Notes: generated from the sequence alone by a model not told the origin. 64,000 bases of DNA from Candidatus Obscuribacterales bacterium (GCA_019750335.1 JAIEOQ010000005.1:248001-312000); one strand, 5' to 3'; numbered from the stretch's first letter, positions 1 to 64,000 are shown. Numbers and translations are program-made.

Positions 1-1053
1 TACAGTCATGGTGCCAACGCCGGCTTCATATTGGCGTACTTGAACGTCAGTATGAAAGCTGTAGCTGTTGGAGCCATGATAAATGCCGTTGGCATACCAG
101 TAGGCTGTGTTGTCTTCGAATTTGATACGCACGAAGGCGTGAGGCATGGCTAAGTCGAAGCTTTTTTGCGGGTTGGTCATGACAAAAGAGACGCCTTGAT
201 GAGCATTGGCATTTTGTCCCGTGCTTTGCCCGCCGCAGCCGAAAGCGTTCGGAACGGGATTGTTCCATTCAGGCAGTGCGTTGGCTTGAGTTGTGTCGGC
301 TGCAAAAGTGTTATTCGATACTAAATGTGGTGCTTCGTTATGGCGGAAAGGCACGAAACAAATATTGCGTCCAAGGATGTTGATCGGACTGTATCCTTTT
401 AAGCGCAGCTCGCCATTGTTCATTTGTTTGAACATATTGTTGCCGTTTGCGGCGAAGTTACCCGGAAGCTGCTGATTGTGAATGATGATGTTCGATTCTT
501 CACCGCGATCCATCAGGGATGTTTTCCAGTTTGCACCGGCTTGAGCTTGAACTGTAGCGTTATTACCGAGCATCCGTGCTGAATTTTGTCCGGCAACTTT
601 ATTGAAAAATCCATGCAGATTATTTTGGTTTTTCACTTGATTGGCAAGACGGTCGCTAATGCGTTGTGCCGCATCATAAAGTGCATCGGCGTCACTCCAA
701 GAAGTACCGCTTTGTGTTCCTTCGCTTTGCATGGCGGCAGCGTTCATTCTTGCTAAAAGCGCCTTAGCCCAAACACGGTTGATGTTGGTTAAACTGAAGG
801 AGTTGTCGCTGTCGGCTACGTCATTGAATTGCTGTTCGATTGAATCTTGAGCTGTAGTTTTGACAGTTAAAACATCGCGTCCAACATTCAGCGCTCCGGC
901 GTCGATAGCATTTTTAACTTCGTTGCCGCCGCCGATATTGAGTATAAGCTGGATGAAGGCGAGCCCCGTAAGCATCATTGTGAAAGCGCTGGTTACAACA
1001 AAACCGAGCATGGCGCCTTTTTGATTTCTTTTACCGATTGTCTTTTTAGCCAT
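1..1053 (-). CDS. TadG-like pilus assembly / Tad domain protein, partial (runs off left edge)
   Basis: Open minus frame from ATG at 1053 to the window edge (missed by the ORF track because it has no stop): MAKKTIGKRNQKGAMLGFVVTSAFTMMLTGLAFIQLILNIGGGNEVKNAIDAGALNVGRDVL...; N-terminal TM followed by a TadG/TadE-like AIDAGAL segment. Confidence 0.6.
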   Translation of the reverse strand, partial: MAKKTIGKRNQKGAMLGFVVTSAFTMMLTGLAFIQLILNIGGGNEVKNAIDAGALNVGRDVLTVKTTAQDSIEQQFNDVADSDNSFSLTNINRVWAKALLARMNAAAMQSEGTQSGTSWSDADALYDAAQRISDRLANQVKNQNNLHGFFNKVAGQNSARMLGNNATVQAQAGANWKTSLMDRGEESNIIIHNQQLPGNFAANGNNMFKQMNNGELRLKGYSPINILGRNICFVPFRHNEAPHLVSNNTFAADTTQANALPEWNNPVPNAFGCGGQSTGQNANAHQGVSFVMTNPQKSFDLAMPHAFVRIKFEDNTAYWYANGIYHGSNSYSFHTDVQVRQYEAGVGTMTV

Positions 1054-1157
1054 TGCCTCAACCTCAACAAAAACTGCGGTATGAAGCATCAACCGGCGCC
1101 AAAAAATAATTAGGCGGAATTGCCTAAGTAGAAGATTAAATCTATAAAGGGGCTAGC

Positions 1158-2672
1158 CTAGTGGCATTCAGCCTTTGCTTTAGTCTGGCAGGGCATATCA
1201 GTGCCGGAGGCGGCAAAGGCTCCTTTAAGAGCTTGGCGCCAGCCAGCATAGTCTTGGGAAAGGTCGTTTTTAGGAGCAAATGAGCGGTCGTCTGCCCAAG
1301 AATCCTTAATCTGCTCCGGTTTATCAATCAGCCCTGCACCCAAAGCGGCCATAGATGCTGCGCCCCAGGCTGTAGCCTCGACTTGCCCGGAGCGGGTAAG
1401 GGCAACTTTGAGCAAGTCAGATTGGAATTGCAACATAAACTCATTACGAGTAGCGCCGCCATCAACACGCAATTCGGTAATAGCAAGTTCGTGAGCTTTC
1501 ATCTGTTCGGCAACATCTTTAACTTGATATGCCATTGCCTCAACAGCAGCTCGCACGAAATGCGCTTTTCCTGTGCCGCGGGTAATGCCGACTATGGTGC
1601 CGCGCACATCTGAATTCCACCAAGGTGAGCCTAAGCCAACAAGTGCCGGCACAAAATAAACACCTTCATTCGTGTCGATTGATTTGGCTAGAGCTTCGGC
1701 TTCAGCGCTGTTTTCGATGATGCCGAGTCCGTCGCGCAACCATTGGATTGCCGCGCCGGCAATAAAGATTGCACCTTCGATAGCATAAGTTGGGGCTTGG
1801 CTGCCAATCTGCCAGGCAACTGTAGTTAAAAGTCCGGGCACAAGTTTAAGTGCGCTGCCGATGTTTACTAGCAAGAAACCGCCGGTACCATAAGTGCATT
1901 TAGTCATGCCCGGTTTCAAGCAAGCTTGCCCGAAAAGAGCTGCTTGTTGATCGCCGAGCATACCTGTAATCTGTGCTTCAAAGCCGACAACGTTTTTGTC
2001 AGTCAAACCAAAATTGTGATTCGATGGCTTAACTTCAGGCATCATCACTTGTGGAATATCCAAACGCGCAAGCAAGTTTTTATCCCAGGACATTTCTTTG
2101 ATGTTATAGAGCATGGTGCGTGAGGCGTTACTAGGCTCGGTGGCATGCACTTTACCACCGGTTAATTTCCACAAGAGCCAAGTATCGATGGTACCGAATA
2201 ACAATTCACCTTTGTTTGCTGCATCTTTAGCGGCCGCAACGTTATCCAAAATCCATTTGATTTTTGGACCGGAAAAATAAGCATCAGGCACTAAGCCAGT
2301 TTTATTGCGAAATTCATCCGATTCGTTGCGCAGCTCATTTGCTAAATCTTGAGTGCGGCGACATTGCCAAACGATTGCTCGATAAACTGGCTTGCCTGTT
2401 TTTTTATTCCAAACAACAGTTGTTTCGCGTTGATTGGTAATACCGATACAAGCAATTTCGGAGCTGTCTACGCCGGCTTTTTTCAAGCAGTCATGAATGC
2501 AATCAAGTTGTGTTTGAAAGATCTCTTCAGCGTCATGCTCTACCCAACCAGGCTTTGGAAAATGCTGGCTAAATTCTCGTTGCCCGACGCCAAGGGTCTT
2601 GCCTTCCAAGTCGAACAAGATTGCTCGCGAGCTTGTTGTCCCTTGATCCAGGCTTAGAATGTAGCGCTTCAT
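1158..2672 (-). CDS. glpK: glycerol kinase
   Basis: MKRYILSLDQGTTSSRAILFD... FGGY kinase motifs, full length 504 aa. Confidence 0.96.
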   Translation of the reverse strand: MKRYILSLDQGTTSSRAILFDLEGKTLGVGQREFSQHFPKPGWVEHDAEEIFQTQLDCIHDCLKKAGVDSSEIACIGITNQRETTVVWNKKTGKPVYRAIVWQCRRTQDLANELRNESDEFRNKTGLVPDAYFSGPKIKWILDNVAAAKDAANKGELLFGTIDTWLLWKLTGGKVHATEPSNASRTMLYNIKEMSWDKNLLARLDIPQVMMPEVKPSNHNFGLTDKNVVGFEAQITGMLGDQQAALFGQACLKPGMTKCTYGTGGFLLVNIGSALKLVPGLLTTVAWQIGSQAPTYAIEGAIFIAGAAIQWLRDGLGIIENSAEAEALAKSIDTNEGVYFVPALVGLGSPWWNSDVRGTIVGITRGTGKAHFVRAAVEAMAYQVKDVAEQMKAHELAITELRVDGGATRNEFMLQFQSDLLKVALTRSGQVEATAWGAASMAALGAGLIDKPEQIKDSWADDRSFAPKNDLSQDYAGWRQALKGAFAASGTDMPCQTKAKAECH

Positions 2673-2717
2673 TGAATAATCCCCATTTGCATTCAGGGGT
2701 AGATGTTAGCAAAAAGC

Positions 2718-3374
2718 TCAAAGCACTGAGCTTGTATTTGCATAAACAAACTTGCCAATCTCCAGCAAACAATCAGCATAAGTGTTGATTGAATCAGGGT
2801 TCTTTGCGATTCGCTCTTTTTTAGTTAGAGATTCCTGATATTTATCTGCTGGCGGCAAATGAACGAAGAGAACGCCTAAGCAATGAGGATTCTCTTGCCA
2901 ATTGTGCAAGCTCCGGAAATAAAGTTCATTACAGATAAAAGTGCCGGCATGGTTAGAGATGCCGCAGGCAAAGCCATTCTCGCTAAGATGTTTCTCCAGC
3001 GCCGGCAGAGGCAACTTGGTTCGATAAGCTTCGTTTGTTATCTTGTCATCTAAATATTCATCATTATGCTGATGCCCGTTGTTGTCCGGGATGCGATAGT
3101 GCCGGACGTTAAGAGCAAATCGTTCTAGAAAAATCTTGTCCTGCTTTTCGGCAAAGCCGGTGAGCAAAAGGAGAAAAGGCTTGTCAACATGGCTTGTTAC
3201 TAATTGATTGAGAATTTGCCAAGCTTCGTCGCAGCAAGTAGGCAAAACGGCTGAACTAACCGGAATCTGCTTCTGATCAATCTCCAGGCTTGTTGGCAGC
3301 CGCTCGACTGTATCTTGACTAGGGTTGTAAGTGAGATTATTAAAGGGATCAAAGCCGGTGGCGATAATGCGCAT
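2718..3374 (-). CDS. pcp: pyroglutamyl-peptidase I-like (C15 family)
   Basis: MRIIATGFDPFNNLTYNPSQ..., AGTFICNELYFRSLH active-site region; start trimmed to MRIIATGF (ATG at 3374). Confidence 0.85.
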   Translation of the reverse strand: MRIIATGFDPFNNLTYNPSQDTVERLPTSLEIDQKQIPVSSAVLPTCCDEAWQILNQLVTSHVDKPFLLLLTGFAEKQDKIFLERFALNVRHYRIPDNNGHQHNDEYLDDKITNEAYRTKLPLPALEKHLSENGFACGISNHAGTFICNELYFRSLHNWQENPHCLGVLFVHLPPADKYQESLTKKERIAKNPDSINTYADCLLEIGKFVYANTSSVL

Positions 3375-3480
3375 GGATGAAGCTTTCCGGTTCTTTTTCT
3401 GAGTTTTGCCGTGTGTGACGTTTGCCTGCTTGTGGGCCTTGCCATCCACAAACATAGTGTAGAATGTTATTCCGCTTCTT

Positions 3481-3563
3481 GCCGAAGTGGCGAAATGGCA
3501 GACGCAGTTGACTCAAAATCAACCGGGATCAAACCCGTGTCGGTTCGACTCCGACCTTCGGCA
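3481..3563 (+). tRNA. tRNA-Leu (CAA)
   Basis: Acceptor GCCGAAG/CTTCGGC, anticodon stem-loop GTTGA-CTCAAAA-TCAAC (anticodon CAA), long variable arm CGGGATCAAACCCG, T arm GTCGG-TTCGACT-CCGAC. Confidence 0.93.
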
Positions 3564-3744
3564 GGCTTTACTTTCAAGCGATCTACAATTGGCATTTTTG
3601 GGGTAGTTTTGCCACCATGTGTGACTATTGTGTGACGGTTGAAAAAAATTGAGTGGAAAATGATTTGGGCAGAAATGTAAGTCATATCCAGATCAAGAAA
3701 CGATCGAGTTCCGATGAACACATCCCCTGATTCTGGGGAAAGTA

Positions 3745-4055
3745 GCATTATCATTTGGCGGTAGCCGCCTACTCAGTCAGCAGACGCCGCAGCAGGTATC
3801 CATCTATACAATGTCGGCGTCGGCATAGAAATGCCAAGGTCACGGGCTACCTCTCGTGGTGGCATACCGGTGGCAAGAAGCTTTTTTGCCGATTTGATTT
3901 TGCTATCAGTCATAGTTCTCTTTCTACCACCAATTCGACCGAGCTTTCGGGCTGAAGCAAGGCCCGCCTTAGTCCGTTCCTGGGTGAGTTCCCTCTCCAT
4001 TTGAGTACATGAAAGAAAAACCGCCCAGCGGCTGTTGTAGTATCGATACCATCTG
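3745..4055 (-). pseudogene. Truncated serine recombinase (resolvase) copy
   Basis: Near-identical to 5525-5843 (C-terminal part of the intact resolvase), with small indels; homology stops at 4055 next to an IR-like TTTTTGCAACAGAGCC end. Confidence 0.85.
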
Positions 4056-4188
4056 TTTTTGCAACAGAGCCATTGCAAGCGTATTTGTAGGTTGACCCGG
4101 AAGATAAGCACCGGGCAATAACGACACTTAAGTGCTAGAGCCATTGCTGTATTAGCTGAGCTGTCTTTTACTGAGTGCTTATCGGTCA

Positions 4189-5238
4189 TTAAGGCAACCC
4201 GTACCAGGTTGCGCGTCCGGCACCGTGCCGCACCAATAGCTTTTTCTCGACCAAGCTGCGGAAATGCTCTTTGAGCGTGTTGCCGCTTGCACCGGTGGCG
4301 CGCACCATGTCGCGCATGGTCACGCGGCCTTGATCGCGGGCATAGTCCAGAATCTTGACAGCCAGTTCCGGCAAGTCGGCGAGTACGATTTTTTCGCGCT
4401 CGACTTTAACGGCCAGTCGTCGCATTTGCTGCTGCAAAGCGCGCATGAAAAATGCTAGCCAGGGCTGCCAGTTTGGTGAGTCGGTGCGAAGGGTGCCTTG
4501 CGTCTGGCGCAATGCCAGATAGTAACCCTCTTTGCTGTTCTCGATGACGCTCTCAAGCGAACTATACGGCACGTAGGCATAGCCGGCTTGCAGCAAAAGC
4601 AAGGTGGTAAGAATGCGGCTCAAGCGACCGTTGCCGTCCTGAAAAGGATGAATTTCCAAGAACACGACAATGAACACGGCAACAATGAGCAAGGGATGTA
4701 GCCGGCGCAGGTCGCGGGCTTCTGCAAGCCAAGCGACCAGCTCAGCCATAAGGCGCGGCGTGTCGAAAGGCGTCGTCGTCTCGAACACAATGCCAATCTG
4801 TTTGCCGTCCTCATCGAAGGCGGCAACGCTGTTGGACAGCTTTTTGTATTCGCCACGGTGCCGATTATCCTTCTCGCTGTAGCGCAGAAGGTCGCGGTGA
4901 AGCTGCTTGATATGGTTTTCGTTGATGGGAATGTGCTGCCAGGCGGCAAAGACGGTTTCCATGACTTCGGCGTAGCCAGCTACTTCCTGCTCGTCGCGGC
5001 TCTCGAATTTCTTGATTTCCAGGTCGGCAAGCAACCGCTCGACCTCGCGGTCGGTCAGCTTGCTGCCCTCGATGCGGGTGGAGGAACCGATGCTTTCGAT
5101 GGTGGCAACACGGCGGAGTGCTCTCAGCCGATCGGGCGCAAGGCTCCCAAGGGCGCGCCAGGCACCTTTGAACTCGTCGATTTCGGTCAGTAACGCCAGC
5201 AAATCCGGCGTTATCTGGATGGTGTCTGTTTTCAGCAT
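4189..5238 (-). CDS. Fic family protein (AMPylator/nucleotidyltransferase fold) with C-terminal wHTH-like region
   Basis: Fic motif HPFQDGNGRLSR; N-terminal Fic_N-like region with SSTRIEGS; start trimmed to MLKTDTIQ (ATG at 5238). Confidence 0.92.
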   Translation of the reverse strand: MLKTDTIQITPDLLALLTEIDEFKGAWRALGSLAPDRLRALRRVATIESIGSSTRIEGSKLTDREVERLLADLEIKKFESRDEQEVAGYAEVMETVFAAWQHIPINENHIKQLHRDLLRYSEKDNRHRGEYKKLSNSVAAFDEDGKQIGIVFETTTPFDTPRLMAELVAWLAEARDLRRLHPLLIVAVFIVVFLEIHPFQDGNGRLSRILTTLLLLQAGYAYVPYSSLESVIENSKEGYYLALRQTQGTLRTDSPNWQPWLAFFMRALQQQMRRLAVKVEREKIVLADLPELAVKILDYARDQGRVTMRDMVRATGASGNTLKEHFRSLVEKKLLVRHGAGRATWYGLP

Positions 5239-5247
5239 CTGATTGAC

Positions 5248-5315
5248 TCCACCTGTATTATCACCCGATTCCACCCGATTGTCCACCCGTATTATCACCC
5301 GATTCCACCCGATTG
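5248..5315. repeat. 34-bp direct tandem repeat x2 immediately upstream of fic
   Basis: TCCACC(T/C)GTATTATCACCCGATTCCACCCGATTG at 5248-5281 and 5282-5315, one mismatch. Confidence 0.9.
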
Positions 5316-5385
5316 CTGTCTCGTCCGTGCCCATCTAATTCTTGCTGAGGCTTTCGCCGCCCTTAAGCTCGAAGGTGCATCGACG

Positions 5386-5495
5386 GGCTCTATTGCAAAA
5401 ATCGATTTTGATACAAAATTCGTGATCAGGAATGGCTTGGTTGAGCGATTTAATAACCTGAATTTTGTCGATTTTGGAGTTCTTGCAACAGAGCC
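5386..5495. repeat. ~110-bp MITE-like element with imperfect terminal inverted repeats
   Basis: GGCTCTATTGCAAAAATCGATTTT... versus ...AATTTTGTCGATTTTGGAGTTCTTGCAACAGAGCC; the GGCTCTGTTGCAA end recurs at 4056-4071. Confidence 0.55.
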
Positions 5496-5552
5496 GTTGC
5501 TTTCCCTTGCATGGAAAAGGTCGAGCATCATCATTTGGCGGTAGCCGCCTAC

Positions 5553-6113
5553 TCAGTCAGCAGACGCCGCAGCGGGTATCCATCTATACAATGTCGGCAC
5601 AGAAATGCCAAGGTCACGGGCTACTTCTCGTGGTGGCATACCGGTGGCAAGAAGCTTTTTTGCCGATTTGATTTTGCTATCAGTCATAGTTCTCTTTCTA
5701 CCACCAATTCGACCGAGCTTTCGGGCTGAAGCAAGGCCCGCCTTAGTCCGTTCCTGGGTGAGTTCCCTCTCCATTTGAGCCAAGCTAGCCATTACATGAA
5801 AGAAAAACCGCCCAGCGGCTGTTGTAGTATCGATACCATCTGTGAGACTGCGGAAATTGATCTTTTCAGCATCAAGTTGCGCGACCAAATCAACCAGCCC
5901 CTTTACTGTTCGTCCTAAGCGATCAAGTTTCCACACTACAAGTGTGTCCTCCGCGCGCAAATGAGACAGAGTCTCATCTAAGCCAGGCCGATTCTTGTGC
6001 GCTCCACTTAGTTTATCCGTGAAAATACGCTTGCAGCCTGCCTTTTTCAGAGCATCCAACTGCAATTGAAGGCTCTGGTCATTCGTTGAAACTCGTGCAT
6101 AACCAATGAGCAT
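5553..6113 (-). CDS. Serine recombinase / resolvase-invertase family (complete)
   Basis: MLIGYARVSTNDQSLQLQLDAL..., DRLGRTVKGLVDLV, C-terminal HTH (PREVARDLGISVPTLYRW). Confidence 0.95.
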   Translation of the reverse strand: MLIGYARVSTNDQSLQLQLDALKKAGCKRIFTDKLSGAHKNRPGLDETLSHLRAEDTLVVWKLDRLGRTVKGLVDLVAQLDAEKINFRSLTDGIDTTTAAGRFFFHVMASLAQMERELTQERTKAGLASARKLGRIGGRKRTMTDSKIKSAKKLLATGMPPREVARDLGISVPTLYRWIPAAASAD

Positions 6114-6415
6114 TTTTTATTCTCACAAATTCTCGAAACTCGTCTCTATTGTGTGATGTTAGAGCAACTATTTCAAGAACGGTTTACGAGAATTCATTAG
6201 CCTCTGGATTCGTCAGCCAAGGTTATTAGCAGTTTTCTTCTTGAAAATTGCCGTTTGTGAGAATGCCAAGTGTGTCTTATGCAGTCTTCCATTCCCTGCC
6301 AAGCAACTGTTGGGTCTTTCACCACGCTACCTAACGCAGGGCGCGACCCATGAATCTTTCGCAACCAATCCCACCTAACTTGTGCTAGATTAACAAGCGG
6401 TTTACTAGAGGATGC

Positions 6416-6766
6416 TTGCACAGGAATAGGTCCGTGTCACCAGAACAGCTTCGCCAGTTTATTAGTTCCAAGATGTCTATATCTCACGTATATCAACCGG
6501 CGTTTATCATTGCGCTGTTAGAGAACCACGGACAGGCTTCCGTGGATCAGATCGCAAGAAAATGTGCTGACCTTGAGGGCGGCACTCCAGCAACATACGG
6601 ACCGAAATTGACAAAATATCCCAAAGAAGCACTTACCAAACACGGTGTCATAACGCCTGTCGGAAAGACCGAATTCAAGCTCACTACCGACATTACTCAA
6701 CTATCCCAGCAAGCCCGTCAAGAACTCAGCGACCTTTGTAAGCGCCGGATGGACAAGGTCAAGTAA
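6416..6766 (+). CDS. Hypothetical protein, winged-helix-like (116 aa)
   Basis: ORF with a wHTH-like pattern (FIIALLENHGQASVDQIARK...VITPVGKTEFKLT); 3' end overlaps the convergent methyltransferase gene. Confidence 0.5.
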   Translation: MHRNRSVSPEQLRQFISSKMSISHVYQPAFIIALLENHGQASVDQIARKCADLEGGTPATYGPKLTKYPKEALTKHGVITPVGKTEFKLTTDITQLSQQARQELSDLCKRRMDKVK

Positions 6767-8228
6767 CACCAGTCTTCCGAACACTGTGATCTTCAATCAC
6801 GACACCAGCACTGCCGAGTCTATCGGCCCAGCCCTTGCGATTACCGATAGTTGAGCCATTAACAAGAAGACCGAGTTCCTCTTCCTGGCGAGTGAGCTCT
6901 GCGAACTTCTCAAACAGAGGGTACGTGGGCGCGACAAAAGTCTCCTTCCGATGCAATATAGGCGGGTTCTGTGACTCTGTATAATCCGAATACTTCACAT
7001 GCAAGTCACGCAGATCTATGCGCATACTTGTTTTTAGAGAAGGATGAGCCTCGTCATCAAAATCTGGATAAAACAAGTAAGAAATTTTCGGTGCATCAAT
7101 GTGAAATTTGACAAGCGTGGCATCATCCATGCGTCCAACGGTGCGACTAGCACAGCCTTCATACAACCGAAGAATCAGATCGAGCTCTTCAAGCGCACTT
7201 ATATGAACGTACAGCGAGTCAGGCAACAGTTTGCCGATTTTACTGGTCGAGCATGTCTTAGCTATAATCCCAGGCTGTCCGAGACTGAACAACAGTTGAT
7301 CGGCATTATCGCAAGCAGATTTGTAAGAGCCAAAAAACGCCTTTATATCATTCTGCAACTCGCTTGCAAGCTGTCCAATTCGCGGCCGCTTGCCAAACTT
7401 GCTCAGTGCAATATAGAGAGAAAAATCCTGCTTTCTTTTCTGTATTAGTTCATCCCATTCTTCTCGACTCGTAGCTTCAACCACTAATTTGAATGCTCGG
7501 CTAAGCGAGCCTAATTCCTTCAAGATCTCAGCTTCGTTGCCTAGCTCCCCACGCAACGGTATACGTCCACGTTCACTAACAAAATCTATCAATGGTTGAA
7601 GTATGCTTTCACATTCCTCGAACGTCTTGATCTTAAGCCGGACTCGCGGTGTTGAACGCCGACTGTGAAAACGAGATGCGCGGAACGCTTCTGCGTCTTG
7701 ATCTCGACGAAATACAAAGTAAATTCCGAGCCCTGCCGGCACACAATCAACACCAAGCGTCGAGTCTATGTATTCCTTCAACTCCTCTTGCTTAAAGACC
7801 TTTTGGAACGTGTTTCTCTTTGTAAGAACGCCGTCCCCAAAGGCTACAACCTTGTCGCCCAAGTAATCCAAGAGTACTTGGGCAGACACAACCAAAACAG
7901 ATTTCGCCAGTGACCAGGCAGACCGCAGCACATCTTTGCGTTCTTCTGGATTTTCAATCACGTTCAGTACGTAGCCCAGGTTAACAACGTCAGCTGCTTT
8001 CCGCTCCGTGTCCGGACGGAAGTAAGGGTCCCATCCGGAGGCTATAGCACCAAGCGTCGCAATTCGCTCGACATCACCGCCGTGCCCACAACCGTAATCG
8101 AAAAATGTAACCGACTCCTTAAGAAATCCAGCCTCTACAGCCATCTTAACAGGACGAGACAAATCAGAACGAATTATCGCAGCCTTATGCCGGTCAATTT
8201 CTGTGCTCAACGACTGTTCGATCGACAT
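6759..8228 (-). CDS. DNA phosphorothioation-associated putative methyltransferase
   Basis: SAM-binding FFDYGCGHGGDVERIATLG...GWDPYFRP...VVNLGYVLNVIENPEER resembles the dnd-associated methyltransferase family; overlaps the upstream gene by 1 nt. Confidence 0.85.
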   Translation of the reverse strand: MSIEQSLSTEIDRHKAAIIRSDLSRPVKMAVEAGFLKESVTFFDYGCGHGGDVERIATLGAIASGWDPYFRPDTERKAADVVNLGYVLNVIENPEERKDVLRSAWSLAKSVLVVSAQVLLDYLGDKVVAFGDGVLTKRNTFQKVFKQEELKEYIDSTLGVDCVPAGLGIYFVFRRDQDAEAFRASRFHSRRSTPRVRLKIKTFEECESILQPLIDFVSERGRIPLRGELGNEAEILKELGSLSRAFKLVVEATSREEWDELIQKRKQDFSLYIALSKFGKRPRIGQLASELQNDIKAFFGSYKSACDNADQLLFSLGQPGIIAKTCSTSKIGKLLPDSLYVHISALEELDLILRLYEGCASRTVGRMDDATLVKFHIDAPKISYLFYPDFDDEAHPSLKTSMRIDLRDLHVKYSDYTESQNPPILHRKETFVAPTYPLFEKFAELTRQEEELGLLVNGSTIGNRKGWADRLGSAGVVIEDHSVRKTGVT

Positions 8229-9439
8229 CAGGCAATTGAGTCCTCCAAAGCATGCCAGCCAAGTGCCTTTCTAACCTCAGAAGCTGCCTGCGAGATGATG
8301 GACACGCATTGATCGACCTCTTCATCAGTTGTGAATTTCCCTATGCCTAACCGCAAGGCTGAGTCCTTCAGTTCGCTCTGCAGCTCCATAGCCGTAAGCA
8401 CATGTGATGGTTGTTCTATGCCAGATGAGCATGCCGCTCCCCGCGATATAGCTAGTACATCGCGAAGACGAGCGATCATAGCATCGTTCGTCGCACCAGG
8501 AATAGAAATGTGAAGACTCCCAGACAGCCGAGCATCCTGATCACCGTTCACGACCAGCGCTTCAATCCTCTGCTGTAAGTTATGCTGAAGACGATCTCTC
8601 AGGGCAGCGATTCTTGGTTCGTCAATTGTCATCTCTTCCGCGCGTAAGCGAGCTGCCTCCCCAAATCCAACTATACCAGGCACGTTAATCGTTCCTGGAC
8701 GAATTCCATATTCCTGATGGCCACCGCCAAACATGGCTTGTGGCAGTGAATCACGTTGTGAAATGAGGGCTCCCACCCCCTTCGGTCCATAAATCTTATG
8801 GGAGGACAACACCAAGTATGTCAGTCCCCACTCGTCGAACCGCACTGGAATTTTCCCTACCGCTTGTGACGCATCACAAAGCAAGGCGGTACCAGATTCG
8901 GTGCACAAGCGAGCAACCTCTTCCGTTGGGTAAATGTTGCCCACCTCGTTGTTAGCCGCCATTACGCATACAAGGTCTGCGTCGTTTCCCACTGCCTGAC
9001 GAAGGCTTTCAAGGCACAGACGACCCTGGCAATCCACTTTCAGATAGCTAATTTCCGCCAGACCCGATTCTGCGGCTATTTCACAACTCTCCAGAACTGC
9101 AGCATGCTCTGTAGGTGAACAGACCAGCTTAGCCTTCCTGTGACGTTCGCCCCTTTTAACAACGTGGTTGACCACCAAATTGATAGACTCGGTCGCACCT
9201 GAAGTGAACACCACTTTGGCGCGCTTGCCGTTCACTAACTCACTAACTTGCTTGCGTGCTACTTCAACGGCCTGGCCGGATTCCGTTCCCAAGACATGAT
9301 CGACGCTACTTGCATTACCAATTAACGACGTCATCGCTTCCGCCACGGCAGTCACAACTCTTGGATCTACCGGTGTGGTCGATAGATAATCGAAGAATAT
9401 TGGCTTCCTGTGATCCATGGTCATACTCAAAGGTGACAT
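8228..9439 (-). CDS. Cysteine desulfurase (SspA/DndA-like)
   Basis: Aminotransferase class V: SSHKIYGPKGVGAL PLP-lysine motif, RGAACSSG catalytic Cys region; in the PT operon. Confidence 0.92.
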   Translation of the reverse strand: MSPLSMTMDHRKPIFFDYLSTTPVDPRVVTAVAEAMTSLIGNASSVDHVLGTESGQAVEVARKQVSELVNGKRAKVVFTSGATESINLVVNHVVKRGERHRKAKLVCSPTEHAAVLESCEIAAESGLAEISYLKVDCQGRLCLESLRQAVGNDADLVCVMAANNEVGNIYPTEEVARLCTESGTALLCDASQAVGKIPVRFDEWGLTYLVLSSHKIYGPKGVGALISQRDSLPQAMFGGGHQEYGIRPGTINVPGIVGFGEAARLRAEEMTIDEPRIAALRDRLQHNLQQRIEALVVNGDQDARLSGSLHISIPGATNDAMIARLRDVLAISRGAACSSGIEQPSHVLTAMELQSELKDSALRLGIGKFTTDEEVDQCVSIISQAASEVRKALGWHALEDSIA

Positions 9440-10224
9440 GCCAGACAGGGCAAGGTGTCATCCTCATCATCCAAGACAGCTTCAAGTGCTTGCGCTAACG
9501 GTTGATTAGGGCGTCTAGCCACCTCTTGTAGCATTGCCTTTTCATGGTCTGCGATGATCGCTTCCTTCCGAGCCACAAGTTCTATTAGCGACTCGCCTTG
9601 GCTCCAAGTGAATGTCCGTCCGTCGCTGTGATTTTGCTCGTAAGCTACGGCTTGTGCAAATAAGTCTGGATGTTCCTCAGAAAGCCTAACCCACTCGTAC
9701 TTGCGCTGGAAAAAACAAAAGTAGCACCCCGACCGTGACCGCCACTTGTAATAAGACGGCATCCCTATTCCGCTTTCTTCCAATATGCGTATGATGTCAG
9801 CCTTTACCAACCCGTCTTCTTTGAACGGATAGACTGGCTTGATACTGGGCTTTGTAGAAATGTAGCCATCGCGCTTCTCGTCAGCGCGAATACCAATGTA
9901 ACTTACCGCTTCGTCATCTCCGATGAACTGTTCTAGTGGCTTAATTTTCAATTGCTTGGTGCACCACCGTATTTGGGGTGAGGGCAGCACACCACCGTAT
10001 ACATCTAGCCAATGGTCGAATCCGCGCTCGGCACTGAGGTAGGTTATTGTGATACCAAGCCGTGCCTTTAGCTTTTCCAGGTATTCATACGTTTCTGCCA
10101 GCTCTTTTTTTGTGTCGCAAAAAAAATACTCCATATTGGGCACTTTCTTGTGCATATAGACGGCAAGCGCTGCACTGTCTTTTCCGCCCGATAGACCCAA
10201 TACATGACGAATTGCCTTGCTCAT
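9427..10224 (-). CDS. Phosphoadenosine phosphosulfate reductase-like ATP pyrophosphatase (SspD/DndC-like)
   Basis: PP-loop LGLSGGKDSAALAVYM, RWCTKQLK motif, SGCYFC and C-terminal CLAC cysteines; 265 aa; overlaps both neighbours. Confidence 0.88.
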   Translation of the reverse strand: MSKAIRHVLGLSGGKDSAALAVYMHKKVPNMEYFFCDTKKELAETYEYLEKLKARLGITITYLSAERGFDHWLDVYGGVLPSPQIRWCTKQLKIKPLEQFIGDDEAVSYIGIRADEKRDGYISTKPSIKPVYPFKEDGLVKADIIRILEESGIGMPSYYKWRSRSGCYFCFFQRKYEWVRLSEEHPDLFAQAVAYEQNHSDGRTFTWSQGESLIELVARKEAIIADHEKAMLQEVARRPNQPLAQALEAVLDDEDDTLPCLACHL

Positions 10225-13200
10225 GCTTCACCTCTCCGGCTTCTCGATTCCGACCCGACCGCAGAAAGCAAACGTTCCGCAAGCTTAGATACCACCGCAT
10301 CATATAATTCCGGATTTGATTGCAGCTTTTCCCGAATGATCTCATCAACAATTCTGCTAACGCTTTGATCTTTGGCTGCATCGATCCACAGAATTTTTTG
10401 CGCTTCTTTCCCCGAAGATTGCGTCAACGTGATCTTTTTCGCTTCATATCCCGCACCTGGAGCATGCTGCAAGTTTGACTGAATTGACTCAAAGTTGTTG
10501 AAGCGTTTTGCGAATGTACCCACCCCTTCCTTGAATAGATCAAGGTCTTCATCACTCCAGGATTCGGCGGGTTTATCACCAATGATCATTAATAACCTGG
10601 TTAGCCAAACCCGATCATCCACATCATCGTCCACAATGTGCGAAACGAAGCTCGCAAATTCTCCATTGGGCATGTTCAAGGACAGAGTCTGTCCCCGCAT
10701 TCTAAGTGTTTGGCGCAATGAGGGTGCATTAATGCGAAATGCCTCACAAAGGAGCGCCTGGCACTCAGAAATCATTTCTTCGTGTGCGAGCTGCAGCTCC
10801 CGCAGGGCATTTAATAAGCCTAGTCGCAATTCTCGCGCCTTGCCTGTATTTTCTTTGTCTTTTGGAACTATCTCGGATAATCCCAACGCTTCGGGTATCG
10901 CTACAAACAACAGTTCATCTGGTTGTTTCGCGTTGATGATTGCATCCCGAACAGAAATAGCTTGTGCTGAAAGATTTCGTGTCCTCCTGGTATACGCCGG
11001 TAACGATTTAACAAATTGCACCAGTGGTTTCACCACACTAAGTAAACTTGCGTTCCTGCTTTTGCCGGGTTGTTTGTCGGGCCGCGACACCAGCTCTTCA
11101 ATTTCTTTGAAGACCTGAGCTCTCAAACCAGTTGTGACAAAGTGCTTCACAGCAAAACGACTTGGATCTTTTACAAGCAACTCGAAATGTTCTGGCCCAA
11201 GAATCGGCAAAAACGATCCGTCCTTGTAAATGCACACATCGTCACTGCGAGCTATTAGAACAGCCGCAAATAACACTGGAATAACCCCAGATTTGACACC
11301 ATACGGTGCCTTGGACAAAAGCTCATACAATTCCGACACCGTTCGCGGCGCCTCTACACTTTCAATGCAAAAATGTTCAATCGCATCCCAAACTGCTTGC
11401 ACTCCTGTATCTGTCGGAGCGCCGATTTCCCAACGATCGCTTTTACGAATCGGTCTATGGATGCCTGTTTTCTGCAAGACCGACTTATACATGCTTACTT
11501 CTGGTCCAAACCCCTTCAGACCGAGCTCGGGAACGTCGTGCTTCAACACCAGAGCTTCGATTAGCTCTCTGCGTGCCTTTGCTCCTTGCGAAGTCAATTC
11601 TCTGCGATTTATTAGCTCGTTATGCAATCGCGGTGTCGAGCCATAGACTTCGTCGGAAATGTCCGAAAGACAGGCAACCAAATGTCTATGTGATTTGATC
11701 GAACATTTCTCACCAATAACATAAGCCGTGGTGCCATTCTTGAACTCGAAACACTCTGACAGCACAGCATCTAGGTGCCGCTTTGCAATAAAAGTCCGTT
11801 GTCTGATCTCTCGTCGCGCCACTCCGTCGGTTTGCAACTCCGGCGATTCTTGCCGGATTCGTTGTAGAGCCGATAGCTCGTGCACTGCATTCTGGACGAC
11901 AGAAACATTCGATGCGTTCAGTAGAACTATTGGTTTCCCATCATTTGTGTAGTCCGGCGCACTTTTGCATCGCTCTGGACCAACCCAGAACAATACCAAC
12001 CCATCTGCAGTCGATGATTCTGTATTAAGTCCTTCTAACTCCTTCGCTTCGCTTACAAAACGCTGCTCTAAGTACCTAAACGTGCCGAACTGATAATTAT
12101 GTCGTTGCGGCACAACAGGGCCTAGCGGCGCTGATTTATTCAACAGATCAGACAGCGACCGCCTTTCCGCTTGAATAATTAGTTGCAACGATTGCTCAAT
12201 ATTGAAATCCGATCCTTCCCAGACCCGTAGCTCATCTAATTGTCTGCGATAGGTTATCAATCTCCGCTCTGCGATAGAGTCAATTAAATTCTTCCAGCGC
12301 TGCACTTCAAATTCATTGTCCGGCGCATCGCACATAGATAAAGCCACAAGGTTACGACTTGCCCGTAACGTGCCGGCACTTGCAATTAAGTTCAATATTC
12401 CAATTGCCTTAAGCAAACGGAGTTCGTCTGGATCAAGACCAATAGATTCCGTTATGCGTCCTTGGATCTCCACCCAACGACTTAAATGCGGACGCGAATG
12501 AATGTTGCTCCCAACTACATCCACAAAGTAGTCATACAGGCTGTCGAGCTTCATCATTGGCAGGGTATCCTTCGAAACCTCGTGGTTTTCCAGGAAGTGA
12601 GTAAATGAATGCGGCTCATCACTGGTCAAGAAAGTGAACAGCGAGCGGTCATTTTGAGCAAACCGATTACAGAGAAGTGGCAGTGCGACTGCCGCAATCG
12701 GATGCAATGGCATCAATTCAGCCAACATTGTTTCGTTTGACGAAAATTCAGGCACGATGCCGGCTATCTCGCGTTGCCAGCTTTTTGCACAGCTCTTTGT
12801 GAGCGTTCCCAGCCATTTTTCATTCGAGTATTCAATTGCTTGCGAAATAAGTCGAATAGCTTCACTGGCTGAGTTTGTAAAAGGTATGTCTTCAAATCTT
12901 CCTTGTATTTTCGACCACTCAGTACGCTGGGCACTCGATAATCCCTGACCATATTCCGCAAAACTTTGATGTAGCAGCCCAATTACAAAAATCGCGCTAT
13001 CAGGAGAAGGCGATTTGAATTCCGCAAGTTGTTGGAGCAAGTATAGATCGCCATCAGCTTGATGCAGCGCCGCGAACTCTAGCCCTTTGCCTAACTCATC
13101 CAAAACAATAACAACTCCGGTGCTTGCCACCCGAGCTACTTCTTCGACGAATTCTAAAACTACGCCGGAGTCAATAGTCGCATTCGCCTTGAGTCGCTTG

Positions 13201-13691
13201 CATTGATCCTGTAACGCGTAGAAAACATCCGGTTTCCGACCTGGCGCCTCCGACCAATATTCTTGAACCCCGCGATTTAGCGCCTTGAGCACCGTGTGTG
13301 CGACGGGCTCTCGCTGTGCTGTCGCGACAGCTCGCACAACGCCCCGAACTCCAATGCGACTAGCGAATTTAGATAAATCAGACTTGCCCCCTGCGCTCGC
13401 CGAATTCAATATCTGCTTGCCAGTTTTTCGCGAGGCGCTTTGTGACGGACCACAGAGACTCAACAAAAAATGAGCGAATGAAGACTTACCCGTTCCATAT
13501 GCGCCGGTTAACGTCCAGGCACGACTTGCTCTCTGCAATCCAATCGCTGAGAGAATCCTCTCAAGCGCGTGCGCACCTCTTGGAGTTACTACGTAACCTT
13601 CAAGGGCCTCAGCGCTGTCTAAATCTCGCTCCAAATTTATCGAGCGATAATATCGACGCTTCAGATGAATATGCTCGGAAAGCAGTGCCAT
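10221..13691 (-). CDS. Large P-loop ATPase of the Ssp-type PT modification operon (SspC-like)
   Basis: Walker A LTGAYGTGKSSFAHFLLSLCG, Walker B-like GVVIVLDELGKGLEF; 1156 aa; ATGA overlap with the SspD-like gene. Confidence 0.75.
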   Translation of the reverse strand: MALLSEHIHLKRRYYRSINLERDLDSAEALEGYVVTPRGAHALERILSAIGLQRASRAWTLTGAYGTGKSSFAHFLLSLCGPSQSASRKTGKQILNSASAGGKSDLSKFASRIGVRGVVRAVATAQREPVAHTVLKALNRGVQEYWSEAPGRKPDVFYALQDQCKRLKANATIDSGVVLEFVEEVARVASTGVVIVLDELGKGLEFAALHQADGDLYLLQQLAEFKSPSPDSAIFVIGLLHQSFAEYGQGLSSAQRTEWSKIQGRFEDIPFTNSASEAIRLISQAIEYSNEKWLGTLTKSCAKSWQREIAGIVPEFSSNETMLAELMPLHPIAAVALPLLCNRFAQNDRSLFTFLTSDEPHSFTHFLENHEVSKDTLPMMKLDSLYDYFVDVVGSNIHSRPHLSRWVEIQGRITESIGLDPDELRLLKAIGILNLIASAGTLRASRNLVALSMCDAPDNEFEVQRWKNLIDSIAERRLITYRRQLDELRVWEGSDFNIEQSLQLIIQAERRSLSDLLNKSAPLGPVVPQRHNYQFGTFRYLEQRFVSEAKELEGLNTESSTADGLVLFWVGPERCKSAPDYTNDGKPIVLLNASNVSVVQNAVHELSALQRIRQESPELQTDGVARREIRQRTFIAKRHLDAVLSECFEFKNGTTAYVIGEKCSIKSHRHLVACLSDISDEVYGSTPRLHNELINRRELTSQGAKARRELIEALVLKHDVPELGLKGFGPEVSMYKSVLQKTGIHRPIRKSDRWEIGAPTDTGVQAVWDAIEHFCIESVEAPRTVSELYELLSKAPYGVKSGVIPVLFAAVLIARSDDVCIYKDGSFLPILGPEHFELLVKDPSRFAVKHFVTTGLRAQVFKEIEELVSRPDKQPGKSRNASLLSVVKPLVQFVKSLPAYTRRTRNLSAQAISVRDAIINAKQPDELLFVAIPEALGLSEIVPKDKENTGKARELRLGLLNALRELQLAHEEMISECQALLCEAFRINAPSLRQTLRMRGQTLSLNMPNGEFASFVSHIVDDDVDDRVWLTRLLMIIGDKPAESWSDEDLDLFKEGVGTFAKRFNNFESIQSNLQHAPGAGYEAKKITLTQSSGKEAQKILWIDAAKDQSVSRIVDEIIREKLQSNPELYDAVVSKLAERLLSAVGSESRSRRGEA

Positions 13692-13697
13692 TAATTT

Positions 13698-14642
13698 TTA
13701 TCTCCGTATTGCTCCGAAATAGTTTCCTAGAATTGCCTCTGCAATCTTGGCTGGGTCTCCTGAAAATTGCAGCTGCACAACTCCGGCGGTGTCCGAGAGG
13801 ACTGTGTCTTTGCGTTTTGTTGCAACCGTTTCTAATGCCGAATAAAGAGCCGACTCCGACAATTTGAAAGCCAACCCGGGACCGCCATGTCCGTAGAGTA
13901 GTTGGGAAACGTTTATCGACTGCTCGCTTCTGCGTGTCTCACTGGCATATTCAAGCGATGCCGCTGCCACAATGTGCGGTGGCAAGTTTGACTTAGCACC
14001 GATGTGAAATGCAATGTGTTTACCACCTACCAGCCGAGTTAACAAATTGAGTCCCGCGAAAGGAGAACTAATCGTTTCCTCAGAGACATTTTTGCTTCCC
14101 TCCTCTCGGCAGTACATCCTCGTTAAGCAGGAGACGTCGTTCCCAAGCGTGGTTTCCGAGAAGCTTGAATCAGGCCAAGTAAGATCGATAAACCCTTGCA
14201 GCTCACTCAGTAGGTCGTCGGTGGAAAATTCAGGATGACGTAGATGGTTAAACACAAACGACCAAGTCGTAGCTGTACACGGGTTCTTCAAGAGCTTCCA
14301 ATGCAACAGCCAAAGTGAACCTTCGTCTTCCAAATACGGGTCCCACCCGGTATCCGAGAGTAACCTCTGGCCAAACTCTGTTGGTTCGACGTGTTTTGTC
14401 TTCGTTGCCTTATCTGTAACTTCTTCTGCAAGCTTGAATGCCAAACACCAATAGCGAATCGCTTTGGCCATGTTCTTCCCAACCCCAAGAACTATTGGCG
14501 CATCGTCACGGTTGAATACGGATACGTCCTTGCATAAGGCATCGAATCCCTTTTTCAACCAACCGTTTCGAGGAGGGAATGTTTCATGCCGAGCAAATGT
14601 TGGGCTGTTTCGTGTCTCATGCTGTAGTTGCACAACTGGCAT
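13698..14642 (-). CDS. DUF4007 family protein (SspB-like)
   Basis: SPTFARHETFPPRNGWLKKGFDAL...DAPIVLGVGKNMAKAIRYWCLAF is typical of DUF4007; first gene of the operon. Confidence 0.85.
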   Translation of the reverse strand: MPVVQLQHETRNSPTFARHETFPPRNGWLKKGFDALCKDVSVFNRDDAPIVLGVGKNMAKAIRYWCLAFKLAEEVTDKATKTKHVEPTEFGQRLLSDTGWDPYLEDEGSLWLLHWKLLKNPCTATTWSFVFNHLRHPEFSTDDLLSELQGFIDLTWPDSSFSETTLGNDVSCLTRMYCREEGSKNVSEETISSPFAGLNLLTRLVGGKHIAFHIGAKSNLPPHIVAAASLEYASETRRSEQSINVSQLLYGHGGPGLAFKLSESALYSALETVATKRKDTVLSDTAGVVQLQFSGDPAKIAEAILGNYFGAIRR

Positions 14643-15098
14643 TTGCTTCTCTCCCGCATATAACGAGTATCCGCCTCTTACTATGATCTAAATTCACTCT
14701 TAATTCAAGAAAAATATTCTATGCGTTCCGCTGTCAATGCCAATTTCAGCAAGCTTGCTTGATTGGAAATATCGCTTGGTAGATCAAACGTCTATCGATT
14801 TGCTATGCAAAAGTCAAAAGAGTGAACTTAATTTCTTTCTCACTGTCCAAGTGTCCCCATCTGTATGTATGGTATCGCAAAGCCTGGCGGATGACAACCA
14901 TTTTTGCCTTCTTGACTTGGAAACTGCTTTTCTGACTAGCTCGCCAGCTCGCCCAAACAGAACAAATGACCATTCTCTGGGCCTCATGATTGCGAAATGC
15001 GTGCACGCAGCGGCACTGTAGATATTCTGCAGTCTTGCAAAGTAAAATTAGTGACCATAAACATAGTGATCCGATTATCATTGGAATGATCAAAGCTA

Positions 15099-18000
15099 AT
15101 GCTTGTTATCCCTGATTGGTTATCTCTCAGAACAATTAACCCCGATGACTGCTCGCTGTTACTGGATTTCGCAAATGAATTCGGTATTCACAGCTTCGCT
15201 GACATCGACGTAGACATGCTGCGAACATGCACTCTCGCTAAAACCGATCTACCAACCTTCTTCAAATTTGTACGACTCCTGGGACTTTACGGAGCCTCTT
15301 TCGCTGGAAGCCTGTCACGATATTCAAGACCAACCACCCATAATCCAGTGCTCATAGATTTTCCAATTGGTGATAACCGCCTACTGCACGAATCATCGCT
15401 TGATCGTAATGCTGTCATTTTCCTGAACACACTCACTCTAAAGCGAATGGATTCACTGAGAGGAATTGGCTTAGACATTCTTGCCGAAGTCATCCAAGCA
15501 GACATAAGTGGCCTCATTCCTGCGATTAATTACGAAGGCGGCAGAATTATCGATGACTCTTCGATGCTTCAATATTTTTACGCACAACCATGCACCTCAC
15601 CAATGGAGCCACAGTCCGACGAACCCCGCGAATGCTTTCATGTACTTCAACGCAATAACAAAAATCCTGATGGCACGTCTCAAGTTGTATGTTCCGATTG
15701 CGGTCACGTAATATCCGATTCTGGTCCGGTGGTAAAAGAATCCATCCAAGCATATCCACAACAGTCGGAACCGTTGCTCGTTATCCCCTATCAGCTGACC
15801 GTCTTGGCTGAAAAAAGCATCCAACACCTCGACCTGAATGTAAGAGCATTCAACATACTCACGCGCAACAGGATTGCAACCGTAGGGCAACTAGCAAAAC
15901 TTACTGCCGAACAAATACGGTCATACAAAAATTGCGGACTGGACACCCTAAAACACATAAACGAGCGCCTAGAATCCTTTCTAACTTCCGAGCAATTACT
16001 TTCTCTCCGCTTCGGTACCGTGCCCACTCACGATGGCGATCAGACTCCACATCGCGTCATTGAAGAGCCGGAGGTTGATCTACCCAAGGTCGACCTAAAA
16101 GAACTGTTGGGCGATGAGCTTGCGGCGAATCTCGACGATTGTGCGCTGGATGACATCACTAAACTACGTGCACTACCAGCCGCAAGCTTCATTCTATTGC
16201 TGGGCAAAGACACAGGTCTCAAGGCTTGGTCCTTAGTCAATAACACTCAGCCCAGTCTTGACGAACCAATGCTTGGACTCGAAGCACCAGAGAGTGACCC
16301 AGCCGACCCCTCGTCATGCTCTCAGGCAGAGAATCCTCTTTTCCAACAGATCAAATCAGCACCTTTCTCTAACGACACAAAATCAGCTTTGGAGAGAAAC
16401 GGCTACACATACCTTTGGCAAATCTATGCTCCGCAAGTTCGCCAAGTCGTGATTGATCTTGGACACAGAGCTTGGGCAGAAACCTCCTCTTACGCCTTTA
16501 GGATAGGGTTAAGGACGCTTCCGTTAAAGCTCTCATCGACCGAATGCTTGCTGCACCAATTGATGCACATCTGCCTTCAGGTCGAAGCAAAGCTCCCTCA
16601 AATTTTGGACCATCGAAATCTGCAGATCTTTCGCGAACGCCGATTATCCTCTACCGGCAAACCTACCCTCGATGAGCTAGGACGAAAGTACAACGTCACA
16701 CGGGAAAGAATCAGACAAATCGAGGCGCGCTCGGTCAAAACAATCCAACGCTCCTTCTCGCCACTACTATCCCCAATAAAGAAACCGATCAGCGATTTGA
16801 TCCTTCAGCACGGCGGGGTGATGGAATGGACAACTTGCGTTATGCACGTAGACCATCGTGAAATCCTCAATGTCCTAATGGACGTTCTCGACATCGAAGT
16901 GTTTTTTGATGAACAGATAGATCTAATTTGGCATCGAGACTTACATCATGCTATCACCGAATCAGGCTCGAATATCTACGAATTGATAGCTCACCGTATC
17001 AGTAAAAATCTCAAGACCAGCGTCGACCTTGTTTCTCACGACCAGATCATAGAATCTGCGGCCACCACATTAACAGAAATCGCATCACAGAAATCGCGGC
17101 AGCAAATATCTACTCAAGTCATAAGCGCAATTGGTGCCGCAGTAACCAAAAACTATTTCGTAGAAACACAACTCGGTTCATTTAGGAAAAAGGACGTAGG
17201 TTTATTTGAACTCGTCACTTACGAATTCAGCCGCCAATTCCCGACCGGTGCCTTCATCTACAAGTCCGGAGAACAAATTTGGCAAACATTGTGCGCGGTT
17301 ATACCAGGATTGGAGAAACGAGGTGGCCCTCGGTACATCCAACAGGTCTTAACAAGAGACCACGACATTCTTCTTTGGGATACTGGATTTTATATTCACA
17401 AACAAAACATAAATCCCGATATGCAGCTTGTTCATGAGCTGATCAGCGACTGTATCAACGAATTCGACAAAGTCATTCCAGATCTCAAAGTACATTTGTT
17501 ATTCGACCGCAAGAAAGCTCGCTTAATCAAGGGCGGTATTCCTACCTCTGCGGCATTGTATTCACTCATGAGGTGCATTGCTCATGACAGGCTGATTTTG
17601 GACGACTATCCCAGAATCCGGGATGCTAGTGCTGCGGTCAAAAATCTCAAGCAAACCGAGCTTGTTGAGCAATTTGTAAAAGAAAATAGCCCGGTTTCGA
17701 AGAAACAGATTCTCAAATATTTTGGCGAAAGAGGGTGGCGCCCCTACGAAACCGAGAATACGCTAAGCCGCTGTGGTGACATTGTAAGAATAGGTACTAA
17801 CTTCCTCCACATCACCCATATCCAAGTTTCAAATGACGCGCTAGATGCACTGATACTAAAAATTGAGCAAGAGCTTGAGCAGTTAGCACACTTCAACATC
17901 CGACACATACGAGCCAAATACCCCATACTTTGGAATGCTGTCTGCAATCGCAATCTTGATCCCCACTCAATGGAGAAACTTCTCTCTAACTTGCAGCACG

Positions 18001-18707
18001 TAAAATTCAAAGTCACCCGATTGCAGGTCACTTTAGAAAACTCCATTGATCGTGCACTGAGCAAAGAAATTTCGGAATGGATTCGAGCTTACGGAAACTA
18101 TGTTTCTGTCGAACAATTGGAGAAGGAATTTTGTCAACAGAGGGGCTATAAACAGGGCTCCATCAAGATGGCCCTTTACTGGAGCGATTTGCTCTGCTGT
18201 TATAAAAACTGCTATGTCCATGCTGAAACAATCGGCTGCACGCCAGAAACCCTTGATTTAGTCAAGCAAACGCTACTCGATGCAAGTGATTGTCGCGCTA
18301 AAGATCGACTTCCCCATGTAAGCTTCGATTGGTTTCTTACAAATTATTTTTCCAAGCTGCCACCATTGAATGACCCTTTCGAATGGAACACACAACTTCT
18401 GATTTCTATCATTGAACAACTTGACATTGCCTATGTTTTCCATGAAGCCTTCGTACTCAAAGATAATGACTTTGACGTGGACGACTTCGATGATCTAATC
18501 GGTTATCTGATCGGAATGGTTTTTGATAACTACCGGATCGACCTTAAGAAAATTGAGAATTACACCAAAGCCCAAGGATTGCTCGACCTTGGCGCAGGCC
18601 TCAGAAGGGAAGATGTGTTTTTTGATGGCTCCTCTGTCGAATTAATTGACGAGGGACAATCAGTAATGCTCAGCTCAATTGGTAGGCAGAGGTATACCAA
18701 GGTATGA
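15099..18707 (+). CDS. 1202-aa protein with zinc-ribbon-like, RNAP alpha-CTD-like and sigma-70 region-4-like segments
   Basis: CFHVLQ...VVCSDCGHVI Cys cluster; LDLNVRAFNILTRNRIATVGQLAKLTAEQIRSYKNCGLDTLKHINERL (alpha-CTD/HhH-like); PTLDELGRKYNVTRERIRQIEARSVKTI (sigma region 4 HTH-like). Confidence 0.8.
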   Translation: MLVIPDWLSLRTINPDDCSLLLDFANEFGIHSFADIDVDMLRTCTLAKTDLPTFFKFVRLLGLYGASFAGSLSRYSRPTTHNPVLIDFPIGDNRLLHESSLDRNAVIFLNTLTLKRMDSLRGIGLDILAEVIQADISGLIPAINYEGGRIIDDSSMLQYFYAQPCTSPMEPQSDEPRECFHVLQRNNKNPDGTSQVVCSDCGHVISDSGPVVKESIQAYPQQSEPLLVIPYQLTVLAEKSIQHLDLNVRAFNILTRNRIATVGQLAKLTAEQIRSYKNCGLDTLKHINERLESFLTSEQLLSLRFGTVPTHDGDQTPHRVIEEPEVDLPKVDLKELLGDELAANLDDCALDDITKLRALPAASFILLLGKDTGLKAWSLVNNTQPSLDEPMLGLEAPESDPADPSSCSQAENPLFQQIKSAPFSNDTKSALERNGYTYLWQIYAPQVRQVVIDLGHRAWAETSSYAFRIGLRTLPLKLSSTECLLHQLMHICLQVEAKLPQILDHRNLQIFRERRLSSTGKPTLDELGRKYNVTRERIRQIEARSVKTIQRSFSPLLSPIKKPISDLILQHGGVMEWTTCVMHVDHREILNVLMDVLDIEVFFDEQIDLIWHRDLHHAITESGSNIYELIAHRISKNLKTSVDLVSHDQIIESAATTLTEIASQKSRQQISTQVISAIGAAVTKNYFVETQLGSFRKKDVGLFELVTYEFSRQFPTGAFIYKSGEQIWQTLCAVIPGLEKRGGPRYIQQVLTRDHDILLWDTGFYIHKQNINPDMQLVHELISDCINEFDKVIPDLKVHLLFDRKKARLIKGGIPTSAALYSLMRCIAHDRLILDDYPRIRDASAAVKNLKQTELVEQFVKENSPVSKKQILKYFGERGWRPYETENTLSRCGDIVRIGTNFLHITHIQVSNDALDALILKIEQELEQLAHFNIRHIRAKYPILWNAVCNRNLDPHSMEKLLSNLQHVKFKVTRLQVTLENSIDRALSKEISEWIRAYGNYVSVEQLEKEFCQQRGYKQGSIKMALYWSDLLCCYKNCYVHAETIGCTPETLDLVKQTLLDASDCRAKDRLPHVSFDWFLTNYFSKLPPLNDPFEWNTQLLISIIEQLDIAYVFHEAFVLKDNDFDVDDFDDLIGYLIGMVFDNYRIDLKKIENYTKAQGLLDLGAGLRREDVFFDGSSVELIDEGQSVMLSSIGRQRYTKV

Positions 18708-28500: not shown

Positions 28501-28885
28501 GCTCATAGTGGTAATTACCTAAACTTGATTCTCCTGGCACTTTAATAAGAAAGTCGGCATAACCAGCAAAATTTTGATCGCGCAACGCCGCTTGATAAAC
28601 TACTTCTTTGCCTTCTTGCATGGCCGTGAGAGTGGCTGCAAATTTGTCAGATTCTGATGAAACATCAACTACTTCACGTCCCTGACTTTTCAATTGATCA
28701 ACGAATGCTCTCTCGTGATCAAGACCCAGATTTTGTAAAATTTTACTGGTTGCATCATCTTCGTCTGGTTGATAAGTTCCAGGAAACTCAAGATGATACC
28801 TGTTCATCCAAGTAACAAATTCTGATTCCATGAAGCGAATCAGATCGGATGGGGAGAATATGAGCTGCTCGGATTGTTTTTGCAT
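25514..28885 (-). CDS. TM0106 family RecB-like nuclease fused to a DNA2/UPF1-like SF1 helicase
   Basis: N-terminal RecB-like region (YADFLIKV...YEPWDTKLA), RNase H-like YFDMEGYP, Walker A IQGPPGSGKTYTAAKAI, DEAGQ, ISRAK helicase motif. Confidence 0.9.
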   Translation of the reverse strand: MQKQSEQLIFSPSDLIRFMESEFVTWMNRYHLEFPGTYQPDEDDATSKILQNLGLDHERAFVDQLKSQGREVVDVSSESDKFAATLTAMQEGKEVVYQAALRDQNFAGYADFLIKVPGESSLGNYHYEPWDTKLALKSKPYFLIQLACYADMLRLAQDHLPRNVHVVLGDKRVHSLRTEDYLYFYRQLRQALLHQQQNFDSNNPPDFIGLEEFGRWTTHAKELMEKKDHLCRVANIRTVQIKKLYAVGINTMTDIAQSRLSTIPKMQEPIFATLKQQARLQIESKGLPKPKFEIVQPQTKGFGLTLLPPTSPLDVYFDMEGYPLTEGGLEYLFGATIINNGKPEFIDWWAHTGEEEKLAFETFIDWLYKRWQKDPLMHVYHYASYEKTALRKLMGKYGTKENEVDALLRNEVFVDLYTVVRQSLKVGEPSYSIKNIERLYKEKREGDVATALDSVVFYQRWLDERDGNDWQTSEILRQIRNYNNDDCDSTWQLAEWLRVLQHEHGIRWQAKELKEAKDTKSAQARAAATELALKMLEDIPVDPNKKTENMRIRELLAHLLEFHWREAKPVFWAKYDRHEMTEEELFDDPGCLAGLVRTDTARRQVARSYLYDYRFDPNQDTKIDSEDSCFYAHDLEESITVAEIDVDKGRVSLKRATHLAAPPNKLSLIKNEYVDATAIAQSICQTANAFLKGKELPSALNDFLCRRRPRISGLESGALIQPEQDLTSGAVDIISKLQNSYLCIQGPPGSGKTYTAAKAIVELLKQGKRVGVTSNSHKAIAKLMDDVATEADECKITLRAAKLQSDNDNFHVESNKIQPLKPKDFFESHTRSITLVGGTAWAFSDTRAVGLLDYLFVDEAGQVSLANLVGVAPSARNLILIGDQMQLSQPLQGTHPGESGQSILDYLLQGKQIIPDDLGIFLGVTRRLHPDVCKFISGAIYEDRLKPFADTEQRVVKLPASSNGPALKPSGILYVPVVHEGNSQDSEEEAAAIVQIVQELLKCSFADGETIKPVDLNHILIVAPYNMQVRRLKTCIPGAKVGSVDKFQGQEAPIVIVSMCSSTGDASPRGLEFIFSKNRLNVAISRAKSLAIVVGSPALARTHCNRIEQIELVNLFCRIVNHA

Positions 28886-28902
28886 TTTGTTGGTGCTATG
28901 CC

Positions 28903-30447
28903 CTAGTTAAGTGCTTCAGCATCTGAAACTTCAATTTCTTCGGCAGTTTCGTGAGTCATTGTATTCAAAGTGTGTAATTGTCTTGGTGCTGCATCTGATG
29001 TTTCGATGATATTAATGTCCTTGCCATCGGCGGCACCTAGTTCTTTGAATTTTCGGACAGTGGTCAATACTCGTGTCTCTAAAGATATGGTGACTTTGTT
29101 ATAGGCATCAACTGATTTCTCAAGTCCTTTTTTCAGTTCGATAAAATGTCCGGTTAAGGTGCTGATTCTGTTGTATAGTGTTCGACCGAGATCGCTAATT
29201 TTAGAAGCATTTTCTGCTATTTTTTCTTGACGCCAAACGTAGGCAACCGTGTGTAGCAAAGCCATAAGAGTCATCGGAGTAGCTACAAGCACTTTATTTT
29301 TTACCGCAAATTCAATTATTTCCGGCTCTTCTTGGTAAGCGGCTGCCAAAATAGCATCGTTGGGAATAAACATCACAACAAAATCGGGTGATGGAGCAAT
29401 TTGAGAAGCATAGTCCTTAGCCGCCAACTGCTGTATATGTTGGCGTACTTGTCGTTCGTGATCTTTTAGATGCAGGCTTCTAGAACCATCGTCTTGTGCT
29501 TCTACCGCATTTAAGTATGCCTGTAAAGGAACCTTAGAATCGACCACTATTTTTTTACCTTCTGGTAGCTGTACCACCATGTCGGGACGAAGTCGTCCCT
29601 CGTCACCGGTAATCGTATCCTGTTCAATAAAATCACAGTGTTCTTGCATGCCTGCAATTTCAACAACTCTTTTGAGCTGGAATTCACCCCAGCGCCCACG
29701 TGTATTCGGAGTACGTAAAGCTTGCTGTAATTTGTTTTGTGTATCGATAAGTTGTCCTACCTGATTAGTCAGAACTTCATAGGCGCCAATCCTAGATTTT
29801 TCAAGCTCCTGAATCTTGCCTTCCACATCTTTCAGAGAGTCACCTAAAGGTTTAACTAGCTGATCGATTGCCTTTTGCCGGGTTTCTAAATCATTCTTGG
29901 CACTTATCTGATATTTTTCAAAAATTGAGTTGGCTAAATTGATAAATGTCTTGTTGTTCACATCCAAGGCATCAGCCGAGAGAGCCTTAAATGCTTCTTG
30001 AAGTTTTTCCTTTGCTTCATTGATTAGCTGCAATTTTTCCTCAAAGCCTTTTGTAAGCTCAGTCTTGCTTGTTTCAAGCTCCTGAACTTTTACCTGCAAT
30101 TTGGTGTTTTGATCAACGTAATCCAGCAATTGTTTTTCTTTTTGGCTGACTGTGGTTTCCAAATCCGGAATCCTGGTGTTGCGCTCTTCAGCAGCAGCCA
30201 GTTTCATCTTATAATCGGATAAATCAGCCTGGGTAATTTCCAGCCCATTTTTGAGCTGTAGCAATTGCGTTTCTTTAGTGTCGACGCGTTCCGTTAAAAG
30301 TAGAATTTGTTGCTCGTTTTCAGGAGTGCTTTTGGGGCTTTTTAGCTTGTCGCGGAGAACAAACCATAGAAGAAGCGCGCCAATCAAGGCACCTACGAGA
30401 AAAGCTAATAATAACGCGAATTCCATGTTCAACTCCTGTAGATTCAT
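28903..30447 (-). CDS. rmuC: DNA recombination protein RmuC
   Basis: N-terminal TM and coiled coil, then TPNTRGRWGEFQLKRVVEIAGM...RPDMVVQLPEGKKIVVDSKVPL. Confidence 0.95.
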   Translation of the reverse strand: MNLQELNMEFALLLAFLVGALIGALLLWFVLRDKLKSPKSTPENEQQILLLTERVDTKETQLLQLKNGLEITQADLSDYKMKLAAAEERNTRIPDLETTVSQKEKQLLDYVDQNTKLQVKVQELETSKTELTKGFEEKLQLINEAKEKLQEAFKALSADALDVNNKTFINLANSIFEKYQISAKNDLETRQKAIDQLVKPLGDSLKDVEGKIQELEKSRIGAYEVLTNQVGQLIDTQNKLQQALRTPNTRGRWGEFQLKRVVEIAGMQEHCDFIEQDTITGDEGRLRPDMVVQLPEGKKIVVDSKVPLQAYLNAVEAQDDGSRSLHLKDHERQVRQHIQQLAAKDYASQIAPSPDFVVMFIPNDAILAAAYQEEPEIIEFAVKNKVLVATPMTLMALLHTVAYVWRQEKIAENASKISDLGRTLYNRISTLTGHFIELKKGLEKSVDAYNKVTISLETRVLTTVRKFKELGAADGKDINIIETSDAAPRQLHTLNTMTHETAEEIEVSDAEALN

Positions 30448-30460
30448 TTCGAACTACTGG

Positions 30461-30955
30461 TCATTTCGGCCGCCAGGATGCTGGCAGGTTTGAATAATCA
30501 AATTTATAATGATAGCAAAAGGCACCATCAGCTCGTCGCGCGAAATATTTCTTGTCGATCCAGCCACGCGGTCCTTGTTCGTCGTTGCGTGCGTAAAAAT
30601 ATGTTTTGTCGCCTCGGTCTTCTATCCTTGTGATAGGACTTGCGCCATTCTTAGGACCAGGCCAGCGGGCGGATACTGCTGGGTCTAGGCCGCCTGAGAG
30701 GTGATACATATCGGGGTATCTGGGGTCCCATGGAAATGCGGGATCGAATCGTATTTGGACAAATTCTGAGCCAGCCCAAGAAACAATATAATCACCCGGC
30801 TTAAGGTTGGAAACATCTTCTTTGGGATTCATTGGCATTAAGGTGTATTTGTCGGATTCTTGGCTAACGGCACCTTCTAGTGGTACTGATTGCTCATCGG
30901 CAAATACGACTGAACCGAATACTGTAATGGCAATGCTGAGAATTGCATATCTCAT
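30461..30955 (-). CDS. Hypothetical secreted protein
   Basis: Signal-peptide-like MRYAILSIAITVFGSVVFADEQ; start trimmed. Confidence 0.6.
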   Translation of the reverse strand: MRYAILSIAITVFGSVVFADEQSVPLEGAVSQESDKYTLMPMNPKEDVSNLKPGDYIVSWAGSEFVQIRFDPAFPWDPRYPDMYHLSGGLDPAVSARWPGPKNGASPITRIEDRGDKTYFYARNDEQGPRGWIDKKYFARRADGAFCYHYKFDYSNLPASWRPK

Positions 30956-31311
30956 AATTGATGCGCTTTTATATTCCCTCCTCACTTTTACCTTCTCCGT
31001 ATAATGAATGAAACCCTTGTTGGAAATATGCTGATGCTATTCTTTCAGGCATTCGAATAATTCTGCGGCAAAATGGTATGGCATTTCGCGCAAATACAAT
31101 CTTAACTTCAGAGCCAGTCTCTTGCCAAGCATAATATTGCTACTGAAACATTCGCGATTAATGGAGTTAGATGTTTCACACAAAATCGCAAGTAGCTGCG
31201 AAATAGGGCGACTCGGGCACAGATAATAAATATACAAGCACCCTTTTGGATCGAGCACCTTATACTGTCGGTCGGCAGTAGCTAAGGGGAAGTGAAATAC
31301 AAACTGAAGCT

Positions 31312-31430
31312 GTATTCAGTAATTAAAGGGATCGCTTGAAGCGATCTGGTGGGGGAAGTGTGGTGAAAATCCACCGCTGTCCCGCAACTGTGAAGCAAGA
31401 AATTGCTAGTCAGACTACCCACCTGAATAC
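31312..31430 (+). promoter_or_regulatory. Cobalamin (B12) riboswitch aptamer, copy 1
   Basis: GGTGGGGGAAGTGTGGTGAAAATCCACCGCTGTCCCGCAACTGTGA...AGTCAGACTACCCACC; closing stem GTATTCAG/CTGAATAC. Confidence 0.93.
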
Positions 31431-31511
31431 AAAAAAAATTGAATTTACCTCTTCGAGGCAAGGAGGAAGATTTCTGTGATCGCAAAGAATTGCGATTCAT
31501 ACGAGATGTAG

Positions 31512-31541
31512 TTCCTGATCGAAGATCAGGAATTTTTTTTT
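31512..31541 (+). terminator. Intrinsic terminator, expression platform of riboswitch copy 1
   Basis: TTCCTGATC-gaa-GATCAGGAATTTTTTTTT. Confidence 0.85.
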
Positions 31542-31602
31542 GCAATAAAGCTACGTGCCAACGTAAATAAGCCCTTCATCAGACACACAATCAGGCAAAA
31601 CT

Positions 31603-32754
31603 ATGGATTTTAACTTAACAGAAGATCAACTCGCTTACCAGGAAGTAGCCAGAAGTTTCGCTCAGAAAGAACTTGCTGCCCATGCGTCTGGATGGGATAC
31701 AAAAAAAACTTTCCCAAAAGAAGCTATTAGAAAAGCTGCCGAATCAGGATTCTGCGGCGTATATGTCAAAGAAGACGTGGGCGGTCTAGGTTTAACCAGG
31801 CTCGATGCGGCAATCATTTTTGAGGAGCTAGCGGCTGGCTGTCCATCTACTGCCGCCTATATCACCATCCACAATATGGTTACCTGGATGATCGATGAAT
31901 TCGGTACGCCGGAAGCGCGTGCAAAATTTTGTCCTGAGCTGGCATCAGGAGAAAGCTTCGGCTCTTATTGTCTAACTGAACCTGGCTCCGGATCGGATGC
32001 CGCTAGTCTTAAAACAACCGCCGTTAAACAAGGCGAATATTATCTTATTAACGGCACAAAAGCTTTTGTATCCGGAGCCGGCGAAAGCGATGTGTTGGTG
32101 GTGATGGTTAAAACCGGAGAGAAAGAGATCAGCACTTTCATCATACCGACCACACTTGAGGGAATCTCTTTTGGCGAGAACGAGAAAAAGCTTGGCTGGA
32201 ACACACAACCGACAAAAGCGATTTATTTTGACAATGTTAAAGTGCCGCAAGAGTATCTTCTCGGTAAGTTAGGCGAAGGCTTTAAGATTGCACTTAAAGG
32301 CTTGGATGGCGGGCGAATCAATGTTGGCACTTGCTCTGTCGGTGCGGCTCAAGCAGCTTTGACACATGCCCAAAGGTATATGCAAGAACGTGAACAGTTT
32401 GGAAAAAAACTGGCACAATTTCAGGCGCTACAATTCATGATTGCCGATATGGCTACAGAGGTTATCGCTTCGCGGCAGATGGTGCGGCTTGCTGCTTCTA
32501 AGCTCGATGGCAAGGATGCTCAAGCAACAACGTACTGTGCAATGGCGAAAAGACTGGCTACTGACCTTGCTTTTAATGTTTGTAATCAGGCGGTACAAAT
32601 ATTTGGCGGTTACGGTTGTACCCAAGAGTATCCGGTGGAACGGTTGATGCGCGACGCTCGTATGCACCAAGTTGTAGAAGGTACAAACGAGATAATGCGG
32701 GTAATCATTTCGAAAAAAATGCTCGAAGAAGGAGCGACACTACAAATTAGGTAA
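31603..32754 (+). CDS. Acyl-CoA dehydrogenase (isobutyryl-CoA dehydrogenase-like)
   Basis: MDFNLTEDQLAYQEVARSFAQKELAA..., YCLTEPGSGSDAASLKTTA, QIFGGYGCTQEYPVERLMRDAR. Confidence 0.93.
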   Translation: MDFNLTEDQLAYQEVARSFAQKELAAHASGWDTKKTFPKEAIRKAAESGFCGVYVKEDVGGLGLTRLDAAIIFEELAAGCPSTAAYITIHNMVTWMIDEFGTPEARAKFCPELASGESFGSYCLTEPGSGSDAASLKTTAVKQGEYYLINGTKAFVSGAGESDVLVVMVKTGEKEISTFIIPTTLEGISFGENEKKLGWNTQPTKAIYFDNVKVPQEYLLGKLGEGFKIALKGLDGGRINVGTCSVGAAQAALTHAQRYMQEREQFGKKLAQFQALQFMIADMATEVIASRQMVRLAASKLDGKDAQATTYCAMAKRLATDLAFNVCNQAVQIFGGYGCTQEYPVERLMRDARMHQVVEGTNEIMRVIISKKMLEEGATLQIR

Positions 32755-32759
32755 TGCAA

Positions 32760-33902
32760 ATGACTAAATACCAACATATTGTTTGCGAACAAAAAGCTGG
32801 GGTAGGTGTTCTTACCTTAAGTTCAGAGCCGACTTTGAACTCACTTACAGTGCCCATGATTAAGGAGCTCCATGAAGTTCTAAAACAATGGAAAGAAGAC
32901 AGTAGTGTCGCCTGTGTGTTTTTACAGGGTGCCGGTGAAAAAGCGTTTTGTGCCGGTGGTGATGTACGAAAGTTGCATGATGCAATTGTTCAACAAGGCA
33001 AAGATGCTCCGGGAAAAGTACCTGCTGACTGCTTAGAATTCTTCACCCAAGAATATCGCTTGGATTACGAAATTCATTGTTATCCGAAACCGATTGTTGT
33101 TTGGGCAGACGGAATAGTCATGGGTGGGGGCATTGGCTTGGCAGCTGGTGCCTCTCATCGTGTGGTAACCGACAAAAGTAAGCTTGCTATGCCGGAAATT
33201 ACAATCGGACTTTATCCGGATGTAGGCGGTACCTGGTTTCTCAATAAAATGCCAACGGGATTTGGTTTGTACCTGGGCATGACAGGAACCCGGATCAATG
33301 CGGCTGATTGTCTGTACCTAAACTTGGCTGATTATTACATCGCCTCAAGCTCCAAGCAAGAAGTGATTGATACTCTGCGTAAAGCAAGTTGGGAAAGCAG
33401 CAATAAAGCAAATGCAGAAATAGTTACAGATATTTTGCAGTCTATTTCGGCTAAACATCAGTGTCTTCAATCAGCAGCCGAAGCGCATCAGTCATTTGTA
33501 TCCGAATTTGCCAATGTTGATTCGGTGGCTCAGTTTAAAGAGTTGCTTGTGAATTGCGAGCAAAAAGACGAATGGATAAGTGCCGGTATTGTTGCTTTTG
33601 AATCTGGATCTCCAAGCTCAGCGCACATCATATTTGAGCAGCTAAAACGGGGTAAAAACTTGAGTTTGGAAGCTGTGTTCCAGTCAGAGTTAAATCTGTC
33701 GGCTCAGTGTACTATTCATCCGGATTTTGTCGAAGGTGTTCGTGCCTTGCTTGTAGACAAAGATAAAATGCCAAAATGGCAACCGGCAACCCTTGAAGAG
33801 ATCACAAACTCCTGGGTTGAAAGTCACTTCGTCCCGCTTTGGAAAGATAGCGAACATCCTCTAAAAGAATTAGGAAAAAACGAGGCGTTATGTCAAAAAT
33901 AG
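32760..33902 (+). CDS. 3-hydroxyisobutyryl-CoA hydrolase (enoyl-CoA hydratase/isomerase family)
   Basis: GEKAFCAGGDVRKLHDA...DGIVMGGGIGLAAGASHRVVTDKSKLAMPEITIGLYPDVGGTWFLNKMP. Confidence 0.9.
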   Translation: MTKYQHIVCEQKAGVGVLTLSSEPTLNSLTVPMIKELHEVLKQWKEDSSVACVFLQGAGEKAFCAGGDVRKLHDAIVQQGKDAPGKVPADCLEFFTQEYRLDYEIHCYPKPIVVWADGIVMGGGIGLAAGASHRVVTDKSKLAMPEITIGLYPDVGGTWFLNKMPTGFGLYLGMTGTRINAADCLYLNLADYYIASSSKQEVIDTLRKASWESSNKANAEIVTDILQSISAKHQCLQSAAEAHQSFVSEFANVDSVAQFKELLVNCEQKDEWISAGIVAFESGSPSSAHIIFEQLKRGKNLSLEAVFQSELNLSAQCTIHPDFVEGVRALLVDKDKMPKWQPATLEEITNSWVESHFVPLWKDSEHPLKELGKNEALCQK

Positions 33903-34786
33903 CATTTATTGGCTTGGGCAATATGGGCGGCCCAATGGCAGTTAATTTAGTGAAAAGCAACCATGATGTAACCGGGTTTGATCTGTCAAAAGAGGCGATG
34001 TTATCTTTTGAGAGAGCTGGTGGCAAGACGGCAACAACAGCGATAGAAGCTTGTGATGGGGCGGATGTCGTGGTTACGATGCTGCCTTCGGGAAAGCATG
34101 TTGCGGGGCTAATAACTGCTGAGTTTATCGATAACCTGAAACCAGGTACTTTAATCATTGAAAGCAGCACCATCGATCCGACAACGGCTCGTAGTGTTGC
34201 TTTGTTGGCAGAAGCCCACGATTGCCTGATGGTGGACGCGCCTGTTTCCGGTGGTACGGTCGGCGCACAAAACGCTACTCTAACTTTTATTGTCGGTGGA
34301 GCGGATCAGGCTTTGGAAAGAGCCAGACCCTATCTGAACTGTATGGGTAAGAACATTTTTCATGCTGGACCATCCGGCGCCGGGCAGATGACTAAAATTT
34401 GCAATAACTTGTTATTGTCCATTTTGATGATTGGTACATCTGAAGCTTTAAATCTCGGTGTGGCTAACGGTCTTGATCCGAAAGTTTTGAGCGAAATTAT
34501 GCAAAAAAGTTCGGGACGAAATTGGGCTCTGGAAATTTATAACCCATATCCGGGTGTAATGGATGGAACGCCTGCCTCACGCGAATATGTTGGCGGTTTT
34601 GCTGTGGATTTAATGGCTAAAGACCTAGGATTGGCAATTGAAGCAGGATTGCAAACACATACCACTACTCCGCTTGGAAGCACTGCATTTGACCTTTACA
34701 AAATGTGGAGCGAAGCGGGCAGTGGACGGTTGGATTTCTCAAGCATTATTCGTTTTCTAAATCAAAAGGAATTGCAATTATCATGA
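33890..34786 (+). CDS. mmsB: 3-hydroxyisobutyrate dehydrogenase
   Basis: MSKIAFIGLGNMGGPMAVNLVKSNHDVTGFD...VDAPVSGGTVGAQNATLTFIVGG. Confidence 0.93.
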   Translation: MSKIAFIGLGNMGGPMAVNLVKSNHDVTGFDLSKEAMLSFERAGGKTATTAIEACDGADVVVTMLPSGKHVAGLITAEFIDNLKPGTLIIESSTIDPTTARSVALLAEAHDCLMVDAPVSGGTVGAQNATLTFIVGGADQALERARPYLNCMGKNIFHAGPSGAGQMTKICNNLLLSILMIGTSEALNLGVANGLDPKVLSEIMQKSSGRNWALEIYNPYPGVMDGTPASREYVGGFAVDLMAKDLGLAIEAGLQTHTTTPLGSTAFDLYKMWSEAGSGRLDFSSIIRFLNQKELQLS

Positions 34787-35565
34787 AATTTGAAACCCTT
34801 GAATTTACACAAGAAGGGCATGTCGGGATATTGACTATTCAACGTCCCCAAGCTCTAAATGCGTTGAACGCACAAGTGTTGGCTGAGCTTACTGCTTTTG
34901 CTAAAGAGATAGCTGTAAATAAAGAGATTCGTGCTCTGGTAATTACGGGAGCAGGCGAAAAAGCTTTTGTTGCTGGTGCTGATATTAAATCAATGGCCGA
35001 TATGACGCCTGCCGCTGCACAAGCTTTTTCGACAACGGCTCAGGCAGCCTTTAACAGTATTGAGAACTTACCTTTTGCTGTGATTGCAGCAGTAAACGGA
35101 TTTGCTTTAGGTGGCGGTTGCGAGTTGGCATTATCCTGCGACATCATAATTGCCAGCGAGAAAGCAAAATTTGGGCTTCCGGAAGTGACCCTTGGATTAT
35201 TGCCCTCTTTTGGCGGTACACAACGTTTGCCGCGAGCTGTCGGTTTGTTCAAGGCGCGTGAAATGGTTTTCTCCGGTGAATTTTATTCGGCGCAAGACTG
35301 CCTGCGCATGGGTTTAGTTAACAAAGTAACTACACCAGAAGAATTATTGCCTGAAGCGAAAAAGCTGGCAGCAACCATTGCTTCTCGAGCACCGATTTCA
35401 GTGGCAAAAGCTAAGCGCTCGATAAATAACGGATTTGAATTGCCGCTGGAAGAAGGGCTTAAACAAGAAGCTGTATTATTTGGTGAGCTCTTTAATACAC
35501 AAGATCAAAAAGAAGGGATTGGCGCATTTATAGAAAAACGCCAACCGGCTTTTACCGGAAATTAG
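34783..35565 (+). CDS. Enoyl-CoA hydratase
   Basis: GEKAFVAGADIKSMAD...NGFALGGGCELALSCDIIIASEKAKFGLPEVTLGLLPSFGGTQRLPR; start trimmed to MKFETLEF. Confidence 0.93.
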   Translation: MKFETLEFTQEGHVGILTIQRPQALNALNAQVLAELTAFAKEIAVNKEIRALVITGAGEKAFVAGADIKSMADMTPAAAQAFSTTAQAAFNSIENLPFAVIAAVNGFALGGGCELALSCDIIIASEKAKFGLPEVTLGLLPSFGGTQRLPRAVGLFKAREMVFSGEFYSAQDCLRMGLVNKVTTPEELLPEAKKLAATIASRAPISVAKAKRSINNGFELPLEEGLKQEAVLFGELFNTQDQKEGIGAFIEKRQPAFTGN

Positions 35566-35615
35566 AAATATTGGCTCGCTGCTTCGTTTCAGCTGTCAAT
35601 TAAATAACGAATCAG

Positions 35616-37079
35616 TTAAATAACGAACAAGTCGATGAACTGGTTAACCGGCATTTGTTCAAGCTCTGATTGCTTGTTGCAGGCTTCATTGATTGCTTGA
35701 ACTTGCTTGGCTGGAAAACGTGTAGACAAATTTGTCGTTAGTTTTTTAAGCAACTCAGGGATGCCTTCGTTGCGACGTCTTCTGTGTCCAAGCGGATATT
35801 CGACTTCAACCAGCTCGGTAGATGAGCCGTCTTTGAAGAATATCTGAACGGCATTTGCAATTGAGCGTTTTTCCGGATCCAAATAATCTTTGCTGTAGCG
35901 TTTGTTTTCTACAGTTTGCATCTTTGCTCTAAGAGCGTCAATTCGCGGATCCGCAGCAACATTGTTTTCGTAATGATCAGCTGTCAGCTCACCGAAGATC
36001 AGTCCGATGGCAGCCATATACTGAAGACAATGGTCGCGATCGGCCGGATTATGCAAAGGTCCGGTTTTATCGATGATACGAATGGCCGATTCGTGTGTAG
36101 TGAGAACGATTTTGTCAATTTCAGACAGTCGATCACGAACCTGCGGATGCAGTTTAATAGCGCATTCCACGGCTGTTTGTGCGTGAAACTCAGCCGGGAA
36201 GGATATTTTAAAGAGAACATTTTCCATGACATATGAATCGAAAGGTCTTTGGAATTTGAACTCGTTACCTTTGAAAAGAACATCATAAAAGCCCCAGATT
36301 GGTGCTGACAGGGCTGATGGATAACCCATCTCGCCTTTCTTCGCAAAGAGAGCCAGGCGTACGCCACGGCTGGTTGCGTCGCCGGCAGCCCAGGATTTTC
36401 GTGAGCCAGTATTTGGGGCGTGGCGATAAGTACGTAACGCTTGACCATCAACAAAAGCTAGAGATACGGCATTTGCTATCTCGTCAACGGTGCAATCAAA
36501 CAACTTAGCAATTACAGCAGTTGAAGCTACTTTGACAAGAGCGACATGATCAAGTCCGACCCGGTTGAAACTGTTTTCCAGGGCTAGAACACCTTGAATC
36601 TCATGGGCTTTGATCATTGCTGTAAGCACGTCTTTCATGACCAAGGGTTTCTTTCCTTCGGACAAGCGGCCGCGGCTTAGCCAATCGGCAACGGCAAGAA
36701 TCCCGCCGAGGTTATCTGAAGGATGACCCCACTCGGCTGCTAACCATGTGTCATTGAAATCGAGCCAGCGAATCATGCAGCCGATGTTGAAAGCAGCCTG
36801 CACCGGATCGAGCGTAAACTGCGTGCCCGGTACACGCGCACCATTAGGAAGTGTAGCTCCTGGTACAACCGGTCCCATCAGCTTTGTACATTCAGGATAA
36901 CGTAAAGCGAGGATGCCGCAGCCAAGAGTATCCATAAGACAAAGACGGGCTGTTTCGTATGCTAATTCGCTTTCTGGTTCGTAGCTATGCGCGTACTTGG
37001 CTATATCTAAAATTACTTGATCGAAATCTCGACGAGCATTGTCAGTAAGCACGGCAGCTTTTTCATTTGTTGTAAGCAT
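35616..37079 (-). CDS. prpD: 2-methylcitrate dehydratase (MmgE/PrpD)
   Basis: [31 protein letters not shown]..., [22 protein letters not shown]; adjacent prpC and prpB. Confidence 0.93.
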
Positions 37080-37098
37080 AATTTTGATTAGTTCCTTG

Positions 37099-38220
37099 TT
37101 ATTGACGTGCTTCCAGAGGTGCCCAGGCTGTCGGTTCAGGTCCAATATAATTGGAGGTTGGGCGGATCAATTTATTGTTGGCTCGCTGCTCAATTATATG
37201 GGCTGCCCAGCCTGAAGTTCGAGAAATAACGAATACCGGGGTAAACATCGCGGTCGGTATTCCCAAGAAATGATAAGCCGATGCGCTGTAGAAATCGAGA
37301 TTTGGAAACAGCTTGCGCTCTCGCCACATTACTTCTTCGATTCGCTCAGACACTGGATACAAGACTTTGTCATTTACTGTTTGAGAAAGCTCGTATGAGA
37401 GCTGTTTTATTGTTTCATTACGCGGATCGCATACAGAATAAACGCGATGACCGAAGCCCATAATCAGTTTCTTTTTGTCGAGCATTTCTAAAAGTCCGCG
37501 TTCGGCTTCATCAGGCGACTTGAATTGTTGAATAAGTTCCATTGCCGCTTCGTTGGCTCCGCCGTGGAGAGAGCCACGTAAAGCACCGATAGCAGCCGTG
37601 ATGCATGAATAAAAATCCGGCATTGTAGAAGCAACTGTACGGGCGACGAAAGTAGATGCATTGAATTCGTGTTCGGCATAAAGCACAAGTGAGGCATTCA
37701 TTGCTTTTTCTTGAAGAACGCTTGGTTTTTTGCCATGCAGCAAATGTAAGAAATGTCCGGCAATACTCGCGTCGTCAGTAACAGTGTTTATTCTTTGTCC
37801 GGAGTTTGAGAAGTGGTGCCAATAAAAAAGCATGGATGGAAAGACAGCAATTAGACGATCGGCAATATCATATTGATTGTGTTTTTGTCCTTCCTGCTCA
37901 AGTACTCCGAGCACTGAACAACCGGTTCTGAGCACGTCCATGGGATGGCTTTCAGCAGGCAGCTGTTCAAGGGCGCACTTCAATTGCTCCGGTAGCCAGC
38001 GCAGCCATTGTAAGCGTTTTTCATAAGCAGCAAGTTCGGTCCGATTAGGAAGTTTGCCATAAATCAACAAATAGGCAACTTCTTCAAAACGAGCATTATC
38101 GGCTAAGTCATTGATTGAATAACCGCGATAATTGAGACCTTTACCTTCTTTTCCTACAGTGCAAATAGCCGATTCACCAGCGACAATTCCGGCTAAGCCA
38201 CCTGTCTTTTTAGTAGCCAT
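37099..38220 (-). CDS. prpC: 2-methylcitrate synthase
   Basis: [33 protein letters not shown]..., [13 protein letters not shown]; prp context. Confidence 0.92.
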
Positions 38221-39119
38221 TATTTTTTCTCCTGTAATAAAAATGAATCGACTTTCGCCTCATAAGTCTTGTAATCCAAGACCTCATAAAGCTCTTCGCG
38301 GGTTTGCATGATCGGCAGCATTGGGGCTTGAGTACCCTGCTCCTTGATGCACTGATAAACTCTGAGCGCTGCCTGACTCATAGCTCTGAAGGCAGACAAC
38401 GGATAAAGTACTAGGCTTACTGAAGCTTCTTTGAGCTGTTGAACCGTATAAAGATCGGTTTTGCCAAACTCGGTAATATTAGCCAATACCGGCACTTTCA
38501 CTGCATCGGCAAAAGTTTTGTATTGGGCAAGATCGGTCATTGCTTCCGGGAAGATCATGTCCGCGCCGGCCTCAACACAAGCAATAGCCCGGTCGATAGC
38601 GGCGTCCATTCCTTCAACGGCAAGCGCATCGGTTCTAGCCATGACTACAAAAGAATGATCCAAGCGCGCATCAACTGCTGCTTTTATCCGGTCAACCATT
38701 TCGGCTTTGCTGACTATGGCTTTATTTGGACGATGCCCGCAACGTTTGGCTTGCACTTGGTCTTCAATATGACAGCCGGCAGCTCCAGCTCGTGTCATCT
38801 CTTGAATGCAACGAGCAATCCCCAAATAGTTTCCAAATCCGGTGTCGGCATCTACCAAGAGCGGCAAATCAGTTGTGGAAGTTATTCGTCTAATGTCTTC
38901 GCAAACATCATTGAGATTGGTCATCCCTAGATCCGGAAGTCCGAAGGAAGCGTTAGCAACACCGGCGCCAGACAAATAAATCGCTTTAAAGCCGGCTTCT
39001 TCTGCCAGAAGTGCGCTGTAAGCATTAATCGTTCCCGCCACTTGCAACGGGGATTCATCTGCTAAAGCCTGACGCAGTCTTGCTCCAGCCTTATCAACCG
39101 TTACGATTTTCTTTGACAT
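38220..39119 (-). CDS. prpB: Methylisocitrate lyase
   Basis: [35 protein letters not shown]...[10 protein letters not shown]...[18 protein letters not shown]. Confidence 0.95.
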
Positions 39120-39158
39120 ACAATTTCCTTTTTTTCTTGCCTACTTCCGCACCTGAAA

Positions 39159-39190
39159 CAAAAAAGCCCCTGATCTTCAGACCAGGAACT
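39159..39190 (-). terminator. Intrinsic terminator, expression platform of riboswitch copy 2
   Basis: Minus strand: GTTCCTGGTCTGAAGATCAGGGGCTTTTTT. Confidence 0.75.
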
Positions 39191-39272
39191 CGATTTCATA
39201 TGAATGGCAATTCTTGCCAATGATCATAGAAATTTTCCTCCTTGCCTCGAAGAGGTAAATTCAATTTTTTTT

Positions 39273-39391
39273 GTATTCAGGTGGGTAGTCTGACTAGCAA
39301 TTTCTTGCTTCACAGTTGCGGGACAGCGGTGGATTTTCACCACACTTCCCCCACCAGATCGCCTTAAGCGATCCCTTTATTTGCTGAACAC
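39273..39391 (-). promoter_or_regulatory. Cobalamin (B12) riboswitch aptamer, copy 2 (inverted copy of 31312-31430)
   Basis: Reverse complement nearly identical to copy 1 through CTGGTGGGGGAAGTGTGGTGAAAATCCACCGCTGTCCCGCAACTGTGAAGCAAGAAATTGCTAGTCAGACTACCCACCTGAATAC; closing stem GTGTTCAG/CTGAATAC. Confidence 0.93.
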
Positions 39392-39528
39392 GAGATCAGT
39401 ATTTATTAGGTCTCCCATCTCATTATGCCTACCTATTATATTACAGAAGGCGCTGCCCTTGGAATCCCTTTGGGCTTACAGGCACATATAAAGAGAGTAA
39501 TCTTGCTGATTGCCAAGCGACGGCGGTG

Positions 39529-40344
39529 TTATCTAAGTTCGCAAAGGAAGTTGCTTGCGCCAACGGCATTCTCTAGATACCCGCTGTAAGTTTTGATTTC
39601 GACCAATCCTTGATTCATAACCAGAAAGAATTTATAGAGAGGAGATAATTCCCGCCAGAAGTCATATAGGCAGCTTTTATTCAGCAATGTGGCAGGTGAA
39701 ATTTCAAACTGAATGAATTTGATCTTTTGCTGTTGGAGTGTTTTTCTTGCGCCTTCAATTACGTTGAATTCAGCACCTTCGACATCAATTTTTAAGAGAT
39801 GAATATCGGTCAACGAATATTTTTCCATCAGATTATCTACGGTGTCGATGGATACTCTTTCTTCAATTAACTCACCGGATATTTTGTGTGGCCAGAATTC
39901 TACGAAGCCGGGATGCGCACTTGCTCCGGTGCAGGTTTGCCAGGGCATGTAAATCAATTGCTCGCCCGGCTTATCGCCTAAGCCCAGCTGGAATATGCGT
40001 ACGCGCGATTCTGATTGTAAGCTCTGTTTTAAGGACTCGGAGGCCGCTGAAGTCGGCTCGAAAGAAAAAATTTCAAATTCAGTGTTTGTCGTGGAAAGCT
40101 TATCGACGCACATGCTTGCGTACTGTCCGATGTTAGCTCCCACATCGAATATGACAATCTTGTCTTTGTTCGATCTCTTTGAAAGAACGTAGTTGAGAGC
40201 GATTTGTTCACCGCTTTCGCGGCAGGACAATCTGCCGGCACCGGAGAAGTTCAGGGCATGGGCTGATAATTTGCGCACCAGCAACCAGAAGGAGAAGAAT
40301 GCTGGTCGTGATACTAAAAATAGAAAGAGTTTGTACAAATGCAC
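39529..40344 (-). CDS. FkbM family methyltransferase
   Basis: VIFDVGANIGQYASMC...LLKIDVEGAEFNVIEGARKTL. Confidence 0.88.
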   Translation of the reverse strand: MHLYKLFLFLVSRPAFFSFWLLVRKLSAHALNFSGAGRLSCRESGEQIALNYVLSKRSNKDKIVIFDVGANIGQYASMCVDKLSTTNTEFEIFSFEPTSAASESLKQSLQSESRVRIFQLGLGDKPGEQLIYMPWQTCTGASAHPGFVEFWPHKISGELIEERVSIDTVDNLMEKYSLTDIHLLKIDVEGAEFNVIEGARKTLQQQKIKFIQFEISPATLLNKSCLYDFWRELSPLYKFFLVMNQGLVEIKTYSGYLENAVGASNFLCELR

Positions 40345-40377
40345 CTGGCTATGATACTTCGCATTCGAAAAAACACA

Positions 40378-41610
40378 TTATATCAGAGGCACTACTGCAT
40401 CTTTGGGGTAGAACAAGCGCAACCAGGCGATTAACAGGTCAACTCTTAGCTTTAAATAGTCGATTGGAATAAATATGAAAAACCGATAAATGAATAAGCG
40501 AAAAGTCAGGCGGGCGCTAAGCTTTGTTTGGCTATAAGCTTTCAGTATTTTTTGACGAGTGCGCAACGCATTTGAATGTTCGACCTTGAAAGGTAGAGGC
40601 AATAAGAGCAGAGTGAGCAATCGTGCCGATAATGTTTGGTAATAGTTCGGTAGAGGATAATTCCAGGCTTTATATTTTGCCCATAGCAGCACGCGTAGGC
40701 GTAGCTGATCTATAGTGGAGAGGGTGCTGTATTGCTTTGGTTGGCTGTTGTTATTTGTGGAAAAACCTGTGCGAGGAAAAGAGCTCTTGTCCCCCCACCA
40801 AGTCAGCCCGTGAAATGTGCTTGAAAGAAGCGATTCGTGCCAGGGAATATTGAGCCATTGGCAGATTTTGTGCAGCATTTTTTCCGGCTCTTGATTTAGA
40901 TCTTCGATTCTTAAAGCCCGGCTGTTGTCCGTTCCTGGCTTTGCTGTTCCGTCTAAAAGTATGTGTTTAAGCACCGCTCCTGCTGGTTCCTCTTTTGCAT
41001 GTTTCAGCAATGAATCCAGCGTAGCAAGCGGCTCTCTGATTGTGAGGATGTATTTGGTATTTGGAAAATCCTGAGAGAATTTGGCTGATTGTTTTGGCGG
41101 TAAATTATGATTTGGAAAAACAATCAACAAGTTCCGATCCTGAGGCAGATTTCTGTCGAGCCCGAGATGATAAGCCAAATGGATCGTTTGAAAAAACATT
41201 TTTCTGGTTAAAGGACCAGGATGTTCGTTGAAAATCTCGTCAACGGCATTCAAAAATTTTTCTTTGTCCAAAGACAAATGTTGATTTTGTTCAGGACCCA
41301 TGCGCGTGAGTCCATATTCCTCCCTGTTGTTATCGGTCCATCCACACCAGGTTTGCAGGCGTGAATCGAAAATCGCGGCAAAACTTGAGGAGAACTTCTC
41401 AATTAATTCTTCGCGTTCCAGAGAACTGTTTTTATCGTAAAAATCAAGCAAAAAATAGAAGAAGACGCCGGCTGTAGTAATCGTGTTGGGATGTCCGTCA
41501 AACAAGCTTTGCAAAAATAGTGAGCCGCTCCGCCCGTAAAAATTTATGGCAAGAATATTGTTGAGCTCGCTTGCCACGTCTTTAAGAGATGCCGGATTAC
41601 TTTCGTGCAT
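40378..41610 (-). CDS. Sulfotransferase-like protein
   Basis: INFYGRSGSLFLQSLFDGHPNTIT 5'-PSB-loop-like; TKYILTIREPLATLDSLLKH; RIEDLNQEPEKMLHKICQWLNIPW. Confidence 0.75.
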   Translation of the reverse strand: MHESNPASLKDVASELNNILAINFYGRSGSLFLQSLFDGHPNTITTAGVFFYFLLDFYDKNSSLEREELIEKFSSSFAAIFDSRLQTWCGWTDNNREEYGLTRMGPEQNQHLSLDKEKFLNAVDEIFNEHPGPLTRKMFFQTIHLAYHLGLDRNLPQDRNLLIVFPNHNLPPKQSAKFSQDFPNTKYILTIREPLATLDSLLKHAKEEPAGAVLKHILLDGTAKPGTDNSRALRIEDLNQEPEKMLHKICQWLNIPWHESLLSSTFHGLTWWGDKSSFPRTGFSTNNNSQPKQYSTLSTIDQLRLRVLLWAKYKAWNYPLPNYYQTLSARLLTLLLLPLPFKVEHSNALRTRQKILKAYSQTKLSARLTFRLFIYRFFIFIPIDYLKLRVDLLIAWLRLFYPKDAVVPLI

Positions 41611-41622
41611 TGCTTTGTCGAA

Positions 41623-42405
41623 TTAACCTACGCGCCATGCTGTCCAGGCACGTGTTAGATAAGGAACGACAACTTCCGAGAGTCCGTTGGTTTCTTTTTT
41701 GATTGTATCCAATATCATCTGCCAGCGTTCGGAGCCGGCTTGAACTTGTATGTCGTTCACCGAGTGCCATGCACCTAAATAACGTTCTTGAGACATGATT
41801 TCACAATGTTTGGATTCCATAAAAAGAACATCGCGAAATTGTCCAGTGGAAATGAGTTCTTTGTCCCATTCGCGTGTGGTTTTAGCGCTGCCTGAAGATA
41901 CGCGCTTTATTTCAGGAACAATCTCTTTGATTTTGGAATCGATTTTTAATTGCAGCTCTGAGCTGGAAAGATCTCGTGGATTCCAGAGAATCGTCAGCAT
42001 GCCGCCCGGACGCAGTATCCGGTGAAACTCACTTAGTCCGCGTTCTAAGTTCACCCAGTGGAAAGAAGAGCCCATTAAAACCCAATCGACGCTGGCGGAT
42101 GGTAAATTTGTGGCTTCGCCGGAGCCTTCTAGCCATTGCAAAGAAAATTCTTTGGTATATTCCTGCCCGTTAGCTCTCATTGCCGGATTAGGCTCAATCG
42201 CTTTCAATGACTTGATACCGAGTTCGCATAATTGTCGCGTAAGCTTGCCTGTTCCGGCGCCGACATCGACGACATCAAGCTTGCCGTCCGGGTGTTTACT
42301 TAAGTGGAGCAGCGCTTTCAGCACAATTTCGGAATAGCCGGGACGATGGTGATAATGTTGAGCTAATTCGGTGAAATCACCATGTTTTAGTTTCATGCTT
42401 TCCAT
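41623..42405 (-). CDS. Class I SAM-dependent methyltransferase
   Basis: VVDVGAGTGKLTRQLCELG...HRILRPGGMLTILWNPRD. Confidence 0.9.
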   Translation of the reverse strand: MESMKLKHGDFTELAQHYHHRPGYSEIVLKALLHLSKHPDGKLDVVDVGAGTGKLTRQLCELGIKSLKAIEPNPAMRANGQEYTKEFSLQWLEGSGEATNLPSASVDWVLMGSSFHWVNLERGLSEFHRILRPGGMLTILWNPRDLSSSELQLKIDSKIKEIVPEIKRVSSGSAKTTREWDKELISTGQFRDVLFMESKHCEIMSQERYLGAWHSVNDIQVQAGSERWQMILDTIKKETNGLSEVVVPYLTRAWTAWRVG

Positions 42406-42412
42406 CCTCTTG

Positions 42413-42928
42413 CTACCTTTTAAGTAAGAACGTATCGATTAAAATCAGGGCTATTTCTTGTGGTGAGCGGCTTCCGTCGTTTATCACAGTCAAATCGGGA
42501 TTTAAGGGCTTTTCTTCTTGAATATTTATGCCTACGACAGAATGATTTTCTGCTGTTTCTTCGTAGACATGTTTTTTTCCTCTGCGGGCAAGGATGTCCA
42601 ATGGGACGTCCAAAAAGATTTCTTTGTATCCGGGAATATGCTTTCTGTTCCATTGTTGAATTTCATGAAACAAAGAAATTGTGGCGCACACTACGTCTAT
42701 ACCCTGGTCAGATAATAATCGGCAAAGTCGTGCGTTTCTGTATGCACTACGCAGCCTTTCCTCTTTGCTATAGCCAAGATCGCTGCCGAAAACTTCTCGT
42801 AAAATGTCACCGTCGAGAAATACGACATTCGATTTTTGAGCGAGCAAATGTTCGTATAACAACCTTCCTACTGTTGTTTTTCCTGCTCCGGATAAACCGG
42901 TTATCCAGTATACTTGACCAGAGTGCAC
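42413..42928 (-). CDS. Adenylylsulfate kinase-like protein (CysC family)
   Basis: VYWITGLSGAGKTTVGRLLYEHL...VVFLDGDILREVFGSDLGYSKEERLRSAYRNARLC. Confidence 0.88.
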   Translation of the reverse strand: MHSGQVYWITGLSGAGKTTVGRLLYEHLLAQKSNVVFLDGDILREVFGSDLGYSKEERLRSAYRNARLCRLLSDQGIDVVCATISLFHEIQQWNRKHIPGYKEIFLDVPLDILARRGKKHVYEETAENHSVVGINIQEEKPLNPDLTVINDGSRSPQEIALILIDTFLLKR

Positions 42929-42985
42929 GTTATCACTTAACTAAGGGATCAGGGATAGATTATATCTTGACCGGAAGCAGACCAG

Positions 42986-45337
42986 ATGGTAGTTGACTCA
43001 ACGATTTTTAGCTTTGGTACTAAATCCGAAACTTTAGAACGTCTGGAAGGAAAGCTGAAAGAGGCTGTGGTTCTTCCTCAGATGCGTTTTACTGTTGCCG
43101 AGTGGCAAGGGGCGCAAAAGCAGTCAGTAATAAAAAAAATTGAAGAGCAGGGGTGGTTTAAAGTTCCCCTTATTGTTCGCAGCAGTGCTTCAGTAGAAGA
43201 TACTTCTTCAAGTTCTCAGGCCGGACGATTTTTATCTTTGCTAGACGTAAAGGGGAAATCAGAGTTCGAGAATGCTGTCGATCGCGTGTTTGCATCTTAT
43301 GAGTCAACGAAGCCTGAAGAGCATGTGTTGATTCAACCGATGGTGCAAAATGTCAAGAGTGCTGGTGTCGCTTTTAGCTTTGATCCGAATACGGGCAGTC
43401 CTTATGTGGTCATCAATTATGATACGCATTCTCATTCGACTGCATCGGTTACTTCCGGGGCTTCAGGCGATCTGAAGACCTTTTATTGTTTTCGTCATAA
43501 CAATGTTGCTGATTTGGGGGCGCCTGTCGCTTCGGTTCTAGCTCTTGTCTATGAGTTGGAGAATGTTACCGGCTGTGAGAATCTCGACATTGAGTTTGCC
43601 ATTGATAATTCGGGGCAGCTCTATCTTTTGCAATGCCGGCAGCTCGTTTGTTCCGCTGGCAACCAGGTTAGCACTGATAGTTTGCGTCCTAGTCTGCAAA
43701 GGATTGAAGAAAAAGCAATCAAGCTCAATAAATCTCATCCCTATTTGTTGGGAACGAGAACTGTTTTTGGTGTAATGCCCGATTGGAATCCTGCCGAAAT
43801 TATCGGAACCAGACCGCGCTCTTTGGCTTTATCGTTATATCAAGAGCTAGTCACGGACAGTATTTGGGCTTATCAGCGTGACAATTACGGCTATAGAAAT
43901 GTTCGCAGTTTTCCGCTTTTGGTCAATTTCGGCGGAATGCCGTTTATAGACGTGCGCGTGGACTTCAACTCTTTTGTGCCGGCAGATTTAGCACCGGAAC
44001 TCGGTGAACGGTTGGTTGACTATTATATAAATTGTCTCGAAGAGAATCCCAACAGTCACGACAAAATTGAATTTGATGTTGTCTATACATGTTTCACTTT
44101 TGACTTGCCGGAAAGAATAAAACGCTTGCAATCGGCCGGATTCTCCGCTGAGGAATGCGAGACGATTACTGACAGTCTCTGCCGGCTTACAAATAAGATT
44201 ATTGGCGAAAAAGAAGGTTTATGGCAGAAAGACATAAATAAAATTCGTCGCTTAGAAGTTCAATATCAAAAAATCAGTACCAGCAATCTTGATCATCTTT
44301 CAAAAATATATTGGTTGATTGAAGACTGTAAGCGTTATGGTACGCTGCCTTTCGCCGGACTAGCTAGAGCAGGCTTTATTGCGGTTCAAATGCTCAAATC
44401 TTTGGTCAACGTAAATATAATCAATCAGAATGAGTACGATCAATTCATGTCGTCTCTGGACACTGTCAGCAGTCGAATGAACAGAGATTTTTCTGAGCTT
44501 AGCCGTTCTCAGTTTCTAGATAAATATGGCCATTTGCGTCCCGGTACTTACGATATTCTTTCTTCGCGATATGACGAAGAGCCAGAAAGATATTTTGACT
44601 GGGCGACACAAAATGCTGAACAACACAAAGAACGCGCTGAATTTTCTCTCAATTTAAGCCAGTTTCGGAAGATTGAAGAGCTTCTGCAAAAATATCACCT
44701 TGAATATAGCGTGCTTGGATTTTTGGATTTCTTGAAAGCAGCAATTGAAGGACGAGAATTTGCCAAGTTTGTATTTACCAAGAGTCTAAGTGATACTTTA
44801 TCGCTCTTAAAAGATTTGGGTAAATCTTGCGGATTCTCAGTCGATGACTGCTCTTTTATAAATATTCAGTGCATCAAACAGCTGTATGCCTCCAGTGCGG
44901 ATGTAACTACCGTCTTGGCGGAGAATATCAGAGCCGGAAAGGAAGAATACGAGAAAACAAAACATTTACGCTTGCCGCCGTTGATCATTAAACCAACGAA
45001 TGTGTGGAATTTTGAATGGCCGCAGTCTGAACCCAATTACATAACCCAAAAATCAATTAGCGGTCCGGTAGTTTTTTCTACTGATGATAAAAGTAAGCTG
45101 AACGGAGCAATTCTTTTCATTCAAAATGCCGACCCTGGGTATGACTGGATTTTCTGTCATGGCATTAAAGGTTTTGTCACCATGTATGGAGGCGTAAATT
45201 CGCACATGGCGATCCGGTCGGGAGAATTAGGCATACCGGCCGTAATCGGAGCCGGTGAATTATTATATGAACAGTGGGCCCAAGCTTCCTTGCTCAATAT
45301 AGATTGCTGTAACCGGCAAGTAATTCGTCTCAAATGA
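42986..45337 (+). CDS. PEP/pyruvate-binding PEP-utilizing enzyme (PEP synthase-like)
   Basis: PLIVRSSASVEDTSSSSQAGRFLSLLDV ATP-grasp/PPDK_N-like, C-terminal KGFVTMYGGVNSHMAIRSGELGIPAVIG mobile domain. Confidence 0.85.
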   Translation: MVVDSTIFSFGTKSETLERLEGKLKEAVVLPQMRFTVAEWQGAQKQSVIKKIEEQGWFKVPLIVRSSASVEDTSSSSQAGRFLSLLDVKGKSEFENAVDRVFASYESTKPEEHVLIQPMVQNVKSAGVAFSFDPNTGSPYVVINYDTHSHSTASVTSGASGDLKTFYCFRHNNVADLGAPVASVLALVYELENVTGCENLDIEFAIDNSGQLYLLQCRQLVCSAGNQVSTDSLRPSLQRIEEKAIKLNKSHPYLLGTRTVFGVMPDWNPAEIIGTRPRSLALSLYQELVTDSIWAYQRDNYGYRNVRSFPLLVNFGGMPFIDVRVDFNSFVPADLAPELGERLVDYYINCLEENPNSHDKIEFDVVYTCFTFDLPERIKRLQSAGFSAEECETITDSLCRLTNKIIGEKEGLWQKDINKIRRLEVQYQKISTSNLDHLSKIYWLIEDCKRYGTLPFAGLARAGFIAVQMLKSLVNVNIINQNEYDQFMSSLDTVSSRMNRDFSELSRSQFLDKYGHLRPGTYDILSSRYDEEPERYFDWATQNAEQHKERAEFSLNLSQFRKIEELLQKYHLEYSVLGFLDFLKAAIEGREFAKFVFTKSLSDTLSLLKDLGKSCGFSVDDCSFINIQCIKQLYASSADVTTVLAENIRAGKEEYEKTKHLRLPPLIIKPTNVWNFEWPQSEPNYITQKSISGPVVFSTDDKSKLNGAILFIQNADPGYDWIFCHGIKGFVTMYGGVNSHMAIRSGELGIPAVIGAGELLYEQWAQASLLNIDCCNRQVIRLK

Positions 45338-46107
45338 AAGTAATCATATTAGCTGCCGGTACGGGCACAAGATTACGTCCCTTGACCGAGAACTCACCAA
45401 AGTGTCTTGTTAGCTTAAAAGACAGACCAATACTCGAGTACCAGTTATCTGTTTTTAAGTCTTTCGGCTTAGAGCAAATATCTATCGTCACGGGGCACAT
45501 GCACCATGCGCTCGATCCTTATGACCTAAACAAGTATCATAATCCTTTATTCGAATCGACAAATATGGTTTCTTCTTTGTTTTGCGCAAAAGAAGAATTC
45601 AATGATGACTTGATCATAAGTTACGGCGACATCATATTTGAAGTGGCTGTTGTGGAAAAGCTGCTTGCGGAAACAGCCGATCTGTCTGTTGTAATTGACC
45701 AAGGCTGGAAAAAGCTTTGGCAATACCGTATGGATGACCCATTAGCTGATGCGGAAACGCTGCGCACAGACAATCAGGGATATATCACTGACATCGGGCG
45801 AAAAACCACTTCATACGATGAAATCCAAGGACAGTATATCGGGCTCTTAAAAATCTCTCGCAATGCCATGGAACGTATTATTGAATTCTATGAAAAGTTG
45901 GATCGAACCGCAGTCTATGATGGAAAAAATTTCGACAACATGTATATGACTAGCCTGATTCAAAGTTTGATTCAAGCTGGATTCAAATTTAAAGCTGTGA
46001 ATATCAACCATGGATGGCTTGAGGTGGATAGTTTACAGGATCTCAAGAATTATCAAAATTTGAACCCGGAGAATGAATTATTCAGTTTTGCCAAGTTTTT
46101 GTATTAA
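45334..46107 (+). CDS. Nucleotidyltransferase family protein (sugar/choline-phosphate cytidylyltransferase-like)
   Basis: MKVIILAAGTGTRLRPLTENSPKCLVSLKDRPILEYQL; overlaps the PEP-utilizing gene (ATGA). Confidence 0.88.
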   Translation: MKVIILAAGTGTRLRPLTENSPKCLVSLKDRPILEYQLSVFKSFGLEQISIVTGHMHHALDPYDLNKYHNPLFESTNMVSSLFCAKEEFNDDLIISYGDIIFEVAVVEKLLAETADLSVVIDQGWKKLWQYRMDDPLADAETLRTDNQGYITDIGRKTTSYDEIQGQYIGLLKISRNAMERIIEFYEKLDRTAVYDGKNFDNMYMTSLIQSLIQAGFKFKAVNINHGWLEVDSLQDLKNYQNLNPENELFSFAKFLY

Positions 46108-46206
46108 TTAGCGAAAAATCGGAACTGATTGAGAACTTTTAGAGCGGCGTTGCGTCGGATCAAAAAAATAGAAATGACTGCGATTCGTTTATTGCTGAAG
46201 CGATAA

Positions 46207-46743
46207 ATGACAATACCGCTATCGAGGAGGTTTTTTATGTCATCCGAACTCAATCCGTTTAATTGGGGACGCTCGAATTCCCCAGCAAAACGTGATTCTT
46301 CTCATCCGTCTTTTTTAGGATTTGATCGTCTTTTGGATGATCTGTTCCATCCGGATATGTCGTTATTGCCGACTTTCACAAAAGATTTTGTCCCCTCAAT
46401 CGATGTCTCGGAAGATGATAAAGAGGTTCGTATTGAATGCGAATTACCGGGCATAGAAGAAAAAGATATCGATCTCAATCTTGCTGATAATAGATTGACG
46501 ATTAAAGGCGAAAAACGAAGTGAAGAAGAATCACACGATAAAGGTACACGTAAAAATGAACGTCGTTACGGAGCCTTTTCGCGTTCGATAGATCTGCCGT
46601 CAGGACTTGATTTGGAGAATGCAGATGCCAGCTTTAAAAATGGAGTCCTATGCGTGAAGTTTCAAAAAACCGAAGAGTATCGTAAGCATTCACGTAGTAT
46701 TCCAATTGGCGATAAGAGTGAGAAAAAGAATAAAAAGTCCTGA
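46207..46743 (+). CDS. Hsp20/alpha-crystallin family protein
   Basis: VPSIDVSEDDKEVRIECELPGIEEKDIDLNLADNRLTIKGEKR...FSRSIDLPSGLD; real start may be MSSELNPF. Confidence 0.93.
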   Translation: MTIPLSRRFFMSSELNPFNWGRSNSPAKRDSSHPSFLGFDRLLDDLFHPDMSLLPTFTKDFVPSIDVSEDDKEVRIECELPGIEEKDIDLNLADNRLTIKGEKRSEEESHDKGTRKNERRYGAFSRSIDLPSGLDLENADASFKNGVLCVKFQKTEEYRKHSRSIPIGDKSEKKNKKS

Positions 46744-46762
46744 GGGTTTTTTATTCTGCAAA

Positions 46763-46801
46763 AACAAAGGACCTAGCTGATATTCAGTTAGGTCCTTTGT
46801 T
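46763..46801. terminator. Bidirectional intrinsic terminator
   Basis: AACAAAGGACCTA...TTAGGTCCTTTGTT hairpin between convergent genes. Confidence 0.8.
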
Positions 46802-46815
46802 TTATATTGGTGACT

Positions 46816-47142
46816 TCAGTCTACTCGTTTAGACAAATGTTTTTTGTGAATCTTATTGCTTATGCCATTTAGGTCTTTTTCGATTTTTGTAATATCGGCA
46901 TAGCTAAGCTTTCCGCCGTTATCAGCTTTCATTCGATTTTGGCGTTCGCAAACGTCGGCTAGATCTTCACGTAAATCATTGGCTTCTTTCAAAGTCAAAT
47001 TGCCGGCTTTTTGAGCGCTATTGATTCGATTTGAAAGAATATCATGTCGTTGAGTGACAGTCAGTTTCTTGGCCTCAACTGTACTAATAGTAGCTGTTGC
47101 CGTTAAAGCTAAGGCTGCTATAAAAGCTAAATAGCGAGTCAT
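46816..47142 (-). CDS. Hypothetical secreted protein
   Basis: Signal-peptide-like MTRYLAFIAALALTATATISTVEAKK; start trimmed to 47142. Confidence 0.6.
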   Translation of the reverse strand: MTRYLAFIAALALTATATISTVEAKKLTVTQRHDILSNRINSAQKAGNLTLKEANDLREDLADVCERQNRMKADNGGKLSYADITKIEKDLNGISNKIHKKHLSKRVD

Positions 47143-47387
47143 TGTTATCTCTCCTTTTCTCCGGTTTTTTCCGGTAAGGGTATGACGTAAACAATTGTCT
47201 ATAGTTTCCGATTTATTTCGGCGCCTGTTTAGATTGTCACATATTCGTGACCGCAAGCCCTGGAACTATTGTCTTAGAGCCATGTCTGCTCACCAGAAGT
47301 TGTTTTGCATTCGCTGCTAATTGGCTGCAAATTGCAAAGAGATACCGGCTTGTCAGCATCACGATAATAACAATTGAGGAAAAAGAT

Positions 47388-47957
47388 ATGAGACAAGGTA
47401 CGAAATCAAGTCCGAAAGAGGCGATGGAAATTACTGAATTACTCCATCAAGACCATCAAAAAGTTCGCGATTTGTTTTTTAAGTTTAAAAACTCGGAAAA
47501 TAAACAAGAGCAAGAAAAAATTGTCGAAGCAATCATTACTGAGTTGCACATCCACGCTACGGTAGAAGAAGAAATTGTTTATCCTGTTGTTTCAAAAGAA
47601 GCAGAGGATGCGGAAGATTTAGTTGAAGAAGCCGAAACAGAGCACCATATGGTCAAGCATCTAATGGCAGAGCTTTCGGATATGTCGGCTGATGAAGATC
47701 ATTTTGAAGCTAAAGTAACGGTTCTGTGTGAATTGGTCGGACATCATATTCGTGAAGAAGAAAAAGAGATGTTCAAAAAATTGAAAGACAGTAGCGCAGA
47801 TCTCGAAGAGTTAAGCGAAAAAGTGATGGCAAGAAAGGAAGAGCTTGAAGCAATGCCACTTCCTTCAATGCAATCGACCCTAACTATTGACAGCAAAAAG
47901 TCTGCTGTTAAAAGTCAGAGTGGACTGAGTGCAGCGCGACGCAAGAAAACCGCGTAG
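47388..47957 (+). CDS. Hemerythrin HHE domain protein (1)
   Basis: ITELLHQDHQKVRDLFFKF...ELHIHATVEEEIVYPVV...EAETEHHMVKHLM...LVGHHIREEEKEMF; start trimmed to MRQGTKS. Confidence 0.92.
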   Translation: MRQGTKSSPKEAMEITELLHQDHQKVRDLFFKFKNSENKQEQEKIVEAIITELHIHATVEEEIVYPVVSKEAEDAEDLVEEAETEHHMVKHLMAELSDMSADEDHFEAKVTVLCELVGHHIREEEKEMFKKLKDSSADLEELSEKVMARKEELEAMPLPSMQSTLTIDSKKSAVKSQSGLSAARRKKTA

Positions 47958-47972
47958 TAAAGTTACCTCCCG

Positions 47973-48013
47973 AATAAAGGTGGTACGGACAATCTGTCTG
48001 TACCGCCTTTATT
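47973..48013. terminator. Intrinsic terminator hairpin
   Basis: AATAAAGGTGGTACGGA...TCTGTACCGCCTTTATT. Confidence 0.75.
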
Positions 48014-48064
48014 ATTCCAGTACCTTAGGAACAAATAGCCTTCTGTCATGTCGTAGATGCAGCT

Positions 48065-49381
48065 ATGAAACTGCAGATGCCAGCTATCCAAAAAGAGAAC
48101 GCCGTGAAAAAACGAGGTGTGATCAAGGATTTTTTTCGTGCTTTAGGGCCAGGGTTGATTACCGGTGCTTCAGATGATGATCCCTCCGGTATTGCAACTT
48201 ATACTGTAACCGGAGCAAAATACGGTTATTCTTTTCTTTGGGCAGCCTTAGTCACATTTCCGATGATGTCGGCGGTGCAATATCTTTGCGCCAAAATAGC
48301 TATTGTTTATAAAAAATCTTTGTGTCAAATAATCAGTGAGCGTTATCCAAAGCCGATAGTTCAAGTTGTAGTTTGGTCGTTGTTAATAGCCAATGTGTTA
48401 AACGCCGGTGCAAATATCGCTGCGGTATCGGCGGGGATTCATCTTTTGATTCCAGGACCCCAGGCACTATTTTCAATTTTGGTCGGTATTTTTGTTCTTG
48501 TATTTCAATTTGTGGGATCATACGAGCGTATAAGCTCAGTATTTAAATGGCTCACTTTAGCTTTATTTGCTTATATCGGCACTGCTTTTTTTATCAAAAT
48601 AGACACGGCAGCTGTTATAAGCTCTACTTTTATACCGAAGCTTGAAGCCACTAGTGATTATTGTGCTGCTTTGGTGGCGATTCTTGGTACGACAATTTCG
48701 CCGTATCTTTTCTTTTGGCAGTCCCAGCAAGAGGCAGCCAACGGTAAACCAATAAAGCCTTTTGGTTTCAGTTCGGCGGCAAAATTGGCGGTACGAAAAG
48801 AGGATGAGAAGCGAATCGGCAATGCTGTAATTGACGTGAATACAGGCATGTTGTTGTCTAACGTAGTAATGTATTTCATTATTTTGGTATCGGCAGCTAC
48901 TCTTCATAGCGCAGGTAAGTACGAAATCAATACGGCAGCTGACGCTGCTGCTGCACTGACTCCGCTTGCCGGACCTATGGCTTCAGCATTGTTTGCCGTG
49001 GGCATTATCGGCAGTGGTTTATTATCCATACCGGTTTTGACTTTCTCAGCAGCTGGAGCTTTTTGCCAAGCTTTCAATTGGCGAGATGGATTAACTTGCC
49101 CGCCGTACAAAGCTAAGCAGTATTACGTCATTCTCAGCTTATCGACTCTTGTGGCTGTTTTGATTGCCGAATTAAAAGTCAGCCCGATTGCATTTTTATT
49201 CTGGTCGGCTGTGATTAATGGGATTCTGGCACCGCCATTGCTTTTGATTATCATGCTAATCAGTAACGACAAGCAAGTGAGTAAAGAACAGCCTAACGGA
49301 ACTTTGGTCAACAGCTTAGGTTGGCTGACTACTGTTGTTATGGCTTTAGCTGTCATTGCTTTGGTTATTTCGTCGTTATAG
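48065..49381 (+). CDS. NRAMP family divalent metal transporter
   Basis: LGPGLITGASDDDPSGIATYTVTGAKYGYSFLWAAL (NRAMP TM1 DPS motif); multiple TMs. Confidence 0.92.
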   Translation: MKLQMPAIQKENAVKKRGVIKDFFRALGPGLITGASDDDPSGIATYTVTGAKYGYSFLWAALVTFPMMSAVQYLCAKIAIVYKKSLCQIISERYPKPIVQVVVWSLLIANVLNAGANIAAVSAGIHLLIPGPQALFSILVGIFVLVFQFVGSYERISSVFKWLTLALFAYIGTAFFIKIDTAAVISSTFIPKLEATSDYCAALVAILGTTISPYLFFWQSQQEAANGKPIKPFGFSSAAKLAVRKEDEKRIGNAVIDVNTGMLLSNVVMYFIILVSAATLHSAGKYEINTAADAAAALTPLAGPMASALFAVGIIGSGLLSIPVLTFSAAGAFCQAFNWRDGLTCPPYKAKQYYVILSLSTLVAVLIAELKVSPIAFLFWSAVINGILAPPLLLIIMLISNDKQVSKEQPNGTLVNSLGWLTTVVMALAVIALVISSL

Positions 49382-49405
49382 ATTGCCGTTCATTTGTTTG
49401 CCTGG

Positions 49406-50626
49406 TTAGGCAGCGTTATTTTTCGGTAAAAGTTCTACTTTCATCCAGCCGGGTTCACGCTTGTCAAAATGTTTATAACAAGCTATGGCATCTTCCATAA
49501 CATGCATGCGTGTCAGTATGTCGGCTGGGTGAAAATCATTCTCTTCGGCCAACTTTAATAACTTCGGAATATATTTTGAATGACTACAGTTAGCTGCACG
49601 AATAGTCAATGCTTTTTGCATGGCTAAACCAATTGGAAAAGAAACGGCATTTAGTGGATAAACGCCAATAATTGAAATAACACCGCTTTTGCGCACGCCT
49701 TCAACGCACCATCTCAGTGCTTGATACGGTGCGTCTCCTGCTCGCCATTGACTGCCGAACATGAGAGAAGCTGGTGCAACTAAGCGTTGATCGATAAAAC
49801 TAGTCAGTCGACTTAAAAAACCATTTTTAGCCGGCCCGGAATGTGCTTGTTGAGAGTCAACTCCGACGGCGTCGATACAGGCGTCCGGACCATATCCATT
49901 ACTGTGTTTTTTGAGCGCCTCAACCGGATCTTCAAGCTCATAATTGATTGGAATGGCACCTTGTGCCGCAGCCATCTCTAAGCGGTCGGGAATAACATCA
50001 ACCGCCAGTACAATTTTTGCGCCTAAAAGAATGGAGCTGGCAATAGCCATTTGCCCGACCGGTCCGCAGCCGAATACGGCAACTGTATCGCCAGGCTTTA
50101 CATCGGCAATTTCAGCTCCCATATAACCGGTAGGAAATATGTCTGAAAATAATAAAGCATCTTCTTTGCTGATTGCTTCCGGCAATTTAGTCAGTACGGT
50201 ATCGGCATAAGGAATGCGTGCTCTTTCGGCTTGTAAGCCATGAAAGGGTCCGCTCGTTCCCGGTCCGCCAAAAAATGCGCTGCCAGCTTCCGGTCCGTTA
50301 GGATTTGCCCGATCGCATGAAGAGAACTCTTGCGCCTGGCAGTAAACACATTTACCGCAGGCAATAGTCGAGGCGACAACTACTCGGTCACCGGGTTTAA
50401 TCTCGGTAACTCCCTCGCCGACTTCTTCAACTATTCCTACGGCCTCGTGACCAAGAATAGTACCGGGTATCATGCCGGACATTGTGCCGCGAATCATGTG
50501 TAAATCAGTACCGCAAATAGAGCTGGCGATAATTCTGATTACGGCATCTGTCGGTTCTTGAATCTGCGGTTCTGGTACATCGGAGAGCTTTACCTGTCCA
50601 ATGCCATCAAATGTTACTGCTTTCAT
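49406..50626 (-). CDS. Zinc-dependent alcohol dehydrogenase
   Basis: CGTDLHMIRGTMSGMIPGTILGHEAVGIVEEVGEGV, VFGCGPVGQMAIASSILLGA. Confidence 0.93.
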   Translation of the reverse strand: MKAVTFDGIGQVKLSDVPEPQIQEPTDAVIRIIASSICGTDLHMIRGTMSGMIPGTILGHEAVGIVEEVGEGVTEIKPGDRVVVASTIACGKCVYCQAQEFSSCDRANPNGPEAGSAFFGGPGTSGPFHGLQAERARIPYADTVLTKLPEAISKEDALLFSDIFPTGYMGAEIADVKPGDTVAVFGCGPVGQMAIASSILLGAKIVLAVDVIPDRLEMAAAQGAIPINYELEDPVEALKKHSNGYGPDACIDAVGVDSQQAHSGPAKNGFLSRLTSFIDQRLVAPASLMFGSQWRAGDAPYQALRWCVEGVRKSGVISIIGVYPLNAVSFPIGLAMQKALTIRAANCSHSKYIPKLLKLAEENDFHPADILTRMHVMEDAIACYKHFDKREPGWMKVELLPKNNAA

Positions 50627-50634
50627 AACGTCAC

Positions 50635-51165
50635 CTATCTAGGTTTGCCTTTTTGATTGCCGCGGTGTGGACCGATATCTTTAGCTCTTTGTTCTTCGAT
50701 AATAGTGATTGCCTCGCTTTCTTGTTCGGCCATCAGTTCTTCGTTGGTCATTTCACCAGGTTCGAGCATATCGTCCAGATTTGATTTTGGTACTTCAACT
50801 TCGGCATCGACAATGGAGCCGATAGTGATTGCGCTACCAAAATCTTCGAGCAGTTCGGATTGTAAGCTTTCATCTTGGTTGTGCAGAGCCTCAAGCTCTT
50901 CTTCAAATTCATTAGCTTCGTCAGCGATGCCTTCTGACCAATGTTCATCAGGTGCAGCCGGAGCTGAGCCGCCTAACTTATCTAGGCGTTCTGATTCGTC
51001 ACGAAAATAATCATGAGCATAAGGTTCGTAACGAGTATCTTCACGAAAAGCATTTAATTGTTCTTTGCGATTTGGCTCTACGGAGCTTTCATCTGTTTGC
51101 GACAGTGAGCCTTGAAGCGGAATACCGCTAATCTTATTGGCTTTGCCTTTACCGGGCTGATTCAT
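50635..51165 (-). CDS. Hypothetical acidic protein
   Basis: Long ORF, Glu/Asp-rich, plausible gene spacing. Confidence 0.6.
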   Translation of the reverse strand: MNQPGKGKANKISGIPLQGSLSQTDESSVEPNRKEQLNAFREDTRYEPYAHDYFRDESERLDKLGGSAPAAPDEHWSEGIADEANEFEEELEALHNQDESLQSELLEDFGSAITIGSIVDAEVEVPKSNLDDMLEPGEMTNEELMAEQESEAITIIEEQRAKDIGPHRGNQKGKPR

Positions 51166-51213
51166 GTTGTTTGTCCTTCATTTCATTGTTTGCAGAGCGA
51201 CGCATCGTCGGAT

Positions 51214-51612
51214 CTAAAGTTCCGAAGCTCCTCCGCAATGATATTTTTGCTTCCAAGCTTGAGCTGATTTTTCTTGTTGACGAAGAATTGGTAGCACCTG
51301 CTTTGTGCTGTTCCAGTATGCAGCTAAATTGATTTGTGCTTTTTCGTAGTCAATACGGGCTTGATCGACAGCTTTATCCGCTCCGATATGGCCTAAGTAA
51401 AGATCTAGTGCACGGGCGTAATTGTTTCTTTTTGCTTCGACTTCTTTGGCGAGCAGAGCGATTTTTTGTAAAGCCTGGTTTGAAAGCTTCGCCGGCATAG
51501 AATGCTGAAACTCACTTTTTCGCAAAATTTCAGCGATGTTGTCGCATTCTTCAGCGAAACATTGCAGAGGAAGAAAGTTAAGCAGTGCAATCAATAAATA
51601 AGGTCGATACAT
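51214..51612 (-). CDS. Hypothetical secreted protein
   Basis: Signal-peptide-like MYRPYLLIALLNFLPLQCFAEEC. Confidence 0.55.
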   Translation of the reverse strand: MYRPYLLIALLNFLPLQCFAEECDNIAEILRKSEFQHSMPAKLSNQALQKIALLAKEVEAKRNNYARALDLYLGHIGADKAVDQARIDYEKAQINLAAYWNSTKQVLPILRQQEKSAQAWKQKYHCGGASEL

Positions 51613-51736
51613 ACCGGTTTGCTCATGTTAGGTATCCGTGGACAAAGACAGAATTCGCTAAGACTTGTTCCAATAGGGGGAACCAAATAGAAAAAGCCTG
51701 GTCTGGCAATAGGACGACCAAGGGGATAGAAATAAT

Positions 51737-52600
51737 ATGTTTTTGAAAAAGTTTTTGACATTGAGCGTTCTTTTGGCTCTTTGCGTGCCTACCGCTATTT
51801 CGGCAGAAGAGTCTGTCGTATCCGAACCTGCACAAAAGCCAGTTGCTAATTCTGTAAAGACCTCCCCGGAAGTGAGCAAGGGACAAATCGAGCATGCGGC
51901 GCAAAAACAAGAACAAGTCGACAAAGCGATGATTGAAGGTGTCAATCAAGTTGATGGGGTTGAAGTAGATCCTAAACTTTTTGAACAAGAAAAGAAAGGT
52001 TTTTCAATTGGTGATTTGAATCCAATTAAATGGATATTTAAACCAGTAATTGACATGCAAAAACAGATTGTTCATTTACAAAAGCAAATTATGCGCTTAG
52101 AAGCGCCGATTGCCAGCCTGCAAAAACCGATGGTTGGTTTGCGTCAAGATATGGTCGGTGTTAGTAATCAAATGGAAGTGATGCATGGTGATATCAATAA
52201 TATTCATGGTGGCATGACTTCTGTAGATAAACGTTTGAGTCACGTTGAGCAGCAATTGGACAAGATTTATACGCCGGTTGCCGAATTGAAAAATCCGGTT
52301 ATTCAGCTGCAAAAGCCGGTGACTGGTGTTGGTAATCAGCTGACCACCTTGAAAAAAGATTTGAAAGAGTTGAAAGATGTAGTCAGTTTAACGACTACAC
52401 TAATTCTTATTGCTGTAATAGCTGTCGGGTTTTTGATTGTAGTTGGTACTCCAGTTGCTGCTCTGTTTGCTTGGCGCCACAGAAGAACGATTATGGAAAA
52501 ACTGGGAGAGGATACTAGCGGTAAAGCTGAGCCTCTTGCTGAAACCGAGAGTGACAAGAATAAGGTTAGACCGATAAAAAAATTGGCATCTAATGAGTAA
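51737..52600 (+). CDS. Hypothetical protein with signal peptide, heptad-like repeats and one C-terminal TM
   Basis: MFLKKFLTLSVLLALCVPTAISAEE...; repeated QLQKP/GL/GV segments; VSLTTTLILIAVIAVGFLIVVGTPVAALFAWRHRR. Confidence 0.7.
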   Translation: MFLKKFLTLSVLLALCVPTAISAEESVVSEPAQKPVANSVKTSPEVSKGQIEHAAQKQEQVDKAMIEGVNQVDGVEVDPKLFEQEKKGFSIGDLNPIKWIFKPVIDMQKQIVHLQKQIMRLEAPIASLQKPMVGLRQDMVGVSNQMEVMHGDINNIHGGMTSVDKRLSHVEQQLDKIYTPVAELKNPVIQLQKPVTGVGNQLTTLKKDLKELKDVVSLTTTLILIAVIAVGFLIVVGTPVAALFAWRHRRTIMEKLGEDTSGKAEPLAETESDKNKVRPIKKLASNE

Positions 52601-52619
52601 AATCAAAGGAGTGAAATCA

Positions 52620-53258
52620 ATGGATTTAAATATCAGAAGTTTGTTCGGCGGTAACAACGAAGAACTAAGTGAAGATGAAATCAACGCCGAAGTCCTGCTT
52701 AAAGCTGATCACCGTAAGGTTGAAGCCCTTTTCAAAGAGTATGAAGAAGGTAGTAAACAAAGACAATCCATAAAAGAGCAAGTAATTAAAGAGTTGACAA
52801 TCCATGCTCAAGTGGAAGAAGAGATAATCTATCCGGCTTTAGATAAGATCAATCATGAAGGCGCCGGTGAAGCTAAAGAAGAGCATCATGTTGTGAAAGT
52901 GCTATTAGTTGAACTTGAATCTATGCCTGCCGGGTCTGATGAAACCAAGGCAAAGATGAAAGTTCTTGGTGAGATTGTCAAACATCACGTTAAAGAAGAA
53001 GAACATGAGCTGTTTCCGGAGATGAATAGATCGGATGTTGACATGGATGCTCTTGGTCAAAAACTCAAAGCTCGCAAAGAAGAGCTTTTGCGCCAATATA
53101 AGCCAAGGAAACAACCAGCCAAAAAGACAACAGCAAATAAAGGCAAAGTAGTGCCAGCGCGTAAAGCGGCTGCAACTAAGAAAACTGCTAGTGCGGCTAA
53201 AACAAATAAACCAAAAACGAGAAGTCGTAAGGTTGTTGCACGCAAACGTGCCAGTTAG
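52620..53258 (+). CDS. Hemerythrin HHE domain protein (2) with basic Lys/Ala/Pro-rich C-terminal tail
   Basis: ADHRKVEALFKEYEEG...ELTIHAQVEEEIIYPAL...EHHVVKVLL...IVKHHVKEEEHELF; tail KPRKQPAKKTTANKGKVVPARKAAATKKTASAAKTNKPKTRSRK. Confidence 0.92.
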   Translation: MDLNIRSLFGGNNEELSEDEINAEVLLKADHRKVEALFKEYEEGSKQRQSIKEQVIKELTIHAQVEEEIIYPALDKINHEGAGEAKEEHHVVKVLLVELESMPAGSDETKAKMKVLGEIVKHHVKEEEHELFPEMNRSDVDMDALGQKLKARKEELLRQYKPRKQPAKKTTANKGKVVPARKAAATKKTASAAKTNKPKTRSRKVVARKRAS

Positions 53259-53278
53259 TTAGATAAAAGATTAGGGGA

Positions 53279-53314
53279 AAGTAGACCGGAGAATACAGTT
53301 TCTCCGGTCTACTT
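53279..53314. terminator. Intrinsic terminator hairpin
   Basis: AAGTAGACCGGAGA-atacagtt-TCTCCGGTCTACTT. Confidence 0.75.
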
Positions 53315-53361
53315 ATTAGTAGGCAGGGGAACTTTATCGGGCTGATTTTACTCTCTGCATT

Positions 53362-55440
53362 ATGTTACATGAATACAAGCGTAAACGAAATTTTGCCAAT
53401 AAAGGTAAGAAAGCGGCGTTTCCCAAGCCTTTTGCCCCGATGTTGGCGAAGTTAGTCAAAACTCCATTTACAAAACCAGATTGGATTTTTGAGCCTAAGT
53501 TAGATGGTATACGAGCTTTATCCTACATTCAAAATGGAAAAGCGAACATGCTTTCGCGCCGCGGGCTTAATCTGAATCATCGTTATCCAGCCATTAACCA
53601 AGAGTTAGCGGATATGGATGAACGGCTGATTTTAGATGGTGAGATAGTGGCTCTCGATGCAGAAGGAAAACCTTCATTTCAGCTGCTGCAACAGCATGAC
53701 GAGCTGTCCGCTACTGCTGCAAAAAAAGTTCAAATTATCTATTACGTTTTTGACATTCTTTATTACAAAGACCGTGATTTGCGTGGGTTATCCCTTAATG
53801 ACAGACAGAATGTGCTGCGTCATGTTCTTTCTTCAGGTGAAAGCGTCAAAGTTGTTGAAAGTCTGAATTGCGATGGCAAACAAGCTTTTCAAATCTGCTT
53901 GGATAAAGGTCTTGAAGGAATAGTGGCAAAATATGCTCAAGGGATCTATGAGCCCGGCAGACGTTCGGAAAATTGGTTGAAAGTAAAAGTAACACAAAGT
54001 GCCGAGTTTATAATTTGTGGCTATAACCCCGGTACTGGGTCCCGCAAAAGCACGTTTGGTTCACTTTTGCTTGGTTATTATGACAATAGCGGTGAGCTGA
54101 TTTATGCCGGTAACGTCGGTACTGGTTTCAACGCACAGCTTTTAGCAAAGTTGAAAAAGCTGATGAAACCGCTTGAGCGTAAAACCTCGCCATTTAAGGA
54201 AAAAGTACCTAATGGCCGATTGGTTACTTGGCTTACGCCGGAGCTGGTTGCTGAGATCAAATATGCAGAGATAACCCAAGACAAAAAATTGCGTGTTCCT
54301 GTTTTTATGCGGTTACGCGAAGATATAGATCTTCATCAAACCGGACCGACACCGGTGGTGAAGGCGGTACCAGCTACAGTTGCTCAAAGTATTGAAGAGC
54401 CGAAAACGGATGAGCTGATTCGCACACATTTACTTGATCAAAGTGAAAACGTAAATTTACTTGTGGCTGGTAACTCAATTAAAATCACCAATTTGGATAA
54501 AATTCTCTGGCCGGGAAATACAAAAACCGGACCACTGACAAAACGTGATTATCTTCTGTATTTGTTAGATATGGCGCCGATTTTATTACCCCATCTGAAA
54601 GACCGTCCAATCACCTTAATTCGTTATCCCAGCGGTTTGAGCGGACAGCGCTTTTTTCAAAAACATTGGAATCAGAATCGACCGTCATTTGTTGATACAG
54701 TCGAATATTATTCTGAGCATAATGATACTGACGAAGAGTATCTTATTTGTAATAATCTTTCGACTTTATTATGGTTCGGACAAATGTCCTCGTTAGAGTT
54801 ACATACGGCTCACAGTCGAGTAAACCCTGAGCCAGACTTAAACCATCCGGACTTTATTGTTTTTGATTTGGATCCTTATGTTTATAGCGGTAAAGAAGCT
54901 AAAGGTGCAGAGCCGGAGCTTAACAGCAAAGGCTTTGCCAAAGTGAAAAAAGTTGCGTTTTGGCTTAAAGAGGTCTTGGATCAAATCGGGATTAAGTCCT
55001 ATCTTAAAACATCAGGCCGTACCGGATTGCACATTTATATTCCGATTGTGCGCAATGTCGAATATGAAAGAATAAGAGCCGTAGCGCGCATATTAGGCGA
55101 ATATCTTGTTTCAGCTCATGGTGCGGATATTACTGTGGAGTGGGCTGTATCCAAGCGAACCGGTAAAATATTTTTTGATTACAATATGAATGCTAGAGGC
55201 AAGACTTTGGCTTGTCCTTATTCACCACGCAGCACAGCTGAAGCTTGTGTTTCAGCGCCAATTGAGTGGAGCGAATTGAGCGATATTTATCCGGATGATT
55301 TTACGATAACAAATATGTTTGAGCGAATTGCCGAAAAAGGCGACTTGTGGTCGGATATTCTGGACAACAAAAATGACTTGCACGTTTTACTTTCAAGCAA
55401 GAAAATGAATATTCTCAATCTTGTACCAAAAAAGACATAG
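53362..55440 (+). CDS. ligD: ATP-dependent DNA ligase LigD (ligase and polymerase domains)
   Basis: FEPKLDGIRALSYIQ ligase motif; LDGEIVALD; C-terminal polymerase HPDFIVFDLDPY, LKTSGRTGLHIYIPI. Confidence 0.93.
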   Translation: MLHEYKRKRNFANKGKKAAFPKPFAPMLAKLVKTPFTKPDWIFEPKLDGIRALSYIQNGKANMLSRRGLNLNHRYPAINQELADMDERLILDGEIVALDAEGKPSFQLLQQHDELSATAAKKVQIIYYVFDILYYKDRDLRGLSLNDRQNVLRHVLSSGESVKVVESLNCDGKQAFQICLDKGLEGIVAKYAQGIYEPGRRSENWLKVKVTQSAEFIICGYNPGTGSRKSTFGSLLLGYYDNSGELIYAGNVGTGFNAQLLAKLKKLMKPLERKTSPFKEKVPNGRLVTWLTPELVAEIKYAEITQDKKLRVPVFMRLREDIDLHQTGPTPVVKAVPATVAQSIEEPKTDELIRTHLLDQSENVNLLVAGNSIKITNLDKILWPGNTKTGPLTKRDYLLYLLDMAPILLPHLKDRPITLIRYPSGLSGQRFFQKHWNQNRPSFVDTVEYYSEHNDTDEEYLICNNLSTLLWFGQMSSLELHTAHSRVNPEPDLNHPDFIVFDLDPYVYSGKEAKGAEPELNSKGFAKVKKVAFWLKEVLDQIGIKSYLKTSGRTGLHIYIPIVRNVEYERIRAVARILGEYLVSAHGADITVEWAVSKRTGKIFFDYNMNARGKTLACPYSPRSTAEACVSAPIEWSELSDIYPDDFTITNMFERIAEKGDLWSDILDNKNDLHVLLSSKKMNILNLVPKKT

Positions 55441-55443
55441 ACG

Positions 55444-56325
55444 TTAAGCGGCCCCTCTTTTACGAGAGGTTGCTTTCTTAGTCTTAGCCGCACTGCGCCG
55501 AGTTGCGGGTTTCTTTGCTTTTGTTGTTTTACGAGCTGTTTTTGGTTTGCCTTTGGCTTGAACTATGCTTGCTTTTAAGGCGTCCATCAGGTCTACAACT
55601 TTGCCGGAAGATTTCGGACGTTCAGCTGTCGGCAATCCTTCGGTTTTGCCTTCTATAACTTGAGCAAGAGCTTCTCGATAATGGTCCGTGTATTCAGTCG
55701 GATCAAAAGGTTTTGTCATCATATCAATCAAGCTGCGTGCCATATCCAGCTCTTGCTTAGATAATTTAGTATGGGACAACTTTTTTTCTTGTTTTTTGTT
55801 GTGGACGTCAATACGAATTTCATCCGGATAATATAAAGTTGAAAGAATCAACAGGTCGCCTAAAGGGCGTAAAAGACACAATCTTTCTTTTGTGCGTAAA
55901 GCAACAGTAGCAACACCGGTCATACCTTTTTCTTGCAAAGCTTGTAAAAATAAAGCAAAGGGTCTGGCTCCCGCTTGATCGACCTCCAATAGATATGATT
56001 TTTCAAAATAGATTGGATCTATTTCGGATTCGGAAGCGAAGGACGATACTGAAATTACTTCTTTGCTCGGCAGCGGCAGGTTTTCCATATCTTCAGCGCT
56101 AATAGCTACATACTGTCCTTTGGCGTATTCGTAACCTTTCTCTATTTCATCCCAACTTATTTCTCGGTCACAGCTTGGGCACCAGCGAACTTCTTTTATG
56201 CGATTCTTGCATTTATTGTGAATTTGATGAAAAGCAATGGATTTATTTTCAGTAGCGGCATACAACCGGACCGGAATACTGACCATTCCAAAACCAATTA
56301 TGCCAGTCCACATAGACCGTGCCAT
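55444..56325 (-). CDS. ku: Non-homologous end-joining protein Ku
   Basis: MARSMWTGIIGFGMVSIPVRLYAATENKSIAFHQIHNKCKNRIKEVRWCPSCDREI; basic C-terminal tail. Confidence 0.95.
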   Translation of the reverse strand: MARSMWTGIIGFGMVSIPVRLYAATENKSIAFHQIHNKCKNRIKEVRWCPSCDREISWDEIEKGYEYAKGQYVAISAEDMENLPLPSKEVISVSSFASESEIDPIYFEKSYLLEVDQAGARPFALFLQALQEKGMTGVATVALRTKERLCLLRPLGDLLILSTLYYPDEIRIDVHNKKQEKKLSHTKLSKQELDMARSLIDMMTKPFDPTEYTDHYREALAQVIEGKTEGLPTAERPKSSGKVVDLMDALKASIVQAKGKPKTARKTTKAKKPATRRSAAKTKKATSRKRGAA

Positions 56326-56449
56326 AGTTTGTCCCTCGCTTGTGTTTTCAAGAAAGACCGAAAGTTGGAGGTTAAGTTCCGTCGGTTAGTCCTGGAACTG
56401 TAATTTAAGATCGTCGTCCAAAAACGAAAGAAAAATCGGAGGAAAAAAT

Positions 56450-56635
56450 ATGCCTAGAGGAAGCAAAGATAAATATACCGATAAACAAAAGCGCATGGCT
56501 GAACATATTGAAGAAAGCTATGAAGATAAAGGTGTCAGTACTAAAGAAGCTGAACGCCGGGCTTGGGCCACTGTAAATAAAGAAACCGGCGGTGGTAAGA
56601 AAAAGGGCGGGAGCGGTCGAAAAAAATCGACTTAG
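56450..56635 (+). CDS. Small basic protein, usually annotated as plasmid stabilization protein-like
   Basis: MPRGSKDKYTDKQKRMAEHIEESYEDKGVSTKEAERRAWATVNKETGGGKKKGGSGRKKST; RBS GGAGGAAAA. Confidence 0.75.
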   Translation: MPRGSKDKYTDKQKRMAEHIEESYEDKGVSTKEAERRAWATVNKETGGGKKKGGSGRKKST

Positions 56636-56677
56636 AAAAAGGAGAGAGGCTCGATCATTCGAGCCTCTCTCCTTTTT
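56636..56677. terminator. Bidirectional intrinsic terminator
   Basis: AAAAAGGAGAGAGGCTCG-atcatt-CGAGCCTCTCTCCTTTTT. Confidence 0.85.
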
Positions 56678-56678
56678 G

Positions 56679-58466
56679 TTAACGAATGTGGAATATACTC
56701 CGCCACATCTGAGTTAGTGAGTTGAGCAATGGTTGCGGAGTATCCGGATCACCTTTAAGCATAGAGCTGGTGAATGCTTGTGCTTGGTCTACACTGATAT
56801 GAGGAGGCAAGGGAGGAATATTCGGATCGCAGTGCACATCAACAACTACCGGTCGATCACAGACTACGGCTGCATTCAAGACTGGCATCATATCTTCTAT
56901 GCTGGCAATAGTCAGTCCGCGCAAACCGATTGATTCGGCATAATTAGCGTAGGAGAAATCAGGAATATTTTGCGAGGCTTCAAATTTGGGATCCCCTTCC
57001 ATTACCCGCATTTCCCAAGTGACGAAATTAAGGTCGCGATTATTCAAAACTACGACCATCAAGCGTGGATCTCTCCATTCTTTCCAATATTTACTGATGG
57101 TGATTAGCTCGTTATTGCCGCTCATCTGCATGGCTCCGTCGCCGACTAAAGCAATTGCCGGTCTGTCCGGAAAAGCAAATTTAGCGGCGATAGCGTAAGG
57201 AACGGCGCAGCCCATTGAAGCTAAACCGCCTGAAACCGAGGCCATCATTCCACGCTTTATTTTGATATTGCGGGCATACCATACGGTGGAAGTGCCTGAA
57301 TCGGCGCTGATGATTGAACGGTGAGGCAGCATTGTCGAGAGTTCGGAAAATACTCTTTGTGGGTTAAGCGGATCGGCTGGATCTTGAGCTCGTGCGTCAA
57401 CTACTTTCCACCAGTGGCTTACCCAACCTTCAATTTTAGTTCGCCAGCTGCGATCTGTTTTCATTTGCAAAAGAGGGAGAAGAGCGCGTAAAGTTTCACC
57501 GCTGTCTCCCTGAAGGCTGGCGTCCATCGGGAAACGCAAACTTAAGTTGCGTCCGTCAATGTCTATTTGTACACCTTTAGCTTGCCCTTCTTTAGGCAAG
57601 AATTCAGCATAGGGAAAGTTAGAACCGATCATCAAAAGAGTGTCGCACTCGCTCATCATTTTTTGTGTGGCTTCAGTACCAAGCATGCCGATTGAGCCGG
57701 TAACAAAAGAGAGCTCGTCGGGCAATGCCGCTTTTCCCAGTAATGCTTTGGCAACACCGGCGCCCAAGATATTTGCTATTTGAATTATTTCTTCGCTGGC
57801 GGCTAATGCTCCGGCGCCAACTAAAATTGCTACTTTCGTACCCTGATTGAGGATATCGGCAGCATGTTGCAAGTCGACATCTGTCGGCAACATTCGTGGA
57901 CGTGAATAACCGATACCGGAAAATGTTTTACCATGTTCTCTTTTCGGCTCAGCTTCGGCCGGCTCCGACTGTATATCATGTGGCAGGATTAAGCAGGTAA
58001 CTGTTCTTTCAGCAAGTGCAATTCGTAAAGAGCGATCGAGCAAATGTCTGATTTGTGCCGATGTAGTTGCTGTATTTACATATTCATGAGCTACATCATG
58101 AAAGAGCACTTGTAAGTCGACATCTTGAATATAGCTGGCACCGATGGCGCTACGCTGTTGCTGCCCGATAATAGCCAGGACTGGTTGATGATCCATTTTG
58201 GCATCATAAAGACCGTTTAAAAGCTGTATCGCCCCGGGTCCGGATGTCGCTAGGCAAACGCCGACATCGCCGGTGAATTTTGCATGAGCGCAAGCCATAA
58301 ATGCCGCCATAGCTTCGTGGCGAACTTGTACGAAATCGATAGCTTCATCTGCTCGATTTAACGCTGATATTAACGGATTGATGCCGTCGCCAGGATAACC
58401 GTAAATTCGATTAACTCCCCAATCGGTAAGGCGCTCCACAATAAAATCACTTACTTGGTAAGTCAT
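56679..58466 (-). CDS. Thiamine pyrophosphate-requiring enzyme (pyruvate oxidase/acetolactate synthase family)
   Basis: RIYGYPGDGINPLISAL...VQVRHEAMAAFMACAHAKFTGDVGVCLATSGPGAIQLLNGLYDA; IALVGDGAMQMSGNNELITI. Confidence 0.92.
   Translation of the reverse strand: MTYQVSDFIVERLTDWGVNRIYGYPGDGINPLISALNRADEAIDFVQVRHEAMAAFMACAHAKFTGDVGVCLATSGPGAIQLLNGLYDAKMDHQPVLAIIGQQQRSAIGASYIQDVDLQVLFHDVAHEYVNTATTSAQIRHLLDRSLRIALAERTVTCLILPHDIQSEPAEAEPKREHGKTFSGIGYSRPRMLPTDVDLQHAADILNQGTKVAILVGAGALAASEEIIQIANILGAGVAKALLGKAALPDELSFVTGSIGMLGTEATQKMMSECDTLLMIGSNFPYAEFLPKEGQAKGVQIDIDGRNLSLRFPMDASLQGDSGETLRALLPLLQMKTDRSWRTKIEGWVSHWWKVVDARAQDPADPLNPQRVFSELSTMLPHRSIISADSGTSTVWYARNIKIKRGMMASVSGGLASMGCAVPYAIAAKFAFPDRPAIALVGDGAMQMSGNNELITISKYWKEWRDPRLMVVVLNNRDLNFVTWEMRVMEGDPKFEASQNIPDFSYANYAESIGLRGLTIASIEDMMPVLNAAVVCDRPVVVDVHCDPNIPPLPPHISVDQAQAFTSSMLKGDPDTPQPLLNSLTQMWRSIFHIR

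Positions 58467-64000: not shown

Follow-up and report, generated by a model that had tools for sequence, protein, structure and literature searches.

What does a 1202-aa protein built from pieces of the transcription machinery do at the head of an operon for phosphorothioate (PT)-associated defence? We examined this question for a gene, here called X, within a window of 64,000 nt (the whole stretch of DNA analysed) from Candidatus Obscuribacterales bacterium (GCA_019750335.1, JAIEOQ010000005.1:248001-312000). The gene order is X-pbeA-pbeB-pbeC-pbeD with sspBCDA divergent; the adjoining sspBCDA genes and a 4-nt overlap of X into pbeA (ATGA) bear out an earlier note on this DNA, which had placed X at the head of a PT effector operon. 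Our main reading, to which we assign a probability of roughly 55%, makes X one of the five subunits of a Pbe effector (X-PbeABCD): a fast-evolving protein without catalytic activity that recognises DNA and serves as a scaffold. The genes of the locus are as follows.

15099..18707, + strand: X, a 1202-aa multi-DNA-binding-domain protein that leads the X-pbeABCD operon
18704..20815, + strand: PbeA, HKD/PLD-like with SF2 helicase (PADLOC PbeA, E 5e-208)
20832..21026, + strand: PbeB candidate of 64 aa, called by position and size only
21023..23065, + strand: PbeC, CxC-type ABC ATPase (PADLOC PbeC, E 1.1e-148)
23058..23543, + strand: PbeD candidate, a DndE-like small protein, called by position and a weak TIGR04062 match
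13698..14642, - strand: SspB (DUF4007) of the divergent modification module (Pfam E 3.9e-92; PADLOC SspB E 3.3e-107)
10221..13691, - strand: SspC, BrxC-like ATPase (PADLOC SspC, 1292.7 bits)
9427..10224, - strand: SspD, PAPS-reductase type (PADLOC SspD, E 1.8e-116)
8228..9439, - strand: SspA/DndA cysteine desulfurase (PADLOC SspA, E 1.3e-120)
6759..8228, - strand: PT-associated putative methyltransferase (TIGR04096, E 4.6e-196, over cut-off)
23561..24811, - strand: DndB-like DGQHR protein (TIGR03187 over cut-off; PF14072, E 3.8e-34)

PbeA carries HxK at aa 148, a Walker A motif (GSGKT) and DEVH, and it matches TIGR04095 at E 9e-141, under that model's cut-off. PbeC contains the Walker A motif GANGYGKT and the CIC at aa 350. 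The PbeB candidate compares with 66 aa for the archaeal PbeB in the text of PMC6459918, and the PbeD candidate scores 29.8 bits (E 5.5e-07) against TIGR04062 dnd_assoc_4, whose cut-off is 74.25. Whether the DndB-like DGQHR gene, convergent with the X-pbe operon, belongs to the system is uncertain. Near the system, positions 25514-28885 (- strand) encode a RecB-like nuclease/helicase (TIGR03491). The window also contains direct repeats (3744-4056 and 5524-5843, 97-100% identical) with a Fic gene between them, one copy lying inside an intact resolvase gene and the other inside a degraded resolvase copy.

The reading frame of X is uninterrupted over 1202 aa, and the opposite-strand frame is interrupted by stops. 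Four segments can be delimited within it, all on the + strand.

15633..15701: possible small Zn ribbon, C179-x-H181-x16-C198-x2-C201 (PF08271, sub-threshold)
15807..15974 (aa 237-292): alpha-CTD (HhH), Pfam PF03118
16605..16745 (aa 503-549): complete sigma-70 region 4, Pfam PF04545
16764..18248: winged-helix array (~aa 556-620, 700-775, 776-846, 850-912 and 985-1050; boundaries approximate)

The alpha-CTD-like and sigma region-4-like modules that had been noticed by eye are real: both exceed their Pfam thresholds (PF03118: E 6.2e-11, 42.3 bits, cut-off 23.8; PF04545: E 4e-07, 29.9 bits, cut-off 24.1), and PDB sequence and fold searches concur. The PDB sequence search with X returned sigma factors (aa ~496-551) and RpoA (aa ~236-293) and no other matches, while the X family profile A5 reached a best E of 6e-22 against sigma factors of known structure. 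R249 and N252 are the alignment equivalents of E. coli RpoA R265 and N268, and the recognition helix TRERIRQIE of the sigma-4 domain is intact (aa 534-542). The structural comparison that the earlier note had proposed for these two modules came out in their favour: AlphaFold segments of X superpose on both folds, with an rmsd of 0.6-1.0 Å over 54-60 columns for PDB RpoA CTDs (probability 1.00, TMt up to 0.91) and best values of 1.3-2.2 Å for sigma-A region 4 structures (probability 1.00). X is nevertheless neither a sigma-70 factor nor an RNAP alpha subunit in Pfam and NCBIfam, where only region 4 but not region 2 (core and -10 binding), and only the CTD but not the N-terminal assembly domain, were matched.

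The C-terminal half of about 700 aa, in which no motif had been recognised before, proved to be a winged-helix (wHTH) array. Its AlphaFold model and predicted secondary structure consist of repeating units that are rich in helix and end in a beta hairpin, which we read as ~5 winged helices; the top fold match is a SelB tandem winged helix (E 1.9e-03), followed at lower strength by UFL1/DDRGK1 and a Pol III subunit. Direct evidence for repeated units comes from a profile of the two central wHTH units of X, which gives a second match immediately downstream in several homologues. The models were built from shallow alignments (mean pLDDT 40.6 for the N-terminal and 60.9 for the C-terminal piece), and their usable parts are the alpha-CTD (pLDDT about 70-77), sigma-4 and some wHTH blocks. 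Since every fold-search E exceeds 1e-3, the fold matches are supportive rather than stand-alone, and those of sub-domains rest on probability, rmsd and sequence.

The cysteine cluster reported upstream fared less well. VVCSDCGHVI is present (C198 and C201, with C179-x-H181 as a possible partner), but the Zn-ribbon match stays sub-threshold (E 0.08), and in the alignment CxxC is absent throughout the X of L006, the nearest complete relative. As the CxxC pairs of other homologues sit at different places, we rejected a Zn finger as a family trait. X lacks a Walker A motif in a motif scan and an enzyme family match in Pfam, NCBIfam and PADLOC. A lone PD...DxK-like string in the wHTH region was regarded as chance and not counted as a nuclease.

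Direct searches with X in 382 genomes from the class found 2 relatives, and those in the genome collection 4 loci. A second search of sampled genomes relied on a profile confined to the central wHTH units, from which sigma-4 and the alpha-CTD had been omitted; in other phyla it recovered X-like proteins with lengths of about 914-1320 aa. All 11 aligned homologue rows, most of them found in this way, have a sigma-4-like segment (one degenerate); because sigma-4 lay outside the search profile, its recurrence independently supports the X architecture. At seven loci (window, L006 and, from five Bacillota genomes, L029, L031, L032, L033 and L034), X lies directly 5' of PbeA with a spacing of -8 to +8 nt. 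PADLOC confirmed PbeA in the window, L006, L029, L033 and L034 and PbeC in the window, L029, L033 and L034; both proteins of L031 and L032 were identified by BLAST to the window proteins. X-like proteins without PbeA nearby occur at L008, L030 and L035 and in Cetobacterium. Window X had no relatives in viral contigs or plasmids, L031 X none in phages and L032 X none in plasmids; L034 X found plasmid relatives in Cetobacterium only. A 1153-aa protein with two tandem C-terminal alpha-CTD-like domains (L135:4007-7468, genome G674) was considered and set aside, as the X profile does not match it.

We sampled 399 genomes from a single phylum, taken to be Bacillota in view of the Peptostreptococcaceae title of L007. 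X was present in 7 of them, PbeA in 24 and both in 5 (Fisher p 1e-5), with X and PbeA adjacent in 5/5 co-occurring genomes. This census comprises small samples and few genomes, some of them fragmented. On the PbeA tree the X label requires 2 changes, compared with a shuffled mean of 6.3, and 0/500 shuffles were that low; the identity matrices of X and PbeA correlate with r 0.55, a value reached by 66/5040 permutations. X evolves fast, with pairwise identities of 15-24% as against 30-52% for PbeA, and its best-conserved stretch is the sigma-4 HTH (mean identity 49%, versus 12-22% in other X regions). The X operon order is conserved, X is co-inherited with PbeA, and the sigma-4 helix is under strong constraint. 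As X is missing from most sampled PbeA loci (19/24 PbeA-bearing genomes), Pbe systems generally can do without it. X is a real, conserved and apparently undescribed candidate subunit of one Pbe branch: no description of it was found in the text searched, which included that of PMC6459918, PMC8092258, PMC10853773 and PMC12839542.

In the mechanism that we propose, the alpha-CTD-type HhH domain, the complete sigma region 4 and the ~5 winged helices, all on one polypeptide, would contact target DNA. X would then dock the HKD-nuclease/SF2 helicase PbeA there, along with the CxC ABC ATPase PbeC and the DndE-like PbeD. We infer complex formation, a targeting role, reading of sequence and antiphage activity for X from its domains and its genomic company. 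Conservation of the sigma-4 helix suggests that it reads something specific, and a literature parallel exists in PglW, whose alpha-CTD and three wHTH domains form the recognition half according to the text of PMC12839542. In the window, the self mark would probably be the phosphorothioate made by the neighbouring SspABCD, because the ssp genes lie beside X-pbe and archaeal PbeABCD has been published as PT-dependent (text of PMC6459918).

This arrangement raises the possibility that X itself reads phosphorothioate and distinguishes self from non-self for PbeABCD. X indeed stands beside Ssp genes in the window and at L006; at L007:202-2667, an 821-aa homologue heads a BREX type 4 operon (BrxP-BrxC-PglZ-BrxL) and thus lies beside the BrxP of a PT-type BREX; and the PT-reading SBD domain is itself a wHTH (text of PMC10853773). 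Nevertheless, five Bacillota genomes with X-Pbe gave no DUF4007/SspB or DndC match, an absence that is not absolute, as the DUF4007 model missed a fused copy in the L007 genome. Sampled Bacillota Ssp-Pbe hybrids, conversely, manage without X. We therefore consider an X that tells self from non-self by PT very doubtful and PT reading as its general role unlikely, so that PT sensing, one of the ideas of the earlier note, is not supported as its core role. Contact of X with DNA is itself unlikely to be PT-dependent, given the missing matches in the Bacillota X-Pbe genomes. As X-Pbe operons occur where PT genes were not found, the effector appears separable from PT chemistry.

The Ssp-Pbe hybrid, with Ssp-type genes directly 5' of PbeABCD and no X, is recurrent (L062, L063, L064, L066, L067, L069, L071 and L072), and L068 is a hybrid with an extra gene; the Ssp calls in these loci were made by position and first residues, with no profile. 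Separately, a radical-SAM gene adjoins PbeD in three X-Pbe operons (L031:15986-18043, L029:2353-3837 and L032:1777-3810), called by a Pfam match for L031 and by a similar start for L029 and L032. Its product is a possible DNA modification enzyme replacing PT.

A protein this rich in HTH domains could, instead of being an effector subunit, regulate transcription of the divergent ssp/pbe locus. X is the first gene, separated from the divergent ssp genes in the window by an intergenic region of 456 nt, around which 3 promoter-like sites were found versus 0.8 expected. These sites are weak consensus matches, however, and the promoter and repeat scan of 14600-15130 likewise gave weak matches that are uninformative. 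The size of X is unusual for a regulator, X is co-inherited with PbeA, and at L006 a divergent promoter region is missing altogether: SspC and SspA lie upstream of X, which starts 22 nt past sspA in the same direction. A purely regulatory X is thus quite improbable in our estimation, although regulatory and subunit roles are not exclusive.

The nature of the sigma-4 and alpha-CTD modules suggests another option, in which promoters or RNA polymerase itself would be the site of action: X would either steer the Pbe nuclease to promoter-like DNA (UP plus -35) or serve as a decoy or guard for phage proteins that seize host transcription through sigma-4 binding or modification of alpha-CTD Arg265. 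Within this fast-evolving protein, constraint is strongest on the sigma-4 HTH, whose TRERIRQ-type recognition helix is intact or nearly so in 11/12 rows; the Arg265/Asn268 equivalents are retained in the window, L006, L029 and L030; and PDB 3n97, which holds an alpha-CTD and sigma-4 together on one UP/-35 DNA, is matched by each half of X. Both module types are phage targets, since T4 Alt/ModA modify alpha Arg265 and AsiA binds sigma-4 (PMC2988021). Moreover, the Pbe operons of L063 and L065 hold a divergent sigma-70 gene (regions 2 and 4) directly 3' of PbeD. Against this option, X has no sigma-2 or sigma-3, L033 and L034 carry HhH arrays in place of a clear alpha-CTD, and the sigma-4 segment of L032 is the degenerate one. 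A decoy might be expected to resemble its own host, yet the X modules are not clearly nearer to their own RpoD or RpoA than to those of others: own-host ranks were 1-11 of 13 (mean 5.4) for sigma-4 versus RpoD and 1, 9, 3, 5 and 1 of 11 for the alpha-CTD versus RpoA. We rejected the host-mimicking decoy on these grounds and regard action at promoters or RNA polymerase overall as a tentative, rather unlikely alternative. The same mixed evidence makes interference with phage transcription, the second idea of the earlier note, conceivable.

A more specific version would combine these modules with the Pbe effector: X might aim the nuclease-helicase complex at promoters, or sense phage takeover such that sigma-4 binders or Arg265 modifiers trigger PbeABCD. 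This version fits the persistence of the recognition helix and, in several members, of the Arg265 equivalent, as well as the occurrence of sigma-70 as a gene of its own in related Pbe operons, whereas the lack of host tracking counts against its decoy form; we judge it unlikely. If the promoter modules of X work as they do in RNA polymerase, promoters or the takeover of transcription would be the target of the defence. The sigma-70 genes following PbeD (L063:11062-12150, + strand; L065:11254-12354, + strand) are not housekeeping RpoD (about 157-159 versus 409-411 bits), and a third Pbe operon has a divergent sigma-70 gene (regions 2 and 4) ~1.5 kb downstream (L075:230-1339, - strand).

Returning to X as the DNA-recognition and scaffold subunit, we compared it with known systems. 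SspFGH (text of PMC8092258) is likewise a multi-gene effector beside sspBCD, but SspF has the Walker A motif GXXXXGK[S/T] there, which X lacks, and the partners of X are PbeA-D; we therefore rejected X as an SspF. MzaA of the Mza system is likewise a defence protein with a sigma-4 HTH (PADLOC E 5e-06, NCBIfam E 3.2e-09), but only ~50 residues match and the NF041931 score is 36.2 bits against a cut-off of 800, so that X is not an MzaA. A Cetobacterium "sigma factor-like helix-turn-helix DNA-binding protein" (RefSeq) is a distant homologue reached via L034 X (20% identity, E 2e-17), differing in its length of 610 aa and in its neighbourhood, where it adjoins a UvrD helicase and no Pbe genes are annotated. 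The DndG/SspB triple-wHTH proteins show a general wHTH likeness to X. PglW of type 2 BREX has a similar layout, with several wHTH domains behind an alpha-CTD-like domain (text of PMC12839542), but X has sigma-4 and no NERD nuclease or kinases. In line with this, X gave no NERD or Ser/Thr kinase match in Pfam, the PADLOC PglW match is limited to 63 residues, and X as a PglW was rejected.

The PbeABCD/CxC ABC-ATPase systems (text of PMC6459918 and PMC10853773) resemble the window operon in PbeA and PbeC, which are strong profile matches, and in the CxC of PbeC, whereas the likeness of the PbeB candidate is one of position and size and that of the PbeD candidate one of position and a weak match. 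The window operon differs in the extra 1202-aa gene at its head and in its modification partner, which is Ssp, not Dnd. The mode of action of the Pbe/CxC systems is disputed (text of PMC10853773), and X offers a candidate fifth subunit for one branch of them.
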